From Rhizobium sp. Leaf371 (GTDB taxonomy: Bacteria > Pseudomonadota > Alphaproteobacteria > Rhizobiales > Rhizobiaceae): a DNA stretch of 64,000 nucleotides. This document shows positions 1 to 64,000 of the stretch, piece by piece. A program made the position numbers and the translations under genes. The notes beneath the pieces are model-generated. The model had not been told where the DNA came from. It saw nothing but the letters and a program-made list of their open reading frames with translations, and did no database searches. Numbering within the stretch: position 1 is the stretch's first letter; the number at the start of each line of letters is the position of its first letter. The stretch is taken from assembly GCF_001424045.1 (NCBI RefSeq), contig NZ_LMQB01000001.1:594083-658082 (forward strand). Direction: 5' to 3'.

Positions 1-117
1 GGCATCGATCCGGCCGGTTTGCGCAACGCCATCGACGCAATGACGCAGGCAAGAATTGCCGTGGTCACCTCGCACACCGTTCTCAGCGAAACCGTCCCGA
101 GCGAACCAAGGGCCTGA
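1..117 (+). CDS. C-terminal end of an unidentified protein (truncated by window start)
   Basis: Frame 1 is open from the first base to a TGA at 115-117 and encodes 38 residues ending in SETVPSEPRA. The GC-rich third positions look like real coding sequence, and a GC-rich hairpin follows directly. I do not recognise the family from this fragment. The gene is convergent with creA. Confidence 0.45.
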   Translation, partial: GIDPAGLRNAIDAMTQARIAVVTSHTVLSETVPSEPRA

Positions 118-133
118 CGGCGGGCCCGCTGCC

Positions 134-165
134 GGGCGCGCGCCTTATTGCGGCGCGCCCTTCTT
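134..165 (+). terminator. Hairpin between convergent genes, possible terminator
   Basis: GGGCGCGC (134-141) pairs with GCGCGCCC (153-160), 8 bp, followed by TTCTTCC. It lies just after the first gene and overlaps the last codons of creA on the other strand. The T-tract is poor, so termination is only plausible. Confidence 0.4.
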
Positions 166-645
166 CCAGGTGACCTGCTGGTTGAACAGCGGCACGGTCG
201 AGATCGACATCTTCGCCGAACCTTCGACGACCTGGCGGGAATGCGCGAGGTAGATCAGCGTGTTGTTCTTCCGGTCATAGATCCGCGTGACCTGGAGCGA
301 CTTCCAGATCAGCGACAGGCCGGACCGAAACACCTCCTCGCCGCCCTTCGACAGGTCGATGTCGTCGATGACGATGGGGCCGGTCTGGCGGCAGGCGATG
401 GAATTGTTGGACGGATCTTCGAACCAGTTGCCCTTGCGCAGGCGGTCGATGACGCCACGATCGAAATAGGTCACGTGGCAGGTGATGCCCTCGACCTTGG
501 GGTCGGTGACGGCATCCACGACGATGTCGTTGCCGGTCCAGTCAACGCCGACATCGCCGACGGTCTCGGCCATGGCCGGAGATGCAAGGCCCGCAAGGCC
601 GAGGAGGGCGGCTGCGGCAGCAAGGCGGATAGGGGGCAGGGGCAT
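145..645 (-). CDS. creA: CreA family protein
   Basis: 166 residues with a Sec-type signal peptide (hydrophobic residues 8-20, likely cleavage after SPAMA at 26), so the mature protein should be periplasmic. The body matches the CreA family: the GDVGVDWTGNDI start, the conserved pair Cys56 and Cys85 that could form a disulfide, and the stretch around FFDRG/RKGNWFEDPSN. The molecular function of CreA is not established, and the name comes from the cre locus of Escherichia coli. The ATG at 645 has a GGAG element 8 bases upstream. It is read as a single gene, divergent from the YeeE/YedE transporter. Confidence 0.85.
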   Translation of the reverse strand: MPLPPIRLAAAAALLGLAGLASPAMAETVGDVGVDWTGNDIVVDAVTDPKVEGITCHVTYFDRGVIDRLRKGNWFEDPSNNSIACRQTGPIVIDDIDLSKGGEEVFRSGLSLIWKSLQVTRIYDRKNNTLIYLAHSRQVVEGSAKMSISTVPLFNQQVTWKKGAPQ

Positions 646-890
646 CGGCAGATCTCCGGATCGGGTTCACAGCCGAGATAAGTGTGTGACGACGCAATAC
701 AAGCCATCGATGATGAAATGTCTGGGTGCGCGCGAACGCTTCATCGCCTGCGTCCCACATGCAGTCTTCGGAGATGACCTTAACCGGCTTACGGAAAAAC
801 TTTCTACCATCCCGCTCAAGCGCAGAACGCCATTGCTCGAAGCGCGGTGCCGTCATTCCTATATCCCAACGAAATAGGAGGCTTACCCTC

Positions 891-2132
891 ATGTCCGTTC
901 TCTCGTCTTCAACCGTGTCGCCATCCCCTCAATCGCCGCAAAGCGAGGCACCGCCTCTCGGGGCGCCGGGCCTGATCGCCATTGCCGTTCTTCTTCTTGG
1001 CACGGTCGTGCTCGGCCTTTTCTACGGAGCGGTGCAGGGGGCGCTTTTCCTCGTCGGCGGTGCGCTCGGCATCTCGCTTTATCACGCGGCGTTCGGCTTC
1101 ACCTCCGCCTGGCGCGTCTTCATTGCGGAAGGCCGCGGGCGGGGTCTTCGGGTTCAGATGATCCTCCTGGCGCTCGCCGTCATTCTGTTCTTCCCGGCGC
1201 TTGCCGACGGCACGCTGTTCGGCAATCCGGTCAAGGGCTCCGTTTCTCCCGCGGGTCTCGGCGTCGTGATGGGTGCGTTCATGTTCGGCGTCGGCATGCA
1301 ACTCGGCGGCGGATGCGCGTCCGGCACGCTCTTCACGGCGGGTGGCGGCAATGCGCGCATGCTGGTGACGCTCCTGTTCTTCATCATCGGCTCGGTCGTT
1401 GCCACCGTGCATTTCGACTGGTGGACGAGCCTGCCGTCGCTGCCGCCCGTCTCGCTGGTCCAGACGTTCGGCGCCTGGGGTGGCATCGCGGTCTCGCTTG
1501 CGATCTTCGCGGCAATCGCGGGGCTGACCGTGATCGTGGAGCGGCGGCGCAACGGTGCGCTTGAGCGGGCTCCGCACGCGTCGCGGACGGGCTTCGGGCG
1601 CTTTCTCCGCGGCCCCTGGCCGCTCGTCTGGGGCGCCGTTGCGCTGGCGCTTCTCAACTTCGCCACTTTGGCGCTGGCCGGCCGGCCCTGGGGCATCACC
1701 TCCGCCTTTGCGCTCTGGGGTGCAAAGGGTGCGCAGGCCATCGGTTTCGATCCGTCCGCCTGGGCCTATTGGCAGACGCCGGCCAATGCCAAGGCGCTGA
1801 GCGACAGTGTCTTTGCGGACGTGACCTCGATCATGGATTTCGGGCTGATCGCCGGGGCCATGCTCGCCGCATCTCTCGCCGGGCGATTCGCGCCGCGCCT
1901 CGATATTCCGCTCAGGTCCGTTCTGGCGGCCGTCGTCGGCGGGCTTCTGCTCGGTTACGGCGCGCGGATCGCCTATGGCTGCAACATCGGGGCCTATTTC
2001 TCCGGTATCGCCTCCGGCAGCCTGCATGGCTATCTCTGGGCGGTCGCCGCCTTTGCCGGCAATGTTCTTGGCGTGCGGCTGCGCCCCTGGTTCTTCCTCG
2101 AAGGCCGGGCTCCCGCGCGCATCGACGGCTAG
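891..2132 (+). CDS. YeeE/YedE family (thiosulfate-type) transporter
   Basis: 413-residue polytopic inner-membrane protein. The frame is open further upstream, but the ATG at 891 is preferred because AGGAG lies at 876-880. The family imports thiosulfate or related sulfur compounds. Its conserved cysteines sit in short re-entrant motifs, seen here as GGGCASGTL (Cys142) and AYGCNIGAYF (Cys364), one in each half of an internally duplicated fold. The length fits full-length two-repeat members. No sulfurtransferase or TusA-like partner lies beside it, so the exact substrate is inferred only from the family. Confidence 0.85.
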   Translation: MSVLSSSTVSPSPQSPQSEAPPLGAPGLIAIAVLLLGTVVLGLFYGAVQGALFLVGGALGISLYHAAFGFTSAWRVFIAEGRGRGLRVQMILLALAVILFFPALADGTLFGNPVKGSVSPAGLGVVMGAFMFGVGMQLGGGCASGTLFTAGGGNARMLVTLLFFIIGSVVATVHFDWWTSLPSLPPVSLVQTFGAWGGIAVSLAIFAAIAGLTVIVERRRNGALERAPHASRTGFGRFLRGPWPLVWGAVALALLNFATLALAGRPWGITSAFALWGAKGAQAIGFDPSAWAYWQTPANAKALSDSVFADVTSIMDFGLIAGAMLAASLAGRFAPRLDIPLRSVLAAVVGGLLLGYGARIAYGCNIGAYFSGIASGSLHGYLWAVAAFAGNVLGVRLRPWFFLEGRAPARIDG

Positions 2133-2378
2133 ACCGACGGCCAATCAGCGCGAATCACGACAAAGCCGCAGGGGCGCTCGCGGCTTCCGCATTTCGACAA
2201 TCGTCAGAATTCGGGATGCTCGTAAAGGAAATGGTTACCATGTTTCGCCATTCTTTCGCCTAGCCGCAGTGTTCTAGGGAGCGCGCAACATCAGCGCCAG
2301 GCGACCCAAACGGCCGGCTTCGACAACAGTGCAGCGTGCTGTTTTCGAATTGCGTAACCATTTTGGGTAAAGAGTTCC

Positions 2379-3587
2379 ATGGCGCCAGCGATTGAGAATG
2401 TTCGACAGGTCGATACGTGTTCGCAGACGCGTCCCCTCCGCCAGCCGTCCCATTCGCCGCAGAGATCGGGCCTTCCCAGAGAGAGCGGCTCGCGCCTGCT
2501 TCCAGGACTCGTCGCCGCGGGCGTCGGCCTTGCCGGTGCCGGCTGGCTTCTGGCCACAATTCTGACCATGCACGGTGTGGCCGGCGATCTCGCCACACGC
2601 GGGCGCCCGGTCTTCCAGACCTCACTCGGCCTCAACGCCATTGCCCGCGCGCCGGTCGGCGAGCGCACCGTGCATGTGGCGAAGTTCTCGCGCCTCGTGA
2701 AGACGCCGGTCGTCGCCGTCGCGGTTGCCAAGACCCAGCCGCAGATGGCCTCTGCCAGCACCATTCATCGCATCGTTCTCGCGGCACTGCCACCCAAGGC
2801 GGTGGCGGCGACGGTTGCTCCGGTTCAGGTCGCATCCCTCGAAGACCGCACGGATATCGCGGTTCCCTTGCGCGAAAATGCCATGCTGGAGCCGGACGCC
2901 CTGCCGACCAGGTCGCTGCCGAAGCCCTTCAGCCTCGTGCTCAACGATGACGAGACGACGGAGCGCCTGCCGGATCTGGGCCCCCTCCCGCTGTCGCGCC
3001 CCGGCGTCACCATCGAAGCGGACGACGCGCCCGCAGCCAATGAGCGTCCACGCAAGCCGGCGGTGCAGCTTGCCTACGCCAAGCCGAACGCACCGATCGA
3101 CCTTGACGATGACGAGCCGTCGATGGCGCCGAGCCGGCCGCTCTTCGGCAGCCGCAAGGGTGTCGCCTATTACGACATCTCGGCCGGCGTCGTGCACATG
3201 CCGAACGGCGAAAAGCTCGAGGCGCATTCCGGGATCGGCAAGCTGCGCGACAACCCCAACGCCGTGCACATCCCGATGAAGGGCCCGACGCCGCCCGGCA
3301 CCTATAAGGTGACGATGCGCGAAGCGCTGTTCCACGGTGTGGAAGCCGTACGCCTGACACCGATCGACGGCGTCGCACCGCATGGCCGCGTCGGCCTTCT
3401 GGCGCACAGCTATCTCCTGCGGAACCGCGGCGACAGCCATGGTTGCGTCGCCTTTGCCGACTATCCGCGCTTCCTCAAGGCCTTCAAGCGGGGCGAGATC
3501 TCGCAGATGGTCATCGTCAAGAGCATGAAGGGCGGCTTCTCCAAACCGGCCAAGACGCTGGCATCGCTGTTCTCGCGCAACGGCTGA
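2379..3587 (+). CDS. DUF2778 / Tlde1-like L,D-transpeptidase-fold protein
   Basis: 402 residues. One hydrophobic segment lies near residues 40-62. A long low-complexity linker (about 70-250) follows, then a C-terminal domain from about 260 that matches DUF2778. That domain carries HGRVGLLAHSYLL and GDSHGCVAF, giving a His343 / Ser353-His354-Gly-Cys356 active-site pattern. Tlde1 of Salmonella, in the same family, cuts and exchanges D-amino acids on peptidoglycan tetrapeptides as a type VI effector. Here the N-terminal anchor and the absence of any secretion gene nearby suggest a house-keeping periplasmic envelope enzyme. The ATG at 2379 has only a weak AAAGAG upstream. Confidence 0.8.
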   Translation: MAPAIENVRQVDTCSQTRPLRQPSHSPQRSGLPRESGSRLLPGLVAAGVGLAGAGWLLATILTMHGVAGDLATRGRPVFQTSLGLNAIARAPVGERTVHVAKFSRLVKTPVVAVAVAKTQPQMASASTIHRIVLAALPPKAVAATVAPVQVASLEDRTDIAVPLRENAMLEPDALPTRSLPKPFSLVLNDDETTERLPDLGPLPLSRPGVTIEADDAPAANERPRKPAVQLAYAKPNAPIDLDDDEPSMAPSRPLFGSRKGVAYYDISAGVVHMPNGEKLEAHSGIGKLRDNPNAVHIPMKGPTPPGTYKVTMREALFHGVEAVRLTPIDGVAPHGRVGLLAHSYLLRNRGDSHGCVAFADYPRFLKAFKRGEISQMVIVKSMKGGFSKPAKTLASLFSRNG

Positions 3588-3660
3588 TTCGGGTTTCGGC
3601 CGGTTTCCGTCCGCCGCGATCTGCGGTAGGGAGATCCCGTGTTCAACCGGACCGCTGCCG

Positions 3661-4359
3661 ATGCTTCCCTGGATCGAGATCGATAGAGCCGACATTCCCG
3701 GCGCAACCCACGACGCAGGCGGCGGCAGCGCCGGCGAACTGCGGCTGAAGAGCCGCGGCCAGGAATTCTCCATCATGCTCGGCAATAACGAGCTGATGAA
3801 CAGCCGGCTCAGCGGGTCGGAAGAGGCGCTGGCGTCGCTCGCACGCGACAGGATCGGCGACCACCCGCGTCCGGCCTTCCTCATCGGCGGGCTCGGCATG
3901 GGGTTCACGCTGCGCGCCGCGCTCGGCGTTCTGCCCGACGATGCCGCGGTGACGGTGGCCGAACTGGTGCCCGCGGTGGTGCGGTGGGCGCGCGGGCCGA
4001 TGGCCAGCGTGTTCAAGGGCTGTCTCGACGATCCCAGGGTCGCGATCCATGAAGGCGACGTCGGCGGCTGCATCGCGTCGGCGCACGCGGCCTATGATGC
4101 CATCCTGCTCGACGTGGACAACGGCCCCGACGGGCTGACGCGCGCCTCCAACGATCGCCTCTACGATCACCAGGGCCTGCGGGCCGCGCATGCGGCCCTT
4201 CGCCCGGGCGGCGTGCTGGCCGTCTGGTCGTCCGGGCCGGACCCGCGGTTCACGCGACGGCTGAAAGACTCAGGCTTCGACGCCGAGGCGGTCTCGACGC
4301 GTGCCAACGGCAAACGCGGCGGCGCCCGTCACGTGATCTGGCTCGCCGTCAAACGGTAG
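3661..4359 (+). CDS. Spermidine-synthase-like Rossmann methyltransferase
   Basis: 232 residues. The SAM or decarboxylated-SAM binding glycine motif is GGLGMGFTLRAAL, near residues 77-89. The acidic residue after strand 2 is in VAELVPAVVRWAR, and strand 4 reads AILLDVDNGPDGL. This is the layout of spermidine-synthase-like proteins in proteobacteria. Most such stand-alone proteins have no proven polyamine activity, so this may simply be a class I methyltransferase. It ends 3 bases before the uvrD stop on the opposite strand. Confidence 0.75.
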   Translation: MLPWIEIDRADIPGATHDAGGGSAGELRLKSRGQEFSIMLGNNELMNSRLSGSEEALASLARDRIGDHPRPAFLIGGLGMGFTLRAALGVLPDDAAVTVAELVPAVVRWARGPMASVFKGCLDDPRVAIHEGDVGGCIASAHAAYDAILLDVDNGPDGLTRASNDRLYDHQGLRAAHAALRPGGVLAVWSSGPDPRFTRRLKDSGFDAEAVSTRANGKRGGARHVIWLAVKR

Positions 4360-4362
4360 GCG

Positions 4363-7008
4363 TCACACCTTCTCGACGAAGCCGTCCAGCACACGCTTCT
4401 GGCCGGCGCGGTCGAAGTCGATCGTCAGCTTGTTGCCTTCGATCCCCGCGATATTGCCATTGCCGAACTTGATGTGGAAGACGCGGTCGCCAACGCTGAA
4501 TTTCGAGGGCGTCTCGACGGTCGAGCGGACGGTCAGCTCCCCTTCGATCGTGCGGGCCTTCGGGCCGCTTTCACCGTAACCGATACGGTCGATGGCGACG
4601 CCGGAGCGGTTGCCCCAGTTGTCGCGGGTCGCGTCCGTCTTGTTGGCCTGGGCACGCTTCCAGCCCGGCGTGGCATAGGTGTTCTGGAACGGCTCCTGCT
4701 TGTCGAAGCGCGACTGGCCGTAGCCACCGCGCCCGTAGCCGCCATAGGACTGCTCCATCTCCGCCACCTCGACATGATCCACCGGCAGCTCCTCGATGAA
4801 GCGGGAGGGAATGGTCGATTGCCAGAGGCCGTGGATGCGGCGGTTGGAGACGAACCAGAGGTGGCAGCGCCGCTTAGCGCGGGTGATGCCGACATAGGCA
4901 AGGCGGCGTTCCTCCTCGAGCCCGGATCGGCCGCCCTCGTCCAGCGAGCGCTGGTGCGGAAACAGCCCTTCCTCCCAGCCGGGAAGAAAGACCGTGTCGA
5001 ATTCCAGCCCCTTGGCGGAGTGCAGCGTCATGATGTTGACGGCGTCGAGGTTCTCGTTCTGCTCGGCATCCATGACCAGCGACACGTGTTCGAGGAAGCC
5101 GCGCATGCTCTCGAAGGCTTCCATCGAGCGCACGAGTTCCTTGAGGTTTTCAAGCCGGCCCGGCGCTTCCGCCGTCTTGTCGACCTTCCACATGTCGGTA
5201 TAGCCGGATTCCTCGAGGATGATTTCGGCAAGCTCGGTGTGCGGCGTGTTTTCGAGCAGGCCCTGCCAGCGGCGCACCATGGTGACGACGTCGAACAGCG
5301 ACTTGCGGGCTTTGGCCTTCACCTCGTCGGTCTCGATGATATCGGCGGCGGCGGCCAGCATCGGGATGTCGCGGGCGCGGGCATAGTCGTGCAGCAGGCG
5401 GATGGTGGTGTCGCCGAGGCCGCGCTTCGGCGTGTTGACGATGCGCTCGAAGGCGAGATCGTCGGCGTCCTGGCAGACGAGCCGGAAATAGGCCATCGCG
5501 TCGCGGATCTCCATGCGCTCGTAGAAGCGCGGGCCGCCGATGACGCGGTAGTTGAGGCCGAGCGTGACGAAGCGGTCTTCGAACTCGCGCATCTGGAAAG
5601 ACGCGCGCACCAGGATCGCCATGTTGTTCAGCAAATGCTTGTCGCGCTGGAGCTGCTCGATCTCTTCCCCGACGGCGCGGGCTTCCTCTTCCGAATCCCA
5701 GGCCGCGTGGACCTGAACCTTCTGGTCCTCGGGATCGTGGCGGTCGGTGAAGAGCGTCTTGCCGAGCCGGCCTTCATTGTGAGCGATGAGATGGCCGGCC
5801 GTGGCGAGGATATGCGCGGTCGAGCGATAGTTGCGCTCCAGCTTGATCACCGTCGCGCCGGGAAAATCCTTGTCGAAGCGGAGGATATTGTCCACCTCCG
5901 CTCCGCGCCAGCCATAGATCGACTGGTCGTCGTCGCCGACGCAGCAGATATTGACGTGTTGTTCGCTCACGCTGCCGCCGCTCTGCGGCTCGCCCCGCGA
6001 CGGCGCGCCATCGGACGCGACGGCCGCTTGGCCTTGCCGGTCTTCTGCCGGTTGCGTGCCCCCTTGTCGCAGGGTGGGCCGCTGGGCGAGCAGCCGAAGC
6101 CACATATATTGCGCGGTGTTGGTGTCCTGATATTCGTCCACCAGAATATAGCGGAAGCGGCTGTGATACTCGCGCAGCAGATCGGGATGCTTGCGGAAGA
6201 TCGCGATCGGGTGGAGCAGCAGATCGCCGAAGTCGCAGGCGTTCAGCGTGCGCAGGCGCGCCTGATAGGCGGCGTAAAGCTCGCGGCCTTTGCCGTTGCC
6301 GAAAGCGCGCGCATCGCCTTCGGGGATGTCTGCGGGCGTCAGACCCTTGTTCTTCCAGCCGTCGATCAGCTGGGCGAACTGCTTGGCCGGCCAGCGTTTG
6401 TCGTCGATCGATTCGGCCTGCAGGATCTGCTTGATCAGGCGGGTGACGTCGTCGGTGTCGAGAATGGTGAAATCGGAGCGGATGCCGGCGAGTTCGGCAT
6501 GGCGCCGCAGCAGCTTGACGCCGATGGAGTGGAACGTGCCGAGCCAGGGCATGCCCTCGACCGCGCCGCCGACGAGGACGCCGATGCGTTCCTTCATCTC
6601 GCGTGCCGCCTTGTTCGTAAAGGTGACGGCGAGGATCTGGCTCGGATAGGCCCGGCCCGTCGCCATGATATGGGCGATACGCGTGGTCAGCACCCGCGTC
6701 TTGCCGGTGCCGGCGCCTGCCAGAACGAGCACGGGGCCATCCAGCGTTTCCACCGCGAGGCGCTGTTCCGGGTTGAGGCCCGAGAGATAATCGGGTGCGC
6801 GGTCGCGGTCGCGTGCGGCCATGGCGCGGGCTGCGAGACCCGAGGGGCCCTTGGCGGGACTGTTGCCTTCTTCCACCGGGGACGCACCGCGCGCGCTCTC
6901 CGCGGCCTTTGGCGATGACGCGCTTGCGCGTTCGCCTCTCGCGGGCGAACGCGCGGGCTCTTCGTCGAAGAAGGGGATGTCGTCAAAACCGTTGCTCATG
7001 CGGCTCAA
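4363..7008 (-). CDS. uvrD: UvrD/PcrA-type superfamily 1 DNA helicase
   Basis: 881 residues. Motifs seen in order: Walker A GAGTGKT (98-104), TFTNKAAREM, Walker B DEYQDT (291-296), GDDDQSIYGWRGA (358-370), ERNYRST, the HSAKGLEFD region and the C-terminal YVGITRA. The last 45 residues (FSVGDRVFHIKFGNGN...) resemble the Tudor-like tail that lets PcrA/UvrD bind RNA polymerase. The protein unwinds DNA in nucleotide-excision and mismatch repair. Two segments look unlike the helicase: residues about 19-55, whose DNA contains a perfect 11-bp inverted repeat, and about 311-351, placed between DEYQDT and GDDDQS. The gene is convergent with the methyltransferase. Confidence 0.95.
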   Translation of the reverse strand: MSRMSNGFDDIPFFDEEPARSPARGERASASSPKAAESARGASPVEEGNSPAKGPSGLAARAMAARDRDRAPDYLSGLNPEQRLAVETLDGPVLVLAGAGTGKTRVLTTRIAHIMATGRAYPSQILAVTFTNKAAREMKERIGVLVGGAVEGMPWLGTFHSIGVKLLRRHAELAGIRSDFTILDTDDVTRLIKQILQAESIDDKRWPAKQFAQLIDGWKNKGLTPADIPEGDARAFGNGKGRELYAAYQARLRTLNACDFGDLLLHPIAIFRKHPDLLREYHSRFRYILVDEYQDTNTAQYMWLRLLAQRPTLRQGGTQPAEDRQGQAAVASDGAPSRGEPQSGGSVSEQHVNICCVGDDDQSIYGWRGAEVDNILRFDKDFPGATVIKLERNYRSTAHILATAGHLIAHNEGRLGKTLFTDRHDPEDQKVQVHAAWDSEEEARAVGEEIEQLQRDKHLLNNMAILVRASFQMREFEDRFVTLGLNYRVIGGPRFYERMEIRDAMAYFRLVCQDADDLAFERIVNTPKRGLGDTTIRLLHDYARARDIPMLAAAADIIETDEVKAKARKSLFDVVTMVRRWQGLLENTPHTELAEIILEESGYTDMWKVDKTAEAPGRLENLKELVRSMEAFESMRGFLEHVSLVMDAEQNENLDAVNIMTLHSAKGLEFDTVFLPGWEEGLFPHQRSLDEGGRSGLEEERRLAYVGITRAKRRCHLWFVSNRRIHGLWQSTIPSRFIEELPVDHVEVAEMEQSYGGYGRGGYGQSRFDKQEPFQNTYATPGWKRAQANKTDATRDNWGNRSGVAIDRIGYGESGPKARTIEGELTVRSTVETPSKFSVGDRVFHIKFGNGNIAGIEGNKLTIDFDRAGQKRVLDGFVEKV
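6926..6954. repeat. Perfect inverted repeat inside the 5' part of uvrD
   Basis: GCGCGTTCGCC (6926-6936) is repeated as GGCGAACGCGC (6944-6954) around a 7-base loop. It falls in the codons for the low-complexity SPARGERA stretch of UvrD. It resembles the core of a short palindromic repeat element that stays in frame. Confidence 0.6.
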
Positions 7009-7102
7009 TGTAGTGATTCGGGTCTGAAAGGCCAGAATTGCGTTCTTCTTTTATTCCGTGCCGGATGACGAGGCGATCTCGGGAACATCGGAAATCCACT
7101 AC

Positions 7103-7120
7103 CATTACAAATACGTAATG
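7103..7120. promoter_or_regulatory. Dyad symmetry upstream of the RND efflux operon (candidate operator)
   Basis: CATTACAAATACGTAATG is a 6+6 bp palindrome with a 6-base centre, in an AT-richer patch 112 bases before the adaptor gene. A repressor site is inferred only from position and symmetry. No regulator gene lies next to it. Confidence 0.35.
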
Positions 7121-7231
7121 AGGGCCATGCGGGATTGCGCGACATGCGCGCTGCCCGGTACTTTGCCGCAAACCGTCGCATTCCGCCATCTGAACCGTCC
7201 CCTTTCGGGAATGCCGACTTCGGAGACCTGC

Positions 7232-8458
7232 ATGCAGATCTGGAAACAGCTGGCCCTCAGCCTCGTCCTTCTCCTCATCGGTCTGGCCGCATGGGTGCGC
7301 TTCGTGCCCTCCGCGGGGCCCATGCTCGTCTCGGCCGGCGTTCCCGGCGGGGTCGTCGCGCTGGTCGCGCCGGCAGCCGCTCCGGGAGAAAAGGGTCAGG
7401 GACGCAGCGGGCAGAGCGGGACGCAGCGCGCCGCCGCCGGCAACCAGACGCCGCTCGTCGTGACCGAGCCGGCAGGCACCGCGCTCGTCAACGACCGGCT
7501 GAACGCCATCGGCAATGGCGAGGCAATCCTCTCCGTCACCGTGACGCCGCTCTCGACCGGCAACCTCATCGAGGTTTTGGTGAAATCCGGCGACCGGATC
7601 GAGCAGGGGCAGGTGATCGCCAAGCTCGATAGCGACGAGCAGGTGCTCGCCGTCGCGCAGGCTAAGGTGCTGCTGGACGCCGCCCGCGACAAGGTGGAAC
7701 GCAACCGACGCCTCGGCAATGCGGTCTCGATCGCGACGCTGCGGGAGGCCGAGTTCGCCGAGCAGGCGGCGGAACTGGCGCTGAAGACGGCCGAACTCGA
7801 TCTGACGCGCCGCAACATCACGGCGCCGTCGAAGGGCGTCGTCGGCATCATCACGGTCAATCCGGGCGATTACGTCACCACCTCGACGCCGATTGCCGTG
7901 GTCGACGACCGGTCGCAGATCCTCGTCGATTTCTGGGTTCCCGAGCGGTTTGCCAACGACATCAAGGTCGGACAGGAGGTGTCCGCGGTTGCCGTCGCCC
8001 AGGTTACGCGCCAATTGACCGGCGCGATCCACGCCATCGACAACCGGATCGATCAGGCCAGCCGAACGCTGCGGGTGCGCGCGCGTCTCGACAATCCGGA
8101 CGACAGCCTGCGGGCCGGCATGTCCTTCTCGGTGACCGTCCGTTTTGCCGGAGACAGCTATCCCACGGTTAACCCGCTTGCCGTGCAGTGGAGCGCCGAT
8201 GGCTCCTATGTCTGGCGCGTCGTCGACAGCAAGGCGGAGCGCGTGCCGGTGACGATCATCCAGCGCAACTCCGACAAGGTTCTGGTGGACGCGAAGCTCC
8301 AGAAGGGCGACCTGGTGGCGACCGAGGGCGTGCAGCGATTGCGCGACGGCGGCGAGGTGAAGATCGCCAATGCGCCCGCAAGGCCTGCCGGAGATCAGGC
8401 CGAGCAGAAGGTGTCGAACGCGCAACCCGTAGTGCCGGGCACGGAGGTGGCGCGATGA
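7232..8458 (+). CDS. RND efflux periplasmic adaptor (membrane fusion protein)
   Basis: 408 residues. An N-terminal membrane anchor (LALSLVLLLIGLAAWVRF) is followed by a lipoyl-like half (GNLIEVLVKSGDRIEQGQVIAKLD), an alpha-hairpin (LDAARDKVERNRRLG), the second lipoyl half (ITAPSKGVVGIITVNPGDYV) and beta-barrel and membrane-proximal domains. This is the order of HlyD/AcrA-type adaptors. The frame extends to 7058, but the ATG at 7232 is chosen because GGAG lies 7 bases upstream and the anchor begins there. It overlaps the pump gene by 4 bases (ATGA), which indicates translational coupling. No outer-membrane channel gene is adjacent. Confidence 0.92.
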   Translation: MQIWKQLALSLVLLLIGLAAWVRFVPSAGPMLVSAGVPGGVVALVAPAAAPGEKGQGRSGQSGTQRAAAGNQTPLVVTEPAGTALVNDRLNAIGNGEAILSVTVTPLSTGNLIEVLVKSGDRIEQGQVIAKLDSDEQVLAVAQAKVLLDAARDKVERNRRLGNAVSIATLREAEFAEQAAELALKTAELDLTRRNITAPSKGVVGIITVNPGDYVTTSTPIAVVDDRSQILVDFWVPERFANDIKVGQEVSAVAVAQVTRQLTGAIHAIDNRIDQASRTLRVRARLDNPDDSLRAGMSFSVTVRFAGDSYPTVNPLAVQWSADGSYVWRVVDSKAERVPVTIIQRNSDKVLVDAKLQKGDLVATEGVQRLRDGGEVKIANAPARPAGDQAEQKVSNAQPVVPGTEVAR

Positions 8459-11400
8459 GCGGCGCGCACAAGGCCGGCGCCGGGGGATCGGCGGGGTTCA
8501 CCGCTCTCTTCATCCGCCGTCCGATCTTCGCTCTGGTGGTCAATACGCTGATCATCGTTGCCGGGCTGGCAGCGCTCAACGGCGTCGAGATCCGCGAACT
8601 GCCGGAGGTCGATCAGCCGGTCGTCTCGGTCAACACGCGCTTCGAAGGCGCCGCGCCGGAGACGGTCGATCGGGAGCTGACCTCGGTGATCGAGGGCGCC
8701 GTGTCGCGCGTGCAGGGCATCAAGGACATCTCGTCCACCTCGCAATATGCGCAGAGCCGCGTGACGCTGCAATTCTCCGACACGACGGATATCGGTCAGG
8801 CCTCCAACGATGTGCGCGACGCGCTCGGCCGCGTGACCAACGATCTGCCCGATGGCGCGGACGCGCCGCAGATCGTGAAGGCAGACGCCGACAGCCAGCC
8901 GATCCTGCGCCTTGCGCTCACCTCCGACACGCTGTCGATGGAGGACCTGACGCTTCTGGCCGAAAACGAAGTGACCGACCGGCTCGCCTCCGTCGAAGGC
9001 GTGGCCGACGTCCAGCTGAACGGAGACCAGGAGAAGATCTTCCGCATCGACGTCAACCAGGGCAAGCTCGCGGCGCGCGGCCTGACCGTGGCCGATCTGC
9101 GCACGGCGCTTGCCACTGCCTCGCTCGACGTTCCCGCGGGATCGCTGACCAGCGCCAATCAGGACTTGTCCGTCCGCGCGACGGCCGATCTGCAGACGCC
9201 GGAGCAGTTCGAGAAGGTCATCCTTGGGCCGAACGTGCGGCTCGGCGACGTCGCCACCGTGACGATGGGGCCGGATATCGGTACCTCGTCGCTCCGCTCC
9301 GGCGGCAAACAGGGGATCGGCCTCGGCATCATCCGACAGGCGCAGTCGAATACGCTCGACATCTCGAACGGCGTGAAGACCACGGTGGCCGAGATCGGCA
9401 AGATCCTGCCGCCGGGCACGGAGCTGACGATTACCAGCGACGATGCCGTCTTCATCCAGGGCGCCATCCACGAGGTCGAGATCGCACTCGTGGCCTCCGT
9501 CATCATCGTGACGGTGGTCATCTACCTGTTCCTGCTCGACTGGCGGGCGACCCTGATCCCGGTTCTGACCATGCCGATCGCGCTGATCGGCACCTGCGCC
9601 GCGATCTACATGGCCGGCTTCTCGATCAACATCCTGACCCTGCTCGCCATCGTGCTTGCCACAGGTCTGGTGGTGGACGATGCGATCGTGGTGCTCGAAA
9701 ATATCGTGCGACGGCGAAGCGAGGGCATGGGACCCCGCGCAGCGGCCGTTCTCGGCACGCTCGAAGTGTTCTTTGCGGTCATCGCGACGACGGCGACGCT
9801 TGCGGCCGTGTTCATTCCCCTGTCCTTCCTGCCGGGGCAGACCGGCGGTCTCTTCCGCGAATTCGGCTTCGTCCTCGCTTTCGCCATCCTTCTCTCGGCC
9901 TTCGTGGCGCTGACCTTCTGTCCCATGCTCGCCTCGCGCATGCTGAAGGCCCAGCATGACGGGCACGGTCACAGCGGCGCTCTCGGCCGCATCGGCGGCG
10001 TGTTCGCGCGCGGGTATCGTCGTTCCCTGAAGGCGTGCCTCGACTCGCCGCTCGTGGTGTTCCTCGCGGCCGCAATGGTGGTGATTGCCGGCGGCATCGC
10101 ATTTACGACGCTCCCCTCGGAGCTGACGCCGACGGAGGATCGGGCGCGTATCCTGCTGCGCATGCAGGCGCCGCAGGGCGTCTCCCTCGATTACACCCAA
10201 GCCCAGATGCGCCGGGTGGAGGACGCGCTGCAGCCGATGGTCAAGTCCGGCGAGATCGCCAATGTCTATTCCATCTCCGGGCAGGGCGGTGCCGTCAATT
10301 CCGGCTTCATGGTCCTGTCGCTCTCGGCATGGGGCGATCGCGAGCGGACACAGCAGCAGATCTCGCGCGAGATCTCGCGCTTGTCGGCCGAAATCCCGTC
10401 GATCCGCGTCTTTCCGGTCCAGCCGAACAGTCTGGGTATCCGCGGGGCCGGCAACGGGCTGCAGCTGGCGCTCGTCGGCAACGACTACAAGGCGCTCGGC
10501 GACGCCGCCGCCAAGCTGGTGCGGCAGATGGAGGACAGCGGCCGCTTCGAAAACGTCCGCCTGAACTATGAGGCGAACCAGGCGCAGCTGTCCGTGACCA
10601 TCGATCGGGAGCGCGCCTCCGATCTCGGCATCGACATCAATGGCCTGTCCGCCGCCCTGCAGGCCATGCTCGACGGCAACAGCGTCATCGACGTCTATGT
10701 CGAGGGCGAGGCCTATCCGGTCAAGCTGCTCTCGACCACCAATCCGGTCAACGACCCGACCGACTTGCAAAACCTGTTCCTGAAGACCGGCGACGGCAAG
10801 ATCGTGCCGATGTCCTCCATCGCCAGCGTCAAGGAGCAGGCGGTGGCGCCGCAGCTCTCGCGCGAATCGCAGCTTCGTGCCGTCTCGCTTTCGGCCGGCC
10901 TTGCGCCCGGAACCGGGCTTGGCGAGGCGCTCGCCTATGCCGAGCAGGCCGCAAAGCCGCTGCTGCCGGCCGGCTCCCGCGTGGTGCCGCTCGCCGAAGC
11001 CGCGACGCTCAACGAGAATTCGGGCGCGCTGTTCGTCACCTTCGGTTTTGCGATCGTGATCATCTTCCTCGTGCTGGCAGCCCAGTTCGAGAGCCTGATC
11101 AGCGGCCTTGTGATCATGTCGACCGTGCCGCTCGGTCTCGCCTGCGCCGTCTTCGCGATGATCCTGACGGGCAACACGCTCAATATCTACAGCCAGATCG
11201 GGCTCGTGCTCCTGGTCGGCATCATGGCGAAGAACGGCATCCTGATCGTCGAGTTCGCCAACCAGCTGCGCGACCGCGGGCAGGGGCTGCGGGAGGCGAT
11301 CGAGAACGCATCCAATATCCGGCTTCGTCCGGTGATGATGACGATGATCGCGACGATCGTCGGTGCCGTGCCGCTCGTGCTGGCCAGCGGTGCCGGGGCG

Positions 11401-11610
11401 GAAGCGCGCGTCGCGCTCGGCTGGGTGCTCGTCGGCGGCCTCGGCCTTGCCACCGTTGTCACGCTCTACCTGACCCCTGTCGCCTACCTCGCCATCGCAC
11501 GCTTCTCCAAGCCGCAGGTGGACGAGGAGCGTCGGTTGCAGCGTGAGCTTGCGGCCGCCTATGGTGTCCATGCGGTGGAGCCCGAGGAGAGGCTGCGCGC
11601 GGCGGAGTAG
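8455..11610 (+). CDS. RND family efflux pump, inner-membrane permease
   Basis: 1051 residues, the usual size for AcrB/HAE1-type pumps. TM1 (RRPIFALVVNTLIIVAG) and the periplasmic porter domain come first. TM4 contains the proton-relay pair in VDDAIVVLEN (Asp near residues 407-408), and the second half repeats the layout. AELREVDQPVVSVNT-like signatures near the N-terminus are typical of the subgroup found in rhizobia. It exports hydrophobic or amphipathic compounds using proton motive force together with the upstream adaptor. The GGAGG before its ATG lies inside the adaptor gene, and the substrate is unknown. Confidence 0.93.
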   Translation: MSGAHKAGAGGSAGFTALFIRRPIFALVVNTLIIVAGLAALNGVEIRELPEVDQPVVSVNTRFEGAAPETVDRELTSVIEGAVSRVQGIKDISSTSQYAQSRVTLQFSDTTDIGQASNDVRDALGRVTNDLPDGADAPQIVKADADSQPILRLALTSDTLSMEDLTLLAENEVTDRLASVEGVADVQLNGDQEKIFRIDVNQGKLAARGLTVADLRTALATASLDVPAGSLTSANQDLSVRATADLQTPEQFEKVILGPNVRLGDVATVTMGPDIGTSSLRSGGKQGIGLGIIRQAQSNTLDISNGVKTTVAEIGKILPPGTELTITSDDAVFIQGAIHEVEIALVASVIIVTVVIYLFLLDWRATLIPVLTMPIALIGTCAAIYMAGFSINILTLLAIVLATGLVVDDAIVVLENIVRRRSEGMGPRAAAVLGTLEVFFAVIATTATLAAVFIPLSFLPGQTGGLFREFGFVLAFAILLSAFVALTFCPMLASRMLKAQHDGHGHSGALGRIGGVFARGYRRSLKACLDSPLVVFLAAAMVVIAGGIAFTTLPSELTPTEDRARILLRMQAPQGVSLDYTQAQMRRVEDALQPMVKSGEIANVYSISGQGGAVNSGFMVLSLSAWGDRERTQQQISREISRLSAEIPSIRVFPVQPNSLGIRGAGNGLQLALVGNDYKALGDAAAKLVRQMEDSGRFENVRLNYEANQAQLSVTIDRERASDLGIDINGLSAALQAMLDGNSVIDVYVEGEAYPVKLLSTTNPVNDPTDLQNLFLKTGDGKIVPMSSIASVKEQAVAPQLSRESQLRAVSLSAGLAPGTGLGEALAYAEQAAKPLLPAGSRVVPLAEAATLNENSGALFVTFGFAIVIIFLVLAAQFESLISGLVIMSTVPLGLACAVFAMILTGNTLNIYSQIGLVLLVGIMAKNGILIVEFANQLRDRGQGLREAIENASNIRLRPVMMTMIATIVGAVPLVLASGAGAEARVALGWVLVGGLGLATVVTLYLTPVAYLAIARFSKPQVDEERRLQRELAAAYGVHAVEPEERLRAAE

Positions 11611-11627
11611 ACGGTCGCGCGACCGTC
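11610..11627 (+). terminator. Palindrome directly after the RND pump stop codon
   Basis: GACGGTC-GCGC-GACCGTC is an 18-base perfect palindrome beginning on the last base of the stop codon and followed by CTGTTTCG. The weak T-run makes it a possible rather than certain terminator. Confidence 0.4.
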
Positions 11628-11799
11628 CTGTTTCGAAATGGTGCACCTGTGGCGCTCGTGACCCACGCGTTTCGCAAAATGCAGGGTGACCTTCATGCGG
11701 TGAAGGAGAGGCTGGACAAAGTGATTCCGGATTCTACAGTAGGGCCTTGATATTTCAGCAGGACCGCAGGCAGCGTGCCTGGGGTGGAGGATGCGGTCG

Positions 11800-13209
11800 A
11801 TGGCTCTGAAGGCGATCAGGTCGGGCGTTCGCAATGAGCCGGGGATCGTCGCTGCAATTGCGGCGCTGAAGACGTCGTTCGGCGAGCGCCTGCAGACGGG
11901 TCAGGCGATCCGCGCGCAGCACGCGCATACCACCACCTATATTCCGGCGCAGCTTCCAGATGCCGTGGTGTTTCCGGAGACGAGCGCGGAGGTCCAGGCG
12001 ATCGTTCGCATCGCCGGCGAATACCGGGTGCCGCTCATTCCGTTCGGAACGGGCTCCTCGCTCGAAGGTCATGTCAATGCGCCGCATGGTGGCATCAGCG
12101 TCGACATGAGCCGGATGAACCGTGTGCTCTCCGTCAACGAGAGCGATCTCGACTGCACGGTCGAACCCGGCATCACGCGCGAGGCGCTGAACCGGGAATT
12201 GCGCGCGACCGGCCTGTTCTTCCCGATCGATCCCGGCGCCGATGCCTCGATCGGCGGCATGGCATCGACGCGGGCCTCGGGGACGAACGCCGTGCGCTAC
12301 GGCACGATGCGGGAGAACGTGCTGGCCGTCACCGCCGTCATTGCCGATGGCCGCGAGATCCGCACCGCGCACCGGGCGCGCAAATCCTCGACCGGCTATG
12401 ACCTGACCCGGCTGTTCGTCGGCGCGGAGGGCACGCTCGGGGTGTTGACCTCGGTCACCTTGCGGCTGCACGGCATTCCCGAAACGATCGCAGGCGGGGT
12501 CTGCGCCTTTGCCGATGTCGGTGCCGCCTGCAATGCGGTGATCCTCACCATCCAGTCGGGCATCCCCGTCGCGCGGATCGAGCTTCTGGACGAGACGCAG
12601 GTGCGGGCGAGCAATGCCTATTCCGGTCTGCATCTTGCGGAAAAGCCGACGCTGTTCGTCGAATTCCACGGCAGCGCGGAAAGCGTCGCGCTGCAATCGG
12701 CGGCCTTTGCCGAGATCGTCGAGGCCTTCGGCGGCGGCGATTTCAGCTGGACCTCGAATGCCGACGAACGCGCCATCCTGTGGAAGGCCCGCCACAATGC
12801 CTACTGGGCGCAGAAAGCGCTGCGGCCGGACTTTGCCATGCTGTCGACCGACGTCTGCGTGCCCGTCTCCAGGCTTGCAGACTGCGTCGAGGCGACGCGG
12901 GAGGACATCAGGGAAAACGGCCTCATCGCGCCCATCGTCGGGCACGCCGGCGACGGGAACTTTCATGTCGGCCTTCTGTTCGACGACAAGGACGCCGCCT
13001 TCGTCGCGCGGGCGGAAGCCTTCGTGGAAAGGCTGAACGCGCGGGCGCTCGCCATGGACGGCACGTGCACGGGGGAGCATGGGATTGGGCAGGGAAAAAT
13101 GCCGTTTCTGGAAGCGGAGCTCGGGGATGCGCTCGATCTGATGCGGCAGGTCAAACGGGCGATCGACCCGACCGGAATCTTCAACCCGGGCAAGATTTTT
13201 AACGGATGA
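11800..13209 (+). CDS. FAD-linked oxidase, D-lactate dehydrogenase (cytochrome) type
   Basis: 469 residues. The FAD-binding PCMH domain occupies about residues 50-230 and contains PFGTGSSLEGHVNAPHGG, the VEPGITREALN strand and TRASGTNAVRYGTMRENV. The C-terminal FAD-oxidase domain carries the GHAGDGNFHVG motif and ends with the family signature GTCTGEHGIGQGK followed by an IDPTGIFNPGKI tail. Such enzymes oxidise D-lactate or similar 2-hydroxy acids and pass electrons to cytochrome c or quinone. The ATG at 11800 is chosen over 11791 because GGAGG at 11786-11790 gives a 9-base spacing. No lactate permease is adjacent, so the substrate is inferred from the family. Confidence 0.85.
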   Translation: MALKAIRSGVRNEPGIVAAIAALKTSFGERLQTGQAIRAQHAHTTTYIPAQLPDAVVFPETSAEVQAIVRIAGEYRVPLIPFGTGSSLEGHVNAPHGGISVDMSRMNRVLSVNESDLDCTVEPGITREALNRELRATGLFFPIDPGADASIGGMASTRASGTNAVRYGTMRENVLAVTAVIADGREIRTAHRARKSSTGYDLTRLFVGAEGTLGVLTSVTLRLHGIPETIAGGVCAFADVGAACNAVILTIQSGIPVARIELLDETQVRASNAYSGLHLAEKPTLFVEFHGSAESVALQSAAFAEIVEAFGGGDFSWTSNADERAILWKARHNAYWAQKALRPDFAMLSTDVCVPVSRLADCVEATREDIRENGLIAPIVGHAGDGNFHVGLLFDDKDAAFVARAEAFVERLNARALAMDGTCTGEHGIGQGKMPFLEAELGDALDLMRQVKRAIDPTGIFNPGKIFNG

Positions 13210-13406
13210 ACGAGAATTTGTCGTTGCGCCATGCTACTGCATCGACGGCACCCTGCCGCGCCCGCAACGGGAGGACGGCCACTGTTTGATGCAAGGCAGC
13301 CGGCAAGACGCGGACGGGATGACGCGGCGCAAAGGCGGCAAGGGTAACGGGGATACACCAGCCCATGGGGGGCTGCGTGGCAGGATCGGACAGGACGTAA
13401 GGCTCG

Positions 13407-16400
13407 GTGCTTTCACGTATTTTCGTCATCGTCGGCGGTTTGTTTGTGCTCGCGCTGTTTGCCGCGCTGATCGCACCGCTGTTCATCGACTGGACGGATT
13501 TCCGCAAGGATTTCGAGCGCGAGGCCAGCCGGATCATCGGGCAGCCGGTGGTCGTGCATGGCAGTGTCGATGCGCGGCTCATCCCGTTTCCCTCGGTGAC
13601 CCTCAGCGATGTCCGCATCGGCGAAACCGAGGCCGGTGCACCTCTCGTGCAGGTCGAACGTTTTTCGATGGATGCCGAGCTTGCGCCCTTCCTGTCCGGC
13701 GAGGCGCTGATCTTCGATATGCGGCTGGACAAGCCCAAGGCCAAGATGCGGCTTCTGCCGGATGGCACGCTCGACTGGGCGCGTGGACGCCGTGCGGCGA
13801 TACCAGCCAAGACCGTCGTCCTCGAAAATGTCGAGATCACCGATGGCGAGATCGAGTTCATCGACGAGCAGACCGGCCGCACGCGCGAAGTGACCGGGCT
13901 CAACGCCGATCTCTCGGCCCGCACGCTCGCCGGGCCCTGGAAGGTCGAGGGGCGGGCGGCGCTCGATGGCGAGGCCGGCAGCTTCGCCTTTTCGAGCAGC
14001 GAGCTGCTGGACGGCGGCGGCCTGCCGCTGCGGGCGCGGCTGACGCCCGACAAGCGGCCCTTCGGCGTCGATCTCGACGGCGAATTGAAGGTGGTCGAAT
14101 TTCGCCCCGTCTATCAGGGCAAGTTCACCATGACGGAAAACCGCCCCGCCGACGCGCCGAAGCGCGAGGACGACGCGGCGGCCCTGCGGATCAACGGGCA
14201 GTTCGAGCTGACCAACGACCGGATCCGCGTGCCGGAATACCGTGTCGAGGTCGGCCCGCGGGACGATCCCTATCTCGTGACCGGCGAGGCGACGCTCGAT
14301 ACCGGCAAAACGCCGGAATTCCTGCTGCTTGCCGACGGGCAGCAGATCGACGTCAGCCGGATCGGCGGCAAGGCCGGGGCTGCGGGCAAGACGGGGCGCG
14401 ATCCCGCGATCTCGATCCGCCAGCGGCTGTCCGCGATGATGGAGATCATCGCCAATATTCCCATTCCCCAGGTGCCGGGCAGGGCCAATCTGAAGCTCCC
14501 TGCGATCGTCATCGGCGACACGACCGTCCGCGACGTGCGGCTCGATCTCCGTCCCGACGGGGCGGGCTGGATGGTCGACAATGCCGTCGCGCAGTTTCCG
14601 GGCCGGACGCAGCTCGAAGCCAAGGGGCGGCTCAATCTGTCCGGCCAGCGCGCCTTTCGCGGCGATCTGCTGGTCGCGTCCAACCAGCCGTCCGGGCTCG
14701 CCTCCTGGCTTGCCGGCTCCGTCGATCCCGCGATCCGCCGCCTTCGCACCGCCGGCTTTTCCGCGACCGTCAACCTGACGGACACGCTTCAGCAGTTCGA
14801 ACGTCTCGAAGTGGCCGTCGGACCCGCCACCTTGAACGGACGCGTCGAGCGGCAGGCGCTCAACGGCGTTCCCCCGACGCTCTCCGTGCAGTTGAAGGGC
14901 AATCGCATCGATCTCGAGGCGCTGCAGGCGCTGACGGGGCTGGTGGCGGGCGATGCGTCCTATGAGACGCTGCTGTCGCACACGATCGCCGCCGATATCT
15001 CGGCCGACACGCTGCTGGCCTTCGGCGAGGAGGCGCGCGATGTGCAACTGGTCGCTACGCTCAAGAACGGACAATTGCAGGCCGAGCGCGCCTCCATCGG
15101 CAACATTGCCAGCGCGCAGCTCGCCGCCTCCGGGCGCATGGGCGGGACGCTGGCGGCGCCGATCGTGTCCGCCAAGATGAAGATCGCCGCGCCTGACATG
15201 ACCGCGTTCTTCCAGATGGTCGAGCGGCATGCGGCGGCGCATCCCATCCTCGCGCGGCTTGCCCGCAGCGGCGGATATTACAACGACGCGGCGCTCGACG
15301 TGACGCTGACGGCCGGCAGCCGCGAAGGCGATGCGCCCGTGACCTTCGGCATCGTCGGCACGGCCGGCGGCAGCCGCGTGGCCGCCAACTACCAGGCGCC
15401 GACGATCGCGCAGGCCCTGGCGGGGCAGGGCATCTTCCTTGAAGCCACGCTCGAAAATCCGTCCAGCCTGGCGCTGCTCGGACAGACGGGTTTCGATCCG
15501 CTGCCGTTCGATACGGATGCGAACGGCCTTCTCTCGATCAAGCTGCAGAGCACAGAAGGCGACAAGGCCTCGGGAACGCTGAGCTTCACCACGGAGAAGA
15601 CCGCGCTGAATGCGAGCGGCGAGATCGATCTGTCGCGGGACCGGTTCCTTAGTGGCCAGACCAAACTGACGCTTGAAAGCCAGGATTTCGAGCCCTTCCT
15701 GCTGGTGCAGGGGATCGCGCTGCCGCAGACGGGAACGGGCCTGCCGCTGAGCCTGAAGAGCGACGTGACCGTGACGCCCGAGGCGGTGACGCTGTCGGCC
15801 GTGGAGGGCAAGGCCGACAGGAACGGCTTTACCGGACAGATCGCCTTCGATCGGACCGTCCCCGGCAAGGCGACCGGGCAGCTGGCGATCGACACGCTGG
15901 ACCTTGCCTGGGCCGCCGATGGCCTGCTCGGGCCGGTGCTCGACCCGCTCGAGGGAACGCTGGCGACGTCTCCGGTCGCGCCCGTGGCGTGGAACGGTTA
16001 CGACATCGCGCTCGACCTCACGGCCAAGCAGGTCTGGCCGGGCGTCTACGGCGCCATTTCCAACATGATCGGCAAGGCCGTCTGGAAGGGCGACCAGCTG
16101 GAGATCACCGATGCGGCCGGCGACTGGCTGGGCGGCAAGATGTCCGGCCGGATGTTGCTCGGCAACGGCAACGGATCCGGCTTCCTGCAGGCCCGGCTCG
16201 ACCTTGCCGGGGGCGACCTCTCGGCTGCGGCCTGGAAGACCTCCGGAGCCTCGGTCGCCAATGGGCGGTTCGATCTGTCGCTGGCGCTCGAAGCTTCCGG
16301 CAAGACGGCGGCGGCCATGGCCGAATCGGCGAGCGGATCGGGGGAGGCCAACCTCTCGGACCTCACGGTGCGCGGGCTGAATGTCGGCGCGCTTCCTGCG

Positions 16401-17228
16401 ATCCTTTCCGGCGCCGACCGGATCGAAGGCGAGATCACGCCGGCGGCGGTGGAGCCGATCGTCCGGCCGGCCATCCTGTCCGGCGATGCCGCCCTCGGCG
16501 CGGTCAAGGTGCCCTTCAGCATCGCGGGAGGCACGCTGCGGGCGCAGAACGTGACCGCCAAGGTCGACGGTGCGACCGTGACCGGCGATGCCGAGGTGTC
16601 GCTCCCCGACCAGACGCTGAATGCTGCCCTCCGCGTTCTCTTCGATGCTGGCGACCAGACGGTTGCCGGTGCCGAGCCGGAGGTCGAATTGTCCTATACG
16701 GGTGCCTTGGACGCGCCGGGGTTCCAGTTGCAGACGGGGGAGATTGCGAGCTTTCTGTCGCTGCGCGCCTTCGAGCGCGAGCGGCGGCGGGTGGAAATTC
16801 TCCAGGCCAATGTGCTGGAGAAACAGCGCCTGCGCCGGGAGGCCGCGCTCTACAAGGCGCGGGCCGAAGAACGGGAAGCCGACCGGGTACGTGCCGCGGA
16901 AGAGCAGCGACGGCGTGCGCTGGCGCTTGAGGAAGCGGCCCGGCAGAAGGCGGAAGAAGACACCCGTGCGGCCGCTGCCGCCAAGGCGGCTGCCGAGGCA
17001 AAGGCGCTTGCCGACCAGCGCGCCGCACAGGCCGCCCGGCAGGCCGCGGAGAAGAAGGCTGCCGCAGACGCGCGCGCGGCGGCGCGTTCTGCCGAAGACG
17101 ATCGCCAGCCCGGTCTGATGCCGGTCGATCCCGGCGATCAGGTGGAACGTGGCGGAACACTGCCTTCGCCGGGAGCAAGCCCGGACAGGTTGAATTTCCA
17201 GACCCTGCCAGGCGTCACCCCGCAATAG
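13407..17228 (+). CDS. Large AsmA family protein with C-terminal charged helix
   Basis: 1273 residues from a GTG start with TAAGG at 13398-13402. One N-terminal membrane anchor (IFVIVGGLFVLALFAALIAPLFI) is followed by the AsmA signature IDWTDFRKDFEREASRIIGQPVVVHG. Long repetitive beta-rich sequence follows, as expected of the bridge-like AsmA/TamB/YhdP group, which spans the periplasm and is linked to outer-membrane lipid homeostasis. Residues about 1125-1240 form an unusual Arg/Glu/Ala/Gln-rich predicted coiled coil, ahead of a short Pro/Gly tail. No partner gene is adjacent. Confidence 0.85.
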   Translation: MLSRIFVIVGGLFVLALFAALIAPLFIDWTDFRKDFEREASRIIGQPVVVHGSVDARLIPFPSVTLSDVRIGETEAGAPLVQVERFSMDAELAPFLSGEALIFDMRLDKPKAKMRLLPDGTLDWARGRRAAIPAKTVVLENVEITDGEIEFIDEQTGRTREVTGLNADLSARTLAGPWKVEGRAALDGEAGSFAFSSSELLDGGGLPLRARLTPDKRPFGVDLDGELKVVEFRPVYQGKFTMTENRPADAPKREDDAAALRINGQFELTNDRIRVPEYRVEVGPRDDPYLVTGEATLDTGKTPEFLLLADGQQIDVSRIGGKAGAAGKTGRDPAISIRQRLSAMMEIIANIPIPQVPGRANLKLPAIVIGDTTVRDVRLDLRPDGAGWMVDNAVAQFPGRTQLEAKGRLNLSGQRAFRGDLLVASNQPSGLASWLAGSVDPAIRRLRTAGFSATVNLTDTLQQFERLEVAVGPATLNGRVERQALNGVPPTLSVQLKGNRIDLEALQALTGLVAGDASYETLLSHTIAADISADTLLAFGEEARDVQLVATLKNGQLQAERASIGNIASAQLAASGRMGGTLAAPIVSAKMKIAAPDMTAFFQMVERHAAAHPILARLARSGGYYNDAALDVTLTAGSREGDAPVTFGIVGTAGGSRVAANYQAPTIAQALAGQGIFLEATLENPSSLALLGQTGFDPLPFDTDANGLLSIKLQSTEGDKASGTLSFTTEKTALNASGEIDLSRDRFLSGQTKLTLESQDFEPFLLVQGIALPQTGTGLPLSLKSDVTVTPEAVTLSAVEGKADRNGFTGQIAFDRTVPGKATGQLAIDTLDLAWAADGLLGPVLDPLEGTLATSPVAPVAWNGYDIALDLTAKQVWPGVYGAISNMIGKAVWKGDQLEITDAAGDWLGGKMSGRMLLGNGNGSGFLQARLDLAGGDLSAAAWKTSGASVANGRFDLSLALEASGKTAAAMAESASGSGEANLSDLTVRGLNVGALPAILSGADRIEGEITPAAVEPIVRPAILSGDAALGAVKVPFSIAGGTLRAQNVTAKVDGATVTGDAEVSLPDQTLNAALRVLFDAGDQTVAGAEPEVELSYTGALDAPGFQLQTGEIASFLSLRAFERERRRVEILQANVLEKQRLRREAALYKARAEEREADRVRAAEEQRRRALALEEAARQKAEEDTRAAAAAKAAAEAKALADQRAAQAARQAAEKKAAADARAAARSAEDDRQPGLMPVDPGDQVERGGTLPSPGASPDRLNFQTLPGVTPQ

Positions 17229-17347
17229 CGGCGCACGTGCACGATCCGGGCACGAATGTCATGCGCCGATGAGGCCCTGCACGTGTGCGCACTCGGCTGG
17301 TGGTGAGCGGCTATCCCATGGCCATCGTCACGTCTGCGCAGACGCCA

Positions 17348-17587
17348 TCAGCCCGGCGTGGTCTCGCGCCGTGCCTTGACCCAGGCAAGCACGTGGACCC
17401 GCAGCGCGGAGGAGAGATTGCTGTCGGCCGAGCGGGCATCGTCGATCTCGGCAATCAATCGGGCGAGGGGAATGGCGCGGGCGGCAGCGATGGCCTTCAG
17501 TTCCTCCCAGAAGACGTCTTCCAGCGAGAAACTGGTGCGGTGTCCGTGGGCGTGGCGGAGTGCTTCTTCAGCATGGGTGACGCCCAC
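17348..17587 (-). CDS. Ribbon-helix-helix domain protein
   Basis: 79 residues. The core HGHRTSFSLEDVFWEELKAIAAARAIPLARLIAEID is a ribbon-helix-helix fold of the type common as short stand-alone proteins in rhizobia. These proteins are presumed DNA-binding, with targets unknown. The start is the GTG at 17587. An in-frame TGA lies upstream and no ATG intervenes, so this is the only reasonable start, although the Shine-Dalgarno is weak (AAGG). It is the third gene of a minus-strand run after sspB and the DUF4169 gene. Confidence 0.75.
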   Translation of the reverse strand: MGVTHAEEALRHAHGHRTSFSLEDVFWEELKAIAAARAIPLARLIAEIDDARSADSNLSSALRVHVLAWVKARRETTPG

Positions 17588-17644
17588 CTTGCCAGGACGG
17601 CCGTCTCGCGTGCGGCATCATTGAGCGAACGGAGGGAAAGCAGA

Positions 17645-17854
17645 TCAATCTTCGGTCGGCCGTTCGATGCCGGACGGGGTCTCCCGCCGGCCCTGGTCCA
17701 GCCGACGCTCGGCGGTCTCGTTCAGCGTCTGCGTCAGCGTCTTCTCGGCCTTGGTTCGGCCGAAGGTGATGCGGTTCTGCTCCGCGGCTTTTTCGTGGTC
17801 GCTACGGGTCTTCTGCTTGCGGAACTGGCGCAGATTGACGACGTCGCCGGCCAT
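17645..17854 (-). CDS. DUF4169 family small protein
   Basis: 69 residues, highly charged, beginning MAGDVVNLRQFRKQKTRSD and carrying the NRITFGRTKAEK segment that marks DUF4169, a family confined mostly to Alphaproteobacteria. No function is known. It starts 6 bases after the sspB stop on the same strand and precedes the ribbon-helix-helix gene, so the three probably share a transcript. Confidence 0.8.
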   Translation of the reverse strand: MAGDVVNLRQFRKQKTRSDHEKAAEQNRITFGRTKAEKTLTQTLNETAERRLDQGRRETPSGIERPTED

Positions 17855-17860
17855 GACGGA

Positions 17861-18382
17861 TCAGTTCTTCTTGCGAAACGCGTCGAGCGAGACGACGGAG
17901 GCGCCTGGCTTGCCGTCTTCGGTCTTCGGCGCTTCGGCGTCCGCCGCTTCGTCACGCTCTATGGTGACGCCGGGATAGGCCGTGATCTCGGCGGATTCCG
18001 TTTCCGTATCTTCGTCCTCGCCGACGGCCACGTCGAATTCCAGCTCGAAATTGACAGAGGGGTCATAGAAGCCGCGGATGGCGTTGAACGGAATGACCAG
18101 CTTTTCCGGCGTGTCGGAGAAGGACAGGCCGATCTCGAACAGCGATTCCGTGACCTTCAGCTCCCAGAACTGATGCTGCACGACGATCGTCATCTGTTCG
18201 GCATATTTCGACTTCAGATGCTGGGAGATGCGCACGCCGGGCGCGCCGGTGAGGAAGGTGATGAAGAAATGATGATCGCCGGGAAGGTGACCTGTCGCTG
18301 CAACTTCGCTCAGAACCTTGCGGATGACGCCCCGAAGCGCGTCCTGTGCGAGAATGTCGTAGCGGATATGGTCCTGGCCCAT
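17861..18382 (-). CDS. sspB: SspB, ClpXP adaptor for ssrA-tagged proteins
   Basis: 173 residues. The N-terminal two-thirds (from IRYDILAQDALRGVIRKVL through HHFFITFLTGAPGVRIS and QHQFWELKV) matches alphaproteobacterial SspB, which grips the tmRNA-encoded degradation tag. The C-terminal part is acidic and disordered and ends in a short basic module (VVSLDAFRKKN), the expected ClpX-docking tail. The ATG at 18382 is chosen because homology begins there and GGGGAT lies upstream, although the frame is open to 18475. The tmRNA gene that writes the tag lies about 200 bases upstream on the same strand. Confidence 0.92.
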   Translation of the reverse strand: MGQDHIRYDILAQDALRGVIRKVLSEVAATGHLPGDHHFFITFLTGAPGVRISQHLKSKYAEQMTIVVQHQFWELKVTESLFEIGLSFSDTPEKLVIPFNAIRGFYDPSVNFELEFDVAVGEDEDTETESAEITAYPGVTIERDEAADAEAPKTEDGKPGASVVSLDAFRKKN

Positions 18383-18585
18383 CGGATCCCCGTCTTGCCT
18401 AGAAGTTTCAGTGCGCAGGACCGTCTGCCACGTGAGCGGCGATCGACCGTGCGTCGTCCACCAAACCATTTGCACTATTGATGGACGATTTCAAGGCGCG
18501 CCGGTCTACCTGTGGGAAATGACTTCGACGCGCCGATGTCGTGCAGACGTGACGTGAGCTTGTTCTGATATGTGGGGGGAGAAGT

Positions 18586-18944
18586 GGAGGTTTCTGTTGC
18601 CAGGTACCTCCGAACCCCGCCTTACGGTGCGAACCGGAAGGACTTGATTTGAAGTGTCACACCGCGATTAAGCAGCGAGACGAGCTTCCGCATAGTTGTC
18701 GTTTGCAACTACTGTTTAAGCCCGATAACGGTGGTACAATGCCGAGCAAAAGTTCGATCTTTACGCCCTTGTCGATCCTATTTCGCCCCCATCAAAAGCC
18801 GGCCGCTCAAGGCATTTCGCCGTTCGGGCGTCCTGTTTCCAGTCACCCTTCAGGCCGGTTTTTGGTGGAGGCGCCGGGTACCGCCCCCGGGTCCAATAGG
18901 TTTATTACACCGACAGTTTATTGCCATATCCGCCTTGCGACGGC
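18586..18944 (-). ncRNA. ssrA: Two-piece (circularly permuted) tmRNA
   Basis: Minus-strand reading. The acceptor piece runs from about 18944 to the encoded CCA at 18863. Its 3' end reads GGCGCCTCCACCA after a CCGGG/CCCGG T-arm. An intervening segment, 18862-18791, follows. The coding piece begins GGGGGCG at 18790-18784, pairing over 7 bp (one G-U) with CGCCTCC of the acceptor piece. The tag reading frame is 18706-18668: GCA resume codon, then ANDNYAEARLAA and TAA, preceded by the conserved TAGTTGCAAACGAC. A GGAGGT/ACCTCC hairpin (18586-18611) marks the likely 3' limit. The order acceptor-spacer-coding is the alphaproteobacterial permutation. The two outer ends are estimates. Confidence 0.93.
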
Positions 18945-18950
18945 AGGGGA

Positions 18951-18979
18951 GATATAGGCGTTCCCGCAGCCGATGAAAA
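18951..18979 (-). promoter_or_regulatory. Candidate sigma70 promoter of ssrA
   Basis: On the minus strand TTTTCA (18979-18974) and TATATC (18956-18951) are separated by 17 bases. This predicts a start near 18944, just ahead of the acceptor piece. It is a moderate match only. Confidence 0.45.
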
Positions 18980-18994
18980 GGGCAAAGCGCATCG

Positions 18995-19034
18995 AAAAAG
19001 GGCATCGCCGCCAAATAGCGGGATGCCCTTTCCA
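18995..19034 (-). terminator. Intrinsic terminator after the transglutaminase gene
   Basis: On the minus strand AAAGGGCATC pairs with GATGCCCTTT around a loop, followed by a run of T. It lies 34 bases past the transglutaminase stop and before the ssrA promoter. It therefore separates the two units. Confidence 0.8.
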
Positions 19035-19067
19035 TATGTCATTACGAGATGGTCGTGCGCGCGTTTG

Positions 19068-19946
19068 TCAGGCGGCGTCCTGTTCGATCTCGGCGATCTC
19101 GATGCGGTCGTCCGTGGAGATGGCGTCGATCGTCCGGCCAGGCTGTTCGGGCGTGCCGTCGGCATGTTCGATCGTGATATCCACGGCACCCGGGTCCATC
19201 AGGCCGAACGGCGTGCAGAAGGCGATCTCGGCCGCATCGCGCCCGACGCCGATCCGCACGAGGCCATCGAGATTGGCCTGGCGCGTGGCATCGAACAGCC
19301 ACCAGCGGCCATCGAGATAGGCTTCGAAGACGGCATGGAAATCCGACGGCCGCAGACCATAGGCATAGCAGCTGACGAAGCGGGCGGGGATACCGAGCGC
19401 CCGGCAGAACGCGATGCCGATATGGGAGAAATCGCGGCAGACGCCGGCGCGCAGCAGCAGGCTTTCGTCCGCTGTCGTCTGGCCGTTGGACGAGCCGCGC
19501 TGGTAATCGATATTGTTGTAGATCCAGTTGCAGATCGCCGTCACGCGCTCATGGCCTTTCGGCAGATTGCCGAATTCGCGCAGCGCGAAGGCTGCGAGGC
19601 GATCGGACGACACGAAGCGCGAGGGCAGGAGGAACGGCATGATGTCGAGCGGGATCTCCGACAGCGGCGTCTCGTTGATCGTGGCGGGGTCCGCGCGGAA
19701 GACGTCGAGCGTGACCTCTGCGGCATAGGTGACCTCCAGCGGGCCGGGGGCGACGTCGATCTTGAAGTAGCGATTCTGCTCTTCCGGCACCGTATAGGTC
19801 CAGCGGGGGCCCTTGGGGTTGATCGTCAGCGTTTCCACCAGATCGTGATGGCGCTGAAGCTTGGCGACTTCGACATTGAAGATGAACACGGTGGGTTCGA
19901 GGACCTCATAGGTGAGGGTGCAGCCGAGCTTGTAACGGACGGTCAT
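19068..19946 (-). CDS. Transglutaminase-like cysteine peptidase family protein
   Basis: 292 residues. An N-terminal beta domain ([14 protein letters not shown]...) typical of bacterial transglutaminase-like proteins precedes the catalytic core. The core has Cys170 in [10 protein letters not shown], His204 in [10 protein letters not shown] and Asp219 in WWLFDATRQ, the papain-like triad. Proteins of this layout often act on amide bonds or as peptidases, and no substrate is known. There is no signal peptide, so it is probably cytoplasmic. The ATG at 19946 is chosen because conserved sequence starts there. It is divergent from thyA. Confidence 0.85.
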
Positions 19947-20286
19947 GGATGTGCTTTCGTGGCGAGGAATGGCGCGGGGTTCGTGCCCGGAGGACGGGAT
20001 CAGGGAAGTGCCGGGGAACACGCGGCATGGGAAATGGTTCCATCGTTTTTCCGAAAATGATAAATGTCGTGAATGTCAGGGCTGTGACCGGCGCTCAGGG
20101 CCTGTTCACTCCGTCCGAATAAGACGAATCTTGCCAGCGATCCACACCGGATTGTGCTTGGGTAACCGATGTCGGGACAAGCAAGGGCGGGACAACCAAG
20201 GGCGGGGACAACGGGGCAAGGGGTCTATCGCGCCTGCGCTCCAGGTCTTATTCTGGTCGGACTCGAATTTCGCGGACCCGTCTCTC
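19947..20286. other. Divergent intergenic region with a short tandem repeat
   Basis: 340 bases between the transglutaminase gene and thyA. At 20174-20203 a 15-base unit, GGGACAAGCAAGGGC, occurs twice in tandem with one mismatch, and a decayed third copy reaches about 20220. No supported gene or RNA is seen, and no promoter is convincing. Confidence 0.5.
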
Positions 20287-21081
20287 ATGAAGCAATATCT
20301 CGACCTCCTGCGCCACGTCATGGAGACCGGCACCGACCGGAGCGACCGGACGGGTACGGGCACCCGCTCGGTTTTCGGCTATCAGATGCGCTTCGACCTG
20401 GCGGACGGATTTCCCGTGCTGACGACGAAGAAGCTGCATCTCCGCTCGATCATCCACGAGCTGTTGTGGTTCCTTCGCGGCGATACGAACATCGCCTATC
20501 TCAAGGAGAACGGCGTCAGCATCTGGGACGAATGGGCCGATGCCGACGGGGATCTCGGTCCCGTCTATGGCTATCAATGGCGCTCCTGGCCGGCACCCGA
20601 CGGGCGGCACATCGACCAGATCGCCCAGCTTGTCGCGGGATTGAAGACCAACCCGCATTCCCGGCGCCATATCGTCTCGGCCTGGAATCCGGCCCTCGTG
20701 GACGAGATGGCCCTGCCGCCCTGCCATTGCCTATTCCAGTTCTACGTGTCCGACGGAAAGCTGTCCTGCCAGCTCTACCAGCGATCCGGGGACATCTTTC
20801 TCGGGATTCCGTTCAATATCGCGTCCTATGCCCTGCTGACGCTGATGGTGGCGCAGGTGACCGGGCTCAAGCCGGGGGATTTCGTACATACGCTCGGCGA
20901 CGCGCATATCTACAGCAACCATTTCGAGCAGGCGCGCCTGCAGATGAGCCGGACGCCGAAGGCGCTGCCGGCGATGCGCCTCAACCCCGATGTGAAGGAC
21001 CTGTTCGCATTTCGCTATGAGGATTTCGAGCTCGTGGGCTACGAGGCCGATGCGGCGATCCGGGCGCCGATCGCCGTATGA
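20287..21081 (+). CDS. thyA: Thymidylate synthase
   Basis: 264 residues, the exact length of the Escherichia coli enzyme. The catalytic Cys146 lies in [13 protein letters not shown]. The folate and dUMP contacts [32 protein letters not shown] and HIYSNH are all present. It makes dTMP from dUMP with methylene-tetrahydrofolate, leaving dihydrofolate. The ATG at 20287 is chosen because homology starts there, although the frame runs back to 19945. The stop overlaps the folA start in ATGA, coupling the enzyme that makes dihydrofolate with the one that recycles it. Confidence 0.97.
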
Positions 21082-21632
21082 GCGCGGCAAAGATCGTCAT
21101 CGTCGTCGCGGCCGCGCGCAACGGCGTCATCGGCCGGGATGGAGACATGCCCTGGCGGTTGCCGACGGATCTCAAGCACTTCAAGGCCCTGACGCTCGGG
21201 CGTCCGGTGGTCATGGGTCGGAAGACCTGGCAATCGATCGGCCGACCGCTGCCGGGCCGCCCGAACATCGTCATCACGCGGGATACCGGTTTCGTGGCGG
21301 AGGGTGCTGCGCGCGTCGGGTCGCTGGAGGAGGGGCTGCGGCTCGCTCGGGACCTTGCGGCCGAACGCGGCGTGGACGAGGTCTGCGTCATCGGCGGCGG
21401 GCAGGTCTACCGGGAGGCGATGGCCTCTGTCGATATCATCCACCTGACCGTGGTCGACGCTGATCTCGATGGCGACACGATGTTCCCAGCGATTGATCCC
21501 TCCGTCTTCGACAGGGTTTCCGCGGTTTCTGCGCCAAGGGCCGAGAAGGACAGCCATGCCGTCACGTTCACCACATGGCGGCGGCGGACGGGTGCATCGG
21601 AGCCCGGTCACGATGGTTTGCTCGAACTTTAG
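21078..21632 (+). CDS. folA: Dihydrofolate reductase
   Basis: 184 residues. Recognisable elements are [22 protein letters not shown] (substrate pocket, with the acidic catalytic residue in the following LPTDLKHFK), [21 protein letters not shown] and the NADPH-side glycine motif VIGGGQVY. It regenerates tetrahydrofolate after thymidylate synthesis. It starts within the thyA stop (ATGA), so the pair is translationally coupled. The C-terminus is about 20 residues longer than the E. coli enzyme, with a polar tail. Confidence 0.96.
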
Positions 21633-21684
21633 GAATAAACGGAACGAAATCGCCTTGTTAACGCCAAAGTTATGACGCGGCGCG

Positions 21685-21713
21685 TTGAAAGGCTTCGGGG
21701 CGATACCTATAAC
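21685..21713 (+). promoter_or_regulatory. Sigma70-type promoter of hflKC
   Basis: TTGAAA (21685-21690), 17 bases, then TATAAC (21708-21713). This predicts transcription starting about 21720, leaving a leader of roughly 55 bases before hflK. It is a good match in both boxes. Confidence 0.7.
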
Positions 21714-21776
21714 GGGTTCACTTCCCAGTCGGTTCCGCCGATTGCCGGAGGCGGGAGTTTAACGAAAGAGGTATGA

Positions 21777-22919
21777 ATGCCCTGGAGCAATCAGAACGGC
21801 GGCGGCGGCGGTCCTTGGGGCGGCGGCGGTAACGGCGGCGGTGGTAATGGCGGTGGTGGAAACAAAGGCCCCTGGGGCCAAGGTCCCAACCGTCCGCGTG
21901 GTGGCGGCGGTGGCCGCGGCAATGGCGGCCCCCCGGATCTCGAAGAGATATTGCGCCGGGGTCAGGACCAGTTGAAGAACGTCGTTCCCGGCGGTTTCAA
22001 CGGCGGCGTGGCGGCCATCATCGGCCTGTTGATCGTCGGCTTCATCCTGATCAACTCCATCTACACCGTCCAGCCGGACGAGCGTGGCGTCGAGATGCGC
22101 TTCGGCAAGCCGAAGGACGAGATTTCCATGCCGGGCCTGCATTACCATTTCTGGCCGCTTGAAACGGTCGAACTGGTGAAGGTCACCGAGCAGCAGCAGA
22201 ATATCGGCAGCAAGTCCGTTTCGGCCGATCCGTCGTCCGCCGGCCTGATGCTGTCGGGCGACCAGAACATCGTCAACGTCCAGTTCTCGGTGCTGTTCTC
22301 GGTCACGGATCCGAAAGCCTATCTCTTCAACGTCGAAGATCCCGCCAACACCCTGCAGCAGGTTGCCGAAAGCGCCATGCGCGAGGTGGTCGGCCGTCGT
22401 CCGGCACAGGACATCTTCCGCGACAACCGTCAGGCGATCGCGCAGGACGTGAAGGCGACGATCCAGGCGACCATGGACACCTACGGCGCCGGTATCTCCG
22501 TCAACACGGTCGCGATCGAAGACGCGGCGCCGCCGCGCGAGGTCGCCGATGCGTTCGACGAGGTGCAGCGCGCCGAGCAGGACGAGGATCGCTTCGTCGA
22601 GGAATCCAACCAGTACGCCAACCAGGTTCTCGGCCAGGCCCGTGGCCAGGCGGCGCAGAACCGCGAAGAAGCGGCGGCCTACAAGGATCGTGTCGTCAAG
22701 GAAGCCCAGGGTGAGGCGCAGCGCTTCATCTCGGTCTACGACGCCTATGCGCAGGCTCCCGACGTGACGCGCAAGCGCCTCTATCTGGAAACCATGCAGG
22801 AGGTTCTCGGCAAGTCCAAGAAGGTCATTCTGGACGAGAAGAACGGGCAGGGCGTCTTGCCTTATCTGCCGCTCACTGAAATCGGCCGGCCGGCCCCGCA
22901 GGTCGGAGGAAGCAACTGA
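21777..22919 (+). CDS. hflK: HflK, SPFH-family regulator of FtsH protease
   Basis: 380 residues. A cytoplasmic Gly/Asn/Pro-rich head (about 5-50) is followed by one transmembrane helix (GGVAAIIGLLIVGFILINSIY), an SPFH/band-7 domain starting YTVQPDERGVEMRFGKP, and a long coiled-coil stretch (EVQRAEQDEDRFVEESN). HflK and HflC form a large periplasmic cage around the FtsH AAA protease and modulate membrane-protein turnover. AAAGAGG at 21765-21771 supports the start at 21777 rather than the ATG at 21773, which is in another frame. The stop overlaps the hflC start by one base. Confidence 0.95.
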   Translation: MPWSNQNGGGGGPWGGGGNGGGGNGGGGNKGPWGQGPNRPRGGGGGRGNGGPPDLEEILRRGQDQLKNVVPGGFNGGVAAIIGLLIVGFILINSIYTVQPDERGVEMRFGKPKDEISMPGLHYHFWPLETVELVKVTEQQQNIGSKSVSADPSSAGLMLSGDQNIVNVQFSVLFSVTDPKAYLFNVEDPANTLQQVAESAMREVVGRRPAQDIFRDNRQAIAQDVKATIQATMDTYGAGISVNTVAIEDAAPPREVADAFDEVQRAEQDEDRFVEESNQYANQVLGQARGQAAQNREEAAAYKDRVVKEAQGEAQRFISVYDAYAQAPDVTRKRLYLETMQEVLGKSKKVILDEKNGQGVLPYLPLTEIGRPAPQVGGSN

Positions 22920-23851
22920 TGAATAGCCGTCTTCCTTATTTCCTGATCGCTTTCGCGGTCATCCTGATGGCCGTCTACTCCTCCGTCTTCGTCGTGACCG
23001 AACGCCAGCAGGCGGTCGTCGTCCGCTTCGGTCAGATCCAGGACGTCAAGACCGAGCCGGGCCTCTACTTCAAGCTGCCTTTCGCCTTCATGGATGCCGA
23101 TCGCGTCCAGTATGTCGAAGACCAGGCCCTGCGGTTCGACCTCGACAACATCCGCGTTCAGGTTTCCGGCGGCAAGTTCTACGAGGTCGATGCCTTCGTC
23201 GTCTACCGCATCCAGGATCCGCGCCGTTTCCGGGAAACCGTTTCCGGTGACCGGACCTCGGCCGAAGCCCGCCTGCGCACGCGTCTCGATTCGTCGCTGC
23301 GCCGCGTCTACGGTCTTCGCGGGTTCGAATCGGCCCTGTCGGAAGAGCGTGCTTCGATGATGCGGGAAGTCCGCGCCGACCTGAAGAACGATGCCGAATC
23401 GCTCGGCCTCAACATTCAGGATGTCCGGATTCGCCGGACCGACCTGACGCAGGAAGTGTCGCAGCAGACCTTCGACCGCATGAAGGCGGAGCGGCTTGCC
23501 GAAGCCGAACTCATCCGTGCCCGCGGCAAGGAAGAAAGCCAGCGCCGCCGCGCCATCGCCGATCGTCAGGTCGTCGAACTCGTGGCCGACGCCCAGCGCG
23601 ATGCGGAAATCCTGCGCGGTGAAGGCGAGGGCGAGCGGACCCGCGTGTTCGCCGATGCGTTCGCCCGCGATCCGAGCTTCTTCGAGTTCTATCGCTCGAT
23701 GACGGCCTATGGTGCCGCGATCGCAAGCCCGGATACGACCCTGGTCATCTCTCCGGACTCCGAGTTCTTCCGCTACTTCAACAGCTCGCAGGGGTCTCCC
23801 CAGGCGCCGGCGGCACCGGCGGCGGCTCCGGCCACGCCTGCTGCGAACTGA
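22919..23851 (+). CDS. hflC: HflC, SPFH-family regulator of FtsH protease
   Basis: 310 residues. An N-terminal anchor (LPYFLIAFAVILMAVYSSVFVV) is followed by an SPFH domain beginning TERQQAVVVRFGQIQDVKTEPGLYFKLPF and the conserved FDRMKAERLAEAELIRARGKEESQ helix. The tail is Pro/Ala-rich. It partners HflK in the FtsH-associated complex. TGATG overlap with hflK indicates coupling, and a strong terminator follows the gene. Confidence 0.95.
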   Translation: MNSRLPYFLIAFAVILMAVYSSVFVVTERQQAVVVRFGQIQDVKTEPGLYFKLPFAFMDADRVQYVEDQALRFDLDNIRVQVSGGKFYEVDAFVVYRIQDPRRFRETVSGDRTSAEARLRTRLDSSLRRVYGLRGFESALSEERASMMREVRADLKNDAESLGLNIQDVRIRRTDLTQEVSQQTFDRMKAERLAEAELIRARGKEESQRRRAIADRQVVELVADAQRDAEILRGEGEGERTRVFADAFARDPSFFEFYRSMTAYGAAIASPDTTLVISPDSEFFRYFNSSQGSPQAPAAPAAAPATPAAN

Positions 23852-23873
23852 GCAAGAGCGAACGACACGATAA

Positions 23874-23912
23874 AAGAAGGGGCCGGCAGCGATGCCGGCC
23901 CCTTCTTTCTTG
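23874..23912 (+). terminator. Strong intrinsic terminator after hflC
   Basis: AAGAAGGGGCCGGC pairs with GCCGGCCCCTTCTT (14 bp) around AGCGAT, followed by TCTTG. A-rich sequence on the other side allows bidirectional use. Confidence 0.9.
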
Positions 23913-24093
23913 ACGGCATGCGCTGGGGATGGCAGGGCAAGGCCAGCAGGGCTCCGTACCTTTCGTGTCCGGCCCTGATCGAATGGTTTGGCCTGCTGCC
24001 TTCGCGCAGCAGACGTTGCGTCCACCGCGCTTGCTGCCCGTCAGGCGTCTCCAGAAGACCCTTGCTCGGGCGCCGGCGTCTCGAGGGGTATGA

Positions 24094-24480
24094 ATGTCTC
24101 GCAAACTGCTGATCCGGCTGGTTGAAGCCGAATATTCGATCACCCGCCTGAATGTCGGCTCGCCGTTGCCGGAGTGGCTGCCGGGCGCCGGTTTCTGGTC
24201 GGTCTCCTCGTCGCGCGAGGAAATGACGCTCGTCTGCCGCGCCGCGCGCGTGCCGACCGGGGTGATCTCCTCGAACGGCTGGCGGTGTCTCCGGATCGAG
24301 GAACACTTCGCCTTCGATATTCCGGGCATTCTCTCCTCGGTTCTGGAGCCGCTTTCCACGGCCGGTGTCGGCCTTTTCGCCAACTCCACCTTCAGCACCG
24401 ATTACATCTTCATCCTCGGCTCCGACCTCGAAAAGGCGGTCGCCGCGCTGAAGACCCACGGCCACGAGGTCATGGTCTGA
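24094..24480 (+). CDS. ACT domain-containing protein
   Basis: 128 residues with GAGGGG 6 bases before the ATG. The second half (FDIPGILSSVLEPLSTAGVGLFANSTFSTDYIFILGSDLEKAVAAL in outline) is an ACT-like beta-alpha-beta ligand-binding fold. The first half repeats a related fold, as in the small two-ACT proteins annotated in many Proteobacteria. These probably sense amino acids, but the ligand and partner are unknown. It is a stand-alone gene between the hflC terminator and a convergent PhnA-like gene. Confidence 0.75.
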   Translation: MSRKLLIRLVEAEYSITRLNVGSPLPEWLPGAGFWSVSSSREEMTLVCRAARVPTGVISSNGWRCLRIEEHFAFDIPGILSSVLEPLSTAGVGLFANSTFSTDYIFILGSDLEKAVAALKTHGHEVMV

Positions 24481-24529
24481 GGCCCGATGCCGGATCCTGA
24501 CGCCCGCAGAGGATGTGGGAACGCTGGGC

Positions 24530-24748
24530 TCAGGCCTTCTTGAGGAATTCGGTGCGCAGCACCAGACCCTTGACCTTTTCCGCGTTGCATTCGACTTCGG
24601 CCGGATCGTCCGTCAGGCGGATGTTCTTGACCAGCGTGCCGCGCTTCAGCGTGACCGACGTGCCCTTGACCTTGAGGTCCTTGATCAGCGTCACGGAGTC
24701 GCCATCGGCGAGCGCTGTTCCGTTGCTGTCCCTGACGACGATGCTCAT
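24530..24748 (-). CDS. PhnA/YjdM C-terminal domain protein
   Basis: 72 residues matching the C-terminal domain of the PhnA (YjdM) family: VVRDSNGTALADGDSVTLIKDLKVKG, then TLKRGTLVKNIRL and a TEFLKK end. The N-terminal zinc ribbon of full-length PhnA is absent. The name alkylphosphonate utilisation protein is historical, and no phosphonate genes lie nearby. Function unknown. Confidence 0.75.
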   Translation of the reverse strand: MSIVVRDSNGTALADGDSVTLIKDLKVKGTSVTLKRGTLVKNIRLTDDPAEVECNAEKVKGLVLRTEFLKKA

Positions 24749-25039
24749 GCGTCCATCCTCTCCGGCGCGCCGGGCGCCCGCGTATCTGTTTTGTCGCTTA
24801 TGAACGGCGGAGGTCGCCTGTGCAAGGGCCCCCGAGGCGGGATCGGGCGACGATGTCCTCTCCGTCCCGGCATAACGAAAAGATGACTGGACGCGTCGGG
24901 TGCGCGCCTTATCTTCGCTTCACCAGTGCTGCTATCTGCGCTCGCAGGGTTCGTCTGTCCCGCCCGAGGCTTTTCCTTCCGACATCGGGCCGATAAGGTG
25001 CGAGCGAACCGACGGCTTAATTTCCGAAACGAGGACTTC

Positions 25040-26695
25040 ATGGGATCACACCGCTCCAGCTTCACCCGGACGGCGGCGCTTGCCCTGTCGACGGCTCTCG
25101 TTTTGACGGCGCCTTTCGAGGCCGCAGCGCAGGTCGCAAAGCCCATCACGCCGCCGACGGCGGGAACCGCGGGGCCGCTTCCGGTTCCGCCGCAGCCATC
25201 GCCCTCCATCGCCCCGCCCGGACGCACGGCGCAGGGGCCGGACTCGGTGGCCGATCTCGCCGCCGGGCTGCTTGACGCCGTCGTCAACATCTCGACATCG
25301 CAGAACGTGAAGACGGATGACGACGCGCCGATGCCGAAGGTGCCGCAGGGGTCGCCGTTCCAGGATTTCTTCGACGAGTTCTTCAAGGGCCAGAACGGGC
25401 AGGGTGCGCCCGGTCGCAAGGTCGAATCGCTCGGTTCCGGCTTCGTCATCGATCCCACCGGCTACATCGTCACCAACAACCACGTCATCGAGGGCGCCGA
25501 CGATATCGAGGTCAACTTCGCCAACGGTTCGAAGCTGAAGGCCAAGCTGATCGGCACCGACACGAAGACCGACCTCGCGGTGCTCAAGGTCGAGCCGAAG
25601 AAGCCGCTGACGGCCGTGCCGCTCGGCGACAGCCGCGCGATGCGGATCGGCGACTGGGTCATGGCGATCGGCAACCCGTTCGGCCTCGGCGGCACGGTGA
25701 CCGTCGGCATCATCTCGGCCCGCGGCCGCAACATCAATGCAGGTCCGTACGACAATTTCATTCAGACGGATGCCGCCATCAACCGCGGCAATTCGGGCGG
25801 TCCCCTCTTCAACATGAAGGGCGAGGTCATCGGCATCAACACCGCGATCATCTCGCCCTCCGGCGGTTCGATCGGCATCGGCTTTTCCGTGCCGACCGAG
25901 CTTGCCTCCAACGTGATCACCCAGCTGAAGGATTTCGGCGAAACCCGGCGCGGCTGGCTCGGCGTCCGCATCCAGCCCGTGACCGACGACATCGCCGAAA
26001 GCCTCGGCATGGATACGCCGCGCGGCGCCCTGGTGGCCGGCATCATCGAGGGCGGCCCGATTTCGAAGGGCGAGATCAAGACCGGCGATGTGATCACCAA
26101 GTTCGACGGCCGCGATGTCGCGGAAATGCGCGATCTGCCGCGCGTGGTGGCGGAAAGCCCGGTGGGCAAGGCCGTGGACGTCATCGTCATCCGGGACGGC
26201 AAGGAGATGACCGTACAGGTCACGCTCGGCCGGCTCGAGGATGCCGATGTCGCGAATGCAGAGACGCCGCCCTCATCCGACGATGCGCCGGCGGACGGGG
26301 GCGAAGACGGTAATGTTGGCCCGGGCAGCCCGGGCAACCAGGGCAGCCAGGAGGGAACGGATCAAGCCGAACCGCCTGCGGCCGAACTGCCGAAATCCGA
26401 CGAGGTGCTCGGCATGAAGCTGGCGCTGCTGGAGGCCCCGAACCGCCGCAGCTTCGGCATTGCCGACGACATCGAAGGCGTCGTCATCACAGAGGTCGAG
26501 AAGGGTTCGGCTGCTGCCGAACGCCGGATTGCGGCCGGCGACGTGATCGTCGAAATCGGTCAGGAAGCCATGAAGACGCCGGAGGACGTGACCGCGCGGA
26601 TCGAAGAGCTGAAGGCGGACGGGCGCCGGAATGCGTTGCTGATGATCTCCAACAAGACCGGCGAGCTGCGCTTCGTGACGGTGCGCATCGAATAG
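25040..26695 (+). CDS. degP: Periplasmic DegP/HtrA (Do-type) serine endopeptidase
   Basis: 551 residues. An N-terminal signal sequence (AALALSTALVLTAPFEAAAQ) is followed by a trypsin-like domain with His148 (TNNHVIEG), Asp178 (KTDLAVLKV) and Ser252 (NRGNSGGPLFN), then two PDZ domains (about 290-390 and 460-550). A Gly/Ser/acidic linker between them (residues about 413-445) is longer than usual. It degrades or refolds damaged envelope proteins. The ATG at 25040 has GAGG at 25031-25034 and begins the signal peptide, although the frame opens earlier. The placement after hflKC groups two membrane-proteostasis systems, though the hflC terminator separates them. Confidence 0.95.
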   Translation: MGSHRSSFTRTAALALSTALVLTAPFEAAAQVAKPITPPTAGTAGPLPVPPQPSPSIAPPGRTAQGPDSVADLAAGLLDAVVNISTSQNVKTDDDAPMPKVPQGSPFQDFFDEFFKGQNGQGAPGRKVESLGSGFVIDPTGYIVTNNHVIEGADDIEVNFANGSKLKAKLIGTDTKTDLAVLKVEPKKPLTAVPLGDSRAMRIGDWVMAIGNPFGLGGTVTVGIISARGRNINAGPYDNFIQTDAAINRGNSGGPLFNMKGEVIGINTAIISPSGGSIGIGFSVPTELASNVITQLKDFGETRRGWLGVRIQPVTDDIAESLGMDTPRGALVAGIIEGGPISKGEIKTGDVITKFDGRDVAEMRDLPRVVAESPVGKAVDVIVIRDGKEMTVQVTLGRLEDADVANAETPPSSDDAPADGGEDGNVGPGSPGNQGSQEGTDQAEPPAAELPKSDEVLGMKLALLEAPNRRSFGIADDIEGVVITEVEKGSAAAERRIAAGDVIVEIGQEAMKTPEDVTARIEELKADGRRNALLMISNKTGELRFVTVRIE

Positions 26696-26706
26696 CCGGC
26701 GCGCGC

Positions 26707-26730
26707 GCCGGAGGCCGATGCGCCTCCGGC
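26707..26730. terminator. Hairpin between convergent degP and GNAT genes
   Basis: GCCGGAGGC pairs with GCCTCCGGC (9 bp) around CGATGC, preceded by a GGCGCGCGCGCC palindrome. There is no T-run, so it may act as a weak terminator or transcript-end stabiliser for both genes. Confidence 0.45.
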
Positions 26731-26738
26731 GAAATACG

Positions 26739-27284
26739 CTAAACCGGTCGCGTGCCGCGATAGAGCACGTGACGCCTCAGCTGGGGATGCGTCGCGGGCA
26801 CGCGCGGATGGTCGAAGTCGGCATCGGCGTCGCGGACCAGGCCGATGCGCTCCATCACGGCAATCGAGCGGTGGTTGCCGGGCACGGCGAAGGAGACGAT
26901 CTCGCTGAGCCCGCGGGTCTCGAATCCGACCGCAAGAAGCGCTCGGGCCGCTTCCGTCACATAGCCCTTCGCCCAGTGCCGGCGCGCCATGCGCCAGCCG
27001 ATCTCGATGGTGCCGCTTGGCAGAATCGGGCTGAGATCCACCATAGCCAGACCGCAAAACCCCAAGGCTTCGTCGGTTTCCTTGAGGGCGAGCGCGTAAA
27101 AACCGAAGCCGGTGTCGGCGATCGTTTGACGGTTCCGGTCGAACAGCGCGTCCGCCTCTGCGCGTGTCCGGCGATAGGAGAAGAACGTCATCACCTCGGG
27201 GTCGCTGTTGATCTCGACGAAGAGATCGCGATCCCGGTATTCCCAGTTGCGCAGGCGCAGCCGTTCGGTTTCCGTGACGATCAT
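26739..27284 (-). CDS. GNAT family N-acetyltransferase (RimJ/RimL-like)
   Basis: 181 residues. The layout TERLRLRNWEYRDRDLFVEIN, then IGWRMARRHWAKGYVTEAARALL (acetyl-CoA loop region) and a NHRSIAVMERIGL end, is that of RimJ/RimL-type acetyltransferases acting on protein N-termini or small amines. The substrate is unknown. Its ATG overlaps the serB stop (ATGA), so it is the second gene of a serB-GNAT operon. Confidence 0.85.
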   Translation of the reverse strand: MIVTETERLRLRNWEYRDRDLFVEINSDPEVMTFFSYRRTRAEADALFDRNRQTIADTGFGFYALALKETDEALGFCGLAMVDLSPILPSGTIEIGWRMARRHWAKGYVTEAARALLAVGFETRGLSEIVSFAVPGNHRSIAVMERIGLVRDADADFDHPRVPATHPQLRRHVLYRGTRPV

Positions 27285-28183
27285 GGCCGGCCGGCCGGCC
27301 GGGCGAAATCCGTCTTGCGATAGCCCTGGATGTAGAGGAGCGCCGTGAGGTCGCCATGGTCGATGCGGATCTTGGCTTCGGCGGCAACAGCGGGTTTGGC
27401 GTGCAGGGCGACGCCCGAGCCGGCAAGCTTGATCATGCCGAGGTCATTTGCGCCGTCGCCGACCGCCATGGCGTCCTCCGGCGTGATCCCGAGCCGCCGT
27501 GTGATGTCGATCAGCGCATCGACCTTGGCCTGCCGGCCGAGGATCGGTTCCTCCACGGTGCCGTCGAGCACGCCGTCTGCGACGTTCAGCCGGTTGGCAC
27601 GGTTTTCGTCGAAGCCGATCCTCTTGCCGATGGGCCCGGTGAAGACGGTGAAGCCGCCCGAGACGAGCGCGGTATAGGCCCCCTTTGCCTTCATGGTCGC
27701 GACCAGCTCCACGCCGCCGGGCGTCAGCGTGATGTGCTTTGCGATCACCTCATCCACGACGCCGACCGGCAGGCCCTTCAACAGAGCCACGCGCTCGATC
27801 AAAGCCGGTTCGAAGGCGATTTCGCCGTTCATGGCCCGCGCGGTGATGGTGGCGACCTGTTCCTTCAGGCCCACTTCGGCGGCGAGCTCGTCGATGCATT
27901 CCTGACCGATCATGGTCGAATCCATATCGGCGATCAGCAGGCGCTTGCGCCGCGTTTCCGCATCCTGCACGATCACATCGACGGCAAATCCGTCGATAGC
28001 GTCCCGCAGCTGCCGCTCGGCCTCGACCGGGTCGGTGCCGTCGCGCAGCGCGATATCGCAGGCGATACCATCGGCCAGCCAATAGAGACCGGACGCCTGA
28101 ACGGCGGCTGCGGCCTTTTCACCGAGGGCCGCGCTCAGCACCGGATTTGACGGATTGGCGACAAGCGTGGCAACGAGAGCCAT
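27281..28183 (-). CDS. serB: Phosphoserine phosphatase
   Basis: 300 residues. The HAD motif I DMDSTMIGQECIDELA, motif II LVSGGFTVF and motif III/IV GDGANDLGMIKLAG are complete. An N-terminal ACT-like regulatory region precedes the catalytic domain. It performs the last step of serine synthesis. The ATG at 28183 is chosen over the earlier in-frame start because the frame upstream reads through miaA. Its start codon overlaps the divergent miaA start codon, so its promoter must lie inside miaA sequence. Confidence 0.95.
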   Translation of the reverse strand: MALVATLVANPSNPVLSAALGEKAAAAVQASGLYWLADGIACDIALRDGTDPVEAERQLRDAIDGFAVDVIVQDAETRRKRLLIADMDSTMIGQECIDELAAEVGLKEQVATITARAMNGEIAFEPALIERVALLKGLPVGVVDEVIAKHITLTPGGVELVATMKAKGAYTALVSGGFTVFTGPIGKRIGFDENRANRLNVADGVLDGTVEEPILGRQAKVDALIDITRRLGITPEDAMAVGDGANDLGMIKLAGSGVALHAKPAVAAEAKIRIDHGDLTALLYIQGYRKTDFARPAGRP

Positions 28184-29078
28184 GATGAAAAACCTTGAAA
28201 GAGGACAGGACACGATCCTGATAACGGGACCGACTGCCAGCGGCAAGTCCGCGCTCGCCGTCCGGCTCGCGCAGGCGCATGGTGGGGTGGTCGTCAATGC
28301 CGACAGCATGCAGGTCTACGACACGCTCCATGTGTTGACCGCGCGACCGGCAGAGGCGGATATGGACGGCGTGCCGCACCGGCTCTACGGGCATGTGCCG
28401 GCCGGCCGCAGCTATTCCACCGGCGAGTGGCTTCGGGATGTGACGGCGCTGCTCGAAGATCTGCGAGCGGAGGGACGGGTTCCCGTCATCGTCGGCGGCA
28501 CCGGCCTCTATTTCAAGGCGCTGACGGGCGGCCTCTCCGATATGCCGGCCGTTCCCGATGCGATCCGCTCGTCCCTGCGGGCGCGGCTCCTTGCGGAGGG
28601 GGCTGATGCGCTCCACGCGGAACTGGCGAATATCGACCCTGAGACCGCCGCTGTGCTGAGACCCGGCGACGGGCAGCGGATCGTGCGGGCTCTCGAGGTG
28701 TTCGCGGCGAGCGGCCGGTCGATCCGCAGCTTCCAGGACGCGCGTGGCGCGATGGTGGTCGATCCGGATCGATCGCTGAAGATCGTCGTCCTGCCGGATC
28801 GCGACGACCTCCGTCGGCGCATCGACCGGCGGTTCGTGGCGATGCTGGAACGGGGCGCGGTGGAGGAGGTCGAAGCGCTTCTCGCGCTCGATCTGGCGTC
28901 CGATCTGCCGGCGATGAAGGCGATCGGCGTGCCGCAGATCGCGGCGATGCTGCAGGGAACCACGGACCGGCGCGGCGTGATCGAGACCGCATCGGCTGCC
29001 ACGCGGCAATATGCCAAGCGCCAGATGACCTGGTTTCGCAACCAGCTGGATGAAAGCTGGCAGCGCATCGTGCCGTGA
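28182..29078 (+). CDS. miaA: tRNA dimethylallyltransferase
   Basis: 298 residues. The P-loop ITGPTASGKSALAV is followed by VVNADSMQVYDTLHVLTARP, the GGTGLYFKALTGG loop and the C-terminal ATRQYAKRQMTWFRNQ signature. It adds the dimethylallyl group to A37 of tRNAs that read codons beginning with U. The start is ATG 28182 or the adjacent ATG 28185, with GAGAG just upstream. CATGATG serves both this gene and the divergent serB. It is convergent with the HerA-like gene. Confidence 0.95.
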   Translation: MMKNLERGQDTILITGPTASGKSALAVRLAQAHGGVVVNADSMQVYDTLHVLTARPAEADMDGVPHRLYGHVPAGRSYSTGEWLRDVTALLEDLRAEGRVPVIVGGTGLYFKALTGGLSDMPAVPDAIRSSLRARLLAEGADALHAELANIDPETAAVLRPGDGQRIVRALEVFAASGRSIRSFQDARGAMVVDPDRSLKIVVLPDRDDLRRRIDRRFVAMLERGAVEEVEALLALDLASDLPAMKAIGVPQIAAMLQGTTDRRGVIETASAATRQYAKRQMTWFRNQLDESWQRIVP

Positions 29079-29106
29079 CGATGGGACGGATGGCGCGGTG
29101 GGTGCA

Positions 29107-31155
29107 CTATTTTCGGATCATGCTGCCGAGCGGCTTGCGGAGAAGGCTTTCGCGCAGCGACGGCGCCCGCAGGGAGGCTGCAGCTTCATCGAGCCCTTGC
29201 GGAGCGGGGGCGGTTGGGGCTGAAGCGTCCGCCTCGCCGCCGAGGATCTGCCGACGATAGGCATTGAAGCGGTCGGCCTGAGGATTCGACAGGGGATCGG
29301 AATATTGCGGTTCGACGCGGGGCAGCATGTCCGGGCGGTAGCTTTCGAGCCTGTCCGTCGGGCTTCGTGCGTCCGATCGGGTCGAAGTGTCTGGCCACTC
29401 CGCAGCGCGGTCGGCAAGGGGCGGCGGAGCGAGCGGTTCTCCGGAAGAGAATCCGCCGGCCGCCGCCGAATGGGCCGCAAACGACGCCGTTTCGCCGATG
29501 GAACTCGCGCGCATGCGCGCGACGATGGTGCGCAGATCGACATTGGCCGGCGTTTCGTCGTCGGCCTTCACAAACCCGCCGGCCGCCTTCGGCAGGCGGT
29601 TGTCCGGGATGCGCGCGAAGCGCATGCGCATCGGCACCGAGACCGCTTCGCCGAAAGCGATGGCCTCGCCGTTTCCGATCGAGGAGAGGAAGCTCATGGT
29701 CGAGACGGACGAATCCGGGATGGCCGAGCGGATGATGTCCTGGTCGCGATCGTTGGAGAGGCGCATGGCAAAGACCGTGGAGCACTGCGACAGGATGGTC
29801 GGGTCCAGTTCGCCGGGACGCTGCGTGATGATGCCGAGCGAGACGCCGTATTTCCGGCCTTCCTTGGCGATGCGGGCGATGGCCTGGCGCGTCGGCAGGA
29901 AGCCGAGGGACTGATCCGACGGCACATAGCGGTGCGCCTCTTCGCAGACGACCAGCATGTGGACGCCGCCATTGCTCCAGAGCCCGATCTCGAAGGCCAT
30001 GCGGCAAAGAACGGAGGCGACCGAATTGACGACCTCCGAGGGAATGCCCGCCAGCTGGAACGTGGTGATGGGGCGCCCTTCGCCCGGAATGCGAAAGATC
30101 TTCGCGATCGTTTCCAGGATCGTGTCGTTGATCGTGTTCGAGGAGAACATGAAGGTGTAGCGCGGATCGTTGACGGCTGCCATGACGCGAACCTTCAGCG
30201 ACCGGAGCGACGGCTTCTCGCCACGCCCTTCCAGACGGCCGATCCGCTCGTCGATCAGTGCGATGAGGTCGGCGATGCGATAGGGCACCGGCGTGTCCGC
30301 CGTCAGGGAGCTTTTCTCCGTCTGCCGCCGCATCACGCCGCCGTCGCCCTTGAAGCCTCGCTTGGCCTCGGGAATGAGATCGCGCAGGATGTCGAGTTCC
30401 TCGGCAATGGCGGAGCGCCCCCGGAACACGACTTCCGCGAACTCTTCCAGCCGCATCAGCCAGAAGGGCAGGTCCAGCGTGTCTGTGTCGATGACGACGG
30501 CATGGTCGGGAAAGGCGGCGGCGAACTCGTTGTGGGGATCGAGGATCAGGATTCGCAGCTTCGGGTCGGCTTCGATCGCCTTTCGCAGGAGAAGCGTGAC
30601 GGCCGTGGATTTGCCGACGCCGGTGGTGCCGACGACGGCGAAATGTTTCGACAGCATCGAGGGAATGTGGATCGTCGCGTCCAGGCTGTCGTCCTGCGTC
30701 AACTGGCCGATGGTGAAGCAACCGCCGCGACCCGTGTCGTAGATGCGGGCAAGGTCGGCGGTGCGGATACGGTGGGCGACGGCGCCGAGATAGGGGTATT
30801 GGCTGATGCCGGCGGAAAATCCCTCGCGCCCGTCGATATCGACCCGCACCTCGCCCACGAGTTCCACGTCGATGCGGAAGACGTTGTCCTGCTGCTCCGC
30901 CCAGTTGTCGTCGCTCGTGCGCATGGAGGAGACGAGGGCGACGACCCGATTGGTCCCGACGGTGATGGACACCAGCCGCCCGACCGACCAGAGTTCGGTC
31001 AGCGACGTTTCGCCGTTTTCGGCCAGTGCGGCGATGGTCGCGCGGGAACCGTTGCAGGCGATGACGCGACCGAGGAAGCGATTGCCCCGGGCGACCGTAT
31101 CGCGCCTGTCCGCCTCCGCTGTCCGGCCTTCGGCCTGAAGTTCGTTGTTCACCAC
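29107..31155 (-). CDS. HerA-like ATPase (DUF87 family)
   Basis: 682 residues from a GTG with GAGG 7 bases upstream. A beta-barrel (HAS-like) N-terminal domain covers about 25-130. The DUF87/HerA ATPase core has Walker A GTTGVGKS (176-183), Walker B HMLVVCEEAHRY and the sensor region LGIITQRPGELDPTILSQCST. Residues beyond about 545 are low-complexity and probably disordered. HerA hexamers translocate DNA with the NurA nuclease in archaea, and bacterial relatives work in repair or defence. No nuclease partner is adjacent. A dyad lies in its leader. Confidence 0.85.
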   Translation of the reverse strand: MVNNELQAEGRTAEADRRDTVARGNRFLGRVIACNGSRATIAALAENGETSLTELWSVGRLVSITVGTNRVVALVSSMRTSDDNWAEQQDNVFRIDVELVGEVRVDIDGREGFSAGISQYPYLGAVAHRIRTADLARIYDTGRGGCFTIGQLTQDDSLDATIHIPSMLSKHFAVVGTTGVGKSTAVTLLLRKAIEADPKLRILILDPHNEFAAAFPDHAVVIDTDTLDLPFWLMRLEEFAEVVFRGRSAIAEELDILRDLIPEAKRGFKGDGGVMRRQTEKSSLTADTPVPYRIADLIALIDERIGRLEGRGEKPSLRSLKVRVMAAVNDPRYTFMFSSNTINDTILETIAKIFRIPGEGRPITTFQLAGIPSEVVNSVASVLCRMAFEIGLWSNGGVHMLVVCEEAHRYVPSDQSLGFLPTRQAIARIAKEGRKYGVSLGIITQRPGELDPTILSQCSTVFAMRLSNDRDQDIIRSAIPDSSVSTMSFLSSIGNGEAIAFGEAVSVPMRMRFARIPDNRLPKAAGGFVKADDETPANVDLRTIVARMRASSIGETASFAAHSAAAGGFSSGEPLAPPPLADRAAEWPDTSTRSDARSPTDRLESYRPDMLPRVEPQYSDPLSNPQADRFNAYRRQILGGEADASAPTAPAPQGLDEAAASLRAPSLRESLLRKPLGSMIRK

Positions 31156-31164
31156 GTAGTACCT

Positions 31165-31188
31165 CGCTTACGTTTCGGAATGTAAGCG
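31165..31188. promoter_or_regulatory. Dyad symmetry ahead of the HerA-like gene
   Basis: CGCTTAC (31165-31171) and GTAAGCG (31182-31188) form a 7-bp inverted repeat abutting the ribosome binding site of the minus-strand gene. It could be an operator or an mRNA hairpin that affects initiation. Confidence 0.35.
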
Positions 31189-31305
31189 TCGGACTTTAAG
31201 AAGATGTTTCTCATCGGCTATTTTCACGCGGGGCAGCCTGATCGGATCGGCATCGCCGCAGATGGAACGCCCTCGGGCATGATCGCGGCAAAGGTGTAAA
31301 AACCG

Positions 31306-31334
31306 TTGACGACATGGCCGAATGCCGGTATCAG
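31306..31334 (+). promoter_or_regulatory. Sigma70-type promoter of the ilvB leader
   Basis: TTGACG (31306-31311), a 17-base spacer, then TATCAG (31329-31334). The predicted start, near 31341, is only one or two bases before the leader-peptide ATG, so the transcript would be nearly leaderless. Confidence 0.7.
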
Positions 31335-31342
31335 TGCGCCCC

Positions 31343-31399
31343 ATGAACATTCAAGCAATCATTCTTGTGGTGGGATCGCGCATGGGCAGGATGGTGTAA
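31343..31399 (+). CDS. ilvL: Branched-chain amino acid leader peptide (ilvB attenuator)
   Basis: An 18-residue frame, MNIQAIILVVGSRMGRMV, with the run Ile-Ile-Leu-Val-Val at residues 6-10 and further Ile and Val codons. It is followed by alternative hairpins and a terminator before ilvB. Ribosome stalling when Ile, Leu or Val tRNAs are uncharged would favour read-through, the classical attenuation logic for acetolactate synthase. The promoter fits a nearly leaderless start, so no Shine-Dalgarno is expected. The function is inferred from codon content and context, and the symbol is by analogy. Confidence 0.85.
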   Translation: MNIQAIILVVGSRMGRMV

Positions 31400-31455
31400 C
31401 CATCCGGCGATAGCCACCCATGCGCAAACCAAGGCTCCTGACGGGGCCTTTTTTT
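31381..31455 (+). terminator. Attenuator hairpins and terminator upstream of ilvB
   Basis: GGATGG/CCATCC (about 31389-31405) is nested inside CATGGG/CCCATG (31381-31422). Downstream, AAGGCTCC (31431-31438) pairs with GGGGCCTT (31443-31450) around TGAC and is followed by TTTTT (31451-31455). The downstream hairpin is a textbook intrinsic terminator. The upstream ones overlap the end of the leader peptide. Confidence 0.85.
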
Positions 31456-31490
31456 ATGCCTTCGAACAAGCAGAGCACAGGATCCAAGAC

Positions 31491-33299
31491 ATGTCGGGCG
31501 GGAAGAGCGAAATGGATGAAGCGAGCAGGGACGAGAACAGGATGACGGGCGCGGAGATCGTTCTGCGTGCGCTCAAGGACAATGGCGTCGAGGTCATCTT
31601 CGGCTATCCCGGCGGTGCCGTCCTCCCGATCTACGACGAAATCCACCAGCAGGAAGACATCAAGCATATCCTCGTCCGTCACGAGCAGGGCGCAGGCCAT
31701 ATGGCCGAGGGCTATGCCCGCTCGACCGGCAAGGTCGGCGTCATGCTCGTCACCTCCGGCCCCGGCGCGACCAATGCCGTGACGCCGCTGCAGGATGCGC
31801 TGATGGACTCCATCCCGCTCGTCTGCCTGTCCGGCCAGGTCCCGAGCTCGCTGATCGGTTCCGACGCCTTCCAGGAATGCGACACGGTCGGCATCACCCG
31901 GCCCTGCACCAAGCACAACTGGCTGGTCAAGGACGTCAACGAGTTGGCAGCGATCATCCACGAGGCGTTCCGCATCGCAAAGTCCGGTCGTCCCGGTCCG
32001 GTTCTGGTCGATATTCCCAAGGATATCCAGTTCGCGACGGGCACCTACACGCCGCCGTCGGCCGTTCCGATCCAGACGAGCTATCAGCCGAAGATGGATG
32101 GCGATATCCGCCGCATCGAGGAAGCGGTCGCGTTGATGAAGACGGCACGCCGTCCGATCATCTATTCCGGCGGCGGCGTCATCAATTCGGGCGACGAGGC
32201 GACGCGGTTGCTGCGCGAGCTGGTTTCGCTGACGAATTTTCCTATCACCTCGACCCTGATGGGCCTCGGCTGCTACCCCGCCTCCGGCACCAACTGGCTC
32301 GGAATGCTCGGCATGCACGGCACCTACGAGGCCAACATGGCCATGCACGATGCCGACGTCATGATCTGCATCGGCGCGCGTTTCGACGACCGGATCACCG
32401 GCCGGCTGAACGCGTTTTCGCCGAACTCCAAGAAGATCCACATCGACATCGACCCATCCTCGATCAACAAGATCGTTCGCGTCGATGTCCCGATCGCCGG
32501 CGATGTCGGCCGCGTTCTGGAAGAGATGGTTCGCCTGTGGCATGCCGGATCGGCCGGGCTCGACACGGCGCGGCTGAACGACTGGTGGGCCGATATCGCC
32601 CGCTGGCGGGGGCGCAAGTCGCTGTCCTACAAGCAAAGCGCCGACGTCATCATGCCGCAATATGCCATCGAGCGCCTGCATGCGCTGACCAAGGACCGCG
32701 ATACCTACATCACGACGGAAGTCGGACAGCACCAGATGTGGGCGGCGCAGTTCTACGGCTTCGAAGCGCCGAACCGCTGGATGACCTCGGGCGGGCTCGG
32801 CACGATGGGCTATGGTTTCCCGGCTGCGATCGGCGTTCAGGTCGCGCATCCCGACAGCCTCGTCATCGACATCGCGGGCGATGCCTCGATCCAGATGTGC
32901 ATCCAGGAAATGTCCTGCGCCGTGCAATACAGTCTGCCGGTCAAGATCTTCATCCTGAACAACCAGTATATGGGCATGGTGCGCCAGTGGCAGCAGCTGC
33001 TGCACGGCAATCGTCTCTCCAACTCCTACACGGAGGCGATGCCCGATTTCGTCAAGCTGGCGGAAGCCTATGGCGGCGTCGGCATTCGCTGCGACAAGCC
33101 CGGCGAGCTGGACGATGCGATCCTGCGGATGATCGACAGCCCGGCCCCCGTCATCTTCGACTGCCGCGTCGCCAACCTTGCCAACTGCTTCCCGATGATC
33201 CCCTCGGGCAAGGCGCACAACGAGATGCTGCTGCCGGACGAGGCCACCGACGAAGCGGTCGCCACCGCGATCGATGCCAAGGGCCGCCAGCTGGTTTGA
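31491..33299 (+). CDS. ilvB: Acetolactate synthase, large catalytic subunit
   Basis: 602 residues from the ATG at 31491. In-frame ATGs at 31512 (with GGAAGAG upstream) and 31542 are alternatives. The ThDP-activating Glu65 lies in RHEQGAGHMAEGYARSTGK. The pyruvate-oxidase middle domain follows, and the ThDP/Mg motif GDASIQMCIQEMSCA runs into NNQYMGMVRQWQ. It makes acetolactate or acetohydroxybutyrate for Val, Leu and Ile. An attenuator governs entry and a strong terminator follows. A toxin-antitoxin pair separates it from ilvN. Confidence 0.96.
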   Translation: MSGGKSEMDEASRDENRMTGAEIVLRALKDNGVEVIFGYPGGAVLPIYDEIHQQEDIKHILVRHEQGAGHMAEGYARSTGKVGVMLVTSGPGATNAVTPLQDALMDSIPLVCLSGQVPSSLIGSDAFQECDTVGITRPCTKHNWLVKDVNELAAIIHEAFRIAKSGRPGPVLVDIPKDIQFATGTYTPPSAVPIQTSYQPKMDGDIRRIEEAVALMKTARRPIIYSGGGVINSGDEATRLLRELVSLTNFPITSTLMGLGCYPASGTNWLGMLGMHGTYEANMAMHDADVMICIGARFDDRITGRLNAFSPNSKKIHIDIDPSSINKIVRVDVPIAGDVGRVLEEMVRLWHAGSAGLDTARLNDWWADIARWRGRKSLSYKQSADVIMPQYAIERLHALTKDRDTYITTEVGQHQMWAAQFYGFEAPNRWMTSGGLGTMGYGFPAAIGVQVAHPDSLVIDIAGDASIQMCIQEMSCAVQYSLPVKIFILNNQYMGMVRQWQQLLHGNRLSNSYTEAMPDFVKLAEAYGGVGIRCDKPGELDDAILRMIDSPAPVIFDCRVANLANCFPMIPSGKAHNEMLLPDEATDEAVATAIDAKGRQLV

Positions 33300-33307
33300 T
33301 TGCACGG

Positions 33308-33340
33308 ACGGGACGCGGTAGATTGGCCGCGTCCCGTTTT
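33308..33340 (+). terminator. Strong intrinsic terminator after ilvB
   Basis: ACGGGACGCGG (33308-33318) pairs over 11 bp with CCGCGTCCCGT (33327-33337) and ends in TTTT. It should sharply cut transcription before the toxin-antitoxin genes and ilvN. Confidence 0.88.
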
Positions 33341-33354
33341 AAAAGGTGAGGGCG

Positions 33355-33681
33355 ATGGCGAGAGCAAGGATGTCTGACACGGGAATGGTGGAGCTTCCGA
33401 GGGCGCTCCGCGATGCCGTGGGGCTTTATCCGGGCTCCGAAGTGGAGATCACGGAAAGCGGCGGCAAGTTGATCGTTGAGCCTGTACCCGCGGCTTCGTC
33501 GGAAACGACGGGCAAACGGACAATCGCCATGGAGGCATTCCTGGCGAAGCGGATGAGGTACGACGGCCCGCCGATCACGGACGAAATGATGCATCAAGCC
33601 ATCCTTGACGAGGCAAAACAGCGGTGGGACAGCGTTCAGCGACAGTGGGACAAAGGCATCGATGAAAACCCTGTCGATTGA
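33355..33681 (+). CDS. vapB: VapB-like antitoxin (AbrB/SpoVT-type DNA binding)
   Basis: 108 residues. The swapped-hairpin AbrB motif GMVELPRALRDAVGLYPGSEVEITESGGKLIVEPV occupies about 10-48. A C-terminal toxin-binding arm rich in charged residues follows. The ATG at 33355 is chosen, and GTG at 33346 is an alternative. It overlaps the toxin gene by 20 bases, as in most VapBC operons, and would both neutralise the toxin and repress its own promoter. Confidence 0.85.
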   Translation: MARARMSDTGMVELPRALRDAVGLYPGSEVEITESGGKLIVEPVPAASSETTGKRTIAMEAFLAKRMRYDGPPITDEMMHQAILDEAKQRWDSVQRQWDKGIDENPVD

Positions 33682-34063
33682 TACCAATGTTCTCGTCCGG
33701 TTGCTGGTCCTTGACAACCCGGAGCAGAACGCGATCGTCGAGCGCCTTTTCACAACCAATCGTTTTTCGGTCCTCTGGACCGTGCTCATGGAGGCGGAGT
33801 GGGTGCTGAGGAAAGTCTTCAAGGCGGACACTCGGCGCATCAACGACATGTTCAGATCCATGCTGATCGACGAATTGATCGAGGTCGCGCGTCCCGACGC
33901 GCTGACGTGCGCTCTCGACCTTCATTCCGCGGGCATGGATTTCGCCGATGCGGTGCATCTCTGCCTGACGGATGAAAGCATGCCTTTCGTCACCTTCGAC
34001 CGCGATCTTGTGCGCCGCGCGAAAAAACTCATACCCGACGCCAGCGTCGAGCTGGCCCAATAA
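33662..34063 (+). CDS. vapC: VapC-like PIN-domain ribonuclease toxin
   Basis: 133 residues. PIN-domain acidic residues are in place: Asp7 (SIDTNVLVRLL), Glu44 or Glu46 (LMEAEWVL), Asp93/Asp96 (GMDFADAVH) and Asp113/Asp115 (TFDRDLVRRA). VapC toxins are Mg-dependent RNases, often acting on tRNA or rRNA. The start lies inside the antitoxin gene. The ilvN ribosome binding site follows only a few bases after its stop, so ilvN may be translated from toxin-antitoxin transcripts. Confidence 0.88.
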   Translation: MKTLSIDTNVLVRLLVLDNPEQNAIVERLFTTNRFSVLWTVLMEAEWVLRKVFKADTRRINDMFRSMLIDELIEVARPDALTCALDLHSAGMDFADAVHLCLTDESMPFVTFDRDLVRRAKKLIPDASVELAQ

Positions 34064-34083
34064 ATTTTGGAGGACCCAATCTC

Positions 34084-34656
34084 ATGAACGCCCACCTACA
34101 ACCGACCGGCTCTGCCTATTTCATCGCCAAGGAAACCGAGATCGCGGAGAAGCACACGCTGTCCGTTCTCGTGGCCAACGAGCCGGGCGTTCTGGCGCGG
34201 GTGATCGGGCTGTTTTCCGGGCGCGGCTACAATATCGAGAGCCTGACCGTGTCGGAGACCGAACACGAGGCGCATCTCTCGCGGATCACGATCGTGACGC
34301 GGGGGACGCCGCATGTGCTGGAGCAGATCAAGTCGCAGCTCGAACGGCTGGTGCCGGTTCACCGCGTCGTGGATCTGACGGTGCGCGCCGGTTCTCTCGG
34401 GCATGACCGTCCGATCGAGCGGGAGGTGGCACTGGTGAAGGTCAAGGGCACCGGTGAGAACCGGGCGGAGACGCTGCGTCTGGCCGATGCCTTCCATGCC
34501 AAGGTGGTCGATGCGACGGTCGAGCATTTCATTCTGGAAATCACGGGGAAGTCGTCGAAGATCGACCAGTTCGTCGCCGTGATGAAGCCGCTCGGCTTGC
34601 TGGAAGTCTGCCGCACGGGCATCGCCGCCATGAACCGCGGCGCGCAGGGAATGTAA
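34084..34656 (+). CDS. ilvN: Acetolactate synthase, small regulatory subunit
   Basis: 190 residues with GGAGGA 9 bases before the ATG. The N-terminal ACT domain (HTLSVLVANEPGVLARVIGLFSGRGYNIESLTV in outline) binds valine and gives feedback inhibition. The C-terminal domain (VALVKVKGTGENRAETLRLADAF) stabilises the holoenzyme. Its catalytic partner, ilvB, is 0.8 kb upstream beyond a terminator and the VapBC pair. Stoichiometric expression therefore needs read-through or a promoter within the inserted segment. Confidence 0.95.
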   Translation: MNAHLQPTGSAYFIAKETEIAEKHTLSVLVANEPGVLARVIGLFSGRGYNIESLTVSETEHEAHLSRITIVTRGTPHVLEQIKSQLERLVPVHRVVDLTVRAGSLGHDRPIEREVALVKVKGTGENRAETLRLADAFHAKVVDATVEHFILEITGKSSKIDQFVAVMKPLGLLEVCRTGIAAMNRGAQGM

Positions 34657-34734
34657 AAACACGCCTATCGTCAGGGCATTGAGGTTCTTTCCTGCGAAGC
34701 CGAATCCGCTTCCTGATCCAGTCTTCGAACCCAT

Positions 34735-34770
34735 AAAGCCGCGCATCCGAAAAGGTGGGCGGCTTTGTCG
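34735..34770. terminator. Bidirectional terminator between ilvN and an aldo/keto reductase
   Basis: AAAGCCGC pairs with GCGGCTTT, with an inner CATCC/GGTG match and GAAAA loop. TTTGTCGTTT follows on the plus strand. It lies just past the stop codons of both convergent genes. Confidence 0.75.
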
Positions 34771-34772
34771 TT

Positions 34773-35615
34773 TCAGATCATCTCGAGCGGTCGCTTCCGC
34801 GAGGGCGGCGGGAAGGCGGCGTCCAGCGCCAGTCTGTCCTCGTTCGTCAGCCGGATATCGAGGGCGGCCAAGTTCTCGCGGATGCGGTCCGGCCGGCCGG
34901 TCTTCGGGATGGCGATCACGTCCGGCGTTGCCAGAACGAAGGCGATGGCGATCTGGGCCGGCGTTGCGCCATGCGCGGCGGCGATGCGATGCAGCGTGGC
35001 GTTGCCGAGCAGACGGCCTTCGTCCAGCGGCGAGTAGGCCATGATCGGCATGCGCTTCGCGGCGCACCAGGGCAGGAGATCGAAGGCGATGCCCCGGCGC
35101 GACAGGTTGTAGAGCACCTGGTCGGTCGCCGCCCGGCCCGGCGCCAGCTGCTCGATTTCCTCCATGTCGTCGACATCGAAATTGGACACGCCCCAGGCGC
35201 GGATCTTGCCGTCCTTCAGCAGGCGTTCGAAGGCCTCCAGCGTTTCCGAAAGCGGCGTGCCGCCGCGCCAGTGCAGGAGGTAGAGGTCGATGTGATCGGT
35301 GCCGAGCCGCGTCAGGCTGTCCTCGCAGGCCCGCAGCGTCCGGGATGTCGACGCGTTCGACGGCAGGACCTTGCTGACGACGACGGCATCGCCCCGGCGG
35401 CCAGCGATGGCCTCGCCCACCACACGCTCCGCGCCGCCATCCGCATACATCTCGGCCGTATCGATCAGCGTCAGGCCGAGATCGAGGCCGAGTCGGAGAC
35501 TGGAGACTTCCTGGGATCGTGCGGCAGCGTTCTCGCCCATGTGCCACGTGCCCTGACCAAGCACTGGAACCGAGGTTCCGTTCGGAAATATGGTGCTGGT
35601 CAACGTCGTGGGCAT
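34773..35615 (-). CDS. Aldo/keto reductase
   Basis: 280 residues, a (beta/alpha)8 NADPH oxidoreductase. The catalytic tetrad is visible as Asp in [14 protein letters not shown], the adjacent Tyr, Lys in [11 protein letters not shown] and His in [27 protein letters not shown] near the C-terminus is the cofactor phosphate-binding region. It reduces aldehydes or ketones of unknown identity. It is transcribed alone, upstream of the AbrB-type membrane gene's 3' end on the same strand. Confidence 0.9.
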
Positions 35616-35678
35616 CGGGGCGTTCTCTCTTCCTGGTGAGCGAGGATATAGGCTTGTGTCTGCCGGGCGGAAGAGGCG

Positions 35679-36773
35679 TCAGCCGAGGTTTGGCCGCGCG
35701 CCGGCGCGCTTGGCGACGAAGCGGGCCAGCGGCGGGCCCATGGCCATGACGATCAGCAGCCGAGCCGTCTGCAGGGCCATGACGAAGGCGATATCGACAT
35801 TGCTGGAGGCCGCGATGATGGCGATCGAGTCCATGCCGCCGGGGCTGGTCGCGAGGTAGGCGGTCAGCGGATCGATGCCGGCCGTGCGGGTCAGGATAAA
35901 GGCGAGGATGCCGGAAATGCCCATCAGCACGAGGATGGAGGCGACTGTGGGCAGGAGCACCCGACGGGCATGCGCGAGGATGGGCCGCGTGAATCCGAGG
36001 CCGATGTTCCAGCCGAGGGCCGCATAGCTGATCGCGAGCAGCCATTCGGGGAGATGGATGTGGACGCTGCCGGTGACGCTGAGCAGGCCGCCGATGAGGA
36101 AGGGCACGAGGAGGGCGCCGGCGGGGATGCGGAGATACCAGCCGAGCGTGCCGCCGAAGACGGCGACGGCGAGCGTCTGGGCCAGAGACAGGGCCGCGAT
36201 CGGCTCGAACCAGACGATCGTGGCGGTGGCACCGTCCAGTCCGGCCCAATAGCGCGCGACGAGGGCGGCGGCGGCGGCGACGAAGACCACGCGCAGATAT
36301 TGCATGAAGGCGACCAGCCGGACATCGGCGCCATAGGCCTCCGCCATGACCATCATCGTGGTGGCGGCACCGGCCGAACAGCCCCAGATGGCGGTCGTGC
36401 CGGGAAGGACGTTCAGCCGGGTGATCAGGTAGCCGCTGAGCGTGCTCATGGTGATGACGCAGACGACGATGCCGAGAAAGAGCGGCCAGTTGCCGAGGAA
36501 GGTGCCGACGATATCGGCGGTTATGGAGCCCGCGATCATCGTGCCGATCAGCGTCTGGGAGGACAGAACGAGCGCGCGGTGGAGGCGGATCGTGCTGCCG
36601 TTGAGGCCGAGAATGCAGCCGGCGACCATGGGGCCCATCAGGAGCGCCGCGGGAATGCCGAGCGCTTCGAGGGTTGCAGCGACGGCAATGGAGAGGGCGA
36701 GAAGCAGGAACCACTGGACGCGTCGCGAGCGCCGGCCAAGCCCGGTCCTGCTTTTCTCGGATTGCAACGTCAT
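35679..36773 (-). CDS. AbrB family membrane protein
   Basis: 364 residues with about ten hydrophobic helices and the duplicated motif seen in ALLMGPMVAGCILGLNG and VPFLIGGLLSV, typical of the AbrB/AmoA-like membrane family. The E. coli member was named for an effect on aidB expression, and no transport substrate is proven. Despite the name it is unrelated to DNA-binding AbrB. LATSPGGMDSIAIIAASSNVD is a conserved family motif near the C-terminus. Confidence 0.8.
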   Translation of the reverse strand: MTLQSEKSRTGLGRRSRRVQWFLLLALSIAVAATLEALGIPAALLMGPMVAGCILGLNGSTIRLHRALVLSSQTLIGTMIAGSITADIVGTFLGNWPLFLGIVVCVITMSTLSGYLITRLNVLPGTTAIWGCSAGAATTMMVMAEAYGADVRLVAFMQYLRVVFVAAAAALVARYWAGLDGATATIVWFEPIAALSLAQTLAVAVFGGTLGWYLRIPAGALLVPFLIGGLLSVTGSVHIHLPEWLLAISYAALGWNIGLGFTRPILAHARRVLLPTVASILVLMGISGILAFILTRTAGIDPLTAYLATSPGGMDSIAIIAASSNVDIAFVMALQTARLLIVMAMGPPLARFVAKRAGARPNLG

Positions 36774-37064
36774 CGGGCGGCTCGATTTCTGGCCATTCTC
36801 GCTCGGGCAGGTCCAGCCGGGGCATCAGGCTCAGCCGGGTTGTAAGATGCGCCGCGCGCACTGCGGGGGGCAGCGGGCGGACCGTCAGCGGGTTAAGAGC
36901 CATCGGCCGGTGGAAGTCAAGAATTCTCAAGCGTCAAAGGAGAGGATGCAGCCTCCATTTGCCTTTTCGTTTGCGGCTGCCACAGCGGGCGGCCTCTCGC
37001 GCAGGCGGGGGGAAAGCGCGCCGGCGGGCTTGCGCTCCGGCGCCGAATCCTGCCACGTCGTTGC

Positions 37065-38192
37065 ATGGAATTTGCACCCCAGCAGGACGAGGCGTTGAAG
37101 GCCGTCAGCCAGTGGCTGAAGGCCGGGCGCAAGCCCTTGTTCCGGTTGTTCGGCTATGCCGGCACGGGCAAGACCACGCTTGCCCGCCATTTTGCCGAAC
37201 ATGTGGATGGCGAAGTGCTGTTTGCCGCCTTCACGGGCAAGGCCGCGCAGGTGCTGCGCTCCAAGGGCGCCTCGAACGCCAAGACGATCCATTCGTTGAT
37301 CTACCGGCCGCGCGGCGAGGAAGAGGTGTCCGACGAGGAAACCGGCAAGACCTCGGTCTCGCCGATGTTCTCGATCAACCGCCAGAGCCCGGTCGCGAAA
37401 GCCGCGCTGATCGTCGTTGACGAATGTTCCATGGTCGATGAGGCGCTGGGCAAGGATCTGATGAGCTTCGGTACGCCGATCCTCGTGCTCGGCGATCCCG
37501 GGCAGCTGCCGCCGGTGTCCGGCGGGGGCTACTTCACGAATGACGAGCCCGACTATCTTCTGACCGATATTCACCGGCAGGCGCGCGACAATCCGATCAT
37601 CAAGCTTGCCATGCAGGTGCGCGAAGGCAAGGAAATCATGTTCGGCGACTACGGCACGGCGAAGATCATTTCGAAATCCGAGGTGACGCAGGATCTCGTT
37701 CTCAAGGCCGATCAGGTGCTGGTGGGCACCAACAAAACCCGGCGGCGCTACAATACGCGACTGCGGGAGCTGAAGGGGTTCACGACCGAATATCCGCAAT
37801 CCGGCGACAAGCTGGTGTGCCTGCGCAACGACCCCGCCAAGGGGTTGTTGAATGGATCGCTGTGGCAGGTGATGACCTCGTCCAAGGAGACGGTGAAGCC
37901 GGGCATCAATCTGATGATCCGGCCCGAGGAGGACGACCTCGATCGGGGCGCGGCCAAGATCAAGCTGCTCAAGACGGCTTTCGAGGATGTCGAAGGCGAG
38001 ATCCCCTGGTCGACGCGCAAACGCTATGACGAGTTCGACTACGGCTATGCCCTGACCGTGCACAAGGCGCAGGGGTCGCAATGGAACGACGTCGTGCTGT
38101 TCGATGAGAGCTGGGCCTTTCGCGACACGCGCGAGCGTTGGCTTTATACGGCGATCACGCGAGCGGCGGAAACGCTGACGATCGTGCGCTGA
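37065..38192 (+). CDS. RecD-like superfamily 1B DNA helicase
   Basis: 375 residues. Walker A is GYAGTGKTT (about 30-38), Walker B LIVVDECSMVDE, motif III GDPGQLPPVSGGGYF, then LTDIHRQ and a UvrD-C-like end (YALTVHKAQGSQWNDVVLFDES, YTAITRA). This is the compact RecD/Pif1-like form without the RecB/C-binding region. It may assist replication or repair. No recB or recC is nearby. The ATG at 37065 starts directly at the conserved QQDEALKAV. Confidence 0.88.
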   Translation: MEFAPQQDEALKAVSQWLKAGRKPLFRLFGYAGTGKTTLARHFAEHVDGEVLFAAFTGKAAQVLRSKGASNAKTIHSLIYRPRGEEEVSDEETGKTSVSPMFSINRQSPVAKAALIVVDECSMVDEALGKDLMSFGTPILVLGDPGQLPPVSGGGYFTNDEPDYLLTDIHRQARDNPIIKLAMQVREGKEIMFGDYGTAKIISKSEVTQDLVLKADQVLVGTNKTRRRYNTRLRELKGFTTEYPQSGDKLVCLRNDPAKGLLNGSLWQVMTSSKETVKPGINLMIRPEEDDLDRGAAKIKLLKTAFEDVEGEIPWSTRKRYDEFDYGYALTVHKAQGSQWNDVVLFDESWAFRDTRERWLYTAITRAAETLTIVR

Positions 38193-38278
38193 ACCGGGCA
38201 TTCACGGAGCCGGGCACGACCTGAATCCCCGATCTGCGATCAGCGCATTCTACGATCCTCCGCACGAACGTTCGCTTT

Positions 38279-39562
38279 TTACGGATGAACGTTGCGCTTC
38301 AACTCACTGGCGCTGATGATGAATTCGCTCTCGGTCTTCCGCTTGCCCAGAAGTTTTTCCTGACAGAGACGCGCTTCCTTCAGCGCATCCCGGCTTTTCT
38401 CCCGGCGATAGGTGTCGGTGATCAGCATGCACTGCATCAGCGGGCTCGATATCCCCTTGTCGACCGCGTAGTGGAAAAGGTCGCCATTGGTCGCAAGCGT
38501 CTTGGCGGCCACGCCGAGGCTCTCGAACAGCAGGTCGAAATCGTTCGAGAGATTCTCATTGTCGATCCACATCTGCGACACGATCTCGCCCGTGGCATCG
38601 CTCGACACCCGGACACGCGTCTGCTGATCCGTTTCCGCAGGGCCGATCGAAATGGTGAAGGAGAGGGGGCTCTTCGACGGCGCCTGCCAGGCGAGTGCGT
38701 CCGGCTGCGATCCCGGGATGATCACCGTGTAATAATCCATCGCCGCGCGGATCTGCTGGGCAAGGCGCGTCGCAAAAACGTCGTCCCCGTTTGCGGCCGG
38801 GCCATCGACCCGAACTGTCACGCGCGGAACGTCGGTATCGTCGGCGTTTGTCGAAAGCGAAAGACGCGCCTGGATCTGCGGACTGACGCCGAGGGCTGTC
38901 GAACTCAAAGGGGTGAAAAGCAGGAGAGGCAGAAGCGAGATCATCGCGACGGGCGTCGCCAGCGGCGCCGGCAGCCAGCTGGGCCTCGCCCGCTTGCCGA
39001 TCGACGCTCGGGATCCTGCAGGCGGACCGGCGCTCACCGGCGCCGCTTCGACAGGGGACATATCTTTTGATCCAGCGGCCGAGGGCGCTGCGTGGACGAC
39101 GGCATCCGGCGCGGGCTTCGACGGCGTGATCGATACGATCGCGCCGGGGGCAGTGGACTCGCCTTCGACATCCGCTTCCGTCATCAAGGACGTGACACCT
39201 GCAGAGCATGCAGCGGCCGAACGGCGCAGATAGACCGGGGCATAGCCGCCCTTGGGGATCTCGATCTGCCAGACGGCATCCTGCCCTTCGGTCTCATAGA
39301 ACGCGGTCAGGAGCTTGCGCAGCTTGCCGGCGTGGACGCGGACCAGCGGGTCGCTGTCGGCGTTGAAGGCGTCCGGACGGCGGAAGACATCGACCGCGAT
39401 CGTGTAGCCTTTCAGCTGCATGGACTGGCCGGCAAGGTCCTTGGTGACGACATAGGAGAGGAAGGCACGCAGGCGCTCGGAGCGCGCGAAAACTGCGCTC
39501 GCCAAGACATCGGCAAGCGCCGTGCGGATTTCCGTATCGGTGGGTCTGTCCAACGGCTTCAA
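38279..39562 (-). CDS. Membrane-anchored protein with rhizobial wHTH-like N-terminal domain
   Basis: 427 residues. Residues about 10-115 (ALADVLASAVFARSERLRAFLSYVV, LKGYTIAVDVFRRP, DPLVRVHAGKLRKLLTAFY, IPKGGYAPVY) match a domain often fused to adenylate-cyclase or TPR regions in rhizobia and thought to be winged-helix-like. A Pro/Ala linker precedes a single helix (PVAMISLLPLLLFTPL) near 205-222. The C-terminal domain is probably periplasmic and not recognised. The start is taken as the TTG at 39562 because AAGGAGG lies 9 bases upstream, although the frame extends to 39613. Confidence 0.65.
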   Translation of the reverse strand: MKPLDRPTDTEIRTALADVLASAVFARSERLRAFLSYVVTKDLAGQSMQLKGYTIAVDVFRRPDAFNADSDPLVRVHAGKLRKLLTAFYETEGQDAVWQIEIPKGGYAPVYLRRSAAACSAGVTSLMTEADVEGESTAPGAIVSITPSKPAPDAVVHAAPSAAGSKDMSPVEAAPVSAGPPAGSRASIGKRARPSWLPAPLATPVAMISLLPLLLFTPLSSTALGVSPQIQARLSLSTNADDTDVPRVTVRVDGPAANGDDVFATRLAQQIRAAMDYYTVIIPGSQPDALAWQAPSKSPLSFTISIGPAETDQQTRVRVSSDATGEIVSQMWIDNENLSNDFDLLFESLGVAAKTLATNGDLFHYAVDKGISSPLMQCMLITDTYRREKSRDALKEARLCQEKLLGKRKTESEFIISASELKRNVHP

Positions 39563-40167
39563 GACACACTGCCTCCTTTCTCTTTCAACGAGCACCGATC
39601 GATCGCGTCTCACGGATGCTTCGGCGCTTCACATCGTCTGTAACGTTGCAGGTCTTCACCCGCGCTTCTCGTTTCGATCTGAGTGAGAAGCGCCATCCTA
39701 CCACATAAAGAGGATATTCTCACCAGATATGCTCAGAATAACTCTTCAAGGTTGCGTAATTTTCCACTGACTCTTCAGTGGTATAGGTTGCCGACGAACC
39801 CGTCTCCCATCGAGGCGTCCGACTCGATGCGCGCACAGCGCGGCCGGCAGGCCTATTGTTGGTTCAAGCGATCCTTCTAGCAAGACCTGATATCATGCGC
39901 GTTTAAAAATGATGTCATTTACTTACTAATGATAGAGAAATAAACCTTTCGCGCACCTTTATGGGACGTCGGCGAACATCGTCCGGATGCAGTCTGCCCG
40001 GAAGCGAGCATCCTGGGGTTGCGAAGCGGCGATCTCAAAAGGCTGATCGGCGGCGATGGCAAGCCGCCCACCGCCTCTGGAACGGCGTCCCGGGGAGTGA
40101 TAGACGTGGCCTGTCGCCTCCGGGCGCCGCTCGCCGTCCCGATGTCTCCGATCTTTCAAGGTGTCAC
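39563..40167. other. 605-base intergenic region without a supported gene
   Basis: It lies between the membrane-anchored regulator-like gene (minus) and pdxJ (plus). It is AT-richer than its surroundings from about 39690 to 39960. It holds a perfect inverted repeat, CCACTGA-CTCT-TCAGTGG (39764-39781). Short open frames here have neither codon bias nor a ribosome binding site. Divergent promoters are expected, and a small RNA is possible but unsupported. Confidence 0.4.
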
Positions 40168-40923
40168 ATGCCCGCCAAGCTTTCGGTCAACCTCAATGCG
40201 ATCGCCATGCTGCGAAACCGCCGCGACCTTCCGTGGCCGTCTGTGGTCGGCATCGGCAAGCAGGCGCTGGAGGCCGGAGCGCATGGGTTGACGGTGCATC
40301 CGCGTCCCGACCAGCGCCATATTCGTTTCTCCGATCTCGGCCCTCTGCGGACGCTGATCGACGAGATGTTTCCGCAGGCGGAATTCAACATGGAAGGCTA
40401 TCCCAATGCCGAGTTTCTGGGGCTGTTGGAGCGCCATCGCCCCGAGCAGGTCACGCTCGTGCCTGACGATCCGGCACAGGCGACATCCGATCACGGGTGG
40501 GATTTCCGGGCGAACCGGGAGCTTCTGACGGATGTCATCGCCCGGCTCAAGGATCTCGGGCTTCGCGTCTCGCTGTTTGCCGATGGCGATGGTGACCGGG
40601 AGGCGCTCGACATTGCACGCGCGACCGGGGCCGATCGGATCGAACTCTACACCGGTCCCTATGGCGGTTGCTTTGGCGCGCCGGATCGGGCGGCCGTCAT
40701 CGCCCGGGAATTGGGCCGCACGGCGGCAATCGCACGCGAGCTCGGCCTCGGCGTCAATGCCGGACACGATCTGACGGTCGACAATCTGCCGCTGCTCGTC
40801 GAGCATATCCCCCATCTCGATGAGGTCTCGATCGGACATGGTCTGACGGCCGATGCCTTGGAATATGGCATGACGGAGACGGTGCGCCGCTTCCGTCGGG
40901 CCTGCGGCGAGGTTTTCGCCTGA
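40168..40923 (+). CDS. pdxJ: Pyridoxine 5'-phosphate synthase
   Basis: 251 residues. The ATG at 40168 follows AAGGTG. The (beta/alpha)8 enzyme shows [13 protein letters not shown] (substrate Asn), the phosphate and deoxyxylulose contacts [18 protein letters not shown] and LVPDDP, and the C-terminal [11 protein letters not shown] and [12 protein letters not shown]. It condenses deoxyxylulose 5-phosphate with 3-amino-2-oxopropyl phosphate in vitamin B6 synthesis. It is single-copy and monocistronic here. The PdxA-like enzyme at 59 kb is of the catabolic PdxA2 type, so it is not an obvious partner. Confidence 0.95.
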
Positions 40924-40957
40924 CCGCAGGCCCTTTCAGACGCATCCGTCCGATGGT

Positions 40958-41842
40958 TTAGCCGGCGAGCGCGGCCTTGTTTTCCTCAAGGAACGCCCGA
41001 AGGTTTTTCGACGGCCGGCCGGTCAGTGTTTCCACCGAATCCGTGACGATCTCGATGTGGCCGAGGCGCGCGTTCGCGTCGAACGACACGAGCGTCGGGA
41101 CGAGGAAAGCGGGGACGCCGGCTGCCTCCATCCCGCCTGCGAGCTGCTCGTCCGTCAGGTTTACCACGGCGAGCGGCCTGCCGGAGATCTCGCTGACGAG
41201 ATCTGCAATCTCGGCATTGGTGTAGGCGACGGGGCCGGTGAGGGTCAGCGTCTCATTGCCGGTTCGATCGCCGAGAAGGGCTGCGGCCGTCGCTGCGGCG
41301 AGATCCGCCCGTGCGACGTAGGACGTCTTGCCGTCGCCGGCCGACGTGTACCAGGTGCCGGACTGGAGCGCGGTCGGCACGGACAGGAACAGGTTCTCCA
41401 TGTACCAGCTGTTGCGCAGGATGGTGTAAGGCAGGCCGGTGGCCTTGATGGCCTCCTCGGTGCCGAGATGATCCGGTGCGAAGCTGACCGCCGATGTCGC
41501 GGCATTCGGCAGCGAGGTGTAGAACACGCGGCCGACGCCGGCCTTCTTGGCGGCGGTGACCGCATTTTTATGCTGGCTCAGGCGCTGGCCGGGAACGGCG
41601 AGCGCGTCCGTCGAGATGATCAGCGCCTTGTCGATGCCTTGAAAGGCAGCGTCGAGCGTGGCGGCATCGTCGAAATCGGCCTTGCGCAGCGTCACGCCTT
41701 TTTCGCCATAGGCGGCAAGCTTTGCGGGGTCCCGACTGGCCGCGACGATGTCGGCGGGAGCGACCTGACCCGAGGCGAGGAGTTCGTCGAGAACGAGGCG
41801 GCCGAACTGGCCGGCGGCGCCGGTAACGAGGATCTTGGACAT
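40958..41842 (-). CDS. NmrA-like NAD(P)-binding oxidoreductase (QorB type)
   Basis: 294 residues. The Rossmann motif is ILVTGAAGQFGRLVLDELLASG at the N-terminus. The body (PDHLGTEEAIKATGLPYTILRNSWYMENLF) matches the NmrA/quinone oxidoreductase 2 group of atypical short-chain dehydrogenases. It may reduce quinones or act as a redox sensor. It is divergent from an HxlR regulator, with a shared 167-base control region, an arrangement typical of HxlR-controlled stress reductases. Confidence 0.88.
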   Translation of the reverse strand: MSKILVTGAAGQFGRLVLDELLASGQVAPADIVAASRDPAKLAAYGEKGVTLRKADFDDAATLDAAFQGIDKALIISTDALAVPGQRLSQHKNAVTAAKKAGVGRVFYTSLPNAATSAVSFAPDHLGTEEAIKATGLPYTILRNSWYMENLFLSVPTALQSGTWYTSAGDGKTSYVARADLAAATAAALLGDRTGNETLTLTGPVAYTNAEIADLVSEISGRPLAVVNLTDEQLAGGMEAAGVPAFLVPTLVSFDANARLGHIEIVTDSVETLTGRPSKNLRAFLEENKAALAG

Positions 41843-41915
41843 GGACTTGCTTCTCCAGATGACAGGCTCAAGAATGACGGGTGCCGCATTGCAGCGGGAG
41901 CCTATGAAAGATATA

Positions 41916-41930
41916 GTCTCGAAAAGAGAC
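41916..41930. promoter_or_regulatory. Inverted repeat in the HxlR / reductase control region
   Basis: GTCTC-GAAAA-GAGAC is a perfect 5-bp dyad roughly midway between the divergent starts, next to TATAGT on the plus strand. It is a candidate HxlR binding site by position. Confidence 0.45.
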
Positions 41931-42009
41931 CTGCTCTTTCTTCTTCACTTGGACGCATCTGTAAAGGCGGCAGTTTTTTCGCCGATAGGCACAGAAAGGG
42001 AACCGACCC

Positions 42010-42414
42010 ATGAACACGAACGTCCGAAGGGCCCAGGGTACGAGCGCCGTCATCATCGGCGGCGTCGTGTTCGATGCCGCCAATTGCCCCATGCGCGACG
42101 TGCTCGGCAATATCGCCGGCAAATGGACGACGCTGATGATCCACGCGCTCAGCGAGGGGCCGATGCGGTTTTCGGCGCTCAAGCGCACCATTCCGGACAT
42201 CTCGCAGCGCATGCTGACGCAGACGCTGCGCGACCTGCAGCGTGACGGATACATCGCCCGGACCGTCTATCCGACCAATCCGCCGAGCGTCGATTACGCG
42301 CTGACGGATCTCGGCCGGTCTTTTCTGGATGTTCTCCTGCCGCTCGTGGACTGGTCGACGAAACACCACGGCACGATCCGCCAGTCTCGCGACGTCTTCG
42401 ACGCCGCGGGCTGA
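42010..42414 (+). CDS. HxlR family transcriptional regulator
   Basis: 134 residues. The family signature begins at Cys26 ([34 protein letters not shown] in outline) and continues with [24 protein letters not shown] and the wing [19 protein letters not shown]. Several HxlR proteins (QorR, HypR) sense quinones or electrophiles through this cysteine. The divergent quinone-reductase-like gene fits such a role. Confidence 0.92.
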
Positions 42415-42423
42415 TCTGCCGTA

Positions 42424-43158
42424 TCAGGCCGCCTTGCGGCAACCGGCCTCGGTTTTCCTCTCCGCGGACGCATCCAGAGCGAAGGCCACGGCAGCGCCGG
42501 CATGGATGGCGGTCGAATCGAAGCCGGGCAGAGCGAGCGCATCCGGATCGAGGATGAGGCAGATTTCGGTGCAGCCGAGGATGACGGCATCGGCACCCTG
42601 CGCCTTCGCCTTGGCGATGACGGCATGCAGCGCGGCGCGCGAGGCGTCGAGGACATGGCCGGCGCAAAGCTCCTTGAAGATGACGTCGTGGACGAGCGTG
42701 CGATCCTCGGCCGAGGGCACCATGACGTCGATCCCGTGACCGGCCATGCGCTCCGCATAGAAGCCGTGCTCCATCGTGTAGCGCGTGGCGAGCAGCAGCG
42801 GGCGCCGGATGCCGGCGGCGGACATCGCCTGCGCGGTTTCGTCGATGATGTTGATGAGGGGGATACCGATGGCGGCTTGCACCTCCTCAGCTACGAGATG
42901 CATCGTGTTCGTGCAGATCAGGACGCAATCCGCGCCGGCCGCTTCCAATGCGCGCGCGACATCGGCAAGACGCTGGGCGGCATCCGTCCAGCGACCTGCC
43001 ATCTGAAGATCGACGATCGACTGGAAATCGACGGAGTGCAGCAGCACTTCGGCCGAATGCAGGCCGCCGAGATGCGCGCGCACGGCTTCGTTGACCATGC
43101 GGTAATAGACCACCGAGCTTTCAAAGCTCATTCCACCGATCAGACCGATCTTTCGCAT
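42424..43158 (-). CDS. Aspartate/glutamate racemase family protein
   Basis: 244 residues. The two catalytic cysteines of cofactor-independent racemases are present: Cys82 in ICTNTMHLV and Cys196 in VILGCTEICL. The N-terminus IGLIGGMSFESSVVYYRMVNE is typical of the YgeA/broad-specificity branch. The ATG at 43158 is chosen because the motif begins there. It is divergent from an Lrp/AsnC regulator, suggesting amino acid-responsive control. Confidence 0.9.
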   Translation of the reverse strand: MRKIGLIGGMSFESSVVYYRMVNEAVRAHLGGLHSAEVLLHSVDFQSIVDLQMAGRWTDAAQRLADVARALEAAGADCVLICTNTMHLVAEEVQAAIGIPLINIIDETAQAMSAAGIRRPLLLATRYTMEHGFYAERMAGHGIDVMVPSAEDRTLVHDVIFKELCAGHVLDASRAALHAVIAKAKAQGADAVILGCTEICLILDPDALALPGFDSTAIHAGAAVAFALDASAERKTEAGCRKAA

Positions 43159-43322
43159 GACGCCGTTTCCCCTGCTGAGTTTGCGTTGACGACCATGATG
43201 CGGCGGAACCAGCGGCATGTGCTTGCATTTCCCGGCTAAAGAACACTGTTTGGCGCACAGGAATTGCGCCATAGAAGAATTTCATGCAATATTTCGGCGC
43301 CGGATCCTGTGGAGGCGCCTGA

Positions 43323-43787
43323 ATGCTGGATGATCGTGACCGAAAACTGCTCGGCTTGTTGCAGGAGGATGCCGACCAGTCCGTGACCGTGCTGGCGGAG
43401 AAAATCAGCCTGTCGCTCTCGGCCTGCTCGCGTCGCATCCAGCGGCTGGAGGAGGCGGGCTATATTGCGCGCCGCATCGCGGTGCTCGATCGCGACCGCA
43501 TCGGCGTGCCGACGACGGTGTTTGCGTTGATCAAGACGACCCAGCATTCCGATGACTGGATCGACGGGTTTCGCCGGATCATTCGCGACATTCCCGAGAT
43601 CGTGGAGGTGCACCGCCTGACCGGCAACTACGATTACATCCTGAAGATCGTGCTGCCGCGCGTCGAGCACTACGACGTCATCTACAAGCAGATCGTGCGC
43701 AAAACCGAGCTCTTCGACGTCTCCGCGTCGATCTCCATGGAGGTCTTGAAAAGCGGGGCCGCATTTCCGGTCGATTACGCCGTGTAA
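43323..43787 (+). CDS. Lrp/AsnC family transcriptional regulator
   Basis: 154 residues. An N-terminal helix-turn-helix (LDDRDRKLLGLLQEDADQSVTVLAEKISLSLSACSRRIQRLEEAG in outline) is followed by the RAM ligand-binding domain (VVEVHRLTGNYDYILKIVLP-like). It is divergent from the racemase gene, which it probably controls in response to an amino acid. Confidence 0.92.
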   Translation: MLDDRDRKLLGLLQEDADQSVTVLAEKISLSLSACSRRIQRLEEAGYIARRIAVLDRDRIGVPTTVFALIKTTQHSDDWIDGFRRIIRDIPEIVEVHRLTGNYDYILKIVLPRVEHYDVIYKQIVRKTELFDVSASISMEVLKSGAAFPVDYAV

Positions 43788-43922
43788 TTTTTCTTTCTCG
43801 GCACGGTGAGGGGGCATATCTCCGTTGCCTCGGACAGGGCACCGTCGCGCCTTTTGGTTCACGCAAGAATTTTCCACCTCGCCGGGTTGACCGCCTGACC
43901 CACATTCGGCATAAGAAGAACC

Positions 43923-43936
43923 GTACCGTACGGTAC
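43923..43936. promoter_or_regulatory. Perfect palindrome upstream of the TetR gene (likely operator)
   Basis: GTACCGTACGGTAC is a 14-base perfect palindrome 20 bases before the TetR start codon. Symmetry, size and position fit a TetR-family autoregulatory operator. Confidence 0.65.
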
Positions 43937-43955
43937 TAACCTGGAGGTTCTCGTC

Positions 43956-45657
<1,702 letters not shown>

Positions 45658-45682
45658 GCCTCTTCCTTCATCGGAAACGGCG

Positions 45683-45710
45683 ATGCCGGGCAGCCTTGCC
45701 CGGCATTTTC
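45683..45710 (+). terminator. Intrinsic terminator after ilvC
   Basis: ATGCCGGGCA pairs with TGCCCGGCAT (10 bp) around GCCT, followed by TTTTC. It lies 25 bases past the ilvC stop. Confidence 0.85.
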
Positions 45711-45854
45711 GTTCCCGCTGCCTGCACCTCCCGGAGACTGTTTTTGCAGCGCAAAATCGATTGTGCCTTGCAAAATAGATAATTATGGGTTGCATGATCG
45801 CGCGGTTGAGCGCACACTTTGCCTGTCTCGTTCCACATCGAGGAGGATAGTGTG

Positions 45855-45953
45855 ATGACGACCGTGATGGAGTATTTCGCCTGGTTCGACTTTGCGATTC
45901 TCTGCGCCATCGGCGCCCTGATCGCGTGCAGCATGACATCTGGCAGCGCTTGA
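45855..45953 (+). CDS. Small single-span membrane protein (32 residues)
   Basis: A short frame, MTTVMEYFAWFDFAILCAIG then ALIACSMTSGSA, starts at ATG 45855 (GTG 45852 possible). A consensus AGGAGG lies at 45841-45846, about 8 bases upstream. One hydrophobic helix spans residues 8-26. The strong ribosome binding site in an otherwise empty 570-base gap, with AT-rich promoter-like sequence before it, argues that it is translated. Family and function are unknown. Confidence 0.6.
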   Translation: MTTVMEYFAWFDFAILCAIGALIACSMTSGSA

Positions 45954-46229
45954 GGCCTGTCGGCTAGGCTGACATCCGGCGACAACGGGTTAGACGTCCC
46001 GTTGCCTCTGGAAAGAACACGCCGGGCATTCGTGCCCGGTGGTCCACGGTGTCTGCTGCCACGCGGTCCGCTCCTGCAAGCCCTTCCGCCATCGCTCTCC
46101 GCATGATCTGCAGCCTCTCTCTGGCCGCGTCGATCGATGCGGATTTTTTACGCTGATTTAGGTCAGCATTGTTGACTTATTCCACCTGCCGTGATGTGGT
46201 TCGGCAAAAGCATCATCGAGGAAATATCC

Positions 46230-47459
46230 ATGCTGGACTGGGAATCCATTTTCGCAACGCGCTCGAGCCGTATGCGCGCGTCGGAAATCCGCGAACTTCT
46301 GAAGCTGCTCGATCGCCCCGACATCATCTCCTTTGCCGGCGGTATTCCGGACCCGGCGCTGTTTCCGGACGCGGAATTCAAGACCGCCTATGCCGACATC
46401 TTCTCCGGGCCGGCCGTCGGTGCCGCGCTCCAATATTCGGTGAGCGAAGGCTACCTTCCGCTGCGCGAATGGCTGGTCGGCGAGATGGCGAAAATCGGCA
46501 TCCCCTGCGAAGCGGAAAACATTCTCATCACCTCGGGTTCGCAGCAGGCGCTCGATTATCTCGGCAAGCTGTTCCTGTCGCCGAACGATACGGCACTGGT
46601 CACATGGCCGACCTATCTCGGCGCGCTGCAGGCCTTCAATGCCTATGAGCCGAATTACGACCAGTTGACGCCCGGCGGCAACCGGACGCCGGCGGCCTAT
46701 CAGGAGACGGCGGCCAAGGCCGGCGGTCGCGTCAAGTTCGCCTATCTCTCGGCGGACTTCTCCAACCCGACCGGCGAGACCGTGACGCGCAGCCAGCGCG
46801 AGGCGCTGATCGACATGGCCGACGAGATGGATATCGCCATCATCGAGGACGGCGCCTACCAGTCGTTGCGTTTCAACGGCGATGCGATCCCACCGATCCT
46901 CGCGCTTGAAATCGCCCGCAAGGGCGCCATCAACGAGACCCGCACCATCTATAGCGGCTCGTTCTCCAAGACGCTGGCACCCGGTCTCCGGGTCGGGTTC
47001 GTCGTGGCCGCCATGCCGGTCATTCGCAAGCTGGTCCTGATGAAACAGGCGGCCGACCTGCACTCCTCGACCATCAACCAGATGGCGATCTGCCATGTGG
47101 CCGAGCGCGGCTTCGACCGGCAGGTCGACAAGATCCGCTCCGTCTACAGCCAGCGCCGCGATGCGATGCTGAAGGCGCTGGAGACGCACATGCCTGACGG
47201 CGTCTCCTGGACGCGTCCGGAAGGCGGCATGTTCGTCTGGCTGACCTTGCCGGTCGGCATGGAGGGGGGGGCGCTTCTCGCGAAGTCGCTGGTCACCGCC
47301 AAGGTCGCGTTCGTGCCCGGAAAGGCGTTCTTCGCCGATGGATCGGGTGCCAACACGCTGCGTGTCAGCTTCTCCTGCGCCAATGAGACGATGATCGAGG
47401 AAGGCATTTCGCGCCTCGCCACGCTCATCCGCGGCGAAATCCTCGCCAAGGTCGCCTGA
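46230..47459 (+). CDS. PLP-dependent class I/II aminotransferase (2-aminoadipate / GntR-type fold)
   Basis: 409 residues. PLP-binding elements are present: ITSGSQQALD, the SNPTG motif, EDGAYQSLRF and the Schiff-base Lys247 in SGSFSKTLAPGLRVGF. The closest known types are LysN-like 2-aminoadipate, aromatic and branched-chain aminotransferases. Nearness to ilvC hints at branched-chain keto acids, but this is inference. The ATG at 46230 has GAGGAAAT upstream. Confidence 0.88.
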   Translation: MLDWESIFATRSSRMRASEIRELLKLLDRPDIISFAGGIPDPALFPDAEFKTAYADIFSGPAVGAALQYSVSEGYLPLREWLVGEMAKIGIPCEAENILITSGSQQALDYLGKLFLSPNDTALVTWPTYLGALQAFNAYEPNYDQLTPGGNRTPAAYQETAAKAGGRVKFAYLSADFSNPTGETVTRSQREALIDMADEMDIAIIEDGAYQSLRFNGDAIPPILALEIARKGAINETRTIYSGSFSKTLAPGLRVGFVVAAMPVIRKLVLMKQAADLHSSTINQMAICHVAERGFDRQVDKIRSVYSQRRDAMLKALETHMPDGVSWTRPEGGMFVWLTLPVGMEGGALLAKSLVTAKVAFVPGKAFFADGSGANTLRVSFSCANETMIEEGISRLATLIRGEILAKVA

Positions 47460-47579
47460 TCGCCCTGATCATCTGGTAGACCTGATCGTCTGCAAGCCTT
47501 GCTCTATATATTCGCGTACCACTCTGTCATGAGGGTGGTACGCGGCTTCTCCGCGTGGTGAAAGCGAAGAGGACGATCG

Positions 47580-48518
47580 ATGCAGGGCCAGAGCGATGCC
47601 ACAAAAGCTTTTCTTTCCGAACTCGCAGGGCGCTTCCAGCTGAGCGAAAACGCCGTGACGGCGATGCTCGTCGCGGTGAAGCGCGGACACGGCACCATGG
47701 CCCAGTTCGATATCGCCGAGCTCGGCGGTCACGGGCAGTGGATGCGCGGCGGCATGACCATGGTTGGCGATATGTTCAATCACGGACTGAAGAACACGGT
47801 CGACAATCTTTGCAACAGTCTGGCCGAAGCCCTGTCGTCCGGGCGGATCGAGGTCGCCGGCGCCTCCACCGGCCAGCATGCCTGGTGGCCGCAATGGCTG
47901 GGCGTGCCCTCCAGCACCGGCGCGCAGAACGACAGCGCCTATGCCGTCTTTCCCTCCCAGCACTGCTTGGCCATCAAGGACGGCGACGGCGTGACGCTTT
48001 ACGACACTGAGGACCATCTGATCTCGGGCGTCGGCCAGCAACAGGGCGTCGGGGGCTCGCAGACCTTCACCAGCCAGCGCGGCTCGTTTTCGGTGTCCAG
48101 CCTCCGCCGTCTCAACAATGGCGGCGACCTGCCCGGCGCGGAGCCGATGCCCGATCAAGCCACGAGCCACGCCGGGGCGGGCTACACCGCTGCACCGACC
48201 TCATCCGCGCCGGCCTCATCCGCGCCGATCTCATCCGCGCCGGCCTACCAGCCGGACGCCGCTGCCAGCGGATATGCGGCCGAAAGCTGGTCTGCCGCCC
48301 AGTCGGCGCCGCTCGCCGCGATCGATCCCGCGAAGACGTCTCTCGAGGAGCGTCTCGTGGACGCGGCAGAGGCTCGGCCACAGGCGCCCGCTCCGTCGTC
48401 CTCCGATGGCCTGCAGATCATCGCCTTGATCGAAAAGCTCGCGGCGCTGAAAACGGCGGGCATCCTGTCGGAAGAAGAGTTTTCGGCGAAGAAGGCCGAA
48501 CTTCTCAAGCGTCTCTAG
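47580..48518 (+). CDS. SHOCT domain-containing protein
   Basis: 312 residues. The N-terminal part (about 1-185) is conserved-looking with no catalytic motif that I recognise. A Ser/Ala/Pro linker containing a 5-residue repeat (SSAPx) follows. The C-terminus, LIEKLAALKTAGILSEEEFSAKKAELLKRL in outline, is a SHOCT oligomerisation helix pair. Function unknown. A strong terminator separates it from the convergent aldo/keto reductase. Confidence 0.75.
   Translation: MQGQSDATKAFLSELAGRFQLSENAVTAMLVAVKRGHGTMAQFDIAELGGHGQWMRGGMTMVGDMFNHGLKNTVDNLCNSLAEALSSGRIEVAGASTGQHAWWPQWLGVPSSTGAQNDSAYAVFPSQHCLAIKDGDGVTLYDTEDHLISGVGQQQGVGGSQTFTSQRGSFSVSSLRRLNNGGDLPGAEPMPDQATSHAGAGYTAAPTSSAPASSAPISSAPAYQPDAAASGYAAESWSAAQSAPLAAIDPAKTSLEERLVDAAEARPQAPAPSSSDGLQIIALIEKLAALKTAGILSEEEFSAKKAELLKRL
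48201..48245 (+). repeat. Three tandem 15-base repeats in the SHOCT gene
   Basis: TCATCCGCGCCGGCC, TCATCCGCGCCGATC, TCATCCGCGCCGGCC: units 1 and 3 are identical and unit 2 differs at one base. They encode the SSAPA/SSAPI linker repeats and could vary in number by slippage. Confidence 0.85.
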
Positions 48519-48527
48519 ACGACGCCA

Positions 48528-48566
48528 GAACGGCGGCGGATATGCGATCCGTCGCCGTTCGATTTT
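48528..48566 (+). terminator. Intrinsic terminator between SHOCT gene and aldo/keto reductase
   Basis: GAACGGCGGCGGAT pairs with ATCCGTCGCCGTTC (14 bp, one G-U) around ATGCG, followed by GATTTT. It lies between convergent genes. Confidence 0.85.
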
Positions 48567-48570
48567 CCGC

Positions 48571-49629
48571 TCACGCCTTGGCGATATGCGGGCCGAGCAG
48601 CGAGAGGTCGGCCTCGCCGAGGCGATCCGCTGCCGTCTGCATCTGGTGCCAGTAGGGGTAGAGGATGGGCGGGGCGCTGACCGTGTCCAGCCGGGTGCGC
48701 TCCTCAGCCGTGAGTTTGAGATCGGCGGCGGCGAGATTGTCGCGAAACTGCGCCTCCGTTCGCCCGCCGATGATGACCGACGTCACCGCCTTGCGGCCGA
48801 TCAGCCAGGCCAGCGCCACCTGCGCGGCCGACACGCCGCGGCTCTCGGCGACCTCGATAAGCACGTCCACGATCGCCCAGAGGCGGTCCACGTCGCGGAT
48901 CGGTGGTTCTGTCCAGCCGGCGGCCTGTCGGCTGCCCTCCGGGGTGTGGTTTCGGCGATGCTTGCCGGACAGAAGCCCGCCGGCGATCGGGCTCCAGACG
49001 AGGACGCCCAGGCCCTGATCGATCGAGATCGGCAAGAGCTCGTATTCGGCCTCGCGGGCTTCCAGCGTGTAGTGGATCTGCTGGCTGACGAAGCGATGAC
49101 GGTGATCGCTCGCACTGATGCCCATGGCCTTCATGATGTGCCAGCCCGAGAAATTGGAGCAGCCGATATAGCGCACCTTGCCGTGCTGCACGAGCGTGTC
49201 GAGCGCCGCCATCGTTTCCTCGAGCGGCGTCTGCCCGTCCCACTGGTGGACCTGATAGAGGTCGATCACATCCGTGTTCAGCCGCTTCAGGCTCGCCTCG
49301 CATTCGCGGATGAGATGGTGGCGCGAGAGGCCCTGATTGTTGATGCCGTCGCCCATCGGAAAGCGGGCCTTGGTCGCAACCAGCACGTCGTTCTTGCGCT
49401 TGCCGCCGAGGACCTCGCCGATGATCTCCTCCGAGGCGCCGGCGGAATAGGCATTGGCGGTGTCGATCAGGTTGACGCCGGCGTCCAGACACAGGTCGAT
49501 CAGCCGTCGCGCCTCGTCCACACCCTGGCTGCCGACCATCGAGGCCCAGCCTTTTCCACCCATGGTCATCGTGCCCATGGTGATGGTGGAGACCTTGAGA
49601 CCGGAGCGGCCGAGATTGCGGTATTCCAT
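48571..49629 (-). CDS. Aldo/keto reductase
   Basis: 352 residues, larger than the reductase at 34.8 kb, of the YghZ/Tas-like branch. It opens MEYRNLGRSGLKVSTITMGT. The Asp/Tyr pair is in LIDTANAYSAGASEE, Lys in VLVATKARFPMG and His in LYQVHQWDGQTPLEE. VIIGGRTEAQFRDNLAA is the cofactor clamp. The ATG at 49629 has AGGAGG upstream. The substrate is unknown. It is divergent from the EEP gene. Confidence 0.9.
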   Translation of the reverse strand: MEYRNLGRSGLKVSTITMGTMTMGGKGWASMVGSQGVDEARRLIDLCLDAGVNLIDTANAYSAGASEEIIGEVLGGKRKNDVLVATKARFPMGDGINNQGLSRHHLIRECEASLKRLNTDVIDLYQVHQWDGQTPLEETMAALDTLVQHGKVRYIGCSNFSGWHIMKAMGISASDHRHRFVSQQIHYTLEAREAEYELLPISIDQGLGVLVWSPIAGGLLSGKHRRNHTPEGSRQAAGWTEPPIRDVDRLWAIVDVLIEVAESRGVSAAQVALAWLIGRKAVTSVIIGGRTEAQFRDNLAAADLKLTAEERTRLDTVSAPPILYPYWHQMQTAADRLGEADLSLLGPHIAKA

Positions 49630-49796
49630 GCTGTTTCCTCCTGTTGATGCGTCGTGCCGCGGCAGATAGGGCGGTGCCGGTCGTCCGGAAATGCGGCGGC
49701 CGGCAGATGAGCACATGCTTGCGCGCATGGCTGCCTTCAGCGCTTGCCTCTCGGGCCAGCCCGTCTATGGTCGGGGACGAGACAGCGGATGCCTTC

Positions 49797-50900
49797 ATGA
49801 CCCTTCGACTTGCCACCTTCAACATCGAAAACCTCATGCGCCGGTTCGATTTTTCCGGCTTCCGCAACCCGTCCAAGCAGGATCGCGTGCTGCGGCTGTT
49901 CGATATCGGCAACGAGGCGGCTTATGAGCGTCTTGAGGAAGCGCGCACGATCACGCACGCCGACGATACCCGGCAGATGTCGGCGCTGGCGATTGCCGAT
50001 TGCGACGCGGATATTCTCTGCCTGCAGGAGGCCGACGACATGGCCGCGCTGGAGGCGTTCGAATATGGCTATCTCTATCGGATGATGGGCAGCGGCTATC
50101 GCAAGAAGGTGCTGATCGAGGGGAATGACGGGCGTGGCATCGACGTGGCCGTGATGATGCGGGAGACGACGCGGGACGGCGAGGCGATCGTCTGCACCAG
50201 CGCAATCTCGCATGCCGCCCTGACCTATGCCGATCTCGGCCTGCACGATGCGGAGATCAAGCGGACGAACGTTCCGGAGGACCGAATTTTCCGGCGGGAC
50301 TGCCTGCAACTCGAATTGACCATCGGCGGACGACCGCTGACCGTGTTCGTGGTGCATTTCAAATCGATGGGTCCGAACCGGGACGGCGTGGACGGCAGGT
50401 CGTCCACCATGCCGGTGCGGCGTGCGGAGGCGCTTGCCGTGCGGCGCATCGTCGAGAAGCGGTTTCCGGGCCAGACGCGGACGGCAAATTTCGCGATCTG
50501 CGGCGACATGAACGACTATCGCGAACGCATCGACGTGACGGGCGATCGGCGGAGCGGTTATGGTTTCGTCCCGGCCGTGGACGCATCCGCCGCGCTTGAC
50601 GTGCTCGCGGCGGACGGCTTTGTTGAAAACGTCGTGCAGCGGCGGCCGGTGCTCGATCGCTGGACGCTGTTCCACAGCCGGGGTCCGGCCGAGCGCCATC
50701 TCTGCCAGCTCGATTACATCTGGCTGTCGCCCGCTCTTGCGGCCCGCAATCCGCATGCCGTGCCGGAGATCATCCGCGCCGGGCAACCTTACCGCACCGT
50801 TTTTCCGCCCGGGCAGGATGTCGAGCGATATCCCCGCATCGGCTGGGACCGGCCCAAGGCGTCGGATCACTGCCCCGTCGTGGTGGCGCTCGATGTCTGA
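49797..50900 (+). CDS. Endonuclease/exonuclease/phosphatase (EEP) family protein
   Basis: 367 residues. Family motifs: LRLATFNIENL (metal-binding Asn), ILCLQEADD (metal-binding Glu), FVVHFKSMG, FAICGDMNDY (Asp-x-Asn) and the final SDHCPVVVAL. This is the DNase I/APE1-like fold, acting on phosphodiesters or phosphomonoesters. There is no signal peptide. It overlaps the NUDIX gene by 8 bases, so the two are translationally coupled. Confidence 0.88.
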   Translation: MTLRLATFNIENLMRRFDFSGFRNPSKQDRVLRLFDIGNEAAYERLEEARTITHADDTRQMSALAIADCDADILCLQEADDMAALEAFEYGYLYRMMGSGYRKKVLIEGNDGRGIDVAVMMRETTRDGEAIVCTSAISHAALTYADLGLHDAEIKRTNVPEDRIFRRDCLQLELTIGGRPLTVFVVHFKSMGPNRDGVDGRSSTMPVRRAEALAVRRIVEKRFPGQTRTANFAICGDMNDYRERIDVTGDRRSGYGFVPAVDASAALDVLAADGFVENVVQRRPVLDRWTLFHSRGPAERHLCQLDYIWLSPALAARNPHAVPEIIRAGQPYRTVFPPGQDVERYPRIGWDRPKASDHCPVVVALDV

Positions 50901-51663
50901 GGTGCCGCATATTCCCCCGGCAGTCCCATCCGGGATCGCAGACGGTTGGCCCGGGGAGGGCGTCATCTTCCCGGTCACCGGCATCGACCTGCGCGTCCTG
51001 CCGGGCCCGCATCCCGTTATCGCGCAGCATGGACCTGACATTGCGCAGAACTGGGAGCGGGAGCATGCCGCCAATCCCGCGCTCTTCAATGGCGAGATGG
51101 TGCTGCAGCATCGCCTCACCGTTCGATCCGGAACCATCGTCGGCGAAGGCTATCTCGCGCCCTACGCGGCCTTCCTCTGGTGGCGTTCGGTCGCGCGTCC
51201 GGCCATTGCCTGCCATCTTGCCGCGGTGCCGGTGATCGAGACCTCGGACGGTGCCGTCATTGCCGTGCGGATGGGCGCGCATACCGCCAATCCCGGCAAG
51301 GTCTATTGCGCGGCCGGGTCCATCGACGCCTCCGATCTCGTGGAGGACGCGCGCGGTCTCGTGTGCGACGTGGCTGGCAACATGCGTCGCGAGGTTCTGG
51401 AGGAGACCGGATTGGATATCGGCGAGGCCGTGCCGGGGCCGTTTGAGGCGCTACAGATGAGCGGCTCCGCCACGCTGTTTCGCAGGCTTCGCTTCGCCGA
51501 AACATCGGCCTCCATCCTGTCGCGCATCGCGCGCCATGTGGAGACCGCCGAAGACGACGAGATCGACGGTGCGGTCGCGATCTTCGACGCCGATCCGCAG
51601 GCGCACAACTACCAGCCCTTCATGCGGGTGATTCTCGCGCACATCTTCGGAAGGCATCGATGA
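50893..51663 (+). CDS. NUDIX hydrolase-like protein
   Basis: 256 residues. Residues 166-174, REVLEETGL, are the canonical second half of the NUDIX box. The first half is not at the usual spacing, and Cys158 stands where the first Glu is expected, so this may be a diverged or specialised hydrolase. It resembles proteins in rhizobia that follow EEP genes. A nucleoside-diphosphate-linked substrate is inferred from the fold only. It starts inside the EEP gene. Confidence 0.75.
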   Translation: MSEVPHIPPAVPSGIADGWPGEGVIFPVTGIDLRVLPGPHPVIAQHGPDIAQNWEREHAANPALFNGEMVLQHRLTVRSGTIVGEGYLAPYAAFLWWRSVARPAIACHLAAVPVIETSDGAVIAVRMGAHTANPGKVYCAAGSIDASDLVEDARGLVCDVAGNMRREVLEETGLDIGEAVPGPFEALQMSGSATLFRRLRFAETSASILSRIARHVETAEDDEIDGAVAIFDADPQAHNYQPFMRVILAHIFGRHR

Positions 51664-51751
51664 CGATTTTGCCTTGCCCGCGGCGGAGCGCGAAGGCAAG
51701 GTCCGGTGGCGGCTGACCGTCAGAGGCGGTCGCAGGAATGGGAGAACGGAT

Positions 51752-52669
51752 TTGGCACGCCGATACGCGATCTACGACGTCTTCACGAAGGAAAAGCTTC
51801 AGGGCAATCCGCTTGCCGTGGTGTTCGACGGCGACGGGCTTTCGAGCGAGGCGATGCAGGCGATTGCCGGCGAATTCAACCTTTCGGAGACGGTTTTCAT
51901 CTGCCAGGCGGACAATCCAACATCAGCCGCGCGGTTGCGGATCTTTACCCCGGGCACCGAGCTTCCCTTTGCCGGACACCCGACCGTCGGCGCGGCCGTG
52001 GCCCTGGCGGAAGCGGCGCAGGCCGGCGAGGGCGTCAATCGCGATCTCGTGCATGTGCTGGAGGAGAATGTCGGTCCGGTGCGCTGCGCGGTGAAGCTGC
52101 GGCCGGGGGAGGCCGGCTTTGCGGAGTTCGACCTGCCGCGCAAATCCGTGCGGCTCGATGCCCGTTTCGATATCGGCCGGATCGCCGATGCCCTGAGTTT
52201 GAAGACGACGCAGATCGGGTTCGAAAACCACGTCCCCGCCCTCTGGAGCGCCGGCGTGCCCTTCGTGGCAATCCCCCTGCACGACCTCAAGGCCATGGCC
52301 GAGCTGGAGTTCGATGCGGCGCGATGGGAGCAGATCGCGCCCATGGCCGACGGGCGGCTGGCCAGCGCCTATCTCTATTGCCGCGGCGGCATCAATCATC
52401 ATGCCCGTTTCCACACGCGCATGTTCGCGCCCGCCATGGGCGTCCACGAGGACCCCGCGACCGGGTCGGCGCTCGCCGCCTTCTCGGCGGCCATCCACTG
52501 TTTCGACCAGCTTCCGGAAGGGCATCATAGCTATCTCGTGGAGCAGGGCGTGGAAATGGGCCGTCCGTCCTACCTTCATCTTCATCTGGATATCGGCAAT
52601 GGCGGCATCGTTGGGGCGCGGATCGGCGGGCAGGCGGTCAAGATCGCCGCCGGCGAACTTTATCTCTGA
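51752..52669 (+). CDS. PhzF family isomerase/epimerase-like protein
   Basis: 305 residues. The catalytic Glu46 lies in FNLSETVFI, with the family motifs IFTPGTELPFAGHPTVGAA and VHEDPATGSALAAF. The known PhzF isomerises a phenazine precursor. Most relatives, as here, sit away from phenazine genes and have no assigned substrate. The start is a TTG at 51752 with GGAG 7 bases upstream, and the motif RRYAIYDVFTKEKLQGNPLAVV follows directly. It may belong to the EEP-NUDIX transcript. Confidence 0.85.
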   Translation: MARRYAIYDVFTKEKLQGNPLAVVFDGDGLSSEAMQAIAGEFNLSETVFICQADNPTSAARLRIFTPGTELPFAGHPTVGAAVALAEAAQAGEGVNRDLVHVLEENVGPVRCAVKLRPGEAGFAEFDLPRKSVRLDARFDIGRIADALSLKTTQIGFENHVPALWSAGVPFVAIPLHDLKAMAELEFDAARWEQIAPMADGRLASAYLYCRGGINHHARFHTRMFAPAMGVHEDPATGSALAAFSAAIHCFDQLPEGHHSYLVEQGVEMGRPSYLHLHLDIGNGGIVGARIGGQAVKIAAGELYL

Positions 52670-52767
52670 TAAGTTCGCCCTTTCCACGAATTCCTATGCG
52701 GGGCAACTGGACAAGCCGTGCTAAGGCCTTTATACGCCGCGTCAGACAGCAGCGATGTCGTCTTCGT

Positions 52768-52843
<76 letters not shown>

Positions 52844-52926
52844 AATCCTTTCGGAATCCTGTTTTATCAATTGTTTATGGCCTGTGCCGATCTGGTGCAG
52901 GATGTCTGCGGCAGCGCAAATCTGCC

Positions 52927-52938
52927 ATGGTAGTATAT
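52927..52938. promoter_or_regulatory. 12-mer ATGGTAGTATAT, copy 1
   Basis: An exact copy of this AT-rich 12-mer lies downstream of the GntR gene's stop codon. The other copy is at 53799-53810, upstream of its start. It is a candidate binding site for the FCD-type GntR regulator between them. Confidence 0.4.
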
Positions 52939-52976
52939 CGAGAAGGCAGGCTTCACCTTACATGCGAGCGGTGGAA

Positions 52977-53714
52977 TCAGGCTTCGATCAGATCGACGCC
53001 CTCTTCCCGCAGACGGCGGGCGGTCAGCAGAACGTCGCGCAGATGGGCCGTCATGTTGTCTCCGGCGGCGATGACGTCGCCCGCCTCGATGGCGTCCACG
53101 ATGGCGCGATGCTGCTGGAGCAGCAGTCTCAAATGCGACGGATCGGGCAGGTTGAGATACCGGACGCGGTCCACCTGAAGCTTGACGGACTGGATGATGC
53201 GCCAGCTTTTCGACAGGGAGGCCTCTTCGCAGAAACTGCGGTGGAAGGTCTCGTCGAGTTCGCGGAACTGATCGAGCGCCTCCGCGGCGACCGCCTTTTC
53301 CTGGTCGTAGAGGTTGCTCTTGATCTCGGTCAGGAAGTGCTTGGAGCAGCCGGCCGCGAGGCGCTTTGCGACTGCAACTTCAAGGCTTTTGCGGATGAAC
53401 TGCGCTTCCTCGACATCACTGAGACGGATGGGGGCGACGAAGCTGCCGCGTTGCGGAAGGATGTCGATCAGCCCCTCGTCGGCGAGCCGGATCAGGGCCT
53501 CGCGAACGGGCGTGCGGCTGACGCCGAGCTGCAGCGAAAGCTCTTTCTCGCTCAGCGCTTCCATCGGCATCATGGCCAGCGTGATGATCGCCCGCCGGAG
53601 CTTCTCGTAGATTTGCGCAGTGATGGGAAGGCGGGGATTGATGGTCAAATCCAGCGCGGGTGCAAACGTGCCTGTCTCTTGAGCCGATATGTCTGCGACG
53701 CGCTTTGTCACCAT
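52977..53714 (-). CDS. GntR family transcriptional regulator (FCD type)
   Basis: 245 residues. The winged helix is YEKLRRAIITLAMMPMEALSEKELSLQLGVSRTPVREALIRLADEGLIDILPQRGSFV in outline. The FCD ligand domain has its metal-binding His and Asp residues (ELDETFHRSF, QHRAIVDAIEAGD, NMTAHLRDVL). ATG 53714 is used, and ATG 53738 is an alternative. FCD regulators usually sense organic acids or sugars. No enzyme gene is directly adjacent on its strand, so the target is probably itself or a nearby operon. Confidence 0.88.
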   Translation of the reverse strand: MVTKRVADISAQETGTFAPALDLTINPRLPITAQIYEKLRRAIITLAMMPMEALSEKELSLQLGVSRTPVREALIRLADEGLIDILPQRGSFVAPIRLSDVEEAQFIRKSLEVAVAKRLAAGCSKHFLTEIKSNLYDQEKAVAAEALDQFRELDETFHRSFCEEASLSKSWRIIQSVKLQVDRVRYLNLPDPSHLRLLLQQHRAIVDAIEAGDVIAAGDNMTAHLRDVLLTARRLREEGVDLIEA

Positions 53715-53798
53715 TTCGGAAAACCCTATTTTTGTCATTCCTATTGTAATTGCATAGTTTCGGACGGATTTCCACGCCCTGCACCCCAATCGGGTGAT

Positions 53799-53810
53799 AT
53801 GGTAGTATAT
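53799..53810. promoter_or_regulatory. 12-mer ATGGTAGTATAT, copy 2
   Basis: Identical to 52927-52938 and in the same orientation. It sits 85 bases upstream of the GntR start codon in the divergent region with the chemoreceptor gene, within the partial dyad ATATGGTAGTATAT. It is a likely operator by position. Confidence 0.5.
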
Positions 53811-53982
53811 TAATTTGGAAAGGCGTCACCGCCGGGTGCTGGTAGTCCGCACGGCCGCCGACGCTTCCGTCGCCTCGAGCCTTAGCGAAGGGTGGCGATG
53901 AAATTTAAGTCCCGACTTTCATGTTAGCAAACTCTTCATCTAAAAGAGCGATTATACGTCACACTTTCAGGGGGAGCGTGAC

Positions 53983-55683
53983 GTGGCTGGGCTTTTTACT
54001 TCGACATCCGACAAGGTCCTGGACGCGCTCGATCTTTCATTCGCCATCATCGAATTCGATCCCTCGGGGAAGATCCTGAAGGCGAACAAGAATTTCTGCG
54101 ATCTCATGGGCTATGCCGAGCGTGAGATCGTCGGGCAGAACCACCGGATCTTCGTCGATACGGACTATGCCGCGAGCGGCGACTATGCCGCTTTCTGGAA
54201 GAAGCTCCGGGATGGCACCTTCGTCTGCAGCGAATTCATGCGCATTGCGAAGGATGGCTCCGAGATCTTTATCCGCGGCAATTACAACCCGATCAAGAAC
54301 GCGTCCGGCAAGGTCGTGAAGGTCGTCAAATTCGCCAACGACATCACGGCGACGAAGCTTGCAGGCATGGATACCGGCGCCAAGATCGATGCGGTCTCGC
54401 GCGCTCAGGCGATGATCGAGTTCAAGCCGGACGGGACGATCATCACCGCCAACGACAATTTCCTGACGGCGCTCGGATACAGCCTCGGCGAAATCGCCGG
54501 CCGGCATCACAGCATGTTCGTCGATCCGGCGTACCGCGCGTCGGCCGCCTATACGGCGTTCTGGACAAAGCTGAACGCCGGCGAATTCGTGTCGGACGAG
54601 TTCATGCGGATCGGCAAGAACGGGCAGGCCGTCTTCATCCAGGCATCCTACAATCCGGTTTTCGATCTCAAAGGCCGGGTCATCAAGGTCGTGAAATTCG
54701 CAACCGATGTCACCGAGCGCGTCATGAACGTCGATCGCCTGGCGGACAGTCTCTCCAGGCTTGCCGAGGGCGATCTGAGCCAGCAGATCGAAAAGCCGTT
54801 CCTGCCGAGCCTCGACAAGCTGCGAACCGATTTCAACGCGGCCTGTCGCAAGCTTGAAACCGCCCTCAAGGCGGTCCGGACGAATGCGGAAGCGATCGCG
54901 TCGGGCGCAGACGAGGTGCGGACGTCGGCGGACGATCTCGCCCGCAGAACGGAACAGCAGGCCGCCTCCGTCGAGGAAACTGCGGCTGCGCTCGAACAGA
55001 TCACCACAACGGTCAAGGGGTCCAGCAAGCGTGCCGAAGGTGCCGGCGTTCTCGTCGGTCGCGCCAAGGAAAGTGCCGATCACTCCGGCGATGTCGTGCG
55101 CGAAGCCATTTCGGCGATGGACAAGATCGACAATTCCTCCCGCGAGATCGCCAATATCATCGGCGTCATCGACCAGATCGCGTTCCAGACCAATCTTCTG
55201 GCACTGAATGCCGGTGTCGAGGCTGCGCGTGCCGGAGAGGCGGGCAAGGGCTTTGCCGTCGTCGCACACGAGGTGCGGGAACTGGCGCAGCGGTCCGCCG
55301 GTGCGGCCAAGGAGATCAAGGCGCTCATCACCACGTCGAGCGCGCATGTCGAGAGCGGCGTGTCGCTCGTCAGCAAGGCCGGCGAAGCGCTGCAGACGAT
55401 TGCCGGCCATGTCCAGCACATCAACGAGGATATCAGGGCCATCGTCGAGGCGGCTCGGGAACAGTCGACCGCGCTCGGCGGGATCAACCAGGCCATCAAT
55501 ACGGTCGATCAGAGCACGCAGCAGAATGCGGCGATGGTCGAGCAACAGACGGCTGCGAGCCACGGCCTTGCCGAAGAAGCAAGCGCGCTCTTCCAGCTGC
55601 TGGAACAGTTCCGGTTCGACGACAAGAGTGCGCAGCGCGGAACCTCGACGCCGCGTGACGCCCGCAGCAGGTTCGCCGCCTGA
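53983..55683 (+). CDS. Cytoplasmic methyl-accepting chemotaxis protein with two PAS domains
   Basis: 566 residues from a GTG with GGGGAG upstream. There are two tandem, clearly related PAS domains (about 10-125 and 130-245), each ending VVKVVKFA-D-T. A HAMP-like linker (ADSLSRLAEGDLSQQIEKPF) and an MCP signalling domain follow, with the hairpin tip NLLALNAGVEAARAGEAGKGFAVVAHEVRELAQRSA in outline. No transmembrane helix is seen, so it is a soluble sensor of the BdlA/Aer2 kind, possibly sensing redox, oxygen or a metabolite. The C-terminus lacks a CheR-binding pentapeptide. Confidence 0.93.
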   Translation: MAGLFTSTSDKVLDALDLSFAIIEFDPSGKILKANKNFCDLMGYAEREIVGQNHRIFVDTDYAASGDYAAFWKKLRDGTFVCSEFMRIAKDGSEIFIRGNYNPIKNASGKVVKVVKFANDITATKLAGMDTGAKIDAVSRAQAMIEFKPDGTIITANDNFLTALGYSLGEIAGRHHSMFVDPAYRASAAYTAFWTKLNAGEFVSDEFMRIGKNGQAVFIQASYNPVFDLKGRVIKVVKFATDVTERVMNVDRLADSLSRLAEGDLSQQIEKPFLPSLDKLRTDFNAACRKLETALKAVRTNAEAIASGADEVRTSADDLARRTEQQAASVEETAAALEQITTTVKGSSKRAEGAGVLVGRAKESADHSGDVVREAISAMDKIDNSSREIANIIGVIDQIAFQTNLLALNAGVEAARAGEAGKGFAVVAHEVRELAQRSAGAAKEIKALITTSSAHVESGVSLVSKAGEALQTIAGHVQHINEDIRAIVEAAREQSTALGGINQAINTVDQSTQQNAAMVEQQTAASHGLAEEASALFQLLEQFRFDDKSAQRGTSTPRDARSRFAA

Positions 55684-55761
55684 TTAAGCGGCGTTCCCCG
55701 ACGCCTTCTCCATCTTCCAAAGGCTCCCTTCGCGATACCTGTCATTTCGACGCCAAAAATG

Positions 55762-55791
55762 TTGACAAAACAACAGATCATGGTCGAATAA
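55762..55791 (+). promoter_or_regulatory. Candidate promoter of the acid-sugar kinase gene
   Basis: TTGACA (55762-55767) is a perfect -35 box, followed by 18 bases and GAATAA (55786-55791). It lies just upstream of the kinase ribosome binding site. Flanking GTTGACAA and GATGACAAC give weak dyad character. Confidence 0.6.
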
Positions 55792-55821
55792 AGATGACAA
55801 CTTATTGCGGAGGCCGTCATC

Positions 55822-56850
55822 TTGCTGGTCATACTTGCCGACGATCTCACAGGCACGCTCGATGCCGCCGCGCCGTTTGCCGCGCGGGGCCTGACTGTCG
55901 AGGTCGCCCTCGTTCCCGCTGCTATCCCCGAGGCCCTGGCAGACAGCCCTGACGTCCTGTCGATCAACGTCCAGTCGCGCGAAGTCGGGGCGGAGGCTGC
56001 GCAGGGGGCGACGCGGACCATTCTGGCTGCCCTGCCTGCCGGAGTCGTGCTCTTCAAGAAGGTCGATTCGCGCCTGAAGGGCCATATCGCCGCCGAGCTC
56101 GACGTGACGCCCTTTCGCACTGCTTTGGTGGCGCCGGCGATCCCGGATTTCGGCCGCGTCGTCATGAACGGAGAGGTCCGGGGCTTCGGCGTCGATGTGC
56201 CGATCCCGATCGCCGACCGTCTCGGCGTCCATGCCGGGAAAGCGCGGATTCCGGAGACCGCCGATATGGCCGGGATGGCGGCGCAGCTCGATGCGGCGCT
56301 GGCGGAGGGCGTCGATCTCCTGGTTGGTGCGCGCGGACTGGCCGAGGCCCTGGCCATGCGCATGACCGGACACGTGCCGGCGCGGGCCGCGACGATCCCG
56401 GCCGGACCCGGCCTCTTCGTCATCGGCTCGCGTGATCCGATCACGCTTGCACAGATCGACCATCTCCGCGCCCGCCATGCACCGGCCTATCGCGCGGCGC
56501 CCAATGGACGCCCGGCCTCCCGAGGCGTCGAGGGCGCGTTCCTCACGCTCGTTCAGGCCGTGCCCGGCGAGCAGGACATTTCGTCCGCTGACGTGGCGCT
56601 GCATCTGGCCGCCGGCGTCTTTCCGGAGTTGATGCCGGCGTCTGCCACGCTGGTGCTTTCGGGCGGGGCGACGGCGGAAGCGGTTCTGGCGCGGATGGGG
56701 ATCCATCGGTTCCGCCTGCTCGGCGAATGCCTGCCGGGGCTTGGCGTTGCTTTTGCGAACGGGCATTGCATTATCGCGAAATCCGGCGGTTTCGGCGGCG
56801 CGGAAACTCTAAGCGAGATCGCGGCCCAGATGCTTCGCGACGGGGGTTGA
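55822..56850 (+). CDS. DUF1537 four-carbon acid-sugar kinase family protein
   Basis: 342 residues from a TTG with GGAGG 8 bases upstream. N-terminal ADDLTGTLDAAAPFA and FKKVDSRLKGHIAAEL are the sugar-binding motifs of DUF1537. LVLSGGATAEAVL and FGGAETL form the C-terminal ATP-binding part. Characterised members (OtnK, DtnK, LtnK, DenK) phosphorylate 3-oxotetronates, threonates or erythronates. It is about 80 residues shorter than typical OtnK. The PdxA2-type dehydrogenase on the facing operon is the known partner for D-threonate or D-erythronate type pathways. Confidence 0.88.
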   Translation: MLVILADDLTGTLDAAAPFAARGLTVEVALVPAAIPEALADSPDVLSINVQSREVGAEAAQGATRTILAALPAGVVLFKKVDSRLKGHIAAELDVTPFRTALVAPAIPDFGRVVMNGEVRGFGVDVPIPIADRLGVHAGKARIPETADMAGMAAQLDAALAEGVDLLVGARGLAEALAMRMTGHVPARAATIPAGPGLFVIGSRDPITLAQIDHLRARHAPAYRAAPNGRPASRGVEGAFLTLVQAVPGEQDISSADVALHLAAGVFPELMPASATLVLSGGATAEAVLARMGIHRFRLLGECLPGLGVAFANGHCIIAKSGGFGGAETLSEIAAQMLRDGG

Positions 56851-56853
56851 GGA

Positions 56854-57549
56854 ATGGGACTGGAAGCGGGAACGACACGCAAGAGCCTCGGCGACGTCGT
56901 CTTCGAGCGGATGCACCGTGCCATCAAGTCGGGCGCCTACCAGCCGGACGAGCGCCTGCCGACGGAGCATGATCTGGCGGCGGAGTTCGAAGTGTCCCGG
57001 CCGATCATCCGCGAGGCGCTGCGGCGGCTGCGGGAGCAGGGCCTGATCTATTCGCGCCGGGGTGCGGGAAGCTTCGTGCGGGCGCTGGGGTTGAAGGAGC
57101 CGCTCGGGTTCGGGCAGCTCGAAAACGTCGCCGATCTCTTGAACTGCTACGAGTTTCGCCTGACGCTCGAGCCGGCGGCGGCGAGTGCGGCTGCCGCGCG
57201 GCACACGGAGGCGAGCCTGACGGCCATCCGTCAGGCTCTCGAATTGATGCGGGACGCCACCAACCGGCAGTCCCATCGCGTCGATGCGGATTTCGAGTTC
57301 CATCTCGCGATCGCCCGCGCGGCGCGCAATTCCTATTTCTCGACCGCCATGGAGGCCCTGAAGGAGCATATCGCCGTGGGCATGAAATTCCACGGCGCCT
57401 CGGTCAAGCGCGACAGCGCCGGGCTTGCCCGCGTGTTCGGCGAGCACGAGGCGATCGCCAAGGCGATCGCGTCCGGCGATGGTCCGCTTGCGGGCGAGTT
57501 GATGCGGGAGCATCTGACCGGGTCGCGCGAGCGGCTGTTTCCGAACTGA
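56854..57549 (+). CDS. FadR-type GntR transcriptional regulator
   Basis: 231 residues, starting 3 bases after the kinase stop. The winged helix is VVFERMHRAIKSGAYQPDERLPTEHDLAAEFEVSRPIIREALRRLREQGLIYSRRGAGSFV in outline. An FCD domain with DADFEFHLAIARAARN and GEHEAIAKAIASGD follows. It is co-transcribed with the kinase and so is the natural regulator of the catabolic cluster, with an acid-sugar effector inferred. Confidence 0.92.
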   Translation: MGLEAGTTRKSLGDVVFERMHRAIKSGAYQPDERLPTEHDLAAEFEVSRPIIREALRRLREQGLIYSRRGAGSFVRALGLKEPLGFGQLENVADLLNCYEFRLTLEPAAASAAAARHTEASLTAIRQALELMRDATNRQSHRVDADFEFHLAIARAARNSYFSTAMEALKEHIAVGMKFHGASVKRDSAGLARVFGEHEAIAKAIASGDGPLAGELMREHLTGSRERLFPN

Positions 57550-57582
57550 CGCCAGACAAGTCTTGATCTTCGGTCACAGGTT

Positions 57583-57626
57583 CGCCCCCGAAATCGACGC
57601 CGATGTCAGGGGCTATGTCGGGGGCG
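57583..57626. terminator. Inverted repeat between convergent GntR and alcohol dehydrogenase genes
   Basis: CGCCCCCGA (57583-57591) pairs with TCGGGGGCG (57618-57626), 9 bp with a 26-base loop. There is no T-run. It may mark the end of both converging transcripts. Confidence 0.35.
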
Positions 57627-57654
57627 ATATCTGGGCGTCGCGCTCCGTGGCCGG

Positions 57655-58784
57655 TCAGTAGGCGGCGCGGTAGATCGCCAGGACATCCTCGACGCTCATG
57701 TCGATCGGATTGTTGTCCATCAGGCGGCGGTTGGCATGGGCGTCGGATGCGTAGATCGGCAGATCCGCCTCCGTGGCGCCGTGCGCGCGCAGCGACATCT
57801 CGATGCCGAGATTGCGACAGAAGATGTGCGCCTGACGCAGGAGGTCGTCCTGCGACAGCCGTTCGCCCGCGCCGAGGCCGAGGGCTTGCGCGACCTCCGC
57901 GGATTTCTCGGCTGCGACCGGCTGGTTGAAGGCGAGGACCTGCGGGAAGATGATGGCGTTCGCCAGACCGTGCGGCAGGCGGAGCCGGGTTCCGAGCGGA
58001 TAGGCGATGGCATGACCGGCGGCGGTGTTGACTGGCCCGAGGCAGATGCCGCCGTAATAGGAGGCGAGCATCATGCCCTCGCGGGCTTCGGTATCCGTGC
58101 CGTCGCGCACGGCGCGGGCGAGGAACCGTCCGACGAGGCCGAAACCCATGCGGGCGAAGCCGTCGATCATTGGATGGGCGCGGCGGTTGGTGAAGGCCTC
58201 GACGCAGTGCGCCATGGCATCGACGCCGGTGGCAGCCGTCACGGCCGGTGGTACGGAGTAGGTGAGTTCCGGATCGAGCACGGCGACATCGGCGATCAGA
58301 TGCGGGCTTTCCACCGCGATCTTGTTGCCCTTCTCCGGGTCGGTGATCAGCGAGCGGATGCCGGCTTCCGATCCCGTGCCGGCGGTGGTCGCGACCTGCA
58401 CGAGGCGCGTGCGGCGTCCGGCGACTTTGTTCGGCCCGGCAACATCGGCGAGCGTCTGGTCGCCATCCCAGAGCGCGGCCACGAGCTTGGCGACGTCGAG
58501 AACCGAGCCGCCGCCGAGGCCGACGATCAAATCCGGACGGCAGCTGCGCGCAGCCTCGATCGCGGCGTTCAGCGTGGCGATATCGGGCTCGCCGGGAATG
58601 GCGTCGAAAACAGTGATGCGGCCCTTCAGTTGCAGCCGGTCGATGAAACCGGCGGTGATCGGGGTGGCGATGACCAGCACGGAGGCCGCATCCGCGGCCC
58701 AGCCGCCGACCTCGCGAATGGTGCCGGCGCCGACGATGAGGCGGCGCGGCTGGTGAAGGGTGATGGGAGCGATCGCCATGGCGG

Positions 58785-58788
<4 letters not shown>
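57655..58788 (-). CDS. Iron-containing (group III) alcohol dehydrogenase
   Basis: 377 residues. The NAD-binding motif is GGGSVLD (92-98). Metal ligands are Asp190 and His194 ([11 protein letters not shown]), His in [11 protein letters not shown], and His in [14 protein letters not shown]. The start at 58788 forms ATGA with the PdxA2 stop, and ATG 58779 is an alternative. It would oxidise or reduce a polyol or hydroxy-acid intermediate. It is the third gene of the minus-strand operon sialidase-like, PdxA2, dehydrogenase. Confidence 0.9.
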
Positions 58789-59746
<958 letters not shown>

Positions 59747-59750
<4 letters not shown>

Positions 59751-60943
59751 GAAACTCTCCGTCCAGCCGCACTGTCCCAGCCGGGAGCCAGGCGGACATG
59801 TTTGATCGCGCGACGATGATAGGTGTAGGCGAGATGCAGCGTCCCGTCCGGCTCTTCGAGCAGCCAGGGATAGGACATCTCCTTGTTGCGGCCGTCGATG
59901 GAATCGTTCGAGAGGCACGTGCCCGGTCCCGCTTCGATGACGATCCTTTCCGGGAAGGTCAGGCCGTCATCGCTCGACAGGCACAATGCCACCGGTGCGC
60001 GGGGCACGCCCCAGATCGGCACGCAGCCGCCGGTCGGGTCCGCGTCCGGCCGGTCGTCGGATTCGCCAAGCTCGTCATAGAGCGATGCACGGCGTTCCGG
60101 CGATTGCTCCGCATTGATAGGGTTGCAGATGATGGCGAGCCGGCCATCGCGCAGGCGGGTGGCGGCGATGGAGGAATTGTTGTTCGGCACATCGGTCGGG
60201 GCCGGCGGCGACCATGTGCGGCCACCGTCCACCGTTTCCGTGCGGTAGATGAAATCCGCCTGGCGACGGCGGAAGAAGGCGGCGTAGCGATTTTCTCCCA
60301 GAATGACGGGCCCGAGATGGACGCAGCCGATGGAGGCGTCGATATCCTGCAGGCGCCAGGTGCCCCCGCCATCTTCCGAGATCGCGACGGCTCCGGTGTC
60401 GTGACTGCCGTTCCATTTCTGGTTCGGCCGCTGGATGCAGCGGAAGATCGGCAGCAGCCAGGCGCCGTCCGTTCTGACGACGATGCCGGCGCGCACGAAG
60501 CAGCCGCGGGGCAGGTCGAGATAGCGTCCGCCCGGTGCGCTCAGACCATGCGGGTCGGTTTCGTCGCGCAGAACCTCGACCATGCGGATGCGGCATTCGT
60601 CCTGGTTTCCGGAGGGCTGCGAGGTGTGGAACAACCAGAGCCTGCCGTCCGGCGCGGCGAAGAACATCGGGTTCTGTTCGGAATGGGCGGGGTCGTTGCT
60701 CAGTTGCTGGGGCGGGCCCCATTGCGATGCGCCCTTCTGAAGGACGCAGGCAAAGATGGAAATGTCCGACTTGCCTTCCAGCGTTCCGCCGAACCAGGCG
60801 CAGACGAGCGCGCCGTCTGCAAGCCTGTGCAGGAAGGCGGCGTGATTCTGGATCATCGGCGAGGAGAGCAGGGCTTCCTCCCGTCCTGAGGCCACGGACG
60901 CAAGGGCTCCGCTCATGCCGCGGGCGATTTCTTCGGGATTCAT
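59747..60943 (-). CDS. Sialidase-like six-bladed beta-propeller (BNR/Asp-box) protein
   Basis: 398 residues from ATG 60943 with GGAGGA 4 bases upstream (earlier in-frame ATGs at 60955 and 60970). Three Asp-boxes are visible: SEDGGGTW (189-196), TVDGGRTW (237-244) and SSDDGLTF (323-330). The start region [32 protein letters not shown] is typical of BNR_2 sialidase-like proteins. There is no signal peptide, so it should act in the cytoplasm on an imported compound. True sialidase activity is unproven. It heads the operon with PdxA2 and the alcohol dehydrogenase. Confidence 0.82.
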
Positions 60944-61261
60944 CTTGTCCTCCATCGCCTCAAAAGCCATGGAAATTTTTGAGTTGTCAAGTTTTACGAT
61001 GTTAGTGCGCGTTGATTTCGATATGTTCTAAAATACCATAATACTGTAATTGCTGTTTATTTTTGAAATTAATTTTTTGATCGAAATGACATTCGAAATT
61101 AATTTGACAAAGTCGTGGTGAGGTCCGATGGTATGGGCAGCCTTAGCGGGAGGATGCTCGGGACGAGGATCATCGCCGACCGGACGTTTGGAGCGGCAGC
61201 GCGACACCCGTGCCTTGAGAGGCCGGCGTCGCGATCAATGGATAAAAGGGAGGAGACTATC
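60944..61261. promoter_or_regulatory. AT-rich divergent control region of the catabolic cluster
   Basis: 318 bases between the sialidase-like operon and the ABC importer. From 60970 to 61110 it is strikingly AT-rich. GAAATTAATTT occurs twice, at 61065-61075 and 61095-61105, exactly 30 bases apart. TTGACA at 61104-61109 suits a rightward -35 box, and CTTGACAA on the minus strand at 60991-60984 a leftward one. No clear -10 boxes are seen. The repeats are candidate operators for the FadR-type regulator. Confidence 0.5.
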
Positions 61262-62761
61262 GTGAAGAAAACACTGATTCTCGGCGCGCTGATGTTGTGC
61301 ACCGCCTTGACGCCGGCATTTGCCGCGTCCGGCCCGATCAAGATCGTGCTGGCCGAAGAGGCCGACCTGCTGGAACCCTGCATGGCGACCCGCTCGAATA
61401 TCGGCCGCGTCATCATGCAGAATGTCAGCGAGACGCTGACCGAGCTCGACGTTCGCGGCCAGCAGGGCATCAAGCCGCGTCTGGCGGAGAAGTGGGAGCA
61501 GAACGCGGACGGCTCGTGGCGCTTTCACCTGCGCCAGGGCGTGAAGTTTTCGGACGGCACCGCCTTCGATGCCAAGGATGTGAAGCACAGCTTCGACCGC
61601 ATCATGAGCGACAAGAACGCCTGCGAATCCCGCCGCTACTTCGGCGGCATGAAGATCGAGGCGAAGATCGTCGACGAGAACACGGTCGATTTTACCGCCG
61701 ATCCGGTCCAGCCGATCCTGCCGCTCCTGATGTCGCTCGTCACCATCGTTCCCGAGGAGACGCCGCTCGAGTTCATCCGCGAGCCGGTCGGCACCGGGCC
61801 CTACAAGCTCTCTAACTGGACGCCGGGCCAGCAGATCGTGCTGACCGCGCGCGACGACTACTGGGGTGCGAAGCCCGACGTCACCGAGGCGACCTATCTG
61901 TTCCGTGCCGATCCCTCCGTCCGCGCCGCCATGGTGCAGGCCGGCGAGGCGGACCTTGCGCCGTCGATCTCGCAGCTCGAAGCGACGAATGCCGCAACCG
62001 ACCTGTCCTATCTCGACAGCGAGACCGTCTATCTCCGCATCGACCACAATATCCCGCCGCTCTCCGACGTTCGCGTCCGCCGCGCGCTCAACATCGCCAT
62101 CGATCGGCAGGCGTTCCTCGGCACCCTTGTTCCGGAAAGTGCGGTTCTCGCCACGGCCATCGTGCCGCCGACGACGCTCGGCTGGAACCCGGATGTCAAG
62201 CAGTTCCCGTTCGATCCGGACGGCGCCAAGAAGCTTCTCGCCGAAGCCAAGGCTGACGGCGTGCCGGTCGAGACCCCGATCGAGATCATCGCCCGCTCGG
62301 CAAACTTCCCGAACGTCACGGAAATCATGGAAGCCATCCAGGGTCAGCTTCAGGATGTCGGCTTCAAGATCAACCTGAAGTTCGTCGAGGTGGCCGAACA
62401 CGAACAGTACTATTCCAAGCCTTTCAAGGAAGGCCGTGGACCGCAGATCGTCGCCGCGATGCACGACAATTCGAAGGGCGATCCGTCGTTCTCGATGTTC
62501 TTCAAATACGCGACCGAGGGCACGCAGTCCGGCTTCTCGGACCCGAAGGTCGATGACCTGATCAAGCGCGCGTCCGCGGCCGTCGGCGACGAGCGTGCCA
62601 AGCTCTGGTCCGAGGTGATCGCCTACTTGCATGACGATGTGGTGGCCGACGTGCTGCTCTTCCACATGGTCGGCTTTGCCCGGGTTTCCGAGCGTCTAGA
62701 ATTCACGCCGACGATCGCCACGAACTCGACGCTCCAGCTGTCCGAGATCAAGATCAAATAA
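61262..62761 (+). CDS. ABC transporter substrate-binding protein (family 5, peptide/sugar type)
   Basis: 499 residues from a GTG with GGGAGGAG 6 bases upstream. The signal peptide is KKTLILGALMLCTALTPAFA, cleaved about residue 21. The SBP_bac_5 fold follows: RLAEKWEQNADGSWRFHLRQGVKFSDGTAF, VGTGPYKLSNWTPGQQIVL, VRRALNIAIDRQAFL in outline. The family binds peptides, nickel, opines, oligosaccharides or other solutes. Cluster context suggests a sugar-acid conjugate rather than a peptide. Permease genes follow. Confidence 0.92.
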   Translation: MKKTLILGALMLCTALTPAFAASGPIKIVLAEEADLLEPCMATRSNIGRVIMQNVSETLTELDVRGQQGIKPRLAEKWEQNADGSWRFHLRQGVKFSDGTAFDAKDVKHSFDRIMSDKNACESRRYFGGMKIEAKIVDENTVDFTADPVQPILPLLMSLVTIVPEETPLEFIREPVGTGPYKLSNWTPGQQIVLTARDDYWGAKPDVTEATYLFRADPSVRAAMVQAGEADLAPSISQLEATNAATDLSYLDSETVYLRIDHNIPPLSDVRVRRALNIAIDRQAFLGTLVPESAVLATAIVPPTTLGWNPDVKQFPFDPDGAKKLLAEAKADGVPVETPIEIIARSANFPNVTEIMEAIQGQLQDVGFKINLKFVEVAEHEQYYSKPFKEGRGPQIVAAMHDNSKGDPSFSMFFKYATEGTQSGFSDPKVDDLIKRASAAVGDERAKLWSEVIAYLHDDVVADVLLFHMVGFARVSERLEFTPTIATNSTLQLSEIKIK

Positions 62762-62858
62762 GACACCGTTGCGGGCGCTCCGGCGCCCGCAGCCGAGGTT
62801 GCGGCGGCGGCGGGATGATCCCGCCGCCCTTGCCGCAGGACTTACTGGCGAGGATGCC

Positions 62859-63773
62859 ATGCTCAGCTTCATTCGAAAACGCGCCGTCGCCAGCCTGATC
62901 TCCCTCGTCGGATTGATCGTGATGGTGTTCTTCCTGTCGCGCCTGACAGGCGATCCCGCGGCCCTCTTTCTCCCCGTCGAAGCATCCGCCGAGCTGAAGC
63001 AGCAATTCCGCGAGCTGCATGGCCTCAACGATCCCCTGCTGGTGCAGTTTGCCAACTATGTCGGCGATGTCGTCACCGGCGATTTCGGCGAATCGCTGCG
63101 CAAGGCGCGCCCCGCACTCGACGTTGTGCTCGAAGCCTTCGTCTGGACGCTGTGGCTGGCCACCATCACCATGACTCTCGTCACCGGCGCGGCCATCCTC
63201 GTCGGCTCGCTTGCCGCGTTCCGGGCGGGCGGTTTTTTCGACCGGTTCTCCTCGGTCGTCTCTCTCATCGGCGCGTCGGTGCCGGATTTCTGGCTGGCGA
63301 TCGTCGCCATCGTCGTCTTCTCGGTCAATCTCGCCTGGCTGCCGACGTCGGGCACCGGCTCGATCTGGCACTGGATCCTGCCGATCTGCGTGCTGTTCGT
63401 GCGCCCTTTCGGCATCATCGTGCAGATCGTGCGTGGCTCGATGATCGGCGCGCTGTCGTCCGCCTATGTCAAGACGGCGCGGGCCAAGGGCGTGAAGTCG
63501 GGCCCGATCATCTTCATCCACGCGCTGCGCAACGCCATGCTGCCGATCATCACGGTCATCGGCGATCAGGCGGCGAGCCTCTTGAACGGCGCGGTGATCG
63601 TCGAGACGATCTTCGGCTTTCCCGGGGTCGGCAAGCTGATGATCGACAGCATCCTGCAGCGGGACTTCAACGTCGTGCTCGCTGCGATCCTCGTGACCGC
63701 GCTCGCGATCTTCCTCATGAACCTGTTGATCGACCTCGCTTACGCGCTGCTCGATCCGCGCATCCGGCATTGA
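62859..63773 (+). CDS. ABC transporter permease (DppB-like)
   Basis: 304 residues with GAGGA before ATG 62859. Six membrane helices are expected. The ATPase-contact EAA loop is AYVKTARAKGVKSGPIIFIHALRNAMLPIIT in outline, and the N-terminal FIRKRAVASLISLVGLIVMVFFLSRLTGDPA is typical of the first permease of family-5 importers. The frame opens earlier at 62769 without homology. Confidence 0.93.
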   Translation: MLSFIRKRAVASLISLVGLIVMVFFLSRLTGDPAALFLPVEASAELKQQFRELHGLNDPLLVQFANYVGDVVTGDFGESLRKARPALDVVLEAFVWTLWLATITMTLVTGAAILVGSLAAFRAGGFFDRFSSVVSLIGASVPDFWLAIVAIVVFSVNLAWLPTSGTGSIWHWILPICVLFVRPFGIIVQIVRGSMIGALSSAYVKTARAKGVKSGPIIFIHALRNAMLPIITVIGDQAASLLNGAVIVETIFGFPGVGKLMIDSILQRDFNVVLAAILVTALAIFLMNLLIDLAYALLDPRIRH

Positions 63774-63783
63774 GGCGCAGACC

Positions 63784-64000
63784 ATGACACTCCAGACCAT
63801 CGACGCGCCGCTCCTGGAAGAGCCTTCCTTTCTCAAGCGCATGGGCCGCATGCTGTGGGCCGACAAGTTCGCGCTTTGCGCCGCCATCTTCCTCCTCGTC
63901 ATCCTGTTGCTGGCCATCATCGGTCCGCACTGGATGGGAGATCTCGCGACCAAGCAGAACCTGCGCGGCCGCAATGCCGCGCCGTTCGACTGGAGCCGCG
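63784..64000 (+). CDS. ABC transporter permease (DppC-like), truncated by window end
   Basis: The first 72 residues are seen, beginning MTLQTIDAPLLEEPSFLKRM, then one helix (LCAAIFLLVILLLAIIGPHW). The start is 10 bases after the upstream permease, as expected for the second permease of a peptide-type importer. The ATPase genes should follow outside the window. Confidence 0.85.
   Translation, partial: MTLQTIDAPLLEEPSFLKRMGRMLWADKFALCAAIFLLVILLLAIIGPHWMGDLATKQNLRGRNAAPFDWSR

Follow-up and report, generated by a model that had tools for sequence, protein, structure and literature searches.

The DNA immediately upstream of ilvB in Rhizobium sp. Leaf371 is highly likely to encode a ribosome-sensing transcription attenuator of that gene, with a leader peptide translated from a leaderless transcript in which 0 to 2 nucleotides (nt) precede the start codon. 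The locus lies within the 64,000-nt stretch of DNA that was analysed (the window), whose numbering is used below; features are on the + strand unless stated otherwise.

Results

Organization of the ilvB leader region

A −35 box, TTGACG (31306–31311), whose TTGAC starts 37 nt 5′ of the leader ATG, is followed after a 17-nt spacer by a −10 box, TATCAG (31329–31334), which ends 8 nt 5′ of the ATG and has −10-like counterparts at the equivalent place in relatives. The stretch between TATCAG and the ATG at 31343 is TGCGCCCC. The spacing from the −10 box and the CC 5′ of the ATG would place the transcription start within 31341–31343, with A31343 the likeliest position. A consensus promoter scan of the attenuator stretch called 0 promoters (TATCAG is without the final T), and the assignment of the promoter therefore rests on comparison.

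The leader open reading frame (ORF; 31343–31399, with its stop codon at 31397) encodes the 18 residues MNIQAIILVVGSRMGRMV and contains, by ORF reading and codon analysis, the regulatory codons ATC ATT CTT GTG GTG (Ile Ile Leu Val Val; 31358–31372). Folding and covariation identified a hairpin, P1, with its 5′ arm in the last third of the leader ORF (31378–31386) and its 3′ arm at 31417–31425. Two inner hairpins (31389–31405 and 31406–31415) are nested within P1 in the fold, and the stem of the first covaries. Downstream, a terminator hairpin of 8 pairs with a loop of 4 (31431–31450) was found by terminator scan and folding, where 0.6 terminator-like sites are expected by chance in the scanned stretch; it runs into 7 T residues (31449–31455), 5 of which lie 3′ of the stem. 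An attenuated RNA would thus be about 113 nt long, with its 3′ end expected at the T run. The earlier note had described an 18-residue peptide with Ile-Ile-Leu-Val-Val, nested hairpins overlapping the end of its ORF and a T5 terminator 5′ of ilvB, and all of these were confirmed, the peptide by ORF translation and the hairpins with the addition that P1 and its first inner stem covary.

The presumed regulated gene, ilvB/ilvI (31491–33299), encodes the large subunit of acetolactate synthase (NCBIfam NF006581, 1193.5 bits); its start codon was picked by eye using the reading frame and homologues. Between ilvB and the small-subunit gene (34084–34656) are a MazE/AbrB-type antitoxin gene (33346–33681, +) and a PIN-domain gene (33650–34063, +), which may be carried on the ilv transcript. 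On the other side, a HerA-like ATPase gene is divergent from the locus (29107–31155, − strand). The divergent gene SMc01432 of S. meliloti adjoins a predicted ilvIH element (PMC2573895).

Position of the leader start codon

TTGAC was found 34 to 38 nt 5′ of the leader ATG at 71 of the nearest 80 titled ilvB loci (the best 80 of at least 590 ilvB matches, with L088 still scored as a miss), counts that are neither independent nor drawn from a fair sample, because the loci are kin and the 80 are the nearest relatives. The motif fell at this distance in 1.0% (82/8000) of shuffled upstream sequences. The spacer sequence varies across the 71 loci while the promoter-to-ATG spacing stays; judged by that spacing, the sensor ORF is kept in a leaderless position. 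A Shine-Dalgarno (SD)-like motif (AGGA, GGAG or GAGG in the SD window) was seen at none of the 71; 4 of the 9 loci without the leaderless geometry have one. At the 71 loci, C is found at −1 in 94% and at −2 in 89%, and S. meliloti mRNAs begin most often with A (47.9%; PMC3616915), which together make the A of the ATG the likeliest start. In the window, the AUG follows TGCGCCCC and is likewise without a Shine-Dalgarno sequence. The leader AUG very probably coincides with the 5′ end of the RNA or lies no more than about 2 nt from it. The start one or two bases 5′ of the ATG that the earlier note had predicted from the promoter boxes is, as far as sequence comparison can tell, upheld by the TTGAC spacing, the lack of an SD motif and the CC 5′ of the ATG.

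Wider sampling of the same leader revealed a second form. The leaderless geometry was present in 21 of 100 order-level matches to the RNA family RF02502 (described below), comprising 7/7 in the window's family and 14/93 outside it, and an SD-like motif was present in 46/79 of those without the geometry as compared with 1/21 of those with it. Among 102 non-redundant leaders, drawn from 180, the corresponding figures were 1/32 for the leaderless type and 36/70 for the others (Fisher p = 5e-7); L088 was omitted from this set and from the codon analyses, since the leader at that locus is probably a different ORF from the one selected. A C stands at position −1 in 88% of the 32 leaderless-type leaders, as compared with 30% of the 70 others. 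The start codon was ATG in 32/32 of the leaderless type versus 62 ATG and 8 GTG in the others, a difference that is not decisive (p = 0.054) and is biased toward ATG because the script chose leader starts by I/L/V density with ATG preferred. The leaderless and SD-bearing versions offer a natural comparison for studying leaderless translation coupled to attenuation.

One could envision that the attenuator is driven mainly by a promoter farther upstream, giving a longer untranslated leader, and that TTGACG/TATCAG is minor or inactive. The SD-like motif that stands ahead of the same leader in 47 of the 93 order-level matches outside the window's family fits such an arrangement, as does the consensus scan, which called no promoter at TTGACG/TATCAG. 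This explanation is nevertheless unlikely, given that the 34- to 38-nt spacing persists in 71/80 loci with differing spacers, that 0/71 have an SD-like motif and that CC precedes the ATG. We therefore favor a leaderless start at or next to the ATG.

Amino acid and codon content of the leader

Runs of 4 or more I/L/V residues are present in 92 of the 102 non-redundant leaders, which carry a mean of 5.9 I/L/V in 17 codons, although I/L/V content was one of the grounds on which leaders were chosen. Of 10637 random 17-codon ORFs matched to the local composition, 0.3% had a run of at least 5. The region 5′ of P1 is conserved mainly at the second bases of the I/L/V codons. Comparison of 79 leaders with their ilvB genes showed that the leader codons are shifted toward those less used by ilvB: CTT accounts for 61% in leaders versus 8% in ilvB (odds ratio 18), ATT for 49% versus 17% (4.6), GTG for 69% versus 26% (6.4) and GTA for 21% versus 2% (11.5). 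CTC did not differ between the 79 leaders and ilvB (26% versus 29%). The ilvB gene of the window has 2 ATT among 47 Ile codons, 1 CTT among 44 Leu codons and 3 GTG among 41 Val codons. RNA structure may constrain the choice of regulatory codons.

Secondary structure of the leader RNA

Covariation was examined in 27 of the 102 leaders, namely the first 31 minus the hard-to-align L100, L104, L106 and L107, which were excluded beforehand; the structure was that of RNAalifold, to which one P1 pair was added and in which the register of the terminator was set manually. Pairing holds in 95.9% of the cells across the 27 leaders. Two-sided changes were found in 11 of 20 pairs versus 4.5 in shuffles, and 0/500 shuffles scored as high, with the caveats that kin sequences can beat such shuffles and that the structure was derived from the same alignment. 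When the partner columns were slid by 1 to 3 positions, at most 4 pairs had two-sided changes. The pairs with two-sided changes include 6/9 of P1 and 4/4 of those counted in the first inner stem. In L096, L102 and L103, both arms of P1 are altered and the peptide is altered along with them, and therefore the C-terminal residues appear to serve the RNA.

P1 and the terminator coexist in 98 of the 100 leaders having a terminator; the count was made over 102 leaders, and no terminator was found in L084 and L209. The gap between the two hairpins is 5 nt in the window, with a median of 4 and a range of 0 to 19 in the 100 leaders. When a ribosome was represented by each of 13 masks on the window fold, the terminator probability was at least 0.93 in every case. 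Five arm-swap tests of the terminator 5′ arm against the upstream RNA in 100 leaders gave no score above that of swapped arms, and the real arm was lower than the swapped one in 25–35 of 100. These three results together mean that a classical, mutually exclusive antiterminator is not shown. No common partner for the terminator 5′ arm appeared in nascent-RNA folds of 21 leaders; in some of the nascent folds (e.g., L031, L093 and L106), P1 was extended a short way into the terminator arm, and these extensions differed between leaders. In a single-sequence shuffle test, 71.5% of shuffles were as good as the real sequence for ilv and 17.5% for the trp control, so that the test was weak there too. 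G·U wobble pairs are found within the terminator arms of 61 of 100 leaders, and a search for the partner at which they hinted found none. An extended terminator, in which the P1 3′ arm pairs past the T run, appears in masked window folds and lies beyond the release point.

The earlier note had called the element a branched-chain attenuator. The I/L/V leader, the covarying P1, the terminator and the position 5′ of ilvB agree with that claim, whereas folds and arm swaps yielded no antiterminator that excludes the terminator. A terminator that folds at every ribosome position modelled, together with the negative antiterminator searches, is what would be seen if the terminator were constitutive and the upstream ORF non-sensing, the two merely setting a low level of ilvB expression. 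A structure of this kind does not account for I/L/V runs of at least 4 in 92/102 leaders or for the codon shift, and the analogous Caulobacter ilvBN leader has been described as an attenuator (PMC4117421); we consider it quite improbable. We think that P1 acts upon ribosome stalling.

Distribution of the RNA family RF02502

A whole-window search gave a full-length match to RF02502 ("Rhizobiales sRNA Atu_C8") at 31345–31465, covering model positions 1–122 of 122 with 111.5 bits (gathering score 50; E = 1e-23). No Rfam family besides RF02502 exceeded its own gathering score at the locus, and this is the single RF02502 match in the window's genome at E ≤ 0.001. At that threshold, the family was found in 240 of 247 genomes of the window's taxonomic family (234 over the cut-off), and all 7 genomes without it are 2.0 Mb or less. 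At the order level it was found in 100 of 199 genomes (28 over the cut-off). The class-level search, run with strict filters by which weak matches are lost, detected it in 6 of 289 genomes (2 over the cut-off), and those 6 include the window's genome and another genome of its order; the RF02502 model therefore hardly extends past the order. None of 14 control genomes had a match. A strong match of 98.8 bits at G661:C3:9228-9347, in a genome that belongs to the class but to a different order, could be either a transfer or a misplaced contig.

The full-length match equates the "sRNA" Atu_C8 with this attenuator. Atu_C8 reportedly stems from an Agrobacterium sRNA paper. Because Rfam lists RF02502 as an sRNA and the expected terminated product is about 113 nt, one might suppose that the RNA is an independent trans-acting small RNA that lies 5′ of ilvB by chance, its ORF and hairpins serving stability and target pairing; S. 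meliloti rnTrpL would provide a precedent (PMC7298713, PMC10117765). Chance placement is difficult to reconcile with an ilvB-like gene 3′ of the RNA and on the same strand in 98 of 100 order-level matches (100 fetched of 103 listed, the window's own included and the two weakest, G143 and G077, omitted), or with the further Rhizobium copies that were read, all of which precede an MFS or ilvB-like gene (37/37). Conservation ahead of P1, being mainly at the second positions of I/L/V codons, and the leader codon shift likewise fit sensing. A purely trans-acting role is thus very unlikely, and action of the terminated ilv leader RNA in trans is unsupported. With the family read as a cis-acting attenuator, an RNA known as an "sRNA" is now tied to control of ilvB.

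Additional copies upstream of efflux-type genes

Two or three RF02502 matches per genome were counted in 95 of 120 genomes of Rhizobium, the genus to which G187 belongs. Of 29 second copies taken from the best-scoring part of the match list, 27 stand ahead of an MFS gene and 2 ahead of an ilvB-like gene; once those of G187, G387 and G023 are included, 29/32 second copies in that genus are MFS-linked. All 30 MFS-linked copies (L244, L245, L246 and L249–L275), which include one from G127 in another family, keep the terminator, P1 and a TTGAC 36–37 nt 5′ of the ATG; L247 and L248 were retrieved and left out of the analysis. For the MFS fragments of G387 and G127, the best match was Bcr/CflA efflux TIGR00710, at 112 and 130 bits, scores that come from protein fragments and are below the whole-protein cut-off of 201. 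G127 carries the leaderless form 5′ of the MFS gene and the SD-like form 5′ of ilvB. Further copies at L113, L239, L241, L276 and L277 are located 5′ of apparent second ilvB-type genes.

Judged from the DNA, the efflux-gene copies are the most surprising part of this analysis, and among the literature matches listed there was none for an attenuator copy at an efflux gene. We put forward, tentatively and with the balance slightly against it, that the cassette of leaderless promoter, leader peptide, P1 and terminator is a portable regulator through which slow ribosomes turn on an efflux pump. The triggers would be starvation for branched-chain aminoacyl-tRNAs and perhaps translation-inhibiting compounds. 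If the efflux copies work, they would link amino acid attenuation to the control of efflux.

Discussion

We propose that RNA polymerase starts at or beside A31343 and that a ribosome then loads at the 5′-terminal AUG without the help of a Shine-Dalgarno sequence. Given an ample supply of charged Ile, Leu and Val tRNAs, the ribosome would pass ATC-ATT-CTT-GTG-GTG and reach the stop codon at 31397, where it would mask the P1 5′ arm, with the result that transcription terminates at about 31455 and the RNA of about 113 nt (Atu_C8) is freed. When charged tRNAs are scarce, the ribosome would stall at the regulatory codons, P1 would fold behind the polymerase and a larger share of polymerases would enter ilvB. 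P1 would in this scheme weaken a terminator with which it coexists, and it might do so either by a short competition at the boundary, as proposed for C. glutamicum, or by an effect on the polymerase.

An alphaproteobacterial "ilvB leader peptide" had already been described (Corbino et al. 2005, citing Vitreschak et al. 2004; PMC1273637), and in S. meliloti an "ilvIH cis regulatory" element is predicted 5′ of SMc01431 (PMC2573895); as far as these two sources describe it, the leader peptide of Vitreschak et al. likewise lies 5′ of ilvB. Atu_C8 shares the hairpins and terminator of the window locus along the full length of the model. The match begins at the third base of the leader ATG, and the model consensus carries on, by eye, with the same leader-peptide codons up to the stop. 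The difference is that Atu_C8 is filed as a small RNA, with a description line that mentions neither a leader peptide nor an attenuator.

The ilvBN leader of Caulobacter, which carries tandem Ile and Val codons and a Rho-independent terminator, has been described as an attenuator (PMC4117421). It resembles the window locus in its Ile/Val leader and terminator, but RF02502 is absent from the 14 control genomes, which include Caulobacter. The ilvBNC leader peptide of C. glutamicum is discussed as leaderless, with the Leu/Val control codons CUU and GUA, and its terminator and antiterminator are said to overlap by one boundary trinucleotide (PMC11857589). A leaderless leader peptide is proposed for both systems; C. 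glutamicum belongs to a different phylum, and the likeness is one of description, not alignment.

S. meliloti trpL/rnTrpL combines a leaderless leader-peptide ORF with a terminated small RNA; it has Trp codons and is associated with trpE, and trans action of both RNA and peptide has been reported (PMC7298713, PMC10117765). The window's genome has a trp leader of its own, MINALILSVWWWAR (L278, from 1305 on contig C1, +), with a terminator. Its −10-like CTAACA ends 7 nt 5′ of the ATG; there is no TTGAC, and by eye a TTGCCA lies 16 nt 5′ of CTAACA. The −10-to-ATG layout is similar to that of the ilv leader and is leaderless-like.

The earlier note had suggested that an ilv equivalent would extend the idea of leaderless leader peptides. 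In the portions of the literature retrieved from the open PubMed Central subset, none of the matches listed stated a leaderless ilv leader in rhizobia. The novelty is smaller than the note supposed: the ilvB leader peptide and Atu_C8 were already on record, and a leaderless ilv leader peptide is discussed for C. glutamicum. As an ilvB attenuator, then, the element is known, and Corynebacterium offers a parallel for a branched-chain leader that is leaderless.
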